A DNA stretch of 64,000 nt from Candidatus Azophilus lithoversatilis (GTDB lineage Bacteria > Pseudomonadota > Gammaproteobacteria > Pseudomonadales > Azotimanducaceae): the NCBI GenBank assembly GCA_028278675.1, contig JAQAJJ010000002.1, positions 93,674-157,673 on the forward strand. Reading direction: 5' to 3'. Shown here piece after piece: positions 1 to 64,000 of this stretch. The notes under the pieces were generated by a model. It saw only the letters and a list, made by a program, of their open reading frames with translations, did no database searches and had not been told where the DNA came from. The stretch's first letter is position 1; every line of letters begins with the position of its first letter. Position numbers and translations under genes: made by a program.

Positions 1-1105
1 GGCGCAGCGCCGCCAGCAAGTCGTCGGCGTTGCCGCCGCGCTTGGCCCAGATGTCGTGCAGGCGCAGGCGCAGATTGTGGGCCGCGGCGAGGGTTTGGCT
101 GGCGCCCACGGCCGCCTCGATGTGCCGCCTGCCACTGGCGCTAACGCGCGCCTGTTCCCGGCACAGGGCGGCCCGCGCCTGCCGGAACAGCTTTTCGGTG
201 GCTTGGTCCGCCTTGGCGCACTCAAGTTTGATGAGCGGCTTGACCACTTGATTTTTGTATTTGGCCATCAGCCGGAAGCGGTCGTTTAGCACCGCCCAAG
301 CGGTATCGATGTCCAGCGTGGTCTTGCCGGGCACCTGCTTGACGATGGGACCGGTGCTTTTCGGCTTGGCCAGTCCAAAGGCCTGGAAGAGGCGGATCCA
401 CAGCCAGCCGATGTCGAACTCCCACCGCTTTTGCGAGAGCTTCGCGGAATTGGGGTAGGCGTGATGATTGTTATGCAGTTCCTCGCCGCCGATCACGATG
501 CCCCAAGGCAGCATGTTGGCGCTGGCGTCAGGCGATTCGTAATTGCGGTAGCCCCAAACGTGGCCGATGCCGTTGATCACGCCAGCTGCGAGCACCGGAA
601 TCCAGAGCATCTGCACCGCCCAGACCGTCAGGCCGATGAAGCCAAACAGGGCAATGTCGATCGTGAGGAGACTGAGAACGCCGATGGTGGGGTAGCGAGT
701 GTACAGGTTGCGCTCCACCCAGTCGTCCGGGCAGCCGGACCCGTAACGCTCCATCGAGCGGCGGTCGGCGGCTGCGACCCGGTAGGCTTCGGTGCCCTTC
801 CAGAATATCGTCCCCAACCCTTGTCTCTGGGGGCTGTGTGGGTCGTCGTCGGTTTCAGTGGTGGCGTGATGCTTGCGATGCACCGCTACCCATTCCCGAG
901 TGATCATGCCCGTGGTGAGCCACGACCAGAAGCGGAAGAAGGTTTGCAGCGCCGGGTGCAGGTCCAGCGCCCGATGGGCAGCGTGACGGTGCAGATAGAC
1001 CGTCACGGTGATGATGGTGATGTGCGTGGTTGCCAAGACGTAGGCGACGATGCCCCAAGCGGAGAGATTCCAAAGTCCATGGCCAAGCCAATCCAGTATG
1101 TCCAA
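1..1105 (-). CDS. Fatty acid desaturase (acyl-CoA desaturase family), 3' end beyond window edge
   Basis: My minus-frame translation (not in the ORF track): ..LPLDILDWLGHGLWNLSAWGIVAYVLATTHITIITVTVYLHRHAAHRALDLHP..EWVAVHRKHHATTETDDDPHS..GEELHNNHHAYPNSAKLSQKRWEFDIGW..; His-box motifs. No clear ATG; 1105 is a possible TTG start. Confidence 0.8.
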   Translation of the reverse strand, partial: MDILDWLGHGLWNLSAWGIVAYVLATTHITIITVTVYLHRHAAHRALDLHPALQTFFRFWSWLTTGMITREWVAVHRKHHATTETDDDPHSPQRQGLGTIFWKGTEAYRVAAADRRSMERYGSGCPDDWVERNLYTRYPTIGVLSLLTIDIALFGFIGLTVWAVQMLWIPVLAAGVINGIGHVWGYRNYESPDASANMLPWGIVIGGEELHNNHHAYPNSAKLSQKRWEFDIGWLWIRLFQAFGLAKPKSTGPIVKQVPGKTTLDIDTAWAVLNDRFRLMAKYKNQVVKPLIKLECAKADQATEKLFRQARAALCREQARVSASGRRHIEAAVGASQTLAAAHNLRLRLHDIWAKRGGNADDLLAALR

Positions 1106-1280
1106 CGGCAGTCGCTCCCGTAGCTCGTTTCGGTGAAGTGTCTCCCCCCTGCGCCCATTGGCAGGGCCGTCTCCGCGTTGCGGCGGATGAGTTTGCTCTC
1201 TACGACCCCGTTCGCCTCAACCGCGGGCGGAGGCGGACTGTGACAACAACACACTCACATTGCAAGCCTTTCGGCCAACC

Positions 1281-2420
1281 TCAGCCCGATGGGCAGGGGC
1301 TGGGGCCGGTGGTCGCACGCGCCAGCATGCGCAACTTGGCAGCGGGCTCGTCGATGTCCATATAGCATCCTTGCAAGTGGCGCGCTCCCAAATTTGGATC
1401 GAAGCCGGTGCGACCGTGCAGCACCCGGGTGTTGTTGAGCATCAGCAGATCGCCGTCGTTGAACCGGGTGCGCAACACGAACTCCGGGTTGGCCAGCAGC
1501 TCGGCGAAGCGTCGTCTCGTTTGGTGGTAGTTTTGGGTGGCGGCTGCGCTCATCAACGGCAGATGGTCGAGCTTGGTGTTGTAGCGAACGCCGGTCATGC
1601 GGCCCTGCGGGTTGCGCACAATCAAGGGCCCCTCGCTGACCAGTTCCGCTTCGGCGTCCATCCACCAGAAGCGCAGCGGCACGGTGGCGAGCTGTTCGAA
1701 ACCTTCAGGGTCTTCGGCGGCCAGCGCCTCCCCGGCCGCCAAGGCATCCGCTAAGGTGGTTTTGCCGCTCGGATTTTGGTTGACCAGGCAATGCAGGAAC
1801 TGGATGCCCGGCATCGGATTCCGGTAGGGGAGATCGGTGTGCGGGAACAGGGCCACGCTGCTGTAGGCGAGGTCGTTGGATTGCGGGCGGGCATAGACGT
1901 CGAACAAGCGCCCGAAGTTGGTTTCCCGAATGCGGCCGAAACGGGACGCCATATCGACCAGCGAGCCGGGCTCCTGGGGCGTTCCGGTAAAGATGACGAA
2001 GCCCTGCGCGAAGAACAGCTCGATGGCTGCCCGCAAGCCCTCGCGATCGGCTACCGACGCCCAGGGAACGGCCTTCGTCAGCGGCGAATTCCGGTGCCAA
2101 GGGATTTGCGGGGGCGTGACGGGCGGCGGCGCGATCTCTTCGGCTAGGGCTGCGTGCGCGAAGACGCCTGTGTAGCCGTCGCTGAAGCGCAGACACAGGC
2201 TGCCAAGCTTGGCCGAAGCATCGACGATGCTCAGATCGGACGGGAGCACATGGGGGTTGTAGAGGCGTTGCCGGGTGACCGGGTCGAGCGCCTCCGGCTC
2301 ACGAACCCGTTCGCGCAGCCAAAGGGCCGGCAATTCGCGCTCCCGCCGGCCCGGCCCGTCGGTAACGGAAGCGAACACTCTGAATCCTTGGGGGCTTGAT
2401 TCGATTCTAAGCGCATCCAT
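1281..2420 (-). CDS. Gamma-butyrobetaine dioxygenase-like Fe(II)/2OG (TauD-type) oxygenase; candidate TmpA
   Basis: MDALRIESSPQGFRV...HTDLPYRNPMPGIQFLHCL...NDGDLLMLNNTRVLHGRTGF; GGGAGG RBS-like motif upstream of ATG at 2420; next to HD-domain oxygenase gene. Confidence 0.75.
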   Translation of the reverse strand: MDALRIESSPQGFRVFASVTDGPGRRERELPALWLRERVREPEALDPVTRQRLYNPHVLPSDLSIVDASAKLGSLCLRFSDGYTGVFAHAALAEEIAPPPVTPPQIPWHRNSPLTKAVPWASVADREGLRAAIELFFAQGFVIFTGTPQEPGSLVDMASRFGRIRETNFGRLFDVYARPQSNDLAYSSVALFPHTDLPYRNPMPGIQFLHCLVNQNPSGKTTLADALAAGEALAAEDPEGFEQLATVPLRFWWMDAEAELVSEGPLIVRNPQGRMTGVRYNTKLDHLPLMSAAATQNYHQTRRRFAELLANPEFVLRTRFNDGDLLMLNNTRVLHGRTGFDPNLGARHLQGCYMDIDEPAAKLRMLARATTGPSPCPSG

Positions 2421-2530
2421 AAACGTACCTCCCCACGGGCTGCCATCGAAATTATCCGCCCCGCGAAAACGGCTTGCAAGCGGGAACGAGCAGTAGCGAA
2501 CAGCAAAATGAAGCGAATGGAAAGGGGTGG

Positions 2531-3115
2531 CTAAACGAATTCCGCGCTGACGGCGGCGAAAAGCTGATGGACAAGCGGCTCGAAATGGGCCAGGGGCTTG
2601 GTGAGGTAATTTGGATCGAAGCAGTTCTGGTCCCAACGCTCGCAAAAATCCACACAGGCTGCGTAGTGGGGATGGTCCGCGTAGCGATCCCGCTCGTTCG
2701 GGTCGCGTTGGTAGTGGGCAAACCAATAATAGCCTTGGAACAAGCCATGATGCCGCACGACCCACCAGTTGCGCTCGCTGACGTAGGGCTTGAGGATGGC
2801 GGCGGCCACTTGGGAATGATTGTGCGGGGAGATCTGATCGCCGATGTCGTGTAGCAGGGCGACGGCGATGGTCTCGTCGTCCGCCCCGTCCGCCTCCGCC
2901 CGAGTGGCCGATTGCAGGACATGCTGCAGGCGGGAAATGGGGTACGGCGAGGGGCCGTCCATGGACTTCAGCAAAGCAATCATCCGCTCGGCCACTTGGT
3001 CCGCGTTGGCCGAATCGTGCTCCGCGATCAGGTCGTAGTCAGCGCGGGTGCCGTCCGCCATTGCCGTGAAGCTGACGCGGGGCGCCACTGAGCCGTCCGT
3101 TCCCGTTGCGCTCAT
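2531..3115 (-). CDS. HD-domain (PhnZ/TmpB-like, putative diiron oxygenase) protein; candidate TmpB
   Basis: LQHVLQSATRAEADGADDETIAVALLHDIGDQISPHNHSQVAAAILKPYVSERNWWVVRHHGLFQGYYW..; H..HD..H..H..D pattern; same strand immediately upstream of the 2OG oxygenase gene. Confidence 0.7.
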   Translation of the reverse strand: MSATGTDGSVAPRVSFTAMADGTRADYDLIAEHDSANADQVAERMIALLKSMDGPSPYPISRLQHVLQSATRAEADGADDETIAVALLHDIGDQISPHNHSQVAAAILKPYVSERNWWVVRHHGLFQGYYWFAHYQRDPNERDRYADHPHYAACVDFCERWDQNCFDPNYLTKPLAHFEPLVHQLFAAVSAEFV

Positions 3116-3181
3116 CGGCCACTCCTGTGCCGGGTTGCCAGTGTCCGCAATCCTATTGCACACAGGCACTGGCGAACAAGC

Positions 3182-3606
3182 GTGGCCGCGGATTGCGCAT
3201 GGCTGGGCACCACGGTCGAAAGCCAGCGTTGGGCTGACAAGCGCCTGCCCCACCTTGCCGACGCGGGTGTGCGCATTCGCTTCGTTTCTTGTGAGCCCGT
3301 GCTCGATCAAGTCGAGCTGGCGCCTTGGCTGGAACGCAAGGCTGTCAATTGGGTCATCGCGGGCGGCGAGAGCGGCCCGCACGCGAGGCCGAGCGATCCC
3401 AATTGGTTCTATGGCATCCGGGATCAATGCATCGCCTACGACACGCCGTTCCATTTCAAGCAATGAGGAGATTGGGCACCCGCCGATGCAGTGCCTGGAG
3501 CCGTGCCAAAGTCCGTCGTCAATGGTGGAACACACTCCGCCGCGATGGGTCGATACGGCAAGAAGACCGCTGGCCGGGTTCTGGGCGACCGGAATTGGGG
3601 CGGCCT
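3182..3606 (+). pseudogene. DUF5131 / phage Gp37-Gp68 family (three-Cys-motif) protein, C-terminal remnant with in-frame TGA
   Basis: WLGTTVESQRWADKRLPHLADAGVRIRFVSCEPVL..VNWVIAGGESGPHARPSDPNWFYGIRDQCIAYDTPFHFKQ[TGA]GDWAPADAVPGAVPKSVVNGGTHSAAMGRYGKKTAGRVLGDRNWGG; homology continues past the stop. Confidence 0.7.
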
Positions 3607-3611
3607 GCAGG

Positions 3612-3926
3612 TTACTTCAGGACGCGGCCGACTAGCTTCATGGGACTGCCCCTGACGCCGAACGGATCGATCATTACGAATGCTGGCGCTCGTGTGCTGC
3701 ATCGGCTTGTGCTCCTCAAGCAATTGCCGTAGGCGACGGGCTCTCGCTGGGTCTGACTCAACAAAGTGAAACACGATCTCAACGTCGCGCAATCCATCGC
3801 GACCAAGGGGGAGCCCTGTTGCCCGCTCTCGCACTCCCCAGGACCGGCGAAACCGTCTATGAACAACAACCGTCCGTTCCATCGGCTGAGTATTGGAAAC
3901 CAGCCGTTGAGGTAATGTCGCAGCAA
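3612..3926 (-). pseudogene. Three-Cys-motif partner protein TcmP remnant (frameshift + internal deletion)
   Basis: HYLNGWFPILSRWNGRLLFIDGFAGPGECESGQQGSPLVAMD.. shifts to another frame (LRDVEIVFHFVESDPARARRLRQLLEEH) and back (TRAPAFVMIDPFGVRGSPMKLVGRVLK). Confidence 0.65.
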
Positions 3927-4069
3927 GCGGTGCTTGCCGGCGGTTTGCTCGTCGAGCGGCTACAGCGGTCTGGTCATTGGGGGGTGCTTGTTGGTCGAGC
4001 AGGAATGGACGTCAATTGGGCCGAAGGACCGGACCGAGGATATGCCTCGTGCAGGCTGTTCAGGGAGCC

Positions 4070-6403
4070 TCAGGCGGACGGCGTCGGCGATTCCCGAATG
4101 GCGGCGTCAAACACTTCAGGGAGGTGCTCCGCGAAGGTGATGGTCATGTCGTCGCGCACGCTTTCCGGCAGCTTGATGAGGTCCGCTTCGTTGTCCTTGG
4201 GCAGCACCACGTGGCGCAGGCCGGCGCGATGGGCGGCCAGTACCTTCTCCTTGACGCCGCCGACCGGCAGCACCAATCCGGAGAGGGTGAGCTCGCCGGT
4301 CATGGCCAAGTTCTTGCGCACGCACTTGCCGCTGTAGGCGGAGTAGAGGGCGGTGGCCATGGTCACGCCGGCCGAGGGGCCGTCCTTGGGCACGGCGCCG
4401 GCCGGCACGTGGATGTGGATGCCGCAGTCCTCGATGGTGGTGCGTTCCAACCCTAAGGTATCGGCGATGGACCAGATGTAGCTGCGCGCCGCCTTGGCGG
4501 ACTCCTGCATCACTTGGCCCAAGTGGCCGGTGAGGGTGATTTTTTCGTCCTTTTGGGTCAGCGCCGCCTCGACGTAGAGCACGTCGCCGCCGGTCTCGGT
4601 CCAGGCGAGTCCGGCCGCCACCCCGGGCGCGATCTGCTCGCGGCTCTTGTCGGACTGGAATTTCTCCGGGCCGAGCAGTTCGCCCAGTTGCTCAAGACCG
4701 ATTTGGCCTTCCGCATCCTTGGCCGTCACCACCTGCCGTGCCCGCTTGCGGGCCAGCCGCCCGATGACCCGCTCCAACTCCCGCACCCCGGCCTCGCGGG
4801 TGTAGCGGCGGGTCATGTAGGTGAGCGCCTCATCGCTGATGTCAAGCTGCGCCTCGCTTAAGCCCGCGTCGGTCTGCTGGCGCGGAATCAGGTACTCGCG
4901 AGCGATGGCCCGCTTCTCCGCGTCGCTGTAGCCGGACAGCTCCAGCACCTCGATGCGGTCGAGCAGCGGCCGCGGAATGCCTTCCAGCGTGTTGGCGGTG
5001 GTCAGGAACAGCACCTTGGAGAGGTCGTAGGGCAGGTTGAGGTAGTTGTCGCGAAACTCCTTGTTCTGCGCCGGGTCAAGAATCTCCATCAACGCCGCCG
5101 CCGGGTCGCCGCGAAAATCCCGGCCGAGCTTGTCGATCTCGTCAAGCATGAGGATCGGATTGGTGACCCCGGCGCGGCGCACGCCCTGCAGGATGCGCCC
5201 CGGCATGGCGCCGACGTAGGTGCGGCGGTGGCCGCGCAGCTCGGATTCGTCGTGCAGGCCGCCGAGGCTCATGCGCTCGAACTTGCGGCCCATGGCCCGG
5301 GCAATGGATTGGCCCAGCGAGGTCTTGCCGACGCCCGGCGGACCGACGAAGCAGAGGATGGGGGCCTTGGCGTCGGGGTTGAGTTGCATGACGGCGAGGG
5401 ATTCGAGAATCCGCTCCTTGACGTCCTCCAGTCCGTAGTGGTCCTCGTCGAGCACCGTGCGGGCGTGGTCGAGGTCGAGCTGATCCTCCGTGCTTTCGCT
5501 CCACGGCAGTTCGGCCACCAGTTCCAGGTAGGAGCGGGCGATCTGGTAGTCCGCGGCGTGGTTGGACATGCGCCCCAAGCGCTTCAGCTCCCGGTCCACT
5601 TCGGTGCGCACGTTGTCCGGCAGGTGCGCCTCCTCGATCTGCTTGCGCAGTTCGGCGACGTCCTCGTCGTCCTGCTCACCCAAGGCTTCCTCAATGGCTC
5701 GTTTCTGCTGGCGCAGCAGGTGTTCGCGCTGCTGTTGGTCTATGTCCTCCCGAGCCTGCTGGGCAATTTGCCGCCGCAGTTCAGTGACCTTGAGCTCGTG
5801 GCGCAGAATCTCGTGGACGTGCTCCATCAAGGCCCGCACGGTGTCGCATTCGAGCACCGCCTGCTCCTGGTCCAGCGGGATGCTGACCAGGTTGGCGACC
5901 CGGTACATCTGGATGATCGGGTCGTTGATGGAACCGATAAGCTGCTGAAACATCTGATCGCCGTTGTCGCCGCCGTAGAGGTGGGCGATGCGCTTGGACA
6001 GTTCCAGGTTTTCGCCGAGCAGCGCGTCCACATGGGCGGCGTCCTCGCCTGCATCTTCCATCTTGAGTGATGGCAGGCGCTCGTACTCCGCCTCTAGGTA
6101 GTCGTCGTGCTGGGCCGCTGGGCGCAGGCGCACCCGCTCGGCACCCTGCACGATGACCTGGGAGCCCTTGTCGCGCTTCTCGATGTGGTTGATGGTGGAG
6201 ATGGTGGCGATCTCGAAGAGGTTATCCCAAGTGGGATCCTCGACGCCCGCCTCCTTCTGGGCGGCGGTGATGATGCGCCGACCGGCTTCGACCCCGGCCT
6301 TGACCGCCGCGAGGGATCGTTTGCGGCCCACGGCCAAGGGAATGACGATCTGCGGAAAGACCACCGTGTTCTTCAACGGCAGCACGGAATAGGTTTCAGC
6401 CAT
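4070..6403 (-). CDS. lon: ATP-dependent protease Lon
   Basis: 777 aa; ILCFVGPPGVGKTSLGQSIARAMGRKFERMSLGGLHDESELRGHRRTYVGAMPG; PKDGPSAGVTMATAL. Confidence 0.97.
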   Translation of the reverse strand: MAETYSVLPLKNTVVFPQIVIPLAVGRKRSLAAVKAGVEAGRRIITAAQKEAGVEDPTWDNLFEIATISTINHIEKRDKGSQVIVQGAERVRLRPAAQHDDYLEAEYERLPSLKMEDAGEDAAHVDALLGENLELSKRIAHLYGGDNGDQMFQQLIGSINDPIIQMYRVANLVSIPLDQEQAVLECDTVRALMEHVHEILRHELKVTELRRQIAQQAREDIDQQQREHLLRQQKRAIEEALGEQDDEDVAELRKQIEEAHLPDNVRTEVDRELKRLGRMSNHAADYQIARSYLELVAELPWSESTEDQLDLDHARTVLDEDHYGLEDVKERILESLAVMQLNPDAKAPILCFVGPPGVGKTSLGQSIARAMGRKFERMSLGGLHDESELRGHRRTYVGAMPGRILQGVRRAGVTNPILMLDEIDKLGRDFRGDPAAALMEILDPAQNKEFRDNYLNLPYDLSKVLFLTTANTLEGIPRPLLDRIEVLELSGYSDAEKRAIAREYLIPRQQTDAGLSEAQLDISDEALTYMTRRYTREAGVRELERVIGRLARKRARQVVTAKDAEGQIGLEQLGELLGPEKFQSDKSREQIAPGVAAGLAWTETGGDVLYVEAALTQKDEKITLTGHLGQVMQESAKAARSYIWSIADTLGLERTTIEDCGIHIHVPAGAVPKDGPSAGVTMATALYSAYSGKCVRKNLAMTGELTLSGLVLPVGGVKEKVLAAHRAGLRHVVLPKDNEADLIKLPESVRDDMTITFAEHLPEVFDAAIRESPTPSA

Positions 6404-6497
6404 GGGGCCTCATCGGGTGTGTTGCAATGAACCTATATGGCGACGAATCGCGCCGGATTCAAGTGGGGGAATTGGCGCCCGGCTCACAATGTCCGCG

Positions 6498-7559
6498 CTA
6501 AGCCGCCAACTGCTGGGCGCGGGCGGCCTCCTCGCGCACCAGTTCCGGCGCGCCCAGGGCCTGGCGGTTGAAGCCGATGCGCTTGAACCAGTAGTGCAGC
6601 CCCAGGAGGTCGGTGAAGCCCATGCCGCCATGCACCTCGGTGGCCGTGCGGGCGACGAAGGTGCCCACTTCCGCTAGATGGGCCTTGGCATGGCAGGCGG
6701 TCAGGTGGGCCTCCTCCGGCACCTCGCTCAGGGCATGGCCGGCGTACCAGACCAGCGCCCGGCACGGTTCCAGGTGGGCGGCCATTTCCGCGCACATGTG
6801 CTTGACGGCCTGGAAGGAGCCGATGGGGCGGTTGAATTGCTCGCGCTCCTTGGCGTAGGCGACGGCTTGGTCGAGCATGTTCTGCGCGGCGCCCAGGGTG
6901 TCCGCCGCCAGCATCACGCGCCCGGCGTCCAGCACTGCCTGTAAGTGGGCCGGATCGGTGCTCAAAGGGATGGCGGGGCAATCGTTGAACACCAACTCTC
7001 CAGTGGGCCGAGTTTTTTCCACGGTCGCCAACGGCCGATGCTCAAGATCGCTGGCGCAGACCAAGTGAAGGCCCCGGTTCGAGTCCGCCACTAGATATTC
7101 GTCCGCGCCGTAGTCCAAGACGTAGAGCGCCTTGCCGTTGAGCTTGCCATCAGAGGCGCGGACGCCCGCCTCGGCCCGGGCGGCGATGGCCTCGCCCAAG
7201 GCGATGCCCATGCGTAGATCGCCTGCGGCCAAGCGCTCCAGGCGTTCGCCTTGGCCACCGGCCAGCAACAGCGCGGTTGGCCCCATCACCGCGGAGCCAA
7301 GGAAGGGGCTCGGCGTCGCGTGGTGGCCCAGGCATTCGGCGGCGATGGCCGCATCCAGGGGCTTGAGCCCCACCCCGCCGTGCGCCTCCGGCGCCAGCAG
7401 CGCACAGACGCCGAGTTCAGCCAGTTCGGCCCACACCGCGCTCGCGGATTCCTCCCCGGCCGCGATGCGCCGCACCCGTTCCAAGCCGACCTGTTCGGCG
7501 AGAAAGGCGTTGAGCGTATCTTGAAACAGGGTTTGCTCTTCGGAGAGTCCGAAATCCAT
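6498..7559 (-). CDS. Acyl-CoA dehydrogenase family protein (short, 353 aa)
   Basis: MDFGLSEEQTLFQDTLNAFLAEQVGLERVRRIAAGEE...AQNMLDQAVAYAKEREQFNRPIGSFQAVKHMCAEM. Confidence 0.92.
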   Translation of the reverse strand: MDFGLSEEQTLFQDTLNAFLAEQVGLERVRRIAAGEESASAVWAELAELGVCALLAPEAHGGVGLKPLDAAIAAECLGHHATPSPFLGSAVMGPTALLLAGGQGERLERLAAGDLRMGIALGEAIAARAEAGVRASDGKLNGKALYVLDYGADEYLVADSNRGLHLVCASDLEHRPLATVEKTRPTGELVFNDCPAIPLSTDPAHLQAVLDAGRVMLAADTLGAAQNMLDQAVAYAKEREQFNRPIGSFQAVKHMCAEMAAHLEPCRALVWYAGHALSEVPEEAHLTACHAKAHLAEVGTFVARTATEVHGGMGFTDLLGLHYWFKRIGFNRQALGAPELVREEAARAQQLAA

Positions 7560-7668
7560 GGCGATGCTCCCTAAGCCACTAGATTCCTTGATCGCGGGTC
7601 AAGATTGCCACATGAGCCAACTCTTGCGCCCGGCGCCCGGCGACTCGTTGGTCTGAGGCATCGCCCCG

Positions 7669-8871
7669 TTAGGCCGTAGCCGCGGCTTTCGCAGCGACCT
7701 TGGGCTCCCGCGGCAGCCCCAGCCCCCGCTCGCTGATGATGTTCTTCTGTATCTGCGAGGTGCCGCCGCCGATGATCAGGCCCAAGTAGTACATGTAGTG
7801 CGTCTGCCAATTACCGTGATCGCGCAAATAGGGGTTTTTGCCGTAAGCGAGTCCTAACTCACCCATGGCGTCGATGCCCAGTTGCTCCAGCTCGTGGCGC
7901 AGTTCCGTGCCTTGCAGCTTGACCACCATGCGGGCGAGGCTGGCGTCCTTTTGGTTGATGCGGGCGGAGAGGATGCGCATGTCATTGAAGCCGAGCGCCA
8001 TCACCCGGCCCTGAATGCGCATCAGCCGGTCGCGGTAGGCGGGCAGGTCGATGACCCGGCGCCCGTCGATGGTCTCGCTGTGCATCAGCTTGATGAGCGC
8101 GTTGAGCCTTGAGAGCATGATGTTGGGATCGCCCAAGGAATCCCGCTCGTGGCGCAGAATGGCGTTGGCCACCTGCCAGCCCTCGCCCCGGGTGCCGACG
8201 ATCTGCTGCTTGGGCACCCGAACGTCGGTGAAGAAGACCTCGTTGAAGTTGGCCGCTCCGGTCATGTCCACCAAGGGCCGGATTTCGATGCCGGGGGTGT
8301 CCATGCGGAACAGCAGGAAGGAGATGCCTTGGTGCTTGGGCGCATCCGGCTCGGTGCGCACCAGGCAGAAGATCCAATCTGCCAGATGCGCGGTGCTGGT
8401 CCAGATTTTCTGCCCGTTGACCACCCACTCGTCGCCGTCGAGCACCGCCGCGGTGCGCAGGCTGGCCAGGTCGCTGCCCGCGCCCGGCTCCGAGTAGCCT
8501 TGGCACCACACCATCTCGCCGTGGATGGTGGGCCGGATGAAGGTCTGCTTCTGCTCTTCCGACCCCACCTCAAGCAGCGTCGGCACCAGCATGGAGATGC
8601 CCTGCCCGCCCAACCCCTGGCTGACTTGGGCATTGGCGAACTCCTCGGCAATGATGCGCGAGGCCAGCACGTCGGGCTCGGCCCCAAAGCCGCCGTAGGC
8701 CTCAGGAATGGTGCGCGCCGCATAACCGTGCTCGATCAGTAGCTTCTGCCAGTCAAGCACCGCCTTGGAGCGCATGTTTCCCCCCTTGGGGGCTTGGTCG
8801 CGGTGGGCGCTGATGAAGTCGCGCACCTCGGTGCGAATGGCCTCGTACTCGGCCCCGTAGGAAAGGTCCAT
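7669..8871 (-). CDS. Acyl-CoA dehydrogenase family protein (400 aa)
   Basis: WCQGYSEPGAGSDLASLRTAA..VNGQKIWTSTAHLADWIFCLVRTEPDAPKHQGISFLL. Confidence 0.93.
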   Translation of the reverse strand: MDLSYGAEYEAIRTEVRDFISAHRDQAPKGGNMRSKAVLDWQKLLIEHGYAARTIPEAYGGFGAEPDVLASRIIAEEFANAQVSQGLGGQGISMLVPTLLEVGSEEQKQTFIRPTIHGEMVWCQGYSEPGAGSDLASLRTAAVLDGDEWVVNGQKIWTSTAHLADWIFCLVRTEPDAPKHQGISFLLFRMDTPGIEIRPLVDMTGAANFNEVFFTDVRVPKQQIVGTRGEGWQVANAILRHERDSLGDPNIMLSRLNALIKLMHSETIDGRRVIDLPAYRDRLMRIQGRVMALGFNDMRILSARINQKDASLARMVVKLQGTELRHELEQLGIDAMGELGLAYGKNPYLRDHGNWQTHYMYYLGLIIGGGTSQIQKNIISERGLGLPREPKVAAKAAATA

Positions 8872-8935
8872 GGGCGTCCTTGGCTGGTGATTGGCGGAAT
8901 GTGGATGCTATCAGATTCGGATGGGGGAACCGGAA

Positions 8936-8965
8936 GGGCTGGGGATCAATGGGCTGGGGATCAAT
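8936..8965. repeat. Perfect 15-bp tandem duplication (GGGCTGGGGATCAAT x2)
   Basis: Read directly. Confidence 0.95.
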
Positions 8966-9116
8966 GTCGAACAGGGATCCTCGGCCCAGCAGGAGTTTCG
9001 CGCAGTGAAACTACAACGCGACCGTTGGGCCGCTGTGCGTTCGCGCTGCGGCTAGGTCGGGAGCGAGAACGCTATGTGGTGGTACCCCAACCGTGGTGCT
9101 TTCCGCTGACGGGGGC

Positions 9117-9365
9117 TTAGTGTTCCGTATCCCGAGGCGGCAAGGGGTCATTGCCAGGGGCGATAGTGTCCTTGCTCCTAATGCGCCCATCCATCCCCAT
9201 CGTTGTGAGTTCTCCTCCGCCTTTTTTTTGGAGCAGTTCCTTGGCTGAATCGAGCGCATCGCGCTGGGTGGAGTGTACGCTGGATGGACGACTCGCGTCG
9301 TTGCGCTTGTTGGCCCATTGGCCATCTGGCCGACGGTAAACCGTACGGTCTTGATCCTTGCTCAT
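9117..9365 (-). CDS. DUF2188-like small protein
   Basis: MSKDQDRTVYRRPDGQWANKRNDASRPSSVHSTQRDALDSAKELLQKKGGGELTTMGMDGRIRSKDTIAPGNDPLPPRDTEH. Confidence 0.7.
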   Translation of the reverse strand: MSKDQDRTVYRRPDGQWANKRNDASRPSSVHSTQRDALDSAKELLQKKGGGELTTMGMDGRIRSKDTIAPGNDPLPPRDTEH

Positions 9366-9637
9366 GTATGGCTCCGATGTTAGTGGTTGCGTTAACACCG
9401 ATACCTTTGGTCAGGATCTCGGTTTTCAAGGTCTGCATGTGAAATTCCTTCATCGAGGAGCGGTCGAGCAGCACGGCGGGGTCATCGCCCAGGGGCATAT
9501 GCTCCCGCATTCAGTACAACCCGAATGCTGCCAGAAGCTACGCCGCCCCCCAAACCGAGCTACAAGCTGTCAGATTCAGTCGCGGCTATCGGAAGGCCGG
9601 GAGACAAGTTCGAACCCAATTCCTCGTCATTCGGCAC

Positions 9638-11044
9638 CTAGGGGCTTCTGCCGCCAGAGTTCAGAATTCCCCCCACGATGTTTTGCAGGCGCTCGACCAG
9701 ATAGAGCGGCAGGGACACAAGCCAGTAGTGGACCAGGCGGGAGGAGTTTTTGGTGCGCACTTGCGCCTGCACCTTCTGGAGGCTTGGCGGAGAGGCGTCA
9801 AACCGAACCGCCAAGGTGGTTTCTTTCTCCGCTACGAACTGGTGCAGCGATTTGAGGGTGCCGGCGCGGCCTGCTTTAACCTCTATTGGCACAATCTGAC
9901 CCGCCAGTTCGACCACATAGTCCACCTCTGCGTTGTTGGACCGGCCCTCGCGCAGCCAGTAGGTGAGTTCGCGATTGGGTCGCCGGGCCAGCAGGTACTG
10001 AAGGTGCTGGCCGATGAATTGTTCGGCGCTGGTGCCAGAGTTGACTAAATCGGTGGTTCCGGTGGCCTGAATCGTTTCCCACCCGACGCCGCAGATCGCG
10101 TTCATCAGCCCAACGTCCAGAAAGAGCAGTTTATAGACGTTCTCTTTGAGGTCAGCCTCTAGCGGCAGGCCGGAACAGGCACTGTGGGTCACCTTGGCAA
10201 CAACCCGAGCCATTGCCAACAAGTCGATGTCGCGGCGAATGGTTGCGCTCTGGTCGTTTGGCGAGATGTTGCTGAACTTCACCTTGCGGCCGGGCTGGCG
10301 GGCCGCGAAGTTGAAAACGCGCAGCATCCGTGTCATGTCGCGGCGAGCGGCGTATTTGGGGAAGTCATCGCGATAGGCGTCAATGATGTTGGCGTGGATG
10401 CCGCTGACATCGCGCAGACTGCCGGAATCGGCGAAGACGCGCACGGCCTCGGGCATGCCGCCGACATATTGATACAGCCGGAGGTGCTCCAAAAGGCGCT
10501 CATGGACTACTTTCGGAATTGGGGTGTTGTGCCCAATGGGCCACTCAAACTGGTCAATGGTGCGGGCGAGCCCGCCCTTGCCGATGCCGTTCAGGAACTC
10601 TGTGAAGGTCATGGGCCCGACTTGGAGGTACTCCACCCGGCCTACTGGCATGGAGAAGGCGTGATTCGCCAACGCAAACTCCATCAGCGACCCGGCGGCC
10701 ATGACGGGTAGGCGGGGCATTTCCTCTAGAAAGTACCGCAACGATGCGATGGCGGCGGGCACGGCCTGAATCTCGTCGAGGAAGAGAATGCCTTCAGCCG
10801 ACAATGGCGCATCGAGAATGCTATGGAGCATGTTCACAATGGCCAACGGATCGTTGCTCGCAAATGCCTCACCGAGGTATGGATGCCGTTCCAGATTGAT
10901 GGCGGACAGGCTTCTGCCCTCTTCCTTGGCGAGCAGTTCCACCAACGTGGACTTGCCGACCTGCCGTGCCCCACGAATCACCAATGGTTTGCGCCGCCGG
11001 GAGTGCAGCCAAGTGCTAAGGTCTATCGATTGGTGTCTGTCCAT
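9638..11044 (-). CDS. ATP-binding protein, AAA / DUF4143 family
   Basis: RRKPLVIRGARQVGKSTLVELLAKEEG..ILFLDEIQAVPAAIASLRYFLEEMP..; C-term REGRSNNAEVDYVVELAGQIVPIEVKAG. Confidence 0.9.
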   Translation of the reverse strand: MDRHQSIDLSTWLHSRRRKPLVIRGARQVGKSTLVELLAKEEGRSLSAINLERHPYLGEAFASNDPLAIVNMLHSILDAPLSAEGILFLDEIQAVPAAIASLRYFLEEMPRLPVMAAGSLMEFALANHAFSMPVGRVEYLQVGPMTFTEFLNGIGKGGLARTIDQFEWPIGHNTPIPKVVHERLLEHLRLYQYVGGMPEAVRVFADSGSLRDVSGIHANIIDAYRDDFPKYAARRDMTRMLRVFNFAARQPGRKVKFSNISPNDQSATIRRDIDLLAMARVVAKVTHSACSGLPLEADLKENVYKLLFLDVGLMNAICGVGWETIQATGTTDLVNSGTSAEQFIGQHLQYLLARRPNRELTYWLREGRSNNAEVDYVVELAGQIVPIEVKAGRAGTLKSLHQFVAEKETTLAVRFDASPPSLQKVQAQVRTKNSSRLVHYWLVSLPLYLVERLQNIVGGILNSGGRSP

Positions 11045-11060
11045 GTTCAGGGTATACGTC

Positions 11061-11107
11061 AACAGGGGCCAAAAATCCATCTTTTAATATGATTTTTGAC
11101 CCCTGTT
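11061..11107. promoter_or_regulatory. 17-bp inverted repeat (16/17 pairs) just upstream of the DUF4143 gene
   Basis: AACAGGGGCCAAAAATC ... GATTTTTGACCCCTGTT. Confidence 0.7.
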
Positions 11108-11243
11108 TTCGTATCTTAGAGCACATGATGGCGATCCAGCACTAGACTCCAAGGCAAGGGCGGGATGCCCTCGAGCTGGGGGATGGATTCGAGCGGAGCC
11201 CGGACTTAAGGGCATCTTGCCCTCACGCCATACGAAACCGCTC

Positions 11244-11660
11244 TCACTCGTTGTCGAGGTATTCGGCCTTGAAGGCGTCGGACGGTTCGATTGGCATCCC
11301 AACGTCAACGAGCACACCGTTGGGATCCACGCACATGAAGTGTCTTTGTCCGTATTCCTCGTCCGCAATGCGCGCCACTAAGTCCGCTCTGTCCTGGAAC
11401 TTCGAATAGACGGCTTCGACGTCTTCGACCTCCAACGCCAGGCTGACGCCTTTGGCAATGGCCCGAAACGCTGGGGGGATGAGTTCGTGGTCGTAGCGCT
11501 GGACACCCAATTCAAGTTCTCCGTTGGCGCCCCCTGCCAAGTTGACGAACCAGTCACTGTCGAACTCGACTTGGAAGCCCAACAGCCGACAATAGAAGTC
11601 CTTCGTCTCTTCGAGTTTTTCCGAGTAGATCACCGGAAACAGCCTCGCAAGTTTCGTCAC
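11244..11660 (-). CDS. VOC (glyoxalase/bleomycin-resistance) family protein
   Basis: MTKLARLFPVIYSEKLEETKDFYCRLLGFQVEFDSDWFVNLAGGANGELELGVQ. Confidence 0.85.
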   Translation of the reverse strand: MTKLARLFPVIYSEKLEETKDFYCRLLGFQVEFDSDWFVNLAGGANGELELGVQRYDHELIPPAFRAIAKGVSLALEVEDVEAVYSKFQDRADLVARIADEEYGQRHFMCVDPNGVLVDVGMPIEPSDAFKAEYLDNE

Positions 11661-11816
11661 TCAACACCTCGTTCCTAAATGCTTCACCTTCGCAGCTTAC
11701 ACGGGAGGGCCTCCCGGAACACCGCAGAGATTCCTGACGGTATCATCACACGTCCACACCTCGAGTAGGAAGCCAGTCAATGACTCCCTCTGATGCACGG
11801 GTGCCCACCCAACCGA

Positions 11817-12143
11817 ATGCAGGCGCAGCAAGTGGTTCTTGAGTTGGCGTTGCTGGACGTGAAGCCCGGCGAGGAAAACGACTTCGAGGCGGCGTTCGCC
11901 CGTGCCCAGTCGATCATCGCGTCGATGGGCGGCTACATTTCCCACGAACTGCAGCGCTGCGTGGAGAATCCCAGCCGGTACGTTTTGCTGGTTCGCTGGG
12001 AAACGCTGTCCGACCACACGGAAGGGTTTCGAGGCTCCCGCGAGTACCAGGAGTGGAAGCGGCTGCTGCACCACTTCTATGACCCATTCCCCACCGTGGA
12101 GCACTTCGAATTGGTCGAGCGCGGCACAGCGAAGGTGGCGTGA
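11817..12143 (+). CDS. Antibiotic biosynthesis monooxygenase (ABM)-domain protein
   Basis: VVLELALLDVKPGEENDFEAAFARAQSIIASMGGYISHELQRCVENPSRYVLLVRWETLSDHTEGFRGSREYQEWKRLL. Confidence 0.85.
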   Translation: MQAQQVVLELALLDVKPGEENDFEAAFARAQSIIASMGGYISHELQRCVENPSRYVLLVRWETLSDHTEGFRGSREYQEWKRLLHHFYDPFPTVEHFELVERGTAKVA

Positions 12144-12256
12144 TCCGGCTAAGGCCGGTCCAACGGGGTTGATCTAACGCGCCCCTGGGGGGTGGCGCTG
12201 CGCGGAGTCTGTCACCGTGGACTATGATGGCCCGCTCCACCCAAGGATCCTGTGGC

Positions 12257-13450
12257 ATGAAGGAAAGAGGGCCGAATACCTTGGCCGTGCATGCGGGCGA
12301 GGTGCCTGATCCGGTGACGGGCGCGTCCGCGCCGAACCTGGTCATGTCGTCCACTTTTGCCTTGGACGAACCGGTCGGGTTCTCCATCAACGCGTTCGAG
12401 GGCGAGCGGCCCTACATCTACACCCGCTGGGACAACCCCACCGTCAGGATGCTGGAGGAGAAGCTGGCGGCGCTCGAGGGCGTGGAGGATTGCGTGGCCT
12501 TTGGTTCCGGCATGGCCGCGACTGCGGCGGTGCTGCTGGCTGGCCTCAAGGCGGGCGATCATGTGGTGATGAGCGACGTCAACTACGCGGGCACCGCCGA
12601 GCTGGCGCGGCACACGCTGCCCGAATACGGGATCGAAACGACGCCGGTGGACACCAGCGACCTGTCCGCGGTGGCGGCGGCGATGCGGCCGCAGACGCGG
12701 ATGCTCTGGATCGAGACGCCGGCCAATCCCATCCTGCGCCTGACGGACATTGCCGCGGTCGCCGCCATTGCCGCAGCGCATGAGGTTCCGCTGGCGGTGG
12801 ACTCGACCTTCGCCACCCCCATCGCCACCCAGCCGTTGGCGCTCGGCGCCGACTTCGTGGTGCATTCGCTGACCAAGTACATCGGCGGTCACGGCGATGC
12901 CCTCGGCGGGGCGGTGCTGGGCAGCCGGGAACGCATCGAGCCGTTGCGGACCAACCCGCTGGTGCACTTCGGAGGTGTGATCAGTCCGTTCAACGCTTGG
13001 CTGATCGCCCGCGGCGCGGCCACGCTGCCGATCCGCATGCGCGCCCACGAGGAGGGCGCCAAGCAGGTTGCGGCATTCCTTGAAGACCACCCGGCGGTGG
13101 GGCGCGTCAACTATCCGGGGCTTGCCTCCCACCCGCAGCGGGCGTTGGCGGAGCGGCAGATGGCCAACTGCTCCGGCACGCTGTCCTTCCAGGTTCGCGG
13201 CGACGGGGAAGCCTTGGCGGCGCGGATGGCCAAGCAACTGGAGATCATCCACTACGCGGTGTCGCTCGGCCATCACCGCAGCCTCATCTATTGGATCGAC
13301 ACCGACGCCATGATGGCGTCATCCTTCCATCTCGAAGGCGATCAGCTAGCGGGCTACCAGGCGTTCGCCGGCGACGGGGTCTTCCGCCTGTCCGTTGGGC
13401 TCGAGGATGGGCAAGACCTGTGCCGGGACCTGGATCGAGTACTATCCTGA
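12257..13450 (+). CDS. PLP-dependent Cys/Met metabolism enzyme (cystathionine gamma-synthase/methionine gamma-lyase family)
   Basis: YIYTRWDNPTVRMLEEKLAALEG..CVAFGSGMAATAAVLLA..DFVVHSLTKYIGGHGDALGGAV. Confidence 0.9.
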   Translation: MKERGPNTLAVHAGEVPDPVTGASAPNLVMSSTFALDEPVGFSINAFEGERPYIYTRWDNPTVRMLEEKLAALEGVEDCVAFGSGMAATAAVLLAGLKAGDHVVMSDVNYAGTAELARHTLPEYGIETTPVDTSDLSAVAAAMRPQTRMLWIETPANPILRLTDIAAVAAIAAAHEVPLAVDSTFATPIATQPLALGADFVVHSLTKYIGGHGDALGGAVLGSRERIEPLRTNPLVHFGGVISPFNAWLIARGAATLPIRMRAHEEGAKQVAAFLEDHPAVGRVNYPGLASHPQRALAERQMANCSGTLSFQVRGDGEALAARMAKQLEIIHYAVSLGHHRSLIYWIDTDAMMASSFHLEGDQLAGYQAFAGDGVFRLSVGLEDGQDLCRDLDRVLS

Positions 13451-13453
13451 CCC

Positions 13454-14437
13454 ATGAGCGACCCCTACGTCATCTACGGCGGCGAACTGAGCTACTTCAC
13501 GCGCAAGCTGGAGGCGGCCTGCATCTTCTACGGCCTCGACTTCGAGATGCGCAGCAAGAACAAGCACGATCCGGCGGACATCGAGCGCCGCTCGGGCACC
13601 CACCAGGTGCCCGTGCTGCAAACCCCGGACAACTGGATGATTGGCGACACCACCCCGATCCTGCATCTGCTCGACGCCCGCGTTCCCCGCCGCCGGATGT
13701 TCCCGGAAGGTCCCCTCGGCGTCCTCGTTCATATCGTGGAGGAGCACTTCGACGAGTGGGTCGCCCGCACCATGGTCCACTATCGTTGGCACTACCCCGA
13801 CAGCGCCCTGTTCGCTTCGACGCGGATGGCGGACGGCATGGCTGAAGTGGCGGAGCGGGTGCGCACCTGGGGGCCCCGAGCCTGCCGGGCCACCGGCACC
13901 GAATCCGAGACCCAGCGCCAGGCGGCTGAAGACGAATATGTGCGCATCCTGGAGGCTGCCGAGGCGCAGCTCGGCAAGACCCGCTACCTGCTCGGCAACC
14001 GGCCCTGCGCCGTGGATTGCATCGTCCTCGGCGGGTTGCGCGCCCACACGCACATGGACCCGGACCCGAAAAAGGTCACCGCGGGCTACCCGCGGGTGGT
14101 CGCCTTCTCCGAAGGCGCAGCCGACGGCTGGGACGGCAGCGGGGAGTTGGCGCCCTTCCCGGCGTCAACCGATTTCGCCCGCTTCGTGCTGGGGGAGATG
14201 ACCACCACTTACCAGCCCTATGCGCTGGCCAATCGAGCCGCCCAGCAGGCCGGGGCCAAAGCCTGCCATGCGCACATCTACGGCGAGGACGTGAGCTACC
14301 TGTCGCGGCCGTATCCGGAGCGGTCGCGGCAGATGATTCTCGACAGGATCAGCCACAGGCTGTCGGATGCGGATCGCCAGCAAGTCATCGACTGGCTCGC
14401 CGAGGTCGGCCTGCACTGCTTCATCCCCGGCGCTTAG
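13454..14437 (+). CDS. Glutathione S-transferase family protein
   Basis: YVIYGGELSYFTRKLEAACIFYGLDFEMRSKNK..GTHQVPVLQTPDNWMIGDTTPILHLLD. Confidence 0.85.
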   Translation: MSDPYVIYGGELSYFTRKLEAACIFYGLDFEMRSKNKHDPADIERRSGTHQVPVLQTPDNWMIGDTTPILHLLDARVPRRRMFPEGPLGVLVHIVEEHFDEWVARTMVHYRWHYPDSALFASTRMADGMAEVAERVRTWGPRACRATGTESETQRQAAEDEYVRILEAAEAQLGKTRYLLGNRPCAVDCIVLGGLRAHTHMDPDPKKVTAGYPRVVAFSEGAADGWDGSGELAPFPASTDFARFVLGEMTTTYQPYALANRAAQQAGAKACHAHIYGEDVSYLSRPYPERSRQMILDRISHRLSDADRQQVIDWLAEVGLHCFIPGA

Positions 14438-14472
14438 CGACGCTCAAGCCCGTTTGCCCAGGAACGTCCCAC

Positions 14473-15111
14473 ATGCAGACCGATCGCTTGGCCATGCTCG
14501 ACACCATGGCCCGCATGCAGGAAGCCCACAACCGCCAGGTGCATGCGGACTGGCGCGTCAAGCACTATGAGTACTACCGCGCCGTCTGGATCGAGTGCGC
14601 CGAGCTGCTCGATCATTTCGGTTGGAAGTGGTGGAAGCGGCAGGTGCCGGACTTGGCCCAGGTGAAGCTTGAGTTGGTGGACATCTGGCACTTCGGCTTG
14701 AGCGAACTGCTGCGCGCGGATGCCGTCAGGCCGGAGCTTGCCGACGCGCTGGACGTGTCGCCCTTGGAGGAGCCGGACCCGGACCCGGAGGGCCTGCGGC
14801 AAGCGGTTGAAGCGCTGGCGGGCGCCTGCCTGGCGTCCAGGGGTTTTTCCGTCGAACGGTTCGCCGACGTGATGCGGGCGCTGCCGATGTCCTTCGACGA
14901 GCTTTTCCGCCTCTACGTGGGCAAGAACGTGTTGAACGGATTCCGGCAGGACCACGGCTACAAGGACGGCACCTACCGCAAGACTTGGGCAGGGCGGGAG
15001 GACAACGAGCATCTCATGGAACTGCTCGATGGCGTTGACGTGCCCGCAACGGCGGCGGCAGACCTCTACGCCAAGCTCGAAGCCCGCTACTTGGAAACGG
15101 CCGCCCGGTAA
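14473..15111 (+). CDS. Dimeric-type (all-alpha) dUTPase
   Basis: [88 protein letters not shown]. Confidence 0.85.
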
Positions 15112-15599
15112 ACCGCAGCGGTGTCTGCGTCGAAGCAGGCGAAAGTCACCTTGCGCACGGAACCGGCTGGCGCCGCCCGCACTTCGGCTACCGCGATTTC
15201 CGTGGCCGGGTCCAGCGGATAGCCGTAAACCCCGGTGCTGATGGCGGGAAAGGCGAGGCTCGTCAAGCCATGCTCCGCAGCCAGCGCCAGACTGTTGCGG
15301 TAGCACGCCCGGAGCAAGTCCGGCTCGCCCTGTTGGCCACCGTGCCAGATCGGCCCCACAGTGTGGATGACGTGGCGGGCGGGCAGGCGGTAGCCGTCGG
15401 TGATCACCGCTTGGCCGGTAGGACAGCCGCCGATGGCCCGGCATGCCTCAAGCAGTTGCGGCCCGGCGGCGCGATGAATCGCCCCATCGACTCCGCCGCC
15501 GCCGAGCAGGCGCTCATTGGCCGCGTTGACGATGGCGTCCACCGCCAGTTGGGTGATGTCGCCGATGTGAATTTCGATGTCCGCTGTTTCAATGTTCAC
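15087..15599 (-). CDS. Macro-domain (O-acetyl-ADP-ribose deacetylase-like) protein
   Basis: [76 protein letters not shown]. Confidence 0.95.
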
Positions 15600-15666
15600 G
15601 AGGCCAACTTAGAGTCGCCAGCGGCGGTTTGCAACGTGGCGGTTGAGCAGTGACACTGCGCTGCCC

Positions 15667-16245
15667 ATGAGCATGAGCAGGCGCCAAACGGTACAGCGGC
15701 GACGGGAAGCCGGCGGCGGTGACGCTCTGCTAGGGGAACTCCAGCAACGGCTGGCCGGCTGGCGGCCGCAGTTCATCGGCACCCTGATGTTCATTCGCGA
15801 TGGCGGCCGGGTGCTGCTGATCCGCAAGCAGCGCGGCTTGGGCGCGGGCCGCATCAACGCGCCGGGCGGCAAGATCGAAGCGGGTGAATCGCCCCTGGCC
15901 TGCGCGGTGCGGGAAACCCGGGAAGAGATTGGCGTGACCGTGCGCCAAGCGGCCCTGATGGCCGAGCTGCGGTTCGTTGAGCGGGTGGACCAGCAATGGT
16001 ACGGCTACGCCTTCGTCGCATCGGACTACGACGGCGTGCCGACGGAGACGGTCGAAGCAACACCCCATTGGTTTGCCGTTGATGACATCCCCTACGACGA
16101 GATGTGGGAGGACGACCGCCTCTGGCTGCCCCACGTGCTGGCCGGACGCTTCGTCAAGGCCAACTTCCTGTTCGAGTCCAGCGCCGCGCTGGCCCACGAA
16201 CTGCGGTGGACGGCGATACGTCAAGGCGGGTTGCAGCTGCGCTGA
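15667..16245 (+). CDS. Nudix hydrolase, MTH1-like (8-oxo-dGTP diphosphatase type)
   Basis: [73 protein letters not shown]. Confidence 0.88.
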
Positions 16246-16453
16246 CGCGCCGGTTACCGGGTCCGTATCCACTCGTGGGCCGTTCCTCGGAGCGTCCCGC
16301 CCTCAATGGGATCCCGTGGTTCGGTGCGAGGGCGTCCGGCTCTCGGTCCGGGCTTCGCTCAAGGCTGTTCCGCCGCTTGAGAGTTGCAATTCGCCATTGC
16401 CGGTTTGCTGCCAACATGTTGAACTAGGCGACCGCACAGCAGTAGGAATCCCC

Positions 16454-17155
16454 ATGACCGTAGAACGGCCCAGTGGCCGGGCGTTTGACGAATTGCGTCC
16501 GGTGCGAATCGCACGAGGCTTCACTCGGCACGCCCAAGGCTCGGTGCTCATCGAATTCGGCGACACCCAAGTGATCTGCACGGCCTGCATCGAGTCCCAA
16601 GTGCCTCGGTTTTTGCGCGGCAAGGGCACCGGCTGGGTCACCGCCGAGTACGGCATGCTGCCCGGCGCCACCCACAGCCGGAGCGACCGGGAAGCGGCGC
16701 GCGGCGGACAGGGTGGCCGCACGGTGGAGATTCAACGGCTGATCGGGCGCGCCGTTCGCTCCTGCGTCAACATGAAGCGCCTGGGCGAGCGCACGGTACG
16801 CCTCGACTGCGACGTGATCCAGGCCGACGGCGGCACCCGCACCGCATCGATCACCGGCGCGGTGGTGGCCCTGCGCGATGCGCTCGACAAAGTGCGCGCC
16901 CAGGCCGCATTCCGGGAATTCGCCGCCTCGGTGTCGGTGGGCATCTGGCGGGGCGTCCCGGTGCTGGACCTCGACTACGCCGAGGACTCAACGGCGGACA
17001 CCGACATGAACGTCGTGATGCTGGCATCGGGCGGCTTCGTGGAGATTCAGGGCACGGCGGAGAAGGCGCCCTTCGACGAAGCCGAGTTTTCCGAAATGCT
17101 CAGGCTGGCTAGACAGGGTGCTACGGACCTCATCGCGCTGCAAAGGACGGCTTGA
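16454..17155 (+). CDS. rph: Ribonuclease PH
   Basis: [74 protein letters not shown]. Confidence 0.96.
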
Positions 17156-17808
17156 CGGTGGGCGCTGCCGGGACCAAGGCCGACTTTGTCGCCTCGATGA
17201 TCCGCCAAGGCGTGCTGCGCTTTGGCGAGTTTGAGTTGAAGTCCGGGTTGCGCAGCCCCTATTTCTTCAATCTCGGCAACGTCAGCGGCGGCGCGGAACT
17301 GGCCGAACTCGGCGGCTTCTACGCCGACGCCATCCAAGCCTCCGACCTTGCGTTCGACGTGCTGTTCGGCCCCGCCTACAAGGGCATCCCGATTGCCGTG
17401 GCCACCGCCATCGCGTTGGCGCAGCGGGGACAATCGGTGGGTGCGGCTTTCGACCGCAAGGAAGCCAAGGCCCACGGCGAGCGCGGCAAGCTCATCGGCG
17501 CGCCGCTCAAGGGCCGCGTCCTGATGGTGGACGATGTGGTCAGCGACGGCGCCACCAAGGAGGAGGCTGCCGCGGTCATCAAGGCGGCTGGCGCCGAACT
17601 GGCCGGCCTCGTGGTGGCCTTGGATCGGCAGGAGATCATCGCTGGCGGCCAGACCGCCGTCGAGCGCCTCAAGGACCGCTTGGGCGCTCCAGTCCTCAGC
17701 ATCGCCGCCTTGGCTGACGTGATCGCCTACTTCCACGCCCAGTACGCCAATGCGCCAAGCGAAAACCTCGACGCCCTGCTCCGCCACCGGGAGCTTCATT
17801 GCCGCTAA
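17152..17808 (+). CDS. pyrE: Orotate phosphoribosyltransferase
   Basis: [63 protein letters not shown]; overlaps rph stop; exact start uncertain. Confidence 0.95.
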
Positions 17809-17868
17809 CCCCCAAGGTGTGCGGTTTCGATCCCTAAGGCGCCTAAGGCATCTCGGGGCCGCACGAGC

Positions 17869-17888
17869 GGAATGTTGGTCGGCATTCC
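17869..17888. promoter_or_regulatory. Candidate operator: GGAATG-N8-CATTCC upstream of hipB-like gene
   Basis: Perfect 6-bp inverted repeat with 8-nt spacer. Confidence 0.45.
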
Positions 17889-17967
17889 AATTCGATGTTG
17901 ACTCCACTCTAACTAAACGGCAATATGTGGCCGATAAAGTAGGAATTTCGCCCTTTTAAGGCCAACA

Positions 17968-18327
17968 ATGGCACATTCCATAAGTGCGTTGGAGACCTCG
18001 CCCAAGCTACGGATCGAAGTGGGCAGGCGGCTTGCCAAACTGCGCCTTGCCCGGAATGTCACTCAGCAGATGCTTGCTCGCGAAGCCGGCATCGGTCTGC
18101 GCACCCTGCGCCGGCTGGAAGCCGGTCAAACAACAAGCCTCGACACCTTTCTCCGCGTCGTCATCGCGCTCGACTTGGGCGACGGTCTGCTGACCGCCGT
18201 TCCATCCTATGACATTCGCCCCATCGAACGTGTGGAGAACCGCGGGAGGGAGCGCCGCCGCGCCCGCCCGAAGGCCGTAAGCCAGCAAAGCGGTCCCTGG
18301 ACTTGGGGAGACGAGTCGCGTGACTGA
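17968..18327 (+). CDS. XRE-family HTH regulator (HipB-like)
   Basis: IEVGRRLAKLRLARNVTQQMLAREAGIGLRTLRRLEAGQTTSLDTFLRVVIALDLGDGL. Confidence 0.85.
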   Translation: MAHSISALETSPKLRIEVGRRLAKLRLARNVTQQMLAREAGIGLRTLRRLEAGQTTSLDTFLRVVIALDLGDGLLTAVPSYDIRPIERVENRGRERRRARPKAVSQQSGPWTWGDESRD

Positions 18328-18889
18328 CGCTTTGGTGAACTTATGGGGTCGCCGTATCGGGGGGGTTTCGTGGGAGGGTGGACGAGCGGTGGGCATCTTC
18401 GAGTACGACCCGGCGTTCCGGGCGGCGGGGATGGAACTGTCACCCTTCGTTATGCCACTCCGCGAGGCGCCCTACGTCTTCCCCGCCCTCAGCAGCAGCA
18501 CCTTCATCGGGCTGCCCGACCTCCTCGCGGACGCCCTGCCGGGCCGTTTCGGCAATCGGCTGATCGATGCTTGGCTGGCGACGACGGGGCGGCGGTTCGA
18601 CCTCGCGAGACTGCTGGCGGAACGTCTTCTGAATCGCCACCAGAGCGAACCCCTGCGGGCAGTCACCAAGTCTTATACCTACCGGCAAAAGGCGCAGCGG
18701 GCACTTGCGGCCGAGTTTCTGGCGCCCATTGATGCGGTGGATGCCTTTTTGGCGGGTGACTGCTCCGAGGAACGCCAGACGGAGGCGGCCGAGCACTTCG
18801 CAATATCCCCGTACGCAATTCAGTCCTTGCTCGTGAACAACCACCGGCTCGGTCATCAGGGGGCACCGGAAGCGCTCGACCGCCTGTAG
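18320..18889 (+). pseudogene. Chimeric ORF: HipA N-terminal domain fused to ImmA/IrrE-like C-terminal segment
   Basis: N-half TDALVNLWGRRIGGVSWEGGRAVGIFEYDPAF..FPALSSSTFIGLPDLLADALPGRFGNRLIDAWLATTGR; C-half RFDLARLLAERLL..SYTYRQKAQRALAAEFLAPIDAVDAFLAGDCSEERQTEAAEHFAISPYAIQSLLVNNHRLGH. Confidence 0.65.
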
Positions 18890-19108
18890 GGACGGCTGAC
18901 CGACAACGCCCTTCCTTTGCCTCTATGTCTTGAGCGTTGTCCATCCGGTGGAACCATAGTGACACTACGGAGAGTTGGCGGTGCTCGAACCGTTCGAGGC
19001 ATCCTTAAGTACTCGGGACGAGATTTGGTCAATCGTCCCCGTCGGTGCAGCGTGAACGCGGGATTTCGTGGACAATGACGGTACATTGATTCCAGATCTG
19101 GAGTGCTA

Positions 19109-19870
19109 ATGAACTACGTTGAGCCCGCTGCGGCGCACGAGATGGACGGCCTGCGTCTGGCCCTGACTGCGCACGCGCCGGCGCCGTACAGCCTTTCGGC
19201 GCGCGCGATACTCGATCACCACGGCGTCTCCTACGTTCCCGTGCTGCAGGTCGGGGGCGGCGGCAACGAGGACCTCGTGGCGTGGACCGGGCACCGTAAC
19301 GCGCCGGTGGCGGTGTACAACGATGAGGCGCCCCGCGTCGGCTGGCTCGAAATTCTGCATCTTGCCGAGCGATTGGGGGCCGGGCCTTCCCTGATTCCGT
19401 CCGACATCGATGACCGCATGTTGATGGTGGGCCTCGCCAACGAACTGATCGGCGAGAACGGCTTCATCTGGAACCTGCGGCTCGTGATGCTCGGCTTGGG
19501 TGGCCCGGAACGGGTTGCCCAGGAGCGCGTCCGCAACCCGATGTACGACCAGTACGGCTACAGCGAGGCAGCGGCCGCGGTGGCCGTGGATGGCGCCAAG
19601 GCGACGATGGAGCGGCTGACGGCCCAGCTCATCGCCCAGCGCAAGGCCGGCAGCCGCTACATCGTGGGGAAGGCGCTCAGCGCCGTTGACATCTACTGGG
19701 TGTACTTCTCCCAAGGGGTGGGGACGTTTCCGGAAGCCCGCTGCCCGATGCCAGCGGGAATGCGCAAGGCCTACGAGATCGTGGGGAGCCTGCTCGGCGA
19801 GCTTGACCCCATACTCGTAGAGCAACGCGATTGGGTGCTGGCCGAACACGGCCTGCCGTTGGACTTCTGA
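19109..19870 (+). CDS. Glutathione S-transferase-like protein
   Basis: APYSLSARAILDHHGVSYVPVLQVGGGGNEDLVAWTGHRNAPVAVYNDEAPRVGWLEILHLAERL..YIVGKALSAVDIYWVYF. Confidence 0.7.
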   Translation: MNYVEPAAAHEMDGLRLALTAHAPAPYSLSARAILDHHGVSYVPVLQVGGGGNEDLVAWTGHRNAPVAVYNDEAPRVGWLEILHLAERLGAGPSLIPSDIDDRMLMVGLANELIGENGFIWNLRLVMLGLGGPERVAQERVRNPMYDQYGYSEAAAAVAVDGAKATMERLTAQLIAQRKAGSRYIVGKALSAVDIYWVYFSQGVGTFPEARCPMPAGMRKAYEIVGSLLGELDPILVEQRDWVLAEHGLPLDF

Positions 19871-20187
19871 TCGGTCGAGCGCGCCGGAGCGCAATCCCCG
19901 GATGGGGCAGCAACAGAGCACCGAGGTAGCGACAGGATCGATTTGCCGCTGCCCGGACGCCACTACGGCTGGCCGCTCGACAGCATCCTTTCGCTTCAGC
20001 GAACCGCTTGAACCCAAACGAGGGCGGGACGCCCTAGCGCCGAGGGGCTCGGCTGAGGCCCTGGCCGGAGTTTCGCGTGGCAAAGCTACAACGAGAACCG
20101 AAAGTTCGTGCCGGTCCGTGGGCATCTTGCCCTCGCAACGAACCCCGGACAGACAATCCAGAATTGCTCAGATGTCGAGGTAATGAC

Positions 20188-20205
20188 TTAATCGTGCTAC
20201 ATTAA
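20188..20205. promoter_or_regulatory. Candidate operator: TTAAT-N8-ATTAA upstream of second hipB-like gene
   Basis: Inverted repeat with 8-nt spacer; TAATGACT also directly repeated nearby. Confidence 0.4.
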
Positions 20206-20233
20206 AGTGGTTTAATGACTCACTAAGCCAACA

Positions 20234-20551
20234 ATGCCAACACCTCACCACCCACCTGCGGCAGCCCGCAGAGCGCTATTGCAACTTGGTGCCGACATGC
20301 GCGAAGCCCGTCTCAGACGGAGTTTGACCATGCAGATTGTTGCGGAGCGCGCCTTCACGTCCCGCTCCACCTTGCAGCGGGTGGAAAGCGGCGATCCCGG
20401 GGTGAGCATCGGCATCTACGCCGCCGTGCTGCACACGCTGGGACTGCTCGACGGTCTGCGCGAAACCGCTCACATCAACCGCGACCAAGTGGGTCAAGCG
20501 TTGGCGGCAGCGGCGCTCCCGAAGCGCGCCAGGAGTTCGCGCCATGGCTGA
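20234..20551 (+). CDS. XRE-family HTH regulator (HipB-like)
   Basis: ALLQLGADMREARLRRSLTMQIVAERAFTSRSTLQRVESGDPGVSIGIYAAVLHTLGLLDGLRE. Confidence 0.85.
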   Translation: MPTPHHPPAAARRALLQLGADMREARLRRSLTMQIVAERAFTSRSTLQRVESGDPGVSIGIYAAVLHTLGLLDGLRETAHINRDQVGQALAAAALPKRARSSRHG

Positions 20552-20654
20552 CATTGAAGTGTGCGCTGCGGTTGGAGACGAAACGCAACGGGTTGGCCTC
20601 TGGCGCTGCCGAAGTCGGAATCAGTTGGGGTGTGGCGCAGATCCGAGCCAGTAG
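20544..20654 (+). pseudogene. hipA 5' remnant (homology lost after ~20 codons)
   Basis: MADIEVCAAVGDETQRVGLWRCRSRNQLGCGADPSQ*; overlaps hipB-like stop by 8 nt as in hipBA operons; HipA-like only through ..ETQRVGL.R. Confidence 0.6.
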
Positions 20655-21130
20655 TCAAGAGCCTTCTGGATGTCCATACCGTAGCTTTCAAGACGGACCT
20701 GTGCCGAATCGACGACGTGGCTGGGGAAATGACTGGCCCGGGCAATGACGAGCGCCTCGAAGCTCAATTCAAGGATGCCGAGCTCATTGAGAATGCGAAA
20801 ACCATCCGAAGGGCTAGGCTTTAGTGTCATGTCCTCCACCGTCTTGACTTCTCCGTCCCTTCGAATCTTCTGGCGGGTCCTTGAAAGCCGTATGGTCTTG
20901 CCCCGCTCCTCGCTGAGTAATTCCTCAAACGCGTAAATCGTGCGCCAGACATCGTGGGCGATTGTGCCAACCTCGGCGGATGGCTGAATCCGTACAAGCC
21001 TCTCGAATGCAGCCCTGTAAACGTCGTCGGCGTCCCTTAGACGGGCGTTTTTCGTGATCTGACGCAGGCTCGCGGGCTCATCGCGCTTTTGGATGGCTTC
21101 GAAAATGCGTGTGCGATCCGGCGATGTCAT
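20621..21130 (-). CDS. Conserved hypothetical protein (169 aa)
   Basis: Uninterrupted ORF MTSPDRTRIFEAIQKRDEPASLRQITKNARLRDADDVYRAAFERLVR... Confidence 0.6.
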   Translation of the reverse strand: MTSPDRTRIFEAIQKRDEPASLRQITKNARLRDADDVYRAAFERLVRIQPSAEVGTIAHDVWRTIYAFEELLSEERGKTIRLSRTRQKIRRDGEVKTVEDMTLKPSPSDGFRILNELGILELSFEALVIARASHFPSHVVDSAQVRLESYGMDIQKALDYWLGSAPHPN

Positions 21131-21193
21131 GTAGGAGATTTCTCCTTGGCGGTCCAGGCATCCAGTGCCCGACTCTCCCCGGTTTTCAGCGGC

Positions 21194-21763
21194 CTAGTTA
21201 AACAACGCCGCCTGCAAGGCCGGCCAATGGTGGTTGAGCTGCGCAGTGGGTTGCGCGGTGAAGTCCGAGCGGACGAATTGGGCGATGCGGCCTTCGGCGT
21301 AGGCGAGCAGCAGGTTGGCGGCCTTGGCGGGGGCGAGGCGTCCGGGGGATTCGGCGTTGCGCAGGATTTGGCGGATTTCGGTTTCCAGGCGGTCGAACAG
21401 TTCGCGCATCCGGCCGCGCAGGCGGGCGGTTTCGCCCTGCAGGACGTCGCCGCTGAGCAGGCGCATGAAGCCGGGGTTGCGCTCCGCGAAGGTCAGCAGC
21501 AGGGTGATGATCTGGCGGCACTGCTCGGCCTCGCCCAGCGGTTGCTCGGCGATGTGGTGGATGCGGGGGAACAGGCTCTCCTCGACGAATTCGATCAAGG
21601 CTTCGATCATCTTCGCCTTGCTGGGGAAGTGCCGGTAGAGGGCCGCTTCGGAAACGCCCACATGGCGGGCGATGGCGGCGGTGGTGATGCGTGAGCCGGG
21701 CGCCTCCTGCAGCATGGTGGCGAAGGCTTGCAGTATCTCCTGGCGGCGGTTGGCGCTGGCCAT
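21194..21763 (-). CDS. slmA: Nucleoid occlusion factor SlmA (TetR fold)
   Basis: MASANRRQEILQAFATMLQEAPGSRITTAAIARHVGVSEAALYRHFPSKAKMIEALIEFVEESLFPRI; upstream of argB/algC. Confidence 0.92.
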   Translation of the reverse strand: MASANRRQEILQAFATMLQEAPGSRITTAAIARHVGVSEAALYRHFPSKAKMIEALIEFVEESLFPRIHHIAEQPLGEAEQCRQIITLLLTFAERNPGFMRLLSGDVLQGETARLRGRMRELFDRLETEIRQILRNAESPGRLAPAKAANLLLAYAEGRIAQFVRSDFTAQPTAQLNHHWPALQAALFN

Positions 21764-21776
21764 GGCTCTCACTCCG

Positions 21777-24061
<2,285 letters not shown>

Positions 24062-24071
24062 GGGCGTGGTC

Positions 24072-25379
24072 CTAGCTATGCCCGCTCGAAGTGGCTACCG
24101 AAGACAGCGGTGTGGCCCTCAATTTCGGCCTGGCGTTGGGCATTTCGCTGGCGGGTCGAAAAAACAGGTCGGCCAGATGTTGGATGAGGCTCGCGGCCAG
24201 CGCCGCCTTGCTCTGGTAGGAGAGTTCGACCTCGCCGTCCGCCCAGATCAGGGTGGCGGCATTGTGGTCGCTGTTGAAACCGATCTTGGGATTGGAGACG
24301 TCGTTGACGACGATGGCGTCGAGGCCCTTGCGGTGGCGCTTGTGCCGGGCGTTGCTCAAGGCGTTCTCGGTTTCGGCGGCGAAGCCGACCACCACCGGGG
24401 CGTTAGGCAATTCCGCCACCGAGGCAATGATGTCGGGGTTTTCCACCAAGGTGAGCGACGGCGGGCCCGCGTCGTCGTCGACTGCCCTGGCCTTTTTTAT
24501 TTTCTGCGGCGCTTGGGCTGCGGGGCGGTAGTCCGCCACCGCCGCGACACCGACCACCAGCGCCTGTTCGGCGGCGCGGGCCTGCACCGCCTCAAACATC
24601 TCAAGGGCGCTGGTCACCTCGATGCGTTCGACGTTGTCCGGCGCGGGCAGGCCGCAAGGTCCGGAGACCAAGGTGACGCGGGCGCCCGCATCGGCAGCCG
24701 CCTTGGCGATGGCGTAGCCCTGCTTGCCGGAACTATGGTTGGACAGGAAGCGCACCGGGTCGAGCGCCTCCCGTGTCGGCCCGGCAGTGACGAGCACGTT
24801 GAGGCCCGCAAGGCGCGGGTTGGCAGGATGCCGGGACTTGAATGCCGCCTTCACGGCATTGAGCAGGGACTCCGGTTCTGCCATGCGTCCGGGGCCCACG
24901 TCGCCGCAAGCCTGCTCGCCCTCGTCGGGGCCAATCAGGCGCTTGCCGTCGGCGGCGAGGGTGGCGGCGTTGCGTTGGGTGGCGGCGTCGCGCCACATCG
25001 CTTGGTTCATGGCCGGCGCCAGCAGGACCGGCGCATCGCTGGCCAGGCACAGGGTGGTGAGCAGGTCCGGCGCGGCCCCTTGGGCCAGGTTGGCCATGCA
25101 GTGGGCGGTGGCCGGGGCGACCAGGATCAGGTCCGCCCAGCGGGCCAGTTCGATGTGGCCCATGGCGGCTTCGGCTTCCCGGTCCCAAAGGTCGTCGCGC
25201 ACCGGGTGCCCGGAGAGCGCCTGCAGGGTGACGGGCGTCACGAACTGCGCCGCGCCCTTGGAGAGCACCACCTGCACCTCGGCCCCTTCGTTGCAGAGAT
25301 GTCGCACAAGAATTGCAGACTTGTAGGCTGCAATTCCGCCTGTCACCCCAAGCAAAATATGTTTCCCAGCAAGCGTCAT
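24072..25379 (-). CDS. coaBC: Bifunctional phosphopantothenoylcysteine decarboxylase/phosphopantothenate-cysteine ligase
   Basis: LAGKHILLGVTGGIAAYKSAILVRHL..LNVLVTAGPTREALDPVRFLSNHSSGKQGYAIAKAAADAGA. Confidence 0.96.
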   Translation of the reverse strand: MTLAGKHILLGVTGGIAAYKSAILVRHLCNEGAEVQVVLSKGAAQFVTPVTLQALSGHPVRDDLWDREAEAAMGHIELARWADLILVAPATAHCMANLAQGAAPDLLTTLCLASDAPVLLAPAMNQAMWRDAATQRNAATLAADGKRLIGPDEGEQACGDVGPGRMAEPESLLNAVKAAFKSRHPANPRLAGLNVLVTAGPTREALDPVRFLSNHSSGKQGYAIAKAAADAGARVTLVSGPCGLPAPDNVERIEVTSALEMFEAVQARAAEQALVVGVAAVADYRPAAQAPQKIKKARAVDDDAGPPSLTLVENPDIIASVAELPNAPVVVGFAAETENALSNARHKRHRKGLDAIVVNDVSNPKIGFNSDHNAATLIWADGEVELSYQSKAALAASLIQHLADLFFRPASEMPNARPKLRATPLSSVATSSGHS

Positions 25380-25408
25380 GCTTGCATCTTAGCAGCAATG
25401 GACCGCGA

Positions 25409-26101
25409 ATGAATCGAACGCCACCCGGCGAGCGGCTGCCCGCCGACCGGCCCCGGCAACGGCTGCTCGCCGCCGAGCAGGACGCGCTCAGCGACGCCGA
25501 TCTGCTGGCCGTGCTGCTGCGCGGCGGCGCGGCCAATGCCAGCGCCATCGACGTCGCCAACCGTCTGCTGGACAAATTTGGCGCCATGCATCGGGTGCTG
25601 GACGCCCCGGCGCGCGAACTGCTCGGAAACCCCGGCCTCGGGCCGACTCGGGTGGCCAGCCTCAAGGTGGTTCTGCCGATCACGGCCCGCTATGCGGCCA
25701 GCCGCATGAAGGAGGTGCCCACCTTCGGCGGCTCCAACGACGCTTCAATGTTCCTGATGGGGGCCTATTCGGGTATCGAACGGGAGGTTTTTGGCTGCCT
25801 GTTTCTCGATGCGCGCAATCGTCTGCTCCGTTTTGAAAAACTGTTCTTCGGCACCGTGGACCGGGCCGATGTTTTTCCGCGGGAAGTCGCCAAGGCGGCG
25901 CTCGAATGCAACGCCGCGGCGGTCATTTTCGCCCACAACCACCCTTCCGGGGTGCCGGAGCCATCGGTTTCCGACATTCATCTCACCGACCGCCTTGTCG
26001 CCATATTGAAGGAGCTCGACGTGGAAGTGCTCGACCACGTCGTGATCGGCGGCAACCAAACGGTGTCGATGGCGGAGCGGGGCATGATCGCCACTGAGTA
26101 A
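25409..26101 (+). CDS. radC: RadC family (JAB-domain) protein
   Basis: RPRQRLLAAEQDALSDADLLAVLLRGG..VIFAHNHPSGVPEPSVSDIHLTDRL..VLDHVVIGG. Confidence 0.96.
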   Translation: MNRTPPGERLPADRPRQRLLAAEQDALSDADLLAVLLRGGAANASAIDVANRLLDKFGAMHRVLDAPARELLGNPGLGPTRVASLKVVLPITARYAASRMKEVPTFGGSNDASMFLMGAYSGIEREVFGCLFLDARNRLLRFEKLFFGTVDRADVFPREVAKAALECNAAAVIFAHNHPSGVPEPSVSDIHLTDRLVAILKELDVEVLDHVVIGGNQTVSMAERGMIATE

Positions 26102-26107
26102 CCTGTT

Positions 26108-26210
26108 TTGCGCGGAGTTTCGCGCCAGCGAAACGCTCCCCCGGCCCACGAGCCCCGACCGACCGCAAGCGCGGACCAAAGGTCCGCCGCGACCGTCAGG
26201 TCGCGCGTTC
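26108..26210. repeat. Palindromic repeat cluster between radC and rpmB
   Basis: TTTCGC-GCCA-GCGAAA, GCGGACC-AAA-GGTCCGC and CGCGACC-GTCA-GGTCGCG hairpins; variants elsewhere in the window. Confidence 0.75.
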
Positions 26211-26269
26211 GCGTGGACACTGGCGGAAGCCTTTGGTATAAACGCGCCCTCATTTTTTCGGGGCCTCCC

Positions 26270-26506
26270 ATGTCTCAGGTGTGCCAAGTGACCGGCAAGC
26301 GGCCGATGTCGGGCAACAATGTCAGCCACGCGCAGAACAAGACGCGGCGGCGCTTTGCGCCGAATCTGCACTACCATCGGTTTTGGTTGGAGGACGAGAA
26401 GCGCTTCGTGCGGCTGCGGGTGTCCGCCAAGGGCATGCGCATCATCGACAAGAAGGGCATCGACCAAGTGCTGGCCGACATGCGGGCACGGGGCGAGAAG
26501 GTCTAG
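26270..26506 (+). CDS. rpmB: 50S ribosomal protein L28
   Basis: [65 protein letters not shown]. Confidence 0.98.
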
Positions 26507-26553
26507 CTAATCCGGGGCGACAACGTAGCAGCCAACTGCTAAGGAGGCCTGTC

Positions 26554-26715
26554 ATGGGCAATCGGGAGAAGGTCAAGCTGGTGTCGAGCGCCGGCACCGG
26601 CCACTACTACACCACCGACAAGAACAAGCGCAGCACGCCGGATAAGCTGGAGATGAAGAAGTTTGATCCGGTGATCCGCCAGCACGTCCTCTACACGGAA
26701 TCCAAAATCAAGTAA
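26554..26715 (+). CDS. rpmG: 50S ribosomal protein L33
   Basis: [63 protein letters not shown]. Confidence 0.98.
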
Positions 26716-26727
26716 CCGCCTTCCTCA

Positions 26728-27555
26728 GTGCCTGAGCTGCCGGAAGTCGAAACCACCCGCGCTGGCTTGAAGGACCGCATCACCGGGCAGCGATTAGCTG
26801 GCTGGACGTTGCGCACCCCATCCCTGCGGTGGCCGATTGAGATCCCCGCCACCCTACGTGGGGAGCCTTTGCTGGCCCTGAACCGCCGGGGCAAGTACCT
26901 GCTGTTTGAGTTTCCAACGGGCACCCTGCTGGTGCATCTCGGCATGTCCGGCAGCCTGCGCCTTCTGGCAGCGCCGGAGAATCCTGCCCGGCACGATCAT
27001 GTGGACCTCGACTTTGGCGCCGCCTTGGTGCGCCTTAACGACCCGCGCCGCTTCGGCTGCGTGCTTTGGCACCCGGCGGGCGCGCCGCCCCATCCCCTGC
27101 TCGCCCACCTCGGCGTGGAGCCGCTCAGCGGCGAACTGACCGGCCGTTACCTGAAGGAGCGGGCACGCAAACGCAAGGTGGCCGTCAAGAACTTCATCAT
27201 GGACAGCCGCATTCTGGTGGGCGTCGGCAACATCTACGCCGCGGAAGCCCTGTTCCTGGCCGGCGTTCGCCCCTCGGTGGCTGCAGGCCGGCTGACCTTT
27301 GTGGCTTGGACGAGCCTCGCGGGGGCCATCAAGCAGGTGTTGTCCCATGCCGTAGCCGTCGGCGGCACCACCCTGCGCGATTTCGTCAACAGCGACGGCC
27401 AGCCCGGCTACTTCAAGCAGCAACTCAACGTGTACGGCCGGGCGGGAGCCCCTTGTCGGCGTTGTGGCGGCGCACTCAAGAGTCAACGCCTTGGCGGGCG
27501 GGCGACAGTGTTCTGCCCAAGCTGCCAACGCCCTTGGGGATGGCCTGCGGCCTGA
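26728..27555 (+). CDS. mutM: Formamidopyrimidine-DNA glycosylase
   Basis: GTG start; PELPEVETTRAGLKDRITGQRLAG..C-terminal zinc finger CRRCGGALKSQRLGGRATVFCPSCQRPWG. Confidence 0.97.
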   Translation: MPELPEVETTRAGLKDRITGQRLAGWTLRTPSLRWPIEIPATLRGEPLLALNRRGKYLLFEFPTGTLLVHLGMSGSLRLLAAPENPARHDHVDLDFGAALVRLNDPRRFGCVLWHPAGAPPHPLLAHLGVEPLSGELTGRYLKERARKRKVAVKNFIMDSRILVGVGNIYAAEALFLAGVRPSVAAGRLTFVAWTSLAGAIKQVLSHAVAVGGTTLRDFVNSDGQPGYFKQQLNVYGRAGAPCRRCGGALKSQRLGGRATVFCPSCQRPWGWPAA

Positions 27556-27669
27556 AGTGATGTCATCGCGCTGGGCGTCGTCGCCTTTCGGAACTTGTGC
27601 TGGAAAGCGTCCCGCCCTCGCTTCGGCCATGCGCCGTTCACATCGCATGAGATTCAAACTGAGCCACTA

Positions 27670-27699
27670 CCGGAATCCGATTCACCGGAATCCGATTCA
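27670..27699. repeat. Perfect 15-bp tandem duplication (CCGGAATCCGATTCA x2)
   Basis: Read directly. Confidence 0.95.
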
Positions 27700-27801
27700 G
27701 CTTGTCAGTGCCTTGGAGCGGGCTTAGCATGGCACTTCAGCCACAGCACTTGGCGGACGCTGAGCTGTGACATTGCTGCCAGCCGATACGGAGAGAAGAC
27801 C

Positions 27802-28857
27802 GTGGCCAGTTCGCTTGAGCGGTCCGCAAAGTTCCATGAGCCACCGTTTTCCGGGGCTGACTTTCCCGGCTGCGACCCGGTGCGCATCGCCCGCGAGGAC
27901 GTCCGCGACCACGAGGACCGCTACGAGTTTTGGGACGCTGACACCGAAATCGCGTGGGTGGTGCGCGAGGGCCCAAGCGTTGAGCACGAGCACCCTTGCC
28001 AGCGTCTCGCGCAGGTGGTGGAACGCATCGCCCTTGAGCGCGGCTCGCCCATCGAGGCGTTCGGCACCGCAGCGCTGACGCTGCGCAAAGGGCGGCGCGA
28101 GTGGTGGCGCGTCCTGCGAGCGGATCAGATCTTCTACTTGCACCCCCAGGTTGGTCGCCCTCGTGGCGGGTCCATTGCTGTCAGCGAGGACCGGTTGCCG
28201 GATGTGGTGCTCGAAGTGGACCATACCACCGATGTGCGTCGCCGCAAGCTCGGCATCTATGAGTCTTGGGGTGTGCCGGAGCTCTGGGTGGAGGTGCCCG
28301 ACAGCCCGGCGCCGAGCCGACCCAAGGGTGTGCACCCCGGCTTGACGATCTATGTGCTTGAGGATGGCGCCTACCGCGAAGTCCCCAAGAGCCGGGCGTT
28401 TCCGGGCTGGGGCGCTGGCAAGATCCACTTGGCGCTGAATGAGCCACGGCTGTCTAGCGTGACACTGCGGGAGATCGTTCGCGTTGGCCGGGCGCTCGGC
28501 AAGGCTGAAGGCACCGGGCCGGATGACGATCCTCAACTCGGTGGCCATCGGCGCCGCATGTTGCAGGTTGGGCTGCAACGCGGACGCCTTGAGGGTCACG
28601 CGCAAGGGCAGGCGGAAGGCCATGCTAAAGGGCAGGCGGAAGGCCGTGCTAAAGGACTGGCTGAGGCACGGGATCAAGCCTTGGCGGCGCAGCGGTCGCT
28701 GCTCGGCATGCAGGCGCAGCGCAAGTTCAGCGATGCAGTGGCGGTGCAGCTTGGGTTGCTGTTGGAAAGGGCTGAGAGTGCGGATCAGTTTTCCGAAATC
28801 GCGCAGTTGATCGTCGATTGCGGCACCGATGAGGAGGTTTCTGCCCGCTTGCGGTGA
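27802..28857 (+). CDS. Uma2-family (DUF820) putative endonuclease with C-terminal extension
   Basis: DRYEFWDADTEIAWVVREGPSVEHEHPCQRLAQVVERIA..LPDVVLEVDHTTDVRRRKLGIYESWGVPELWVEVP; GTG start at 27802 plausible. Confidence 0.8.
   Translation: MASSLERSAKFHEPPFSGADFPGCDPVRIAREDVRDHEDRYEFWDADTEIAWVVREGPSVEHEHPCQRLAQVVERIALERGSPIEAFGTAALTLRKGRREWWRVLRADQIFYLHPQVGRPRGGSIAVSEDRLPDVVLEVDHTTDVRRRKLGIYESWGVPELWVEVPDSPAPSRPKGVHPGLTIYVLEDGAYREVPKSRAFPGWGAGKIHLALNEPRLSSVTLREIVRVGRALGKAEGTGPDDDPQLGGHRRRMLQVGLQRGRLEGHAQGQAEGHAKGQAEGRAKGLAEARDQALAAQRSLLGMQAQRKFSDAVAVQLGLLLERAESADQFSEIAQLIVDCGTDEEVSARLR
28594..28665 (+). repeat. Three in-frame 24-bp repeats (GHAQGQAE/GHAKGQAE/GRAKGLAE) in the Uma2-like CDS
   Basis: Read directly. 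Confidence 0.95.
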
Positions 28858-28981
28858 GTTGGCCCGGCGCCGAAAATTGACAGCCACCGCCTAAACCCCA
28901 AAAATACGCAGTTCCGTGCGCTGTAGGGCGCAAAATTTCCTCGAAATCAAACGGTTGACCAATAGGTCCAAGGCTGCTGCC

Positions 28982-30751
28982 ATGAGCGAGACGTTGTCCG
29001 GCGCCGACATGCTGGTGCGGGCGCTGCAGGATGAAGGGGTGGAGTACCTGTTCGGCTATCCGGGCGGGGCGGCGCTGCACATCTACGACGCCATCTTCAA
29101 GCAGCAGAAGGTGGAGCACATCTTGGTGCGTCACGAACAGGCGGCCACCCACATGGCCGACGGCTACGCCCGGGCCACGGGCAAGCCCGGCGTGGTGCTG
29201 GTCACCTCCGGCCCCGGCGCGACCAATGCCATCACCGGCATCGCCACCGCCTACATGGACTCAACCCCCTTGGTCGTCATTTCCGGCCAGGTGCCGACCT
29301 CGCAGATCGGCACCGACGCCTTTCAGGAGACCGACATGGTCGGCGTCTCCCGGCCTGTGGTGAAGCATAGTTTCCTGGTCAGGGATTGCGCCGAGATTCC
29401 GCGTACGATCAAGACCGCCTTCCACATCGCCACTACCGGACGGCCCGGCCCAGTGGTCATCGACGTGCCCAAGGACATTACCGACCCGGCCATCACGGCG
29501 CCCTACGACTACCCCGAGGCGATCAGCCTGCGCTCCTACAAGCCCGCCAAGCGGGGCAACGGCCGCCAATTGCGCAAGGCGGCGAGGGCGCTGGCCGAAG
29601 CCGAGCGGCCCATCATCTACAGCGGCGGCGGCGTGGTGCAGGGCGATGCGGGCCCGGCGCTCACCCGGCTTGCGCACCGGTTGGGGGCGCCGGTCACCAA
29701 CACCCTGATGGGCTTGGGCGCCTTTCCCGGCGACGACCCGCAGTTCATCGGCATGCTGGGCATGCACGGCACTTACGAAGCCAACATGGCCATGCATCAC
29801 GCGGATGTCATCTTTGCGGTCGGCGCCCGTTTTGACGATCGGGTCACCAACAACCCGGATAAGTTCTGTCCGAATGCGCGGATCATCCACGTCGATGTGG
29901 ACCCGGCCTCCATCTCCAAGATCATCAACGCCGACATCCCCATCGTCGGCGATGCGCGCAGTGTGCTTGAGGAGCTCGATGCGCTCGTTGAAGCGGAACT
30001 CGGCAAACGCCCGGAGCGGCCCGCAGCCGCGGCCGGCAAGGCGTGGTGGGGCCAAATTGGCGAGTGGCGCGACGCCTACGGGCTTGACCACGTGATGAAA
30101 CCTCGGGAGGATGGCGTCATCCTGCCGCAGCAGGTGATTCAGAGCCTATACCGGGCCACCGGGGGAGAAGCCTACGTCACCAGCGATGTGGGGCAGCACC
30201 AGATGTTCGCCGCGCAATACTACAAGTTCCCCGAGGGGCGCCGCTGGATCAACTCCGGCGGCCTGGGCACCATGGGCTTCGGCCTGCCGGCGGCCATGGG
30301 CGTGCAGTTCGCCTACCCGAAGGCGACGGTGGCCTGCGTCACCGGCGAGGGCAGCTTCATGATGAACATGCAGGAACTCTCCACCTGCCTGCAGTACGGC
30401 TTGCCGATCAAGATTATCTGCGTCAACAACCAGGCGCTCGGCATGGTCAAGCAGTGGCAGGACATGCAGTACAGCGGCCGCCATTCGCAAAGCACGTACA
30501 GCGACTCGCTGCCGGATTTCAAGACGCTGGCGGAAGCCTTCGGCCATTTGGGCTTCCGCATCGATCACACCAGCGACCTGGACGCCGCCATGGACGAGGC
30601 CTTCAGCGCCAAGCTGAAGGACAAGGTTGTGTTCGTGGACGTTTGGGTGGACCCCGATGAGCACGTCTATCCGATGGCCATCAAGGGCGGCTCCATGCGT
30701 GACATGTACCTGAACAAAATCACCACCAGCCAGCAGGGAGACTACATGTGA
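28982..30751 (+). CDS. ilvI: Acetolactate synthase large subunit
   Basis: [76 protein letters not shown]. Confidence 0.97.
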
Positions 30752-31242
30752 GCCGCCGGGTGCTGGCCGTGCTGCTTGAGAACGAGCCGGGCGCCCTGTC
30801 CCGGGTGGTGGGGTTGTTCGCGCAGCGCAACTACAACATCGAGACCTTGACCGTGGCCCCCACGGAGGACCCCACCCTGTCCCGCGTGACCTTGAGCACC
30901 GATGGCTCGGACCAGAAGATCGAGCAGATCACCAAGCACCTCAATCGCTTGGTTGACGTGGTCAAGGTGCTGGATCTGCACGAGGCCGCCTGCGTCGAGC
31001 GGGAGCTGATGTTCGTCAAGATCAGCGCCCAGGGGGCCGACAGGGCGGAGGTCAAGCGCACCTGCGACATCTTCCGCGGCCAGATCGTCGATGTGACCGC
31101 CACCGCCTACACCGTGCAGTTGACCGGGGAGAGCGGCAAGCTCGATGCCTTCATTCGCGCCCTGGACCGCTCCGCGATCATCGAGGTGGTGCGCTCCGGC
31201 GTGTCCGGCATCAGCCGCGGCGAGAAGGTGCTGAGCGCCTAA
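30748..31242 (+). CDS. ilvH: Acetolactate synthase small subunit
   Basis: GTG start overlapping ilvI stop; [47 protein letters not shown]. Confidence 0.97.
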
Positions 31243-31298
31243 GCCCCGCGTACTTTGCGGCACCGGACACTGACCTTAAATTGGCCCCACAACACTGA

Positions 31299-32339
<1,041 letters not shown>

Positions 32340-32360
32340 GCCGGGCTGAAAAGCACGTCG

Positions 32361-33230
32361 ATGAAAACCACCACGCGCACGTTGTCGGACATCGTCAACA
32401 CCGTGCTCGCCGTCCCGTGCGTTGGCGTCGCTATATTCGCCACCCTGCTCTCGGGATGCACCCCCGCGCCAGCCGAGCAGGAGCTGCCGCCTTCGCCTGT
32501 GGGCATCTCGGAGGTCTTCGGTTGGCAGATGGTGGACCTCAGCCACGCCTACGGCCGCGACACCCTCTATTGGCCGACGTACACGGAGGGCTTCCGGGTC
32601 GACACACTCGCGGAAGGAGAGACCGCTGGCGGGTATTTCTACGCGGCGAAGGCGTTCTCGACCGCCGAGCACGGCGGAACGCATCTCGATGCGCCCTCCC
32701 ACTTCACCGAGGGCGGTGACGACGCTGCGTCGATCCCGTTGGATCGGTTGGTGCTGCCGGGCATCGTGATCGATGTCAGCGAGGCCGCTGCTGCCGATCC
32801 CGACTACTTGGTGACGGTCGAGGACGTTCAGGCTTGGGAACGGGAGCACGGCCCGGTGCGGGCCGGTTCAGCGGTGCTCATCCGCACCGGCTGGGCCGCT
32901 CGCTGGCCCGATGCGCTCGCCTATCTCGGCGACGACACGGCTGGCGAGAGCCGCAACCTGCACTTCCCGGGAATCGGCGCGTCGGCGACGCGCCTGCTGG
33001 TCGAGGAGCGGCGCGCCGGGCTGCTCGGCATCGACACCGCCAGCATCGACTATGGCCAATCCAGGGACTTCCCTGCCCACCGGATTGGTGCTGCGGCCGG
33101 TGTGCCCAACTTGGAAAACCTCGCGAACCTGTCCGGATTGCCGCCGACCGGGTTTCTGCTCGCCGCGCTGCCGATGAAGATCCGAGGTGGAACCGGCGCG
33201 CCGGTCCGGGTCGTCGCGCTGGTTCCCTGA
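32361..33230 (+). CDS. Cyclase-family (kynurenine formamidase-like) lipoprotein
   Basis: Lipobox FATLLSGC; MVDLSHAYGRDTLYWPTY..STAEHGGTHLDAPSHFTEGGD.. Confidence 0.85.
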   Translation: MKTTTRTLSDIVNTVLAVPCVGVAIFATLLSGCTPAPAEQELPPSPVGISEVFGWQMVDLSHAYGRDTLYWPTYTEGFRVDTLAEGETAGGYFYAAKAFSTAEHGGTHLDAPSHFTEGGDDAASIPLDRLVLPGIVIDVSEAAAADPDYLVTVEDVQAWEREHGPVRAGSAVLIRTGWAARWPDALAYLGDDTAGESRNLHFPGIGASATRLLVEERRAGLLGIDTASIDYGQSRDFPAHRIGAAAGVPNLENLANLSGLPPTGFLLAALPMKIRGGTGAPVRVVALVP

Positions 33231-33389
33231 CCTCGCTCCGGCCGCCGGACCGAAGCTCGTCCGACGACGAAAGGGTTGCGCAACGTCCCGATTTGACGAA
33301 CCGCTCAAGCAGCCACCTTGGTGAAGGACTCGGGTTAAGCGTCAATTCGGAATTGATTTGTCGTGCCCGCCGGTGGCACCATCGGTGTC

Positions 33390-34184
33390 ATGGAAAAGCC
33401 GGACAAACCTCAGTTGCGGGCGGTCGATGAAGCGGATCAACCCGCGGTAGCCACCTCGGACGGGCCCACCAACGCTCGTCGCCGGGGCATCTACCTGCTG
33501 CCCAACATCGTCACCACGGGCGCTCTGTTCTCCGGCTTCTATGCCACCATCGCCGGCATGAATGGCCGCTTCGGCGCCGCGGTGCTGGCGATATTCGCCG
33601 CCATCGCGCTCGATACCGCCGATGGGCGCATCGCCCGGCTGACCCGCACCCAGAGCCACTTCGGGGCGCAGTACGACAGTCTTTCAGACCTTGTGGCCTT
33701 CGGTGTCGCGCCGGCCTTTGTGGCGTTCTCCTGGGGCTTGTCCAGCCTCGGTCAGGTGGGCTGGGTGGTCACCTTCCTCTACATCGCCTGCACCGCCCTG
33801 CGCTTGGCGCGCTTCAACACCCAAAACGACATTGCCAGCTTCACCGGCCTGCCATCACCGGCGGCGGCGGCGGTCATCGCTTGCACCATCTGGGTCTGGG
33901 AGGAGCAGATCACCGGAACGCCGGGCCTGTTCGCCGCATCCGCGGTGGGCTTGGTCACGGCCGTCATCGCCTTGTTGATGGTGTCCAACTTCGCCTACTT
34001 TTCGGCCAAGCAACTCGGCATCAAGGGCCGGGTGCCGTTCGTGGCCCTCGTGCTGGTGGTGCTGTCCTTCGCCGTGCTGCTGGCCGACCCGCCCGGCATT
34101 CTGCTGCTGCTGTCCGTCGGCTACGCCCTCTCGGCCCCGGCCCGGTTCGCTTGGGACTGGCTGCGCCGGCAGAAGCCCGATTGA
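33390..34184 (+). CDS. pssA: CDP-diacylglycerol-serine O-phosphatidyltransferase
   Basis: GIYLLPNIVTTGALFSGFYATIAG..ALDTADGRIARLTRTQSHFGAQYDSLSDLVAFGVAPA. Confidence 0.95.
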   Translation: MEKPDKPQLRAVDEADQPAVATSDGPTNARRRGIYLLPNIVTTGALFSGFYATIAGMNGRFGAAVLAIFAAIALDTADGRIARLTRTQSHFGAQYDSLSDLVAFGVAPAFVAFSWGLSSLGQVGWVVTFLYIACTALRLARFNTQNDIASFTGLPSPAAAAVIACTIWVWEEQITGTPGLFAASAVGLVTAVIALLMVSNFAYFSAKQLGIKGRVPFVALVLVVLSFAVLLADPPGILLLLSVGYALSAPARFAWDWLRRQKPD

Positions 34185-34250
34185 CCGCTGTGTTCATGGG
34201 CACGAAGTCCCGCATGGCCTGTCCGCAAATCCCGATATCAGGAGCCTGCC

Positions 34251-35192
34251 TTGCTTATCAAGCGCCGTGCTGACCCAGCACCTTCCGAAGTCACCTCAGA
34301 ATCTGCATTCCATGCCCGGCGCCGATTCGTCAAGGCGCTCGCCATGGGGGCGGGCGCAAGCCTTGCGCCGCCCAGCCTTTTCGCGAATGCGCCCTACGAA
34401 GGCAAGACCAGCGAGCGGGGCGAGGTGCTGACCCCCGAGGAAATCGTCACCAGCTACAACAACTTCTACGAGTTCGGCACCGATAAGGGCGACCCGGCTC
34501 GATACGCCCATGAAATGACCATCGAGCCCTGGACGGTGGAGGTGCGGGGCAAGGCGGCAAAAACCGGCAAGTTCGCCTTGGAGGAATTGACCAAAGGCTT
34601 GGCCGAGGAAGAGCGCATCTACCGCTTCCGCTGCGTGGAGGCCTGGTCCATGGTGGTGCCTTGGACGGGCATTCCGATGGCTAGGTTCCTAGCCCAGTTC
34701 GAACCCGAGGGCAGCGCCAAGTACGTGCAGTTCACCACCCTGCACCGGCCCAGCGAGATGCGCGGCCAGCGGGCGCTGTTCAGCGGCATCGACTGGCCCT
34801 ATGTGGAAGGTCTGCGCCTCGACGAGGCCTACCACCCGCTAACGCTCATGGTCACGGGCGTCTATGGCAAGCCCCTGCCGAACCAGAACGGTGCCCCGCT
34901 GCGCTTGATGGTGCCTTGGAAGTACGGCTTCAAGTCGGTCAAGTCCATCGTCAAGATCACTTTCACCGAACGACAGCCGCGCAACACTTGGAACATCCTG
35001 GCCCCCCAGGAGTACGGCTTCTACGCCAACGTCAACCCGGAAGTCGATCACCCCCGCTGGAGCCAAGCCACCGAGCGGCGCCTGCCGAGCACCCTCTTCA
35101 ACCCCAACCGCATCCCAACGCTGCCCTTCAACGGCTACGGCGAAGAGGTGGCCGGACTCTATGCGGGGATGGACTTGCGGCGGAACTACTGA
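34251..35192 (+). CDS. msrP: Protein-methionine-sulfoxide reductase catalytic subunit MsrP (YedY)
   Basis: RRRFVKALAMGAG..RFRCVEAWSMVVPWTGIPMARFLAQFEPEGSAKYVQFTTL..APQEYGFYANVNPEVDHPRWSQATERR. Confidence 0.95.
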   Translation: MLIKRRADPAPSEVTSESAFHARRRFVKALAMGAGASLAPPSLFANAPYEGKTSERGEVLTPEEIVTSYNNFYEFGTDKGDPARYAHEMTIEPWTVEVRGKAAKTGKFALEELTKGLAEEERIYRFRCVEAWSMVVPWTGIPMARFLAQFEPEGSAKYVQFTTLHRPSEMRGQRALFSGIDWPYVEGLRLDEAYHPLTLMVTGVYGKPLPNQNGAPLRLMVPWKYGFKSVKSIVKITFTERQPRNTWNILAPQEYGFYANVNPEVDHPRWSQATERRLPSTLFNPNRIPTLPFNGYGEEVAGLYAGMDLRRNY

Positions 35193-35248
35193 CGCGCTTC
35201 GCCTTTGGCGAGGCATCCTCCGTCGCCCTGCGGCTAGCGAGCCGCTGA

Positions 35249-36271
35249 TCAAGTCCCGCTAAGGCGCACAGGGCAGTCCTCGCCCGTCAACAGCCGCCAG
35301 TAGGCGCTGCGCTGTTGGAGTCGCGCGGTCCGGTCCACAACGTAGCGAACGTGCGCCCCGGCCCCGGCGTTCGGATCGAGTTCGATGCCCCACAACGGGT
35401 CGATGGTGTTGGGCACCACGGAGTAGCGGACGTCGATGACCCGGTTGGGCCGGTGCGGGTCAGGGGCGACGTAGTCGCTTGAGAACCAGCGGAACCGCTC
35501 CAGGTCGCGGGCCTGTTGGCTGCCGGGATCAAGCCAGGGCAGGTCGCGGCGCTGGTCGAGCCGCAGGACGCTCGCGCCGGGACAGGCGCTCATTGTCAGG
35601 CCGGTTCGGATGCCATCGACGTGAAAGCGCCCGTCGTGTTCGTAGACCACCTTCCAGACCAGCAGATTGCCAAAGCCCGCCTTCGCGGAGAGGCGCTGCG
35701 GCTCATGGCCGCGCTGTGCCGCCAACCGCATGCCTGCCGCCTCGGCCCGCTGGTGCTGGACGACGCCGAAAGTGAGATAGCCAAGCGCCCAGATCAACCC
35801 GGCCACGGCCAGGGCGCGGCGTCGCCGCACTGTGGCCAGGATCACCAGACTGAGCAGCGGCAACGTGAACAGGGGATCGACTACGGAGACGTTGTTCCAC
35901 GCCACTCGATAGTCGGAAAAGGGCCACAGAAGCTGGGTTCCGTACGACGTGCAGGCGTCCAGCAAGCCGTGGGTGCCGTAGCCGAGCAGGCAGGCCAGAT
36001 AGGCCTCCCGGAAATGCAGCTGCCGTCGCGCAAACCCGTGCAGAGCCAACGCGACGACGGCGGCCCCGATAGGGATGAACACCAAGGCGTGGGTGAATTG
36101 TCGGTGGTATTCGAGAAACAGCAGCGAATCGGTGGATGACTGGATGAACACATCCAGATCCGGTGCCATGCCCGCCAGGCAGCCGAGCAGTGCGGCGGTC
36201 CGGAGCTTCTCGCTGCGCTGAACGACTTGCGGCGCCACCGCGCCGATCGCGCCTTGGCTGATGGGGTCCAT
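35249..36271 (-). CDS. YdjM/YbcI-like metal-dependent hydrolase (inner membrane)
   Basis: MDPISQGAIGAVAPQVVQRSEKLRTAALLGCLAGMAPDLDVFIQSSTDSLLFLEYHRQFTHALVFIPIGA..YGTHGLLDACTSYGT. Confidence 0.88.
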   Translation of the reverse strand: MDPISQGAIGAVAPQVVQRSEKLRTAALLGCLAGMAPDLDVFIQSSTDSLLFLEYHRQFTHALVFIPIGAAVVALALHGFARRQLHFREAYLACLLGYGTHGLLDACTSYGTQLLWPFSDYRVAWNNVSVVDPLFTLPLLSLVILATVRRRRALAVAGLIWALGYLTFGVVQHQRAEAAGMRLAAQRGHEPQRLSAKAGFGNLLVWKVVYEHDGRFHVDGIRTGLTMSACPGASVLRLDQRRDLPWLDPGSQQARDLERFRWFSSDYVAPDPHRPNRVIDVRYSVVPNTIDPLWGIELDPNAGAGAHVRYVVDRTARLQQRSAYWRLLTGEDCPVRLSGT

Positions 36272-36508
36272 AGGGGCGTTGCCTCTGGGTGGCCGGTTTT
36301 CCGATCAAGGCCTCGCTCCCGCTTCGTCAGCCTTTGTTGGAGGCGCACGGGAGCACACATGGGCTTTATCCCGGTCGCCGACGCGATAGTCAACAGTCGC
36401 TGCGGTCCCGAGTCGCGGGCTCCCCGCTACGAGGGCATCCCGCCTTCGTTTCGAATAGTGCGCAAGTCCGTGTGGCAATGGCTTAGCATACGCAGCCCTG
36501 TCCGAAAC

Positions 36509-37330
36509 ATGACGAGACTGGGCGACGACATGGAATTGATCGAAGTTGGCCAAGACGAATGGCATTTTTCCGACTCCTCACTCACCTCCGAGATCATGGA
36601 TGAATTCCACGATGCGTTGGATTTGCGCGAGGAGGGTCGTGATCATGAGGCCGAGTCGTTGATCAGCTCGGTCTTGACCGCTTGCCCCAACCACATCGAT
36701 GCGCTGCACCACTTGGGGCTCTGGCTCGCGGAGGAAGGCGATGCTCTGCAGAGCTACGCCCTGTGCTTGGCGGCGGTGGGCGCCGGGCTGCACGCCGTGC
36801 CACCACGCTTCAGTTGGGCCACCAGCAAGCTCCCTTGGCCAGATTTGGACAACCGGCCGTTTCTTCGGGCATACCACTGCTTGGGGATTTGGCGGATGGA
36901 CCAACGCCTGTGGGATCAGGCCATAGAGATTTTCTCCCGGCTTTTGCGGGTCAACCCGAATGACAATCAAGGCGCGAGGTATCTATTGCCCCAGTGCTGG
37001 TTTGAGAAGGGCGATTCAGCGGCAGTGATAGAACTCTGCCGAAAGTTTCCTGAGGATCCGGGGCCGGACTTGCGCTATTCGAACGCTTTGGCGCTGGTTC
37101 TCTCGGGCCAGGAAGCAAAGGCGCGGGAATCGCTGGCTCAGTGTGTTCAGCGCCGCCCTTTGGTGGCGGAGGAACTGCTGAGGTCCAGTCACCCCGAGCC
37201 GGATCGCAAGCATCCCGGCATGATCACGCTGGGTGGCGCCGATGAGGCATGGGAGTACTGGCGCAACTGGGGCCCCTATTGGGAACGATCTGAGAAAGCG
37301 ATGGATTTGCTTCGAGAGGCCAGCGGTTAG
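36509..37330 (+). CDS. TPR-like protein of unknown function
   Basis: Helical repeats: LIEVGQDEWHFSDSS..ALDLREEGRDHEAESLISSVLTACPNHIDALHHLGLWLAEEGD..; start uncertain (36509 or 36530). Confidence 0.65.
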   Translation: MTRLGDDMELIEVGQDEWHFSDSSLTSEIMDEFHDALDLREEGRDHEAESLISSVLTACPNHIDALHHLGLWLAEEGDALQSYALCLAAVGAGLHAVPPRFSWATSKLPWPDLDNRPFLRAYHCLGIWRMDQRLWDQAIEIFSRLLRVNPNDNQGARYLLPQCWFEKGDSAAVIELCRKFPEDPGPDLRYSNALALVLSGQEAKARESLAQCVQRRPLVAEELLRSSHPEPDRKHPGMITLGGADEAWEYWRNWGPYWERSEKAMDLLREASG

Positions 37331-37335
37331 TCGCG

Positions 37336-37440
37336 AGCCTTCAGCTTGCCCCAGAACGGCGCGCCGCCGACGCCAAAGGGATGACCGGCCAGCCGCTGGG
37401 CTGTCTCCATTTGTTCCATGCGAGGGCAAGGTGCCCTCGC
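37336..37440 (+). repeat. Dispersed intergenic repeat, copy 1 (ends in 9-bp-stem hairpin)
   Basis: CTTGCCCCAGAACGGCGCGCCG..CCAGCCGCTGGGCTGTCTCCATTTGTTCCATGCGAGGGCAAGGTGCCCTCGC; matches 63929-64000 (+) and 59432-59520 (-). Confidence 0.85.
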
Positions 37441-37531
37441 GCCAATTCAACTCCAAGCGGCCCATTCCATTGGACTTAGCGGCCGAATTTGCTGAAATGC
37501 CCAACCCAGTTTCCGCCGCCAGGAATTCGAC

Positions 37532-38791
37532 ATGACCCAAGCCAACGCCTTCTACGCCCAGTCGGGGGGCGTCACCGCCGTCATCAACGCCACGGCCTGC
37601 GGCCTTATCGAGACCGCCCGGCGGGAGAGCGCCCGCATGGGCACGGTCTTCGCGGGGCGCAACGGCATTCTCGGCGCGCTCAACGAGGAGCTGATCGACA
37701 CCAGCCTGGAGTCCGACACCGCCATTGCGGCGTTGCGGCACACGCCGGGCGGCGCCTTCGGCTCCTGCCGCTACAAGCTGCGCTCCATCGAGGAGAGCGA
37801 GCGGCAGTATCGGCGCCTGATCGATGTGTTCGCCGCCCACGACATTCGCTACTTCTTTTACAACGGCGGCGGCGATTCCCAGGACACGGCGCACAAGGTG
37901 TCGCTCATTGGCGAACGGCTCGGCTATCCCATCACCGCCATCGGCATCCCGAAGACGGTGGACAACGACCTGCCCTTCACCGATTCCTGTCCCGGCTTCG
38001 GCTCGGTGGCCAAGTACGTGGCCATCTCCACCCGGGAGGCGGCCTTGGACGTGGCCTCGATGAGCGAGACCTCGACCAAGGTCTTCGTTTTGGAAGTCAT
38101 GGGCCGACACGCGGGCTGGATTGCCGCGGCCTCGGGCCTTGCCCAGGAGAAGCGGGGCGATGCGCCGCACATCATCCTGCTGCCGGAAGTGCCGTTCGAT
38201 GAGGAGCGCTTCCTTCGGCGGGTGCGGGAAGTGGTGGAGCGGCGGGGCTACTGCGTGATCGTCGCCTCGGAAGGCGCCCGTTACGCCAGCGGCGAATTCG
38301 TGGCTGACGCCGGTGGCAAGGACGCCTTCGGCCACACTCAGCTCGGTGGCGTGGCCCCGGTCATCGCGGATAGGGTGCGCGCCCGGTGGGGCTACAAATA
38401 CCATTGGGCGGTGGCCGACTATCTGCAGCGCTCCGCTCGCCACATCGCCTCCGCCGTGGATGTCGAACAGGCTTACGCCTTGGGCCAGGCGGCGGTCGAA
38501 TTCGCCTTGGCGGGCAGGAACGCCGTGATGCCCACCATCAAGCGGCTGAGCGATGCCCCCTACCGTTGGACCATCGGCGAAGCGCCGCTGGCCCGGGTCG
38601 CCAACGTGGAGCGCAAGATGCCCAAGAGCCACATCAGCGCCGACGGCTTCGGCATCACCGCCAAGGCCCGGCGCTACTTGGCGCCGCTCATCGAAGGCGA
38701 AGCGCCGCCGCCCTACCGCAACGGGCTGCCGGACTATGTGCGGCTCGACAACCGGCTGACCGCAAAGAAGCTGGCCGCCTTCGAAATCTGA
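37532..38791 (+). CDS. 6-phosphofructokinase, PPi-dependent type
   Basis: YAQSGGVTAVINATACGLIETARR..YNGGGDSQDTAHKVS..GIPKTVDNDLPFTDSCPGFGSVAKY..LEVMGRHAGWIAAASGLA. Confidence 0.92.
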   Translation: MTQANAFYAQSGGVTAVINATACGLIETARRESARMGTVFAGRNGILGALNEELIDTSLESDTAIAALRHTPGGAFGSCRYKLRSIEESERQYRRLIDVFAAHDIRYFFYNGGGDSQDTAHKVSLIGERLGYPITAIGIPKTVDNDLPFTDSCPGFGSVAKYVAISTREAALDVASMSETSTKVFVLEVMGRHAGWIAAASGLAQEKRGDAPHIILLPEVPFDEERFLRRVREVVERRGYCVIVASEGARYASGEFVADAGGKDAFGHTQLGGVAPVIADRVRARWGYKYHWAVADYLQRSARHIASAVDVEQAYALGQAAVEFALAGRNAVMPTIKRLSDAPYRWTIGEAPLARVANVERKMPKSHISADGFGITAKARRYLAPLIEGEAPPPYRNGLPDYVRLDNRLTAKKLAAFEI

Positions 38792-38822
38792 CGGCTTGGC
38801 CGGTCCTTGGCGGGTCGGCCCT

Positions 38823-38856
38823 AAACCAGCAACGGGCCCGTTAAACCAGCAACGGG
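38823..38856. repeat. Spaced direct repeat (AAACCAGCAACGGG x2) at the 3' end of hppA
   Basis: Duplicates the last codons + stop of hppA with ~20-bp period. Confidence 0.9.
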
Positions 38857-40871
38857 GCAATCACCAGCGAGACGATCGCCATCACGTTGATGAGGATGTT
38901 CATGCTCGGCCCGGAGGTGTCCTTGAACGGGTCGCCCACTGTATCGCCGACCACCGTGGCGGCGTGAACGTCGGAGCCCTTACCGCCGAGGTTGCCCTTC
39001 TCGACGTACTTCTTGGCGTTGTCCCAAGCACCGCCGGCGTTGGCCATGGTCAGTGCCAGCAGCACGCAGCCGAGCAGGCCGCCGCCCAAGGCGCCGCCCA
39101 AGGCTTCCGGCCCGATGCCGAAGCCAACCACCGGCGGCACCGCCACGGCAATGGCGCCGGGCAGCAGCATGCGCTTCAAGGCCGCTGAGGTGGCAATGTC
39201 CACGCACTTTTCATTGTCCGGCTCCGCCTTGCCCTCCAGGAGACCGGGGATCTCGCGGAACTGGCGGCGAATCTCCTGGATCATTTCCATGGCCGCATCG
39301 CCCACCGCGGTCATGGTGATGCTGGCGATGAGGAACGGCGTCAGGCCACCGATGAACAGGCCCACCAGCACGTCCGGGTCGCCGAGATGCAGCACGAACT
39401 CGCCGCCGGTGGCGAACTGGATGGTCTCCACGTAGGCGGCGATGATGGCCAGCGCCGCCAGCGCTGCGGCACCGATGGCGAAGCCCTTGCCCATGGCCGC
39501 GGTGGTGTTGCCGAGCTCGTCGAGCGAGTCGGTGATCTTGCGGGTCTCCTCGCCGAGGCCGCCCATCTCGGCGATGCCGCCGGCGTTGTCGGCAACCGGT
39601 CCGTAGGCGTCCACCGCCATGGTCATGCCCACCGTCGCCAGCAGCCCCACGGCGGCAATGCCGACGCCGTACAGCCCGGCAAGTGTTGTGGAGACGAAGA
39701 TGATGGCGCAGATCGTGAGCAGTGGAATCACCACCGATTGCATGCCCACCGCCAGCCCGGTGATCATCACCGTGGCGGAGCCGGTCTCGCCGGCTTTGGC
39801 GATGCGAATCACTGGCTTGGATGAGGTGTAGTACTCGGTCACGAGGCCGATAACGATGCCGCCGATGGAGCCGAATACCAGCGACCACCAGATGTTGCTC
39901 GACAGGCCGGTCTCCTGAACCACGAAATAGGAGGCGGCGATGAACAAAGCGGGCGTCGCCATCATGCCGATGCGCAGCGCCAGCGCCGGTGCGGAACTCG
40001 ACCGGGAACGGACAATGGCGATGCCGATGATCGAGCAGATCAGGCCGGTGGAGGCCATCGCCAAGGGCAGGAACATCAGCGCCGCCCGACCCTCTTCGCC
40101 CATGCCCGGCGCCAAGTGATTCAAGGCGGCCAGGGAGAGCGTGGAGGCGATGGCAATGGTGGCGATCATGGAGCCGCAGTAGGACTCGAAGATGTCCGAG
40201 CCCATGCCGGCCACGTCGCCCACGTTGTCGCCCACGTTGTCGGCGATCACGCCGGGATTGCGCGGATCGTCCTCGGGAATGCCGGCCTCGATCTTGCCGA
40301 CCAGATCAGCGCCCACATCGGCGCTCTTGGTGTAGATGCCGCCGCCGACCCGTGAGAACAGGGCCACCGTGGAGGCGCCCATGCCGAAGCCGTGGATGTG
40401 GTGCGCGGTGTGCGGGTCGCCGCCGAAGAAGTAGTACACGAGCCCCAAGCCCATCAGGCCCAGCGAAGCCACCGCCAAGCCCATGATGGAGCCGCCGAAG
40501 AAGGCCACCGACAGCGCCGCCGCCGGGCCGTCCGTATGCGCCGCCGTGGTGGTGCGCACGTTGGCCTTGGTGGCCGCGTACATGCCGATCCAGCCCGCCC
40601 CCGCCGACGACAGGGCGCCGGCGATGAACGCCCAGACCGTCTCCACGCCGAGCCCGGAGAAGAACAGCAGCACCAGCAGCGCCACGGCGAACAGGGCCAG
40701 CATGCTGTACTCCCGGCGCATGAACACCATGGCCCCGGAGTGAATGGCGTCGGCAATCTTCTTGATGGCCTCGTCGCCTTCATCGTAGCGCTTGACCAAC
40801 GCATAGATGATGAATGCGGCGATCAGCCCAACCACCCCCAAAAGCGGGGGCACTAGGGTAAGTTCAGTCAT
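38841..40871 (-). CDS. hppA: Membrane-bound ion-translocating pyrophosphatase, K+-dependent type by motif
   Basis: 676 aa; [68 protein letters not shown]. Confidence 0.97.
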
Positions 40872-41137
40872 TGGCTGTCCTGTCGTCTGTGGTCTTCGGG
40901 GGTTTGTTCAATGCGCCGCTGGTGCGGGCGGCGCGTATGATAGCAGCGTCTGCGCAAAAGGCACCTGCCGACCTTGAAGCCGAGCGCCGAATCGTCGTTG
41001 CGGCGGCACTCGGGCGTTTCCCCAGCCCAGTGCCGTGGAGACGGTGCCTCTCAATCGACTCATGGCGCAGTTGAGGGCGAAAGGGCAGTGATTCGGCTTG
41101 AGCTGAATCGCTTCCGAATTGGCAGCCTCGGTGAGGG

Positions 41138-42427
41138 TTACAGCCGGTCCTTGAGCTTGTAGTAGAGCATCCCCAAGGCGATCAACTGGTTGCCCAGCCA
41201 ACGGGAACCCGGCAGGCGCAGGTGCTTCATGCTGGCGAAGAGATCGAACTTTTCCAGGGTGCCGCCGACCGCGTCGGCAACGATCTCGCCCATGACGTGG
41301 GTCGAGTTCACGCCATGGCCCGAGTAGCCTTGGCTGTAGTAAACGTTGCCATTGATGCGGCCCACCACCGGGATGCGGTTCGGCACGATGCCGATCATGC
41401 CGCCCCACTGGAAGTCGATGCGCACGCCTTGAAGCTCTGGATACACCTTGAGCATGCGCGGCGCGATGTACGCCTTGATATCGGCCGGGTCGCGGCCCGA
41501 ATAGTTGCAGGCGCCGCCGTATAGCAGGCGCTTGTCCGCGGAAAGCCGGTGGTAGTCGACGACGTCGTTCAAGTCGCAAACGGCCACGTCCGCCGGATTG
41601 ATGCGCTCGACCACTTTCTCGTCAAGCGGCTCGGTGCCAATGATGTAACTGCCCGCGGGGAATATCAGCCCCGAGAGGTGTTTGCGCTCCAACCGGCTGT
41701 AGGCGTTGCCGGCCAGCACCACCGCATCGGCCTGCACGGACCCCGCTTCCGTAATCACGCGTGGCCGAGGGCCGTGTTCAATGTCCACGACCGGCGACTG
41801 CTCGAAGATCCGGGCGCCGAGGCCAGCCGCCGCCCGCGCCTCGCCAATGCAGAGATTCAGCGGATGGAGGTGGCCATCGCGATAGCAGGCAAAGGCGCCC
41901 AGGTAGGCATCCGTGCCCAGCATCTCGCGGGTCTTGTGCCGGTCCCACACCTCGTAGCGATAGGGGAAGTTGCGGCGGGCGCGGTTCTCGGCGTACTCCT
42001 CGATTTCAGCGACCTGCCTGGCCTTGAGCGCCACATTGACGAAACCGGGCTTCAGGTCGCAGTCGATGGCGTACTTCTCGACTCGCTCGTAGATGATCTC
42101 GTGGCCCCGCCAGCCGAGATCCCACATGATGTCGTCGGTGCCCGGGCGGTGTTTCCTGACGATCTTTTCGTGTCCGTTCATGCCGTTGATGAGTTGCCCG
42201 CCGTTGCGGCCCGACGCCCCCCAACCGACCCGGTTGGCTTCGACCAGCGCCACGGAATATCCCCGTTCCGCCAGCGTCAACGTGGTTGCGATTCCGGTGA
42301 AGCCAGCCCCGACGACGCAGACGTCGGCGCTGACGTTGCCCTGAAGCGCCGCATAGCCGGTCACTTCATTCACCGTCGCGGCGTAGTAGGAGCCGGTGTG
42401 TTCCTGCTTGCGGTGTTTCGCTTCCAT
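41138..42427 (-). CDS. FAD-dependent oxidoreductase (gamma-glutamylputrescine oxidase-like, DAO family)
   Basis: HTGSYYAATVNEVTGYAALQGNVSADVCVVGAGFTGIATTLTLAERGYSVALVEANRVGWGASGRNGGQLINGMNG. Confidence 0.9.
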   Translation of the reverse strand: MEAKHRKQEHTGSYYAATVNEVTGYAALQGNVSADVCVVGAGFTGIATTLTLAERGYSVALVEANRVGWGASGRNGGQLINGMNGHEKIVRKHRPGTDDIMWDLGWRGHEIIYERVEKYAIDCDLKPGFVNVALKARQVAEIEEYAENRARRNFPYRYEVWDRHKTREMLGTDAYLGAFACYRDGHLHPLNLCIGEARAAAGLGARIFEQSPVVDIEHGPRPRVITEAGSVQADAVVLAGNAYSRLERKHLSGLIFPAGSYIIGTEPLDEKVVERINPADVAVCDLNDVVDYHRLSADKRLLYGGACNYSGRDPADIKAYIAPRMLKVYPELQGVRIDFQWGGMIGIVPNRIPVVGRINGNVYYSQGYSGHGVNSTHVMGEIVADAVGGTLEKFDLFASMKHLRLPGSRWLGNQLIALGMLYYKLKDRL

Positions 42428-42479
42428 GGTTTGGACTGGCGCCCGGTCAGCAAGCGCCTGCGCGGAGCTTGCGCATCAG

Positions 42480-42878
42480 TTAAGGGGGTTCCGCCGCGTA
42501 TTGCTCAAGATCGTCGGTGATCTCGTGCCACGGCGCTTTGGAATCCACGTACTGATGGTAGCCCCGGGGACAAGGCGGGTTGCCCGACACCGTGCTCATG
42601 CTCAGGTACAGATAGTCTGGATGGCGATGCGACGCCACCAAGATGGCGGAGCCGCACTCACCGCAGAACGCCCGGTCGTTGAACTCGGAAGAGGCATAGG
42701 TCCGGATTCGGTCGGCTCCGGACACATAGCGGAAGCGCTCCTTGGCGACTTCGGCAAAGGTGGCATACGCGGCACCATGCAGCCGGCGGCATTGAGAGCA
42801 GTGGCAGTGGCTGAAATCCGTGATCTCTCCATCCACCCCGTAGCGGACCCGGCCGCATTCGCAGTTGCCGTTGATCAT
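42480..42878 (-). CDS. GFA-family (CENP-V/GFA domain) protein
   Basis: CECGRVRYGVDGEITDFSHCHCSQCRRLHGAAYATFAEVAKERFRYVSGADRIRTYASSEFNDRAFCGECGSAIL. Confidence 0.93.
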   Translation of the reverse strand: MINGNCECGRVRYGVDGEITDFSHCHCSQCRRLHGAAYATFAEVAKERFRYVSGADRIRTYASSEFNDRAFCGECGSAILVASHRHPDYLYLSMSTVSGNPPCPRGYHQYVDSKAPWHEITDDLEQYAAEPP

Positions 42879-43774
42879 GCCTGCACCGCCGCCATTTCTT
42901 CTTCAAGCATTTCTTCTTCAAGCATTTCCTTGCGCCACTCGCTCAGGTTCATGTCGATGGCCATGAACCCGCCGATCCAGAGGATCTCGTCCCACAGGTA
43001 CAGCCAGTGGGAGAGTGTTGCCCAGTACACGCCGACTCCGAGAATGGAGAGGTACAGGAGGCTTTTCCCCCACTTGGCCGTTCGCATCAGCGCCCCGCCG
43101 GTCACGCCCCGGTCCTGCAGGCGCACCACCACTTCGATGGCGAGCAGCACCAGCAGCCAGGCGACTCCTTCATAGACATCCGCCCAGGCCAGTTGCCGCT
43201 CCAAGCTCAGCCCGGCAATGTCGCTCACCACCGGGTCGTCGCCCACCCGGTAGAACTGCGCCGCGCTCGACAACCCCTCGCAGGTCTCTGGGGTGATGGC
43301 CGTGTACTCCAAGTTGTAGACGTAGGAAAGGTCCTGGTCGGCCAAGTCGCACAGGTTGGTGGCGTCTTCGACTGGCACGGTCGGCTGCAGGTTGATGACA
43401 CTGTCGGCGTAGGCGTAGATGGTGTGCGCGATCATCACGAAACAGAGCAGACGCACGCCGTGCAGGAGCCGTGCAACCCAGCCTTTCAGCGCGTCATCGC
43501 TGAGCGCGTAGGTTTCCAGTTCGAACATGAACAGCAGGATGAACCAAGCCGACTCGTCTATGGTGACGGCAAAGTTGTTGGTCCAGTCGAAGAAGGTTGA
43601 TTCGGCTGTGAGGGTGTGTACGGCTCTTATGGAGTCTTCAGCGACGTAGTAGCCGAAATTGACCAGCAGGAGCGCATAGACCGTCCACTTGACGGCCTGC
43701 TGGATTCGGTGCAGCCGCAGGTCCGCCGCGACCGTCAGGTCGTGCGGCGTCAATGGGTTTGGCGCAGAAGCCAT
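42875..43774 (-). CDS. Multi-pass membrane protein, unknown function
   Basis: Hydrophobic segments (TVYALLLVNFGYYVAEDS, SAWFILLFMFELETYAL, GVAWLLVLLAIEVVVRL, LLYLSILGVGVYWATL); 15-bp tandem duplication at C-terminus. Confidence 0.75.
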   Translation of the reverse strand: MASAPNPLTPHDLTVAADLRLHRIQQAVKWTVYALLLVNFGYYVAEDSIRAVHTLTAESTFFDWTNNFAVTIDESAWFILLFMFELETYALSDDALKGWVARLLHGVRLLCFVMIAHTIYAYADSVINLQPTVPVEDATNLCDLADQDLSYVYNLEYTAITPETCEGLSSAAQFYRVGDDPVVSDIAGLSLERQLAWADVYEGVAWLLVLLAIEVVVRLQDRGVTGGALMRTAKWGKSLLYLSILGVGVYWATLSHWLYLWDEILWIGGFMAIDMNLSEWRKEMLEEEMLEEEMAAVQA

Positions 43775-44544
43775 CGGCGGTACTGAGCGGGCGCTTGGCC
43801 GACTGTTTTCTTGAAGGCGGTGTAGAACGCGGAATTGGAGTTGAACCCCACAGAGAACGCGATGTTCAGCACCGAGTCGCCGTGGTCGTCGAAGTCCGCG
43901 AGCAGTTCCTTGGCGCGGTCGATGCGGTAGCGGTTCACGTAGTCGAAGAAACTCCTGCCGAAACCGGAATTGATCACCTGTGAGAGGTGGTTCACCGAGC
44001 AGCCCACCGCTTTCGCGAGTTCGGGCAGGGTCAGGTCGGGCCGCAGGTAGATTCTCTCCGACCGCATCAAGCGTTCCAACCGCATCTTGTGCCTGGCCAG
44101 TTGCGCATCGGTCAGTCCCGACTTCGCGTACTTGGGGCTTTGTCCCCGCTGCGACGCAAGGCTCGCGATCTGGGCACGCTTCGTCGCGGCGGGAACCTCG
44201 TAGTAGTCGGTGATGGTCGATGCCGAATTGCCGCGCAACGTCATGAACTCGGCACCGTGAATGCAGTCCTCGGGCGCGCCGGTGCGCGACGCCCCAAGGG
44301 GATGCATCCGGTACTGAAAGGCGATGGTGTGCCGGCTCTCCAGAATGTCGCCGACCAACTCGTAGCGGTGCCGGAAGTCGGCAAAGAACTCCTGCAGGTC
44401 GACAATCAACTCGTCGCGCGATATCTGCTCATTGTCCGGAACGTCGAGGTAGGTGCCATCCGCCGCCAAATGCCCCGCCACAGCTTCTGGATCCTTGTGA
44501 TTCCAAGCATCGAAGTAACTCTGCACGAATTTCGCGGCGCGCAT
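43750..44544 (-). CDS. Transcriptional regulator: N-terminal SnoaL-like (NTF2) domain + C-terminal AraC HTH
   Basis: AAKFVQSYFDAWNHKDPEAVAGHLAADGTYLDVP..YRMHPLG..; C-term LTLPELAKAVGCSVNHLSQVINSGFGRSFFDYVNRYRIDRAKELLADFDDHGDSVLNIAFSVGFNSNSAFYTAFKKTVGQAPAQYRR. Confidence 0.85.
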   Translation of the reverse strand: MRAAKFVQSYFDAWNHKDPEAVAGHLAADGTYLDVPDNEQISRDELIVDLQEFFADFRHRYELVGDILESRHTIAFQYRMHPLGASRTGAPEDCIHGAEFMTLRGNSASTITDYYEVPAATKRAQIASLASQRGQSPKYAKSGLTDAQLARHKMRLERLMRSERIYLRPDLTLPELAKAVGCSVNHLSQVINSGFGRSFFDYVNRYRIDRAKELLADFDDHGDSVLNIAFSVGFNSNSAFYTAFKKTVGQAPAQYRRWLLRQTH

Positions 44545-44615
44545 CGGCAACACCTCCCTGAGAGGTTCTCTATACCGACGGTCGCGGAATGTCAAACTAG
44601 GGTCCAAAGGCAAGT

Positions 44616-45821
44616 CTAGAAATCGGGTGCGGGGGTGGCGCGGGCGCGGGCGGGGGTCCAGAAGGGCTTGTTCCGACTGGTGCAGCGAGCCACGCGGTTG
44701 TAGTGGCGCAATTCCTCTTCGTAGTAGATCTCCGCCCACATTGCTCCGTTCAGGAATCTGGGCTCGATCATCGCCAGCGCGATGTTCGCCTTTACGGCGG
44801 GCGACCACATGGCGGATGTCACGTAACCGATCTGTTTCGTGCAACGCCGATTTCGGTAGATGTGGGAACCCTCCGCCGGGCGGTTGCCCTCAATGTCCAG
44901 TCGGGTGAGGCGGTATTTCGGCCCTTCCCGCTTCTCCTTCGCCAGTGCGCAGCGACCGCTGAAATGCGGTTTTCGAAAGTCGACCAGCCAGTCGAGGCTC
45001 AGTTCGAAAGGCGTCTGGTCGTGCTCGAAGCGGACGGTCTTCAAGGCCTCGTTGAACTCCATCGCCGGCATGATGAAGCCCGCCTCCAGCCGCGCCATGT
45101 TGGTCGCCGCCTCGCCGTAGGGCTGTATGCCGTAGGCTTCGCCCGCATCATAGAGCGCGTCCCACAATTCCAGGGCATGCTCCGGCGACACCCAGAGCTC
45201 GTAGCCCAGATCGCCCGTGAACCCGGTTCGGGATACCATGAGGCTGGCGCCCCGGAAGTCGAAGTGCCGAATGTCAAACGGCCTTGCGGTTTCCACGTCT
45301 GCAAGCCCCATTCCCTTCAACACCGCGCACGAGGTGGGGCCTTGCACCGCCAGTGCCGCCAGCTCATCGCTCTGATCGGTGATCGTTATGTCATCGAATC
45401 CGAAGACGCTTTTGGCGAGCCAGGCGCCGCATGGGCTTCCGCAGGTCAGCATGAACCGGTCGGCGCCCAAGCGGAAAATGGTGCCGTCATCGATCAGCCG
45501 CCCTTCGTCGGTGCACCACAGGGTGTACCCGACCCGGTTCAGCCCGATCTTGGCAACGTCGCGGGTGACCATGCGATTAAGCATGGCTTCGGCATCCGGC
45601 CCCTTGATCTCGTACTTCTGCATGGGGCTGATGTCGTAGGTCGCGACTCGGTTGCGCACGCAGAAATACTCGTACTCCACATCGTAGTAGTACTCAGCGA
45701 ACTTGTAGCCGTTCCACGCTGACCAGGCCTCGCGCACGTTCAGCGCCTCCAGCCGCGGATGGAACGGCGACGGTTTTGGCCGCTCACCGGCAAGTGGGTC
45801 TAGTGTCGTGTCAAGCGTCAT
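44616..45821 (-). CDS. GcvT-like (aminomethyltransferase/folate-binding) family protein
   Basis: RNRVATYDISPMQKYEIKGPDAEAMLNRMVTRDVAKIGLNRVGYTLWCTDEGRLIDDGTIFRL..SRTGFTGDLGYELWVSPEHALELWDAL. Confidence 0.9.
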   Translation of the reverse strand: MTLDTTLDPLAGERPKPSPFHPRLEALNVREAWSAWNGYKFAEYYYDVEYEYFCVRNRVATYDISPMQKYEIKGPDAEAMLNRMVTRDVAKIGLNRVGYTLWCTDEGRLIDDGTIFRLGADRFMLTCGSPCGAWLAKSVFGFDDITITDQSDELAALAVQGPTSCAVLKGMGLADVETARPFDIRHFDFRGASLMVSRTGFTGDLGYELWVSPEHALELWDALYDAGEAYGIQPYGEAATNMARLEAGFIMPAMEFNEALKTVRFEHDQTPFELSLDWLVDFRKPHFSGRCALAKEKREGPKYRLTRLDIEGNRPAEGSHIYRNRRCTKQIGYVTSAMWSPAVKANIALAMIEPRFLNGAMWAEIYYEEELRHYNRVARCTSRNKPFWTPARARATPAPDF

Positions 45822-47431
45822 TCGTCGAAAAAGTCGTCTTCCGGCACCGAATTCGGGCGCCGCAGGTCCATCAGAATCTCCCGCGCCGCGTTGGCGCCGC
45901 AGGTGGCCGAGACGCCGCCGCCTGGGTGAGTGGATGAACCGCACATGTACAGGTTCCTCACCGGCATGCGGTACTGTCCATAGCCGGGAAACGGGCGGTT
46001 GAAGAACAGTTGATCGAGCGTGAGTTCGCCTTGGAAGATGTTGCCCTCGGTCAGGCCGATCTCCTGTTCGATCTCGTGGGGGGTGCGCACCTCCATGTGC
46101 ACGATCAGGTCTTTGAAGCCAGGGCTGTAGCGCGCGATCTTGTCGATCACGGTCTGCCCGAAGCGGTCGCGCTTTTCCGGTGTCCAGGGTCCGTCGGCGA
46201 GTTGCGGCGGGCAGTACTGGATGAAGTTCGACATCCAGTGCTGGCCCGGGGGCGCGACGGTGGGGTCCCAGGCCGATGGGATCACCGACTCGACGAACGG
46301 ATCGTCTGACCAGCGGCCCCGCTTCCAGCAGTCGTAGGCGCGCTCCAGCGTCTCCATCGACCCGCTGAATGCCTGGCCGCCGCGATTGACGTATGGATTG
46401 TCGGGAACCCCGGTGAATTTCGGCAGTGCGGACAGGGCGATGTTGACCTTGCCCGATGAGCCCCGGATCTTGAAATTGTCGGCCTTCTCCCGGATGCCGT
46501 CCGGCAGGTCGCCCGCATCCATGATGCGGGTGAAGGTGCGCTTCGCATCCAGGTTGGAAACAACGATGCGGGCGCTCAGTTCATCGCCGTTGTCGAGCAC
46601 CACACCGGTTGCCCTGCGGTTCTTCACCAGCACTTGGCGCACGCCGGCTTCGGTTCGGATCTCGCCGCCGTGCTCGCGCACCGCGCCCGCTATGGCCTCG
46701 GAAATCGCGCCCATGCCGCCCCGGGCGAGGCCCCAGGCGCCGATGTTGCCGTCCACATCGCCCATCACGTGGTGCAGCAGGATGTAGGCGGAACCGGGCG
46801 AGTAAACGCCGAGGGCGGTGCCGATGATGCCGGGTGTCGCCATGGCGGCCTTGATCAGGTCGTTCTCGAAATAGTCTTCCAGGAACTCGGCAGCGCTCAT
46901 GGTGAAAAATCGAATGTACTCGTAGATTTGCTGCTCGCCCATCGACCGGAACTGCTTGGCCAGGAACAGCAGTTCGGAGATGTCCCGGGGGCGCAGCCTT
47001 GCGGGGTCGGGAGGCGTTCGCAGCAGCGTCTTGCGGATGAGTTGGGAATAGCGGGTGAGGTCTGCCTGGAAGCGGTGCATCGCATCGGCATCGTGGGGCG
47101 AGTGGCGCTTCAGTTCCAAGTAGGCCGCGGTCTCGTCGTGGTAGGAGATGAGCCGTTCGTCGCCATCGCCGAAATTCACGGTGCCCAGGTACGGCACCAG
47201 GATGAGGCCGTGCCGGCTCAGATTCAGGTCCCGGTGGATGGCCTGGCGCATCATGCTGCACATGTAGGAACAGTTCGAGTAGGTAAAGCCCTCGTGCAAT
47301 TCCCGGGATACCGCCGCGCCGCCGATGTAGTCGTTCTTCTCCAGCACCACCACCTTCAGTCCGGCCTTGGCGAGGTAGGCGGCGTTGGTCAGGCCGTTGT
47401 GGCCCGCGCCGATGACGATGGCGTCAAGCAT
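45818..47431 (-). CDS. NAD(P)/FAD-dependent oxidoreductase, PYROXD2/phytoene desaturase-like
   Basis: MLDAIVIGAGHNGLTNAAYLAKAGLKVVVLEKNDYIGGAAVSRELHEGFTYSNCSY..NLYMCGSSTHPGGGVSATCGANAAREIL; 4-nt overlap with GcvT-like gene. Confidence 0.9.
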   Translation of the reverse strand: MLDAIVIGAGHNGLTNAAYLAKAGLKVVVLEKNDYIGGAAVSRELHEGFTYSNCSYMCSMMRQAIHRDLNLSRHGLILVPYLGTVNFGDGDERLISYHDETAAYLELKRHSPHDADAMHRFQADLTRYSQLIRKTLLRTPPDPARLRPRDISELLFLAKQFRSMGEQQIYEYIRFFTMSAAEFLEDYFENDLIKAAMATPGIIGTALGVYSPGSAYILLHHVMGDVDGNIGAWGLARGGMGAISEAIAGAVREHGGEIRTEAGVRQVLVKNRRATGVVLDNGDELSARIVVSNLDAKRTFTRIMDAGDLPDGIREKADNFKIRGSSGKVNIALSALPKFTGVPDNPYVNRGGQAFSGSMETLERAYDCWKRGRWSDDPFVESVIPSAWDPTVAPPGQHWMSNFIQYCPPQLADGPWTPEKRDRFGQTVIDKIARYSPGFKDLIVHMEVRTPHEIEQEIGLTEGNIFQGELTLDQLFFNRPFPGYGQYRMPVRNLYMCGSSTHPGGGVSATCGANAAREILMDLRRPNSVPEDDFFDE

Positions 47432-47461
47432 TGGCGCGCCCCGCCAATGACGCTCTGACGT

Positions 47462-49042
47462 TCAATGCAATATCTCCCGCGCCGCATTGTGCCCCGGAGC
47501 ACCGGTGAGATCGCCGCCAGGGTGGCACCCGGCGCCACACAGGTACAGGCCGGGTATGGGTGTGCGGTACTGCGCGGCTTGATAGGTCGGCCGCATCATG
47601 AGCAACTGATCGATGGCGAACTCGGTGTGATGCCAGTGCCCGCCGGTAACGCGGCATTGCGCTTCGATGTCCGCGGGCGTGAGGAATTCGCAGGCAACGA
47701 TCTGGTCGCGGATGCGCGGCGCATATTGCGCAATGGTGTCGATGGCTCGCTCGCACACCGCTTGCCGCGCAGTATCGCTCCAGCCGCCTTTGAGGCTGTA
47801 TGGCACATACATGACGTGGGCGGAAAGCACATGCTTGCCAGCTGGCGCGAGCGAGGGATCCTGCTGGCTGGGCACGACCACTTCCATGACCGGATTTTCC
47901 GGACACTCCCCGTATTTGGCCGCATCGAACGCGAACTCCATGGCATCGAGGTCGGGTGCGATGATCATGCGTCCGTCCGGCGTTTCAAGCCCATCGAATT
48001 CCGGCACGCCGTCCAACGCCAAGTGCAGCTTCGCAACCAGCCCCTGGCAGCGCAGGCGCCGAATCCGGTTCGTGAACCCGATGTCCAGGAAAGGGACGCC
48101 GACCAGATCGAGGAAGGTGCGCTGCGGGTCGGCCGACGAAACCACGCAATCGACGTCGATGCGTTCGCCGTTCTCAAGTTCAACGCCGTTGACTGCCGGG
48201 CCGCCGCAAGCAGGGCGGCTGCTGTTGCCGGTTGCGTCCGCATTGCGCGCACCGATCAGAATTCGACGTACCGGCGCGCCGCAACGTATGTCCGCCCCGG
48301 ACGCGGTGGCTGCGGCGCACAGCGACCTGATCAGGCTGTCGATGCCACCCGGAGGCATGGCGTGCGCCCCGCCTGACGCTTCCCCCATGCGATAGAGCAT
48401 GGCGAGGACGGCGCCATTCGGCGAGCGTGGCGCGAGCCTGGACCCGACCAGACCATCCCAACTCAAGGTGGCTTTGACGATGTCGCGCTGAAAGCACTCA
48501 TCCATGAGATCGCGGGCTGGCAGCGTGGCGATGCGCAGGAATTCCCGCATTTCAACCTTTCCGAGGCGCCGCAGGCGGTAGCCGATGTGCGCGAACGTCA
48601 TGGAACCGGCTAGGCCGGCGCTGCCGATAGGGGGCGCGGTCTTGAGCCAGAACGGCTGCAGGGCGTTGGCAAAGCGCGTCATGCGTTCCCGGTAGCCGGC
48701 AAAGGCCTCCGCCTCAGCGGCCGCCGCTGAGATCAACGCCTCTCCATCGAGCACGGCGTGGTCTCCGTCGCGTTGCAGCCCAATGGTCTTCAAGTTGCGC
48801 GAGGGGTTCTCGAACCCGTGTTTGCGAAGGTCGAGTTCCCCAGCCACCTTGGCCGAGAAGTGGCTCACCGTGTGCGCGACGGAGGCGTGGAAGCCAGGAT
48901 GAAACTCACGACCCGCAGCCAAGCCCCCGGGCGTCTGCCCCGCCTCGAGCACCAGCACCCGATGGCCTGCCCGCGCAAGGTATGCAGCGCACACCAGCCC
49001 GTTGTGCCCTGCCCCGACAATTGCCACGTCGTAGCGGTTCAA
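47462..49042 (-). CDS. NAD(P)/FAD-dependent oxidoreductase, PYROXD2/phytoene desaturase-like (paralog)
   Basis: YDVAIVGAGHNGLVCAAYLARAGHRVLVLEAGQTPGGLAAGREFHPGFHASVAHTVSHFS..GLYLCGAGCHPGGDLTGAPGHNAAREIL. Confidence 0.9.
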   Translation of the reverse strand: MNRYDVAIVGAGHNGLVCAAYLARAGHRVLVLEAGQTPGGLAAGREFHPGFHASVAHTVSHFSAKVAGELDLRKHGFENPSRNLKTIGLQRDGDHAVLDGEALISAAAAEAEAFAGYRERMTRFANALQPFWLKTAPPIGSAGLAGSMTFAHIGYRLRRLGKVEMREFLRIATLPARDLMDECFQRDIVKATLSWDGLVGSRLAPRSPNGAVLAMLYRMGEASGGAHAMPPGGIDSLIRSLCAAATASGADIRCGAPVRRILIGARNADATGNSSRPACGGPAVNGVELENGERIDVDCVVSSADPQRTFLDLVGVPFLDIGFTNRIRRLRCQGLVAKLHLALDGVPEFDGLETPDGRMIIAPDLDAMEFAFDAAKYGECPENPVMEVVVPSQQDPSLAPAGKHVLSAHVMYVPYSLKGGWSDTARQAVCERAIDTIAQYAPRIRDQIVACEFLTPADIEAQCRVTGGHWHHTEFAIDQLLMMRPTYQAAQYRTPIPGLYLCGAGCHPGGDLTGAPGHNAAREILH

Positions 49043-49746
49043 TCCAGTCGCTCGTTACAGCCAAGTTGTTGCAGACACTAGGTTAGCCACCTAAAAATAC
49101 CAAGGCTTCGCCGCCTATACGCAACGCAGCATCGCGGCGCCCGGTCAAGACCCCAGGCGATAGCGCAGCTATGTCGTCAACTATAGGGGGAACAGGCTCC
49201 ACTGCTGGCGCGGGTCGACGCCGTTGCGGCTGGCCAGCGGCAGGATGCTCAGGAACCGGGCCTGGGTCAGCGGAATCGGCCGGTTGCCCCAGCGTTCGCC
49301 GGCCAATGCAACTGCGGCGCTCGTCGCGCGCTCGGGCACGGCCATCTGCGACCGGGGGAAGAACAACTCAGCCGACCGCCCCCGGGCCGTTTCAGCAGTG
49401 GCGCCCAACCAGGCACCGTCCCAATCGGTGCGGAACTGGCGTTAGCGCAGCACGGTGCCGTCAGTCAGGCTGCCGCCCGCGGCCGGATCGCTCCGATGTC
49501 CATTTGATTGCCAACGATGGCTGCGACTTGCGCGAAACGACAAATGAGTTGGAGGCTTGTCGAATGCCGGCCGCGCCAGCCAGCGGACACCAAATGCGCG
49601 TGGTAACTCATTAGCCGTGCCGTCACCCTGATTCAGCGTTTCGGATGGTTATTCCTATGCCCCGGCCCAGCGCGTCCCTATAGGCCCGGATGTCTTTGCC
49701 CCGCCGAGGGGTAACATCAGGATGCGGTAAGTGTGGGAGAGTGGAC

Positions 49747-52209
49747 ATGTCGCGACACGATGATCACCTGTTCGTGAGAACCCCCGTTTCGCTGGGCGTT
49801 ATGGCCGCGATGGCTGGAACCGGCGCACCCGTGGCGGTTCAGGCCGAAGAGACCGAAAGAACCAACGAGATCGAAGAGATCATCGTCACCGCCCGCAAGC
49901 GCGCCCAGAGCATCCAGGACGCGCCGCTCCCCATTCAGGCCTTCGATACTGAGGCGATCCGCGAGAAGGGCCTGAAGACCTTTCAGGACTATGTGAAGGA
50001 ACTGACCAGCGTTTCGTTTGGAACGGCATCGCCGGGCGCGACCACCATCGCCTTCCGGGGAGCGCTCGCCCAACCGACCGGGTTCGACACGATCAGTTCG
50101 TCCACCCTTTATGTCGATGAAATCCCCATCACCCGGGACGGGCAGAACGCCGATGTGCGGATGGTTGACATCGAGCGGCTCGAGGCGCTGTCCGGCCCGC
50201 AGCCCACCCTGTATGGCGCCGGCTCCCAATCCGGCGTGTTGAGAATCGTCACCAACAAGCCGGACACATCGGAATTCGGCGGCTACTACCAGCTCGGCGG
50301 CAGCACCACGAGGTACGGCCAGGGCAGCTACGACGCCAGCGTTGTGCTCAACATTCCGCTTGCCGAGGAGCGGTTGGCCGTGCGCCTCGTTGGCTTCCAA
50401 GAGTTCGAGGGCGGCTACATCGACAACGTGCTGGGCACCACCAGCGCCTACTCGCAGTACAACGGCGATCGGGACAATGCGGACGTCGTTGAGAACAACA
50501 TCAATGACTACCAGAGCCGCGGCGGCCGGGCACTGCTGCGCTACCAGCCGAACGAGAACTGGACCATCGATGCCGGCGTCATCTACCAAAAATCGCAACT
50601 CGACTACATGTTCGACTTCAATCCCAAGTTTGGCGACCTGGAAACCATCAAGTTCAAGGACGAGAACGACGAGGACGAATGGTACAACTTCTCGCTGACC
50701 CTGCAGGGGGACCTTGGCTTCGCCGACCTGACAGTTGCCGCCGGTTGGCACAGCCGCAACATTGACTACGACATAGACGCCACCGCATACATGACCACCT
50801 ACAAGGAGAACGGACTGCAGTTCGCGACCTACTACGTGGGTTCCCCGATGTTCGTGGACTACGCCACCTGCTACGCGACGGCCTACTGCTACCAATGGAT
50901 CACCCAATACGACTTCGGCGCCGACCCGACCTCGCGGATCAGCCTCGACCAGCGCATCCGTTCGTTCGCCGGCGAGATGCGCCTGACCTCCAAGGACGAT
51001 GGCAGCAGCCGCTTCAACTGGTTGCTCGGCACCTTCTACGAGCGCACCAACAACGACTGGGACTACATCACAATCGTCGACGACTTCGCCGAAAACGGCG
51101 GCCAAGGGGCGGTGTTCACCTACTACGGCGTGGCCCCCACGGATGTCTGGTTCGACCAGGGCTTCCGAGAGGGGTGGACCTACAACGGCTTGGAAGGCAA
51201 CGACTTCAACGGCCAGCACCAGGACATCGAATCGATCGCCGCATTCGCCGAGTTCAGCTACGACATCACCGAAACGGTGCGCGTATCCGCCGGGGGGCGA
51301 TACTTCTCCACCGACCGCCGGATCAACGAGAATTCCTATTACATCAACACGGTTTTCGACGACTTCGATGTCACGGAAAACACCAAGGACTTCAGCCCGC
51401 GGGTCAACCTGACCTGGCAGCCCAACGACGACATCCTGACCTACTTCACCTACTCGGAGGGCGTGCGCATCGGCGGCCGCAACGGCGCCGTTGCGCAGCG
51501 GCCCGCAGCTGCTGCGCTCGGTGCGCCCTTAAGCTTCGATTCCGACCGGCTCATGAACTACGAAGCGGGGTTGAAGTCCATCTGGGCAGACGGACGCGTG
51601 GTCGCAAATGTCAGCGCGTTCATCATGAACTGGGAGGACTACCAGATTCGGGTGGCGCTGCCGGTCGCCGGCGCGACAACGGTCAATGCGGGCAACGCCT
51701 CGATCGATGGCTTCGAGGCGCAGTTCGCCTTCAAGCCGTCCCCCAACTGGGAGCTTTCCCTGGCAATGACCTATCTCGATGCGCGCATCGATGACGACAT
51801 TTCCCTGAACGACGGCAACATCATGGCCGGGCAGGCGGGCGATGCGCTGCCGGCGGTGCCCGAACTGAAGCTGGCCGCAGGCATCCTGTACTCCACTGAT
51901 CTACCGTGGTCCGGGTACGAGGGCTACGCGCGCTTCGACTTCTATCACACCGGTGACTCCGTCAACGCCACCAGCGCATCGATTCTGCTGTTTGGGGCGG
52001 AACGGACCGTGCCGGCCCCGCAGCCGGCCTACCAGACCGGCTACCTGAGCTTCGGGGTGAAAGGTGATAATGGCTGGGAGGCATGGCTGTCGATCAACAA
52101 CCTATGGGACGAGCGCGCCATCACTTACATCTATCCACGGTTCGCCGACGATCGCGCCTTCACGATCCGTCCGCGGGAAGTCAGGGTCGGGATCTACAAG
52201 GCCCTCTGA
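49747..52209 (+). CDS. TonB-dependent receptor
   Basis: NEIEEIIVTARKRAQSIQDAPLPIQAFDTEAIREKGLKTFQDYVKELTSVSF..VRMVDIERLEALSGPQPTLYGAGSQSGVLRIVTNKP. Confidence 0.95.
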   Translation: MSRHDDHLFVRTPVSLGVMAAMAGTGAPVAVQAEETERTNEIEEIIVTARKRAQSIQDAPLPIQAFDTEAIREKGLKTFQDYVKELTSVSFGTASPGATTIAFRGALAQPTGFDTISSSTLYVDEIPITRDGQNADVRMVDIERLEALSGPQPTLYGAGSQSGVLRIVTNKPDTSEFGGYYQLGGSTTRYGQGSYDASVVLNIPLAEERLAVRLVGFQEFEGGYIDNVLGTTSAYSQYNGDRDNADVVENNINDYQSRGGRALLRYQPNENWTIDAGVIYQKSQLDYMFDFNPKFGDLETIKFKDENDEDEWYNFSLTLQGDLGFADLTVAAGWHSRNIDYDIDATAYMTTYKENGLQFATYYVGSPMFVDYATCYATAYCYQWITQYDFGADPTSRISLDQRIRSFAGEMRLTSKDDGSSRFNWLLGTFYERTNNDWDYITIVDDFAENGGQGAVFTYYGVAPTDVWFDQGFREGWTYNGLEGNDFNGQHQDIESIAAFAEFSYDITETVRVSAGGRYFSTDRRINENSYYINTVFDDFDVTENTKDFSPRVNLTWQPNDDILTYFTYSEGVRIGGRNGAVAQRPAAAALGAPLSFDSDRLMNYEAGLKSIWADGRVVANVSAFIMNWEDYQIRVALPVAGATTVNAGNASIDGFEAQFAFKPSPNWELSLAMTYLDARIDDDISLNDGNIMAGQAGDALPAVPELKLAAGILYSTDLPWSGYEGYARFDFYHTGDSVNATSASILLFGAERTVPAPQPAYQTGYLSFGVKGDNGWEAWLSINNLWDERAITYIYPRFADDRAFTIRPREVRVGIYKAL

Positions 52210-52216
52210 AACAGGG

Positions 52217-54292
52217 ATGCCACTGAAGCCCGATCCGCCGAATCCGGCGGCACGGCTCGCATTCGATCAAGCTGTGGGCCTGATGCAGGCCAACGACTTC
52301 GGCGCTGCCAGCGCGGCTCTTAAAGCCGCGCTGGAGCACTCGCCCAACGACCCCAACCTGTTGCGGCTGCTCGGGGTGTCGTTGACGCGGCAGAACCGCG
52401 GCGCCGAGGCGGAGCGGACGCTGACCCAGGTGATCCGACTGGTGCCCAACTTCGCGCTGGCCCACGAGAATCGCGCCGATGCGTTGTTGCAACAGGGCAG
52501 GCTCGACGAAGCGGCCGAGTCGCTGCAGACCGCAATCCGGCACAACCCGGCATTGGATGCGGCCAATCGCAAGCTTGTTGAAGTGCTCGCTCTGACCGGC
52601 CGCGGTGGCGAAGCGGACGAGGCTTTCCAACAGTCGCTGCAAGGCGACCCCGATCGCGCGGCGATCGTTGAAGCCATGGAACTCAATCGCGGCGGCGAGA
52701 CGGCGCAATCGGAAAAGATCCTGCGTGGCATCCTGCGGCGCAAACCCGAGCACCTCGATGCGTTGCGCCTGATGGGTGTGCACTGCGCCCGCAAGGAGCT
52801 CTACAACGATGCCGAGGCGTTCTTTCGCCGCGCCGTCGATCTGGCCCCGGATTTTTGGCTGGCATGGATCAATCTCGGCGCGGCGCTTAACGAGCAGCAG
52901 AAGTTCGACCAGGCCGATGCCGCCTACAAAGCGGCACTGAAGCTCGAGCCGCGGTCGGTTTTCACGCTCGAAAAACTCGGCGCCAACAGCCTGTTCGATG
53001 GCCGCCACGACGACGCCATCGGTTGGCTTGATGCGGCGCTCGAACGCGACCCGGCCCACTTCCCGTCGCTGCTTTGCTTAGGCCATGTGCTCAAGACCGT
53101 GGGGCGGCAGAAGGAAGCCGTTGGCGCCTACCGCCGCTGCGCCAAGGCCAAACCCGACTTCGGGGAAGCCTACTGGAGCCTTGCCAATCTGAAGACGTTC
53201 CGGTTCAAGGGATCGGAAGTCCGCGAGATGGAAAAACACGTCGAAGCGGTCTCCGCTGCGGCCGGCGGGGAGGATTCCGAGATCGCCTTCTCCTTCGCCC
53301 TTGGCAAGGCCTTCGAAGACCGCCGGAACTACCGCAAGGCGTTTGAATACTATTCCCGGGGCAACGCCAGGAAACGTCCCACGCTCAACTACGACCCCAT
53401 CGAGTTCCAGAGGACCAACGATCGGATCATTGACGTATTCACCAAGGCCTTTTTCGAACAGCGCGCCGGACAGGGATGCCAGGACGATTCGCCGATCCTG
53501 ATCGTCGGCCTGCCCCGGTCGGGTTCGACCCTGCTGGAGCAGATCCTGGCCAGTCACTCGCAGGTCGAAGGAACCGCCGAGTTGCACTATCTGCTGCGCT
53601 TGGCCACGGAGACCGGCCTGACTCGCTCCGACGGCATCCGCTACCCGGAATGCCTGCTCGAAATGAGTCCCCATCACTTCCGGGACTTGGGCAGGGAGTA
53701 CCTTGACAACGCCCTGCGCCACCGCTCCGGCGCACGCTACTTCACCGACAAGATGCCCAACAACTTCACGGGCATCGGCTTTCTGCACGCGATCCTGCCG
53801 AACGCCAAGGTCATCGATGCCCGGCGCCACCCGCTCGACAGTTGCTTGGGATCGTTCAAGCAGCTCTTCGCCCGCGGCCAGATATTCACTTACGACCTCT
53901 ACGACCTTGCGCACTGCTACATTCAGTACAACCGGTTGATCGATCACTGGAGCGAGGTGTTGCCGGGCAAGGTCCTCACCGTCCACTACGAAGATGTGGT
54001 CGGCGACCTCGAGCATCAGGCAAGGCGCATAGCCGCCCACTGCGGACTCGAGTGGGAAGAGGGGATGCTGCGCTACCACGAGACCGAACGCGCCGTGAAG
54101 ACCGCGAGTTCCGAACAGGTGCGCCAACCGATCTACTCGGGTTCGGTGAACCTCTGGCGCCGCTACGAAGACGAACTCGACGAGCTGATCGATTACCTCG
54201 AACCCGTGCTGCTCGAACTGCCCGAAGACCAGCAGCCGAAATCCCTCCTCAAACCGGCGCTAGCCGGAACCGTTGATCCGCAAGCGGGCTAA
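52217..54292 (+). CDS. TPR-repeat protein with C-terminal sulfotransferase domain
   Basis: TPR tract then DSPILIVGLPRSGSTLLEQILASHSQVEGTAELHYLLRLA..AILPNAKVIDARRHPLDSCLGSFKQLF; 7 bp after TonB-receptor stop. Confidence 0.93.
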   Translation: MPLKPDPPNPAARLAFDQAVGLMQANDFGAASAALKAALEHSPNDPNLLRLLGVSLTRQNRGAEAERTLTQVIRLVPNFALAHENRADALLQQGRLDEAAESLQTAIRHNPALDAANRKLVEVLALTGRGGEADEAFQQSLQGDPDRAAIVEAMELNRGGETAQSEKILRGILRRKPEHLDALRLMGVHCARKELYNDAEAFFRRAVDLAPDFWLAWINLGAALNEQQKFDQADAAYKAALKLEPRSVFTLEKLGANSLFDGRHDDAIGWLDAALERDPAHFPSLLCLGHVLKTVGRQKEAVGAYRRCAKAKPDFGEAYWSLANLKTFRFKGSEVREMEKHVEAVSAAAGGEDSEIAFSFALGKAFEDRRNYRKAFEYYSRGNARKRPTLNYDPIEFQRTNDRIIDVFTKAFFEQRAGQGCQDDSPILIVGLPRSGSTLLEQILASHSQVEGTAELHYLLRLATETGLTRSDGIRYPECLLEMSPHHFRDLGREYLDNALRHRSGARYFTDKMPNNFTGIGFLHAILPNAKVIDARRHPLDSCLGSFKQLFARGQIFTYDLYDLAHCYIQYNRLIDHWSEVLPGKVLTVHYEDVVGDLEHQARRIAAHCGLEWEEGMLRYHETERAVKTASSEQVRQPIYSGSVNLWRRYEDELDELIDYLEPVLLELPEDQQPKSLLKPALAGTVDPQAG

Positions 54293-54302
54293 GCCTTGGC
54301 GA

Positions 54303-55232
54303 TCACCGATCCGGCCAGGGGTGAGGCCAGACCTCGATGCCGTGTATGGCCTGCCTCAAGTCGAGCGACAGATTGACGACCGTGACGGGTTGGCCTGTGT
54401 CGAGATCGTAGATCGAAATCGTCGCCGGAGACGACCCCGCGGCAATTTCGCCATCAGAAATCACGCATAGGCCGCGCCCTAATGCCGGCTTCGCACTGTG
54501 TGCATTTTCGGAGTTCACGGCCGTGCCCTGGCGCGGCGGCGAGCGAGGCACGGGGAACGCCATGCGGGAATCTGGACTTTCGAAGCGCACGGCGCCGGCG
54601 TTGGTGTCGTTGAACAGGATGCCGTCCCGGTAAGGACGAGCGTCATGAGCGCCCTGCGGCAGGGTTGCCATGACGCCGACGCGCTCGCCCGAAAACCGCA
54701 ACAGGGCGCCAGTGCGCCTGCCGCTGACGTACATGCCGCCCTGATCGCAATGCACGTTGCCGAGCCCCAGCTTGTTGATCAGCAGCGGTCCGTCATCACC
54801 GTTCGGATCGAAGCGCCGCGCCCCGAACACCCTCCCGTCGGTGACTATCCTTAGCGCCCAATCGAACGTTTCCGTTTCTAGATTGAAGCCGAGGATGGCG
54901 TCATAGCCCGCCGACGTCAGAAAGAGGTGGCGTTCGAAGATGCAGATGTCCTGACAGTCTTCGAGGTAAGCATTGCGAAACGAAGCAACGGCATTGAACG
55001 CCGGGTCGAATGCCACCAGCTCGTCGTTCCCCGTTATGTAGATTCTGTCCCCATGACAGGCTATGCCCCCCAAGCCACGTTCGCTGCCACCGCCCTGCCG
55101 GCCGGTGTCCATTGCGTTCCAGTCCACGGGTTTCAGTATCCGGCTGCTCTCGAGATTGATCAGGTACACCCCGCCGTGACTCTCGCCAGGGTGGTTCCCG
55201 CGCTGCACCGAGGTCGCTATCAGGTTCGCCAT
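54303..55232 (-). CDS. Beta-propeller-like protein (possibly DUF4915/TIGR03032-like), unknown function
   Basis: Repeated strand pattern: GGVYLINLESSRILKPVDW..GGIACHGDRIYITGNDELVAFDP..ICIFERHLFLTSAGYDAILGFNLETETFDWALRI.. Confidence 0.6.
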   Translation of the reverse strand: MANLIATSVQRGNHPGESHGGVYLINLESSRILKPVDWNAMDTGRQGGGSERGLGGIACHGDRIYITGNDELVAFDPAFNAVASFRNAYLEDCQDICIFERHLFLTSAGYDAILGFNLETETFDWALRIVTDGRVFGARRFDPNGDDGPLLINKLGLGNVHCDQGGMYVSGRRTGALLRFSGERVGVMATLPQGAHDARPYRDGILFNDTNAGAVRFESPDSRMAFPVPRSPPRQGTAVNSENAHSAKPALGRGLCVISDGEIAAGSSPATISIYDLDTGQPVTVVNLSLDLRQAIHGIEVWPHPWPDR

Positions 55233-55256
55233 GTGGCCGCCTCCGAAGTGCCCGGG

Positions 55257-55835
55257 CTAGGCATCCAAGCGCGGTTTGGGATCCGTTCGGGAACCCGGCA
55301 CGTAATCGAATATGAAGGTGATCCGGTCTTCGTCACCGCCGTTGAGCACACTGTGGCGTTTTTGGTTGTTGACCTCGTAGGCATTGCCGACCTGCAACCG
55401 GTGCGGGCGGCCCTCGATCATGAAGCGCACCTTGTTGTTGGTGGTGATGGGCACGTGGATGCGGTGGCTGCGGCGGAACGAGACGTGATGATCGGTGTGC
55501 GGCGTGATGACCTTGCCGGCTTTCAGCTTGGCGGCCATGGCGCGAATGATGGTGCCGCCCTTCGGGTAGAGCCGCTCGATGATGTCGTGCATGAGCGGCA
55601 CGGCCAGATGCGAGAGCCGCTCCCAGCCGGCACCCTTCACGAGGTCGATGTTCGGCCAGCCGTCGTGGTCGCAGAAGATCAGGATCACGGACTCGGTGTC
55701 GTAGTGTACGTCCTCGTATTTTTTCTGACGAATCTCCTCCTCGCGCCAGACAGGCTCTTCCAACGCGACGATGGCATCGGCCAGCCCCGCCGAATCGACG
55801 CGTCCGAGATCCCGGATCGGTACTCCTATGTCCAT
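55257..55835 (-). CDS. Aspartyl/asparaginyl beta-hydroxylase-domain protein
   Basis: MAAKLKAGKVITPHTDHHVSFRRSHRIHVPITTNNKVRFMIEGRPHRLQVGNAYEVNNQKRHSVLNGGDEDRITFIFDY; H-x-D..H..R. Confidence 0.9.
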   Translation of the reverse strand: MDIGVPIRDLGRVDSAGLADAIVALEEPVWREEEIRQKKYEDVHYDTESVILIFCDHDGWPNIDLVKGAGWERLSHLAVPLMHDIIERLYPKGGTIIRAMAAKLKAGKVITPHTDHHVSFRRSHRIHVPITTNNKVRFMIEGRPHRLQVGNAYEVNNQKRHSVLNGGDEDRITFIFDYVPGSRTDPKPRLDA

Positions 55836-56232
55836 ACTCCCGATCCCCGTTCCTCCACCAGGACCCCTAGTCGATTCTACCCTGTTCCGCCCGCCACATC
55901 GTGGAACTTGAGGCGTTCGTCAAAAGGCGGCAAGATCGCCGGACGGCAACGGGGAGGGTCGGCATTGGGGCGGCCACACCGGTGTGGTCGACTGGAGGGC
56001 TTTCGAGCTGGCTGGCATCACCAACGCGACCCAACCGCGTTGTCGCCCTTTCCGGCAACGGGAAGGCCCTTGCACGGGAACCCAAACGGCCTAGCGCCTA
56101 AAACCCACTTGTTTGCGGGACAGGACACTAGCCGCGGCCAGCCTTCAAGCGCACCGCACCGTGCAGGAACTCGGTTGAATTCAGTCCGCGATTCCGCCTC
56201 CTGTAGTCAGTTGGATGGCGCTCGGTCCATTC

Positions 56233-57381
56233 TTAGTCGTTCACCAGCCGCCCTTGCCACAGTGCATCCAGAAATGCCTCCCAAGGCGTCACCTCAATGC
56301 CCTTCACGAGGCGGCTCATGGGCTCCATGCACACCAGCAGATGACGTTTGGTGATGCCTTCCTCGTTAAGCGCCGTCAGGCCGCGCCAGTCACGGGCGCC
56401 GACGTTGGCCTTCGCCTTCACCTCGACGGCAATGTCCTGAAATACGAAGTCCACCTCGAATCCCGACTTCGACCGCCAGTAGCCGGGCGGGTCAAGCCGG
56501 TGGTAACTGCAGTAGGCGGCGATTTCCTGGTGGATGAAGCTCTCGAAGGCTTCCTCGTATTCGGCTGTGCCCGGCGCAAGTCCTCGGCGGCCTTGCAGAT
56601 GCCGCGCCAAGCCGATGTCGAACAGATAGTACTTCGACGTGGACACCGCCTTGCGCTTGCGGGTCTCCGTGATGGCCCTGACCTCTTGCCCGATGAAGGT
56701 GTCCTTGAGGATGTCGTAGTAGGCCCTTGCCGTCGAAGCGGGCACTTGGGCATCGTTCGCGAAGCTGGCGAAGTTGATCATCTGTCCGTGCGCCAGAGCA
56801 GCGGCGCTCAGAAAGCGGCTGAAGGCACCGACGTTGCGCACCACGGCCTCCGCCGCAATCTCCTCTCTGAGATAGTCGCCGGCATAGGCCGCCAAGTCCT
56901 CGCCGGGCGCTTCTGAAAAATAGATCGGCGGCAGCAAGCCATGCTCCAAGGCGCGGGTCAGGTCGAAACGCGCCCCCAACTCATGCCGGGTGAAAGGGTG
57001 CAGCGCACGGGATCGAGCCCGGCCGCCGAGCAAGTTCACGCCCTTGCGGCGCAGGCGGCGGGCACTGGAGCCGGTCAGAAGAAACCGCACCCCATACCGC
57101 TCGATCATGAGATGCACTTCGTTTAGAAGCTCCGGGAGTTTCTGAATTTCGTCGATGACCACAAGGGAAGTTTCGGGCGTCAGCGCTTCGCGGATCAGCG
57201 CCGGGTTGCGGGAAAGCCGCAGAAACAACGTCTGATCGAGCAGGTCGTAAACCGGAGCGCCAGATAGCTGCTGGCGAATCAGCGTGGACTTGCCGGTCTG
57301 GCGGGGACCGAACAGGAAGCAGGACTTGCTTTTCAGCACCTCCGCAATCTTGAGGTGGCGCGGCACGACAGGCTGGGACAT
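56233..57381 (-). CDS. ATP-binding protein, AAA / DUF4143 family
   Basis: LKSKSCFLFGPRQTGKSTLIRQQLSGAPVYDLLDQ..SLVVIDEIQKLPELLNEVHLMIERYGVRFLLTGSSARRLRRKGVNLLGGRARSRALHPF. Confidence 0.93.
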   Translation of the reverse strand: MSQPVVPRHLKIAEVLKSKSCFLFGPRQTGKSTLIRQQLSGAPVYDLLDQTLFLRLSRNPALIREALTPETSLVVIDEIQKLPELLNEVHLMIERYGVRFLLTGSSARRLRRKGVNLLGGRARSRALHPFTRHELGARFDLTRALEHGLLPPIYFSEAPGEDLAAYAGDYLREEIAAEAVVRNVGAFSRFLSAAALAHGQMINFASFANDAQVPASTARAYYDILKDTFIGQEVRAITETRKRKAVSTSKYYLFDIGLARHLQGRRGLAPGTAEYEEAFESFIHQEIAAYCSYHRLDPPGYWRSKSGFEVDFVFQDIAVEVKAKANVGARDWRGLTALNEEGITKRHLLVCMEPMSRLVKGIEVTPWEAFLDALWQGRLVND

Positions 57382-57383
57382 TG

Positions 57384-57416
57384 ATGATAATCAACAGCTT
57401 CTTTGCTGATTATCAT
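57384..57416. promoter_or_regulatory. 10-bp perfect inverted repeat upstream of the DUF4143 gene
   Basis: ATGATAATCA ... TGATTATCAT; related half-site TGACAATCA follows. Confidence 0.6.
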
Positions 57417-57496
57417 GACAATCAGCAACAAAAGAGTCAATTGTCACCAAAATAAGGTGAAAACCAAGCGGGCTCGGCAAAGTGCCTTGAACAGGC

Positions 57497-58543
57497 TCAG
57501 CCCTGCGCCAGCAGCGATCGCAGGTCGATGATGGCGGCGTTGACGCGGGAGATGTGGGAAGCCATCACCAACGAGTGGTTGGCCAAAAAGCCCATGCCGC
57601 TGCCGTTGAGCACCACCGGGCTCCAGAGCGTGTCTTGGGTCGGTTCCAGATCGCGGATGATCTGTTGGACGCTGACCCGGGCGTTCTTGTTGTCAAGCAC
57701 GTCGCCGAAGTCGTGCTCGATGGCCCGCAGCAGATGCAGCAATGCCCAAGTCTGGCCCCGGGCTTGATAGAACACGTCGTCGATTTCGAGCCAAGGCGTC
57801 TTGTATTCCTGCTCGCCGGGCGCGTCGGTCGCCTGCACGGCAGCGGCGTCCCCCGCCAGGTCGATGTTGAGCTGCCGCTTGCCGACGCTGGCCGAGAGCC
57901 GCTGCGCAAGGCTGCCCAGCCGCGTCTCCACCCCTTGCAGCCATTGCTGGAGGTTGTCCGCCCGGGCGTAGAACTGCGCACCGGGCTCGGCTGGGTCCGC
58001 CAGGCGGCGCAGGTAGGCGTTGACGTGGCGAATGCCTTGGCGGTACTCGCCCTCGGTGCTGGGGAATATCCAACTGGAGTTGTCGAAGAAGAACTGGCCC
58101 TCGGCCAGTTGCAGGTCCGCGTCCTCCTTGGATTGGCTTTGCGAGCGGGCGAAGTCGATGCGATAGGCGCGGGCCGCGTCGCGAATCTGCACCAGAACGC
58201 CGAACTCCCAATTGGGCACGTTGTCCATCCACAGGCCGGGCGGGAAGAGGTCGTTGGAGAGGTAGCCACCCCGTTTTTCCAGCAGGGTTTCGGCCAACCG
58301 AATGAGGGTGGCCGTGGTGGTGGCGCCGATGACGATGGCTTGGTCCTTTGCCTTGGACTGCAGGGCGGCGTTTTGCCGCACGTCAAAGAGCGGTGGCTCA
58401 TCATCCCACCACCAGGCCAGGAACGCGCAGGCTCCGAGATAGGCTAGGACCAAGCCAGTCACAGCTTTAGCCGCCCGCTTGCCCGGGCCGCCGAAACCAT
58501 GGGTCTTGAAGTTGGGCTTTGCCCGCCAGAATTTCCAGTTCAT
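57497..58543 (-). CDS. DUF2333 family protein
   Basis: 348 aa; TGLVLAYLGACAFLAWWWDDEPPLFDV..GGYLSNDLFPPGLWMDNVPNWEFGVLVQIRDAARAYR..FDNSSWIFPSTEGEYRQGI. Confidence 0.88.
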   Translation of the reverse strand: MNWKFWRAKPNFKTHGFGGPGKRAAKAVTGLVLAYLGACAFLAWWWDDEPPLFDVRQNAALQSKAKDQAIVIGATTTATLIRLAETLLEKRGGYLSNDLFPPGLWMDNVPNWEFGVLVQIRDAARAYRIDFARSQSQSKEDADLQLAEGQFFFDNSSWIFPSTEGEYRQGIRHVNAYLRRLADPAEPGAQFYARADNLQQWLQGVETRLGSLAQRLSASVGKRQLNIDLAGDAAAVQATDAPGEQEYKTPWLEIDDVFYQARGQTWALLHLLRAIEHDFGDVLDNKNARVSVQQIIRDLEPTQDTLWSPVVLNGSGMGFLANHSLVMASHISRVNAAIIDLRSLLAQG

Positions 58544-58607
58544 GTCCGTTTACCGTCCAGCGGCGGGAGCTCTCCCCGGCACCATAGCACTGCCTGCGGA
58601 CAGAACA

Positions 58608-59327
58608 CTACCCGTTGGAAAAACACATCAGTTCCACGGTCGGCGGCGAGGCCACAGTGAGGCGGGCGCGCACCCGAGCGTCACCGGCGCCGCTGTTGAG
58701 CTGTTGATACATCCAACGGCCTTCGGCGTCGGAACGGGCGTTGATGTTCACCCGGCAGCCCGCCTCGCTGGCCCGCCGACCTAGGCGCTTGAGCTTGCCT
58801 TGCACGGCGCTGGCGCGTTTGGCGAGCGCTTCCCCGTCGAGCCGCACCTTGTCCCGGCGTGCGTTGTCCAGCAAATCCAGTTGCCGCTCGGTGGGCGCAA
58901 TGCCCGGGTGCGCCGGGTCAACTTGGCGCGCCCGCTCGAGCATTGCCCGGCCTTGGGCGTAGCGTTGCCGGTCGGCAGCGGTGAGCGCCAGCCTGACGTA
59001 GCGCTCGACGATCTTCTCCAAGCCACGCTGGGCGCGTTGATCGTCAGGGTCGAGCTTCAGGACCTCTTGGTAGAAGCCGTGCGCGCTGCCCACTTCCGGG
59101 GTGGTGAGCCGGTCTTCCGCCAACGCTTGGGCGGCCGCCTCAAGCAGCCGCTCGATGCGCTCATCCTCGACCGGCGCTTGCTGCACGGGAGGCGGGCGAT
59201 GCTCCGCAGGCAACTGCTCTGGCGCTTGAGCAGTTTCACAGCCTGCCAGCAACGCGGCGAGTGCCAGCAGGGCAAACGGGTGGGCATTGGGGACTGCACG
59301 GGAGGCCATCGGCCGATTCACGATCAA
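58608..59327 (-). CDS. Putative lipoprotein with TPR-like helices
   Basis: ALLALAALLAGCETAQAPEQ lipobox; ERIERLLEAAAQALAEDRLTTPEVGSAHGFYQEVLKLDPDDQRAQRGLEKIVERYVRLAL; start uncertain. Confidence 0.75.
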   Translation of the reverse strand: MIVNRPMASRAVPNAHPFALLALAALLAGCETAQAPEQLPAEHRPPPVQQAPVEDERIERLLEAAAQALAEDRLTTPEVGSAHGFYQEVLKLDPDDQRAQRGLEKIVERYVRLALTAADRQRYAQGRAMLERARQVDPAHPGIAPTERQLDLLDNARRDKVRLDGEALAKRASAVQGKLKRLGRRASEAGCRVNINARSDAEGRWMYQQLNSGAGDARVRARLTVASPPTVELMCFSNG

Positions 59328-59431
59328 GTTGCCAAACGGAGTATATTGCCGCCTGACTTCCTAACTTGCCAGCAACGGGGCAACGCAGATGATCACAACC
59401 GACCCAAGGCGGTGCGCCCCCGAACCGGAGG

Positions 59432-59520
59432 TTCGCATGGAACAAATGGAGACAGCACGTTGGCTGGCCAAGTGTTCCTTCGGCATCGGCGGCTTGCCGC
59501 ACTGGGGTGAGCCAAGGGCT
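59432..59520 (-). repeat. Dispersed intergenic repeat, copy 2 (inverted)
   Basis: Reverse complement aligns to 37336-37425 (..GGCCAGCC..GCTGTCTCCATTTGTTCCATGCGA). Confidence 0.8.
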
Positions 59521-59613
59521 TTTGCATGGAACCAAGAAGGCCCAAAGGCGGGATGCCCTCGCTTCGAAGGAACCCGCTCGCTGGCGCAGGAGTTCCGCGC
59601 CGGCGGAACGACA

Positions 59614-61500
59614 ATGGACCGCAGGTCCGCGCCCTCTCGTTGTTTGTGGATGTGGTTGGTGGCACTGGTTCTTGGTGTCGCGCAGGCAGCAGCGGCTGCG
59701 GAGTTCGAGTGGCTTGATGAGCAGCCCGAATTCCTGCCGGTGGACGAAGCCTTCGCGCTGTCCACCGAAACCGCTGACGATGGCGCGTTGCTGGCCTACT
59801 GGGACATGCCGGACGGCTACTACCTTTACCGCCATCGCTTCGACTTCGCTTTGAAGAACCCTACAGCGGCGGTGTTGGATCCGGTGGAGATGCCGTCGGG
59901 GAAGGCCAAGGTCGATGAGTATTTCGGCGCGGTGGAGGTCTATTACCATCGCGTCCAAGCTCGAGTGCCGATTCGCGACGCCCAAGGCCCCGTGGAGGTG
60001 GGCATTTCCTACCAAGGCTGCGCGGAGGCCGGCCTTTGCTATCCGCCCGAGCGGCGCTGGGTGGTGGTGGATGCCGCGCTCACGCCGCCTGCCGCGCCAA
60101 GTGCTGAGTCGACTTCGGCGGTCGACGAGTCCGCCACTGAAGAGCAGCGGCTCGCCACCGCGCTTGCCGAACGGGGGCTGCTGCTGGCGATGGCGTTGTT
60201 CTTTCTCGGCGGCATTGGTTTGGCGTTCACGCCCTGTGTGCTGCCGATGGTGCCCATCCTCTCCAGCATCATCGTCGGCGACGCTGAGGCGCCAACCCGC
60301 TGGCGGGCCTTTGGCCTGTCGTTGGCCTACGTGCTCGGCATGGCCTTCACCTACGCCGCGGTCGGAACGCTGATGGGGCTGTTTGGAGCGAGCCTCAATC
60401 TGCAGGCGGCACTGCAGTCGCCGCCGGTGCTCGTCGGGTTCGCCGCATTGTTCGTCCTGCTGTCGCTGGCCATGTTTGGCTTTTATGAACTGCGACTGCC
60501 CGAGCGCTGGCAGAATGCCCTCGATGCCTTGGGCGGACGGGTCGGCGGCGGCAAGCACCTAGGCGTTCTGGTCATGGGCGCGTTGTCTGCCTTGGTGGTT
60601 TCGCCGTGCGTCTCCGCCCCGTTGGCGGGGGCGCTGATCTACATCAGCGCCAGTCAGGATGCCCTGCTCGGCGCTGCCGCCCTGCTTGCCCTTGGGCTCG
60701 GCATGGGTGTGCCGCTGCTTATCATCGGTGCCAGCGGCGGCCACCTTTTACCTCGGGCGGGCGCGTGGATGAACGCCGTCAAGGCGGTCTTTGGCGTCGG
60801 CCTGCTGGCCGTCGCCATCTGGCTGCTGGAACGGGTGGTACCCGGACCGGTCTCCTTGGCCCTTTGGGCGGTGCTGCTGATCGGCAGTGGTGTCTATTTG
60901 GGCGGTCTGGACGCGGCCGCCAAGGCGGGTTGGGGCAACTTGAGGAAGGCGGCGGGCTTCGCTGCCGCGGTCTATGGCGCGCTGCTGCTGATTGGCGCCG
61001 CCAGCGGTGCCAACGATCCATTGAGGCCATTGCTGAACTTCACGGCCACCCCGTCGGCGCAACAGGGCGGAGAACTGCAATGGCATGCGGTGGCAAACCT
61101 CGATGATGTCCGCGCCGGAATCAATGCGGGCGCCGGTCTCGGCCGCCTGACGCTGCTCGACCTTTACGCGGATTGGTGCATCTCCTGCAAGATCATGGAG
61201 CGCTCCGTCTTCCCGGAACCGGATGTGGCCAGCCGCTTGGCCGAGCTCCATCTGTTGCGCGCTGACGTCACCGCCAACAATGCGAAGGACAGGAAACTGC
61301 TCGATGCCTTCGGCCTTTTCGGCCCCCCGAGCCTCGTGTTTTTCGATCGCAACGGCGCCGAGCTGAAAACGCTGCGGGTGCAGGGGGAAATCGGTGCGGA
61401 GGCGCTGGCCAAACACTTGGAAACGGTCCTTCAAAGCCGTGGCGGAAAGGGCAATTTGGCTTTAACGTCTGGGAAATTCGGCGAAATTGCAGGCATTTGA
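59614..61500 (+). CDS. dsbD: Thiol:disulfide interchange protein DsbD
   Basis: Signal peptide MDRRSAPSRCLWMWLVALVLGVAQAAAAAEFEWLDEQPEFLPVDEAF; CTPCVLPMVPILSSIIVG (FTPCVLPM); C-term LLDLYADWCISCKIMERSVF. Confidence 0.95.
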   Translation: MDRRSAPSRCLWMWLVALVLGVAQAAAAAEFEWLDEQPEFLPVDEAFALSTETADDGALLAYWDMPDGYYLYRHRFDFALKNPTAAVLDPVEMPSGKAKVDEYFGAVEVYYHRVQARVPIRDAQGPVEVGISYQGCAEAGLCYPPERRWVVVDAALTPPAAPSAESTSAVDESATEEQRLATALAERGLLLAMALFFLGGIGLAFTPCVLPMVPILSSIIVGDAEAPTRWRAFGLSLAYVLGMAFTYAAVGTLMGLFGASLNLQAALQSPPVLVGFAALFVLLSLAMFGFYELRLPERWQNALDALGGRVGGGKHLGVLVMGALSALVVSPCVSAPLAGALIYISASQDALLGAAALLALGLGMGVPLLIIGASGGHLLPRAGAWMNAVKAVFGVGLLAVAIWLLERVVPGPVSLALWAVLLIGSGVYLGGLDAAAKAGWGNLRKAAGFAAAVYGALLLIGAASGANDPLRPLLNFTATPSAQQGGELQWHAVANLDDVRAGINAGAGLGRLTLLDLYADWCISCKIMERSVFPEPDVASRLAELHLLRADVTANNAKDRKLLDAFGLFGPPSLVFFDRNGAELKTLRVQGEIGAEALAKHLETVLQSRGGKGNLALTSGKFGEIAGI

Positions 61501-61567
61501 CGTTTATCTGTACATCTAGTGCACGGTAGGGGAGAATCCCCCGCATCCATCAGGAGTGCATCTTCCC

Positions 61568-62005
61568 ATGGCCAAGTTTCTCGTGTTGCACGGCCCCAAC
61601 CTGAACTTGCTCGGCAGCCGGGAGCCGGAGATATACGGCCACGACACCTTGGCGGGCATCGACGGGCGCATCAGGGCTTTGGCCGCGTCGAGGGGCCACG
61701 AGGCGGAGTGCCTGCAGTCCAACGCCGAACATGAACTCGTGGAGCGCGTCCATCGCGCCAAGGGCGAATTCGTCAGCATCGTCATCAACCCCGGCGCCTT
61801 CACCCACACCAGCATCGCGCTGAGGGACGCCTTGCTGGGCGTGGACATTCCGTTCATTGAGGTGCACCTGTCCAACGTCCACTCGCGGGAGGTCTTCCGC
61901 CAAACCTCCTACCTTTCCGACATCGCGCAGGCGGTGATCACCGGCTGCGGCGCACGGGGCTACCTGTTCGCCCTCGAAGCGCTCATGGCCAAGGTCGAAG
62001 GCTGA
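61568..62005 (+). CDS. aroQ: 3-dehydroquinate dehydratase, type II
   Basis: [70 protein letters not shown]. Confidence 0.97.
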
Positions 62006-62025
62006 ACGGCGGTCAGGAGAAACCA

Positions 62026-62448
62026 ATGGACTTGCGCAAGGTCAAGAAGCTGATTGAGTTGGTGGAGGAATCCGGCATCGCCGAACTTGAGGTGAAGAGC
62101 GGCGAAGAGGCCATTCGCATCGTTCGTCCGGGTGGCCGGGGCCAGGTGGCTGAAGAACCTGCCGAGGGGCCAGCGGCTCCGGTGGCAGCGCCCTTGCCCG
62201 CGCCGAGAAGGCGCCGGACAACCATCAACGCGCCGATGGCCGGCACCTTCTATGCCGCTCCATCGCCCGGCGCGGCCCCATTCGTCCATCTTGGCTCCGA
62301 AATCAGCGTCGGCGACGTTCTGTGCGTCATCGAGAGCATGAAAATGATGAACGAGATTCCGTCGGAAGCCGCTGGCCAGGTGGTGGAAATTGTGGCCACG
62401 GACGGCGAACCCGTCGGCTCCGGCCAAGCCCTGTTTCGCATTGAGTAG
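62026..62448 (+). CDS. accB: Biotin carboxyl carrier protein of acetyl-CoA carboxylase
   Basis: MDLRKVKKLIELVEESGIAELEVKSGEEAIRIVR..MAGTFYAAPSPGAAPFVHLGSEISVGDVLCVIESMKMMNEI. Confidence 0.96.
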   Translation: MDLRKVKKLIELVEESGIAELEVKSGEEAIRIVRPGGRGQVAEEPAEGPAAPVAAPLPAPRRRRTTINAPMAGTFYAAPSPGAAPFVHLGSEISVGDVLCVIESMKMMNEIPSEAAGQVVEIVATDGEPVGSGQALFRIE

Positions 62449-62472
62449 CCGGCTCCGTCTGCTTCGTCACCC

Positions 62473-63339
62473 ATGCCGTGGTTGAAGATCAGCGTCGAAG
62501 CGGCTGGCGCTTCGGCCGAGGCGCTGTCCGAACGCATGCTCGCCTGCGGCGCGCTGTCGGTGTCCTTCGGTTCCAGCGAGGCGGCGGACGACGAGGTGCT
62601 CGAGCCACCGCCAGGCGCGGTTCCGCTGTGGCCCCGGGTGACGGTGGCCGGGCTCTTTCCGGCGACGCAGGATGCCAGTGCGCTGAACTCGGCGCTCGGC
62701 TCCGCTGGCGCGAGCCGCATCGACTGGCTGGGCGATCAGGACTGGGCTGCTCCCGGCTCCGGCGACGTGCCCGACCTGCGCTTTGGCGGCCGTCTGGCAG
62801 TAGTGGCCCGCGATGGGACGCCAAGCTCCTTTCCCGGCGTCGCTTTGCGTTTGGACCCGGGCTTGGCGTTCGGCACGGGACAGCATCCGACCACCCGATC
62901 GTGTCTTGCTTGGCTGGCCGATGCCCAACTTGAGGGTCTGTCGGTGCTCGACTACGGTTGCGGCTCCGGCATTCTTGGCATCGCCGCTGCCCTGCTCGGT
63001 GCGGCACGCGTGGTGGCCGTCGATATCGAGCCGCAGGCGCTTTGGGCGACGCACGCGAACGCGGGCTTCAATGACATTGCCTTGGATGCCGTCATCACTC
63101 CGGACGAATTCACGGTGCAACCGGAATTCGACTTGGTGCTTGCCAACATCCTCGCCAATGCCCTGATGGGGTTGGCACCGTCGCTCAGCGGCTGCTTGAA
63201 GTCCGGTGGGCGACTGGTCTTGGCGGGGCTTTTGGAATCGCAGGTCGGCGCGGTGACAGCCGCCTACCCCTGCCTTGCTTTTGATCCGCCGTCCATCGAC
63301 GGCGAGTGGGCGCGCCTGACGGGAAGGCGGCGTGGTTGA
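62473..63339 (+). CDS. prmA: Ribosomal protein L11 methyltransferase
   Basis: LRLDPGLAFGTGQHPTTRSCLAWLADAQLEGLSVLDYGCGSGILGIAAALLGAARVVAVDIEPQAL. Confidence 0.97.
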   Translation: MPWLKISVEAAGASAEALSERMLACGALSVSFGSSEAADDEVLEPPPGAVPLWPRVTVAGLFPATQDASALNSALGSAGASRIDWLGDQDWAAPGSGDVPDLRFGGRLAVVARDGTPSSFPGVALRLDPGLAFGTGQHPTTRSCLAWLADAQLEGLSVLDYGCGSGILGIAAALLGAARVVAVDIEPQALWATHANAGFNDIALDAVITPDEFTVQPEFDLVLANILANALMGLAPSLSGCLKSGGRLVLAGLLESQVGAVTAAYPCLAFDPPSIDGEWARLTGRRRG

Positions 63340-63922
63340 GCGTTCCGCCCATGCGACCGTCGAGTGTCCCCACTGTGGCATTCGCTTCCACGCCCAGCAA
63401 GCCGACCTTGCGGCTGCCGGCGGGCGCTTGCGCTGCGGGGCTTGCCTAACAGTCTTTCGTGCGGCCGAAACCCTGGACGCGACCAATAAGCCCTCCGGCC
63501 TTCGTAGGTCCTTCCCCGGTTGGGTGGTGACCGGTCTCGTCCTTGCCTTGGCCGCCTTGGCCGTGCAGATCACTTGGCTGCAAACCGACTATCGAGCCCG
63601 CAATCTGAAGATCAGCCACCATGCCGAATCGCCTGGCACTCTCGCCGTGCAGTTCGTGGTTCTCCACGATGCGCCCATTCCGGTGCCCTTGCCCGCCTTC
63701 GACGTTGAATTCGCCACCGCCGACGGTGAGCCGGTCGGCAGCCGGCGTTTTCTGCCCGGTGACTACCCGAACTCGGAAAGTCTCCAAACCGAACGACTGG
63801 CCGGCCTAGGCCTGCTGGTCCCGGAAACCGCCCACCCGGTGACGGTGAACATTCTCCATCCCGGTGCGGCGGCGGCGCAGGTGACGATTTCATTTCCCTC
63901 GCGATTTACAATGGGGTGGTGA
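63332..63922 (+). CDS. Zinc-ribbon + DUF3426 protein
   Basis: ATVECPHCGIRFHAQQADLAAAGGRLRCGACLTVFRA then TM segment; follows prmA. Confidence 0.9.
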   Translation: MVERSAHATVECPHCGIRFHAQQADLAAAGGRLRCGACLTVFRAAETLDATNKPSGLRRSFPGWVVTGLVLALAALAVQITWLQTDYRARNLKISHHAESPGTLAVQFVVLHDAPIPVPLPAFDVEFATADGEPVGSRRFLPGDYPNSESLQTERLAGLGLLVPETAHPVTVNILHPGAAAAQVTISFPSRFTMGW

Positions 63923-63928
63923 TGAAAG

Positions 63929-64000
63929 CCCTTAGCTTGCCCCAGAACGGCACGCCGTTGATGCCGAAGGAACAACCCGCCAGCCGCTGGGCTGTCTCCA
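63929..64000 (+). repeat. Dispersed intergenic repeat, copy 3 (truncated by window end)
   Basis: GCCCTTAGCTTGCCCCAGAACGGCACGCCGTTGATGCCGAAGG..CCAGCCGCTGGGCTGTCTCCA, near-identical to copy 1. Confidence 0.85.

Follow-up and report, generated by a model that had tools for sequence, protein, structure and literature searches.

Does the pairing of a 2-oxoglutarate (2OG) oxygenase gene with an HD-domain gene in Candidatus Azophilus lithoversatilis mark a pathway for phosphonate degradation, or a tandem of similar construction with another substrate? The original prediction, read from a window of 64,000 nucleotides (the whole stretch of DNA analysed here), was an organophosphonate-degrading pair of the TmpA/TmpB type. 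Both genes, hereafter HD and OX, are intact and lie on the same strand, OX starting 110 bp downstream of HD (Table 1), in line with the prediction that the oxygenase gene directly follows the HD gene. No phosphonate genes adjoin the pair, as had also been noted. The window neighbourhood consists of Lon, acyl-CoA dehydrogenases and a fatty-acid desaturase, and contains no quaternary-amine gene.

Table 1. Features of the OX-HD locus, in window coordinates.
Feature	Position	Strand	Remarks
HD gene	2531..3115	-	ATG 3115, AGGAG ribosome site, stop 2531, 194 aa
OX gene (TmpA/BBOX-like Fe(II)/2-oxoglutarate oxygenase)	1281..2420	-	ATG 2420, GGAGG ribosome site, stop 1281, 379 aa
Promoter-like site TTGCAA-N17-GATAAT, upstream of OX	2451..2479	-	matches the consensus only; chance expectation in the region 0.6
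Insertion of about 1.25 kb carrying the OX gene alone, directly after the HD stop codon	1283..2530		blastn vs L034, L035, L036
Second insertion, between HD and Lon	3183..4068		about 14 bp at this place in sister species G057
DUF5131 gene remnant, within the HD-Lon insertion	3182-3463	+	Pfam E 2e-30
TcmP-like fragment, within the HD-Lon insertion	3612-3926	-	by eye, no Pfam match

OX, which matches Pfam TauD (143 bits), had been expected to be a TmpA easily misannotated as a gamma-butyrobetaine hydroxylase (BBOX), and it is indeed nearer to TmpA than to BBOX. Its NCBIfam ranking runs from TmpA (303 bits) through gamma-butyrobetaine dioxygenase (216) to trimethyllysine dioxygenase (135), and the corresponding PDB matches have E-values of 4e-52 for TmpA and 2e-24 for BBOX. 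Both leading scores are below their cut-offs, however (400 bits for TmpA and 415 for the gamma-butyrobetaine dioxygenase model TIGR02409). Moreover, the score of 303 is no proof of a TmpA, because BBOX-type proteins reach 293-327 on the same model, whereas OX proteins adjacent to TmpB reach 536-553. In the phylogeny, OX falls in a 14-member clade (support 100/98) that is sister to the TmpA clade (100/100), the two being joined in a 99/96 group. It therefore groups with the TmpA side and not with BBOX, lying outside both the TmpA clade proper and the BBOX-type branches, and is the longest branch of its own clade (1.3-1.5). On the TIGR02409 score and this grouping, we rejected OX as a BBOX.

The HTD...H facial triad and the 2OG-binding arginine are kept in OX, as is a set of residues resembling the aromatic cage (F177, F181, Y194 and Y366 in BBOX numbering). 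Throughout its clade, which we call clade A, Asn191 of BBOX and TmpA is replaced by Asp; in human BBOX this Asn binds the carboxylate. Asn292 of BBOX is Ser in most members. The N-N/A-R-S stretch of TmpA reads S-P-R-L-D in most of the clade and N-T-K-L-D in the window OX, and a Lys or Arg is retained at the position of TmpA R294.

The HD protein matches the Pfam HD family with 28.8 bits, and its NCBIfam matches are weak (Phn-HD 44 bits, TmpB 33 and PhnZ 25, against cut-offs of 215, 300 and 300). The predicted ligand pattern is nevertheless present: H65, H89, D90, H100, H123 and D162 are invariant in an alignment of 66 family sequences, and a profile alignment places the same pattern on that of TmpB. 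An AlphaFold model built on 66 homologues (pLDDT 94) returned only PhnZ and TmpB structures among its ten best Foldseek matches, the sole ones at E<0.001. PhnZ was the best (E 1.7e-6, 21% identity), and TmpB matched with a TM-score of about 0.63. MIOX came next (E 0.12-0.16, 12% identity), while in Foldseek and profile searches HD phosphohydrolases such as YqeK appeared at E>0.3. Weak Pfam MIOX matches also occur in eight of the 66 family members, and one member is annotated as 'inositol oxygenase family protein'.

Although the predicted diiron ligands are kept, the HD protein is not a TmpB or PhnZ. Its family (72 rows in the tree) splits from TmpB and the PhnZ-like proteins with 100/100 support, and the second sphere around the ligands differs, with R62, D93 and Q127 invariant where PhnZ/TmpB have other residues. 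The YxxE lid before the first His, a PhnZ/TmpB feature (PMC8177086; Y24/E27, Y30/E33), is absent, the E27 column holding Tyr or Phe and the Y24 column no Tyr. The HDxGH histidine of TmpB/PhnZ (His62) is replaced by Asp in a block that reads HDIGD; the lysine of HVxAKR/AKRY is Gln in a block that reads HHGLFQGYY; and the LxLQGG block, invariant in TmpB/PhnZ-like proteins, is missing. The family also has an invariant Arg at the third position ahead of the first His, a feature listed for HD phosphohydrolases (PMC8177086). Scores, tree position and missing motifs led us to reject the HD protein as a true TmpB/PhnZ; ligand set and modelled fold instead make it a putative mixed-valent diiron oxygenase whose family is uncharacterised. 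The family is present in SAR11, SAR86, SAR324, Porticoccaceae, Halomonas and Marinomonas.

OX and HD lie together much more often than chance would allow. Of 120 HD loci (40 from the taxonomic family of the window and 80 named ones), 27 contain an OX homologue, compared with none of 40 random control regions, all of which came from the window's own family and were not taxonomically matched to the named loci. Since the named loci had been selected by their HD gene, pairing rates from them are biased, and the control regions and a search blind to HD were added for that reason. In the blind search (399 genomes, 30 OX loci checked), the HD family lay beside four of the 30 OX genes, all four of the window clade, while TmpB/PhnZ-like genes accompanied 13, on the TmpA side, and neither HD type was found at the other 13. 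TmpA matches carried TmpB, and BBOX-type matches carried no HD gene. All 14 members of the window OX clade adjoin an HD-family gene, including those found without HD as bait. A second OX clade (clade B), which lacks the aromatic cage, likewise pairs with the HD family. Most HD-family genes have no adjacent OX.

We annotated neighbouring genes for chosen loci, and these point to quaternary amines. On a P. aeruginosa plasmid the order is LysR, OX, HD, choline-binding protein, choline dehydrogenase and aldehyde dehydrogenase; in Marinomonas, OX and HD are followed by a BCCT transporter; and in Pseudomonas S37, HD precedes a choline-binding-like protein and GbcA/GbcB-like proteins. Genome G458 has OX, HD and a choline-binding protein inside a cluster with GbdR-like regulators, L-carnitine dehydrogenase, a beta-keto-acid cleavage enzyme and BBOX. 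Choline dehydrogenase, SoxA/B-like proteins and formaldehyde dehydrogenase lie near an HD-family gene in G297, as do an MttB-like gene and a BCCT at locus L050, and carnitine dehydrogenase homologues occur at four further HD loci (L043, L107, L126 and L178). At L113, OX-HD ends an MttB-corrinoid-MTHFR-RACo operon, with a serine dehydratase next. Homologues of PhnW and PhnA were found at none of the 120 HD-family loci. By contrast, a PhnZ-like/TmpA-like pair in G158, used as a control, adjoins PhnW, PhnA and phosphonoacetaldehyde dehydrogenase (PhnW-PhnA-PhnY).

Other associations recur around the HD family. RACo-type reductive activators with corrinoid one-carbon genes (MttB, MTHFR) are found near HD at L113/L039, L053, L105, L122, L141 and L160, with RACo in seven of the 120 HD loci, in different lineages, and in none of the 40 controls. 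By tblastn, a class II aldolase/adducin gene (L117, L118, L121, L107, L144, L128, L216 and L217, among others) occurs at nine named loci and two plasmid loci, again compared with none of 40 controls. In the streamlined genomes of SAR11 (Pelagibacteraceae, L133-L181), HD is conserved between purF-like and gshA/gshB-like genes (named by eye). An Acinetobacter HD gene sits in an aromatic-catabolism cluster, a context unrelated to quaternary amines. Lastly, the OX of G458 (locus L237) scores 422 bits on the NCBIfam TmpA model, above the cut-off of 400, and is paired with this HD family and not with TmpB. Given this partner and the surrounding carnitine/choline cluster, the TmpA call is likely an over-annotation by the model.

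The history of the pair in the window could be followed in related species. OX is present in one of nine genomes of the genus, and three other species carry HD (87-92% identity) alone at the matching locus. Aligned DNA shows a clean insertion: these sister species have 18-145 bp where the OX-carrying segment sits in the window. The repeats around it show no convincing mobile-element signature. In the HD subclade of the window gene, the other members that have a partner are paired with OX of the second clade, whereas the window OX is of the first; the window also has HD ahead of OX, while its relatives have OX ahead of HD. HD therefore probably stood alone in the genus at first, and the pair was re-formed here when OX was gained beside it. 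That gain argues for functional coupling, although a single genome and a long branch underlie the argument.

Judged from sequence, then, the pair has the construction of the TmpA/TmpB and PhnY/PhnZ tandems, with an HD partner from a different HD-oxygenase family. The predicted tandem of a 2OG oxygenase and an HD oxygenase thus stands, while its assignment to phosphonate degradation is not supported, given the HD scores and tree, the second-sphere residues and the neighbourhoods of relatives. The substrate is probably not a phosphonate. The separate HD family and the choline, carnitine and betaine genes around its relatives make it probable that the pair degrades trimethylammonium nutrients instead. 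We give a roughly even chance (about 0.5) to the reading that it acts on a trimethylammonium compound other than a phosphonate and is the fifth kind of tandem between a 2OG and an HD oxygenase. For its chemistry, we infer the metal, oxidation state, substrate, cleaved bond and product as follows. With Fe(II), 2-oxoglutarate and O2, OX would place a hydroxyl group on the carbon beta to the quaternary nitrogen (Me3N+-CH2-CH2-X to Me3N+-CH2-CH(OH)-X), after which HD would use an Fe(II)/Fe(III) pair to take the carbinol hydrogen and split the C-X bond. The product, glycine betaine or a like acid, would then be demethylated, here perhaps by MttB-type methyltransferases; the host has two MttB genes and one OpuAC. 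Against a trimethylammonium substrate are the unrelated HD contexts in SAR11 and Acinetobacter, the lack of an adjacent OX at most HD copies, the phosphohydrolase-like Arg, the cage-less clade B, which is HD-paired as well, the window neighbourhood free of quaternary-amine genes, and the long branch of the window OX and its occurrence in one genome of the genus. We found no literature on an HD protein in quaternary-amine metabolism.

A working TmpA/TmpB-like pair would convert 2-(trimethylammonio)ethylphosphonate (TMAEP) to phosphate and glycine betaine; the HD family would then have taken the place of TmpB by convergence. The best match and sister clade of OX are TmpA, the basic residue at R294 is retained, a related OX passes the TmpA cut-off though paired with this HD family, and glycine betaine as a product would suit the betaine neighbourhoods. 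We nonetheless consider TMAEP an unlikely substrate: the HD family lacks YxxE, His62, the AKRY Lys and LQGG, N191 of TmpA is Asp in the entire OX clade, OX scores no better than BBOX proteins on the TmpA model, and PhnW and PhnA are near no HD locus. The host genome also has neither PhnJ nor a PhnD-like binding protein.

The preferred trimethylammonium reading has a more specific version in which OX converts gamma-butyrobetaine to L-carnitine and HD oxidatively cleaves carnitine between C2 and C3, giving glycine betaine and a two-carbon product. OX is BBOX-like, the OX-HD pair of G458 is surrounded by carnitine dehydrogenase, a dehydrocarnitine-cleavage-type enzyme, BBOX and GbdR-like regulators, and the four loci with carnitine dehydrogenase homologues fit too. 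Yet clade A has Asp for Asn191 throughout and mostly Ser for Asn292, and G458 already has a separate BBOX and carnitine dehydrogenase for the carnitine route; we consider this version improbable. Alternatively, HD may be a metal-dependent phosphohydrolase or esterase whose position beside OX is metabolically indirect. This would accord with the Arg at H-3 and with most HD copies being solitary, and YqeK, a dinuclear phosphatase whose HD motif has two additional histidines, is evidence that a site of this sort can hydrolyse (PMC8177086). As Foldseek and profiles rank PhnZ/TmpB well before YqeK-like proteins, eight of 66 members match Pfam MIOX, and the tandem with 2OG oxygenases recurs, we regard a hydrolase as improbable.

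More broadly, and more tentatively than for the pair itself, we propose that a widespread HD diiron oxygenase family may split a C-C or other non-phosphonate bond of hydroxylated trimethylammonium compounds, with two separate 2OG-oxygenase clades as feeders, forming a new aerobic route to glycine betaine in marine and host-associated bacteria. Two reviews name MIOX and the phosphonate enzymes PhnZ, TmpB and PhoF as the only HD-domain oxygenases (PMC8177086, PMC10574752). If the proposal is true, another branch with a different active site would widen HD-oxygenase chemistry and may point to an overlooked sink for choline, carnitine or betaine-type solutes. Metagenome surveys should not count TmpA-like genes with HD neighbours as phosphonate degraders, since one paired OX passes the TmpA cut-off.

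Among known systems, TmpA/TmpB of Leisingera caerulea (PDB 6NPB, 6NPA) shares with the window pair a tandem of BBOX-like 2OG oxygenase and HD protein, the H..HD..H..H..D pattern, a sister relationship on the OX side and a matching HD fold. It differs in its HD clade with the lid and associated motifs, and in Asn at position 191; relatives of the window pair have choline, carnitine and betaine genes as neighbours, not phosphonate genes. PhnY/PhnZ (PDB 4MLM, 4N71) forms a similar tandem, and PhnZ is the closest structure to HD, but at low identity and with substrate-binding residues that HD lacks. MIOX has the same HD-oxygenase ligand pattern, but is structurally remote, and no inositol genes were seen around HD. 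BBOX shares with OX the fold family, facial triad, 2OG arginine and most aromatic-cage positions; OX differs in its sub-threshold score, its Asp for Asn191 and its place outside the BBOX-type branches, and it adjoins an HD gene, as BBOX-type matches do not.
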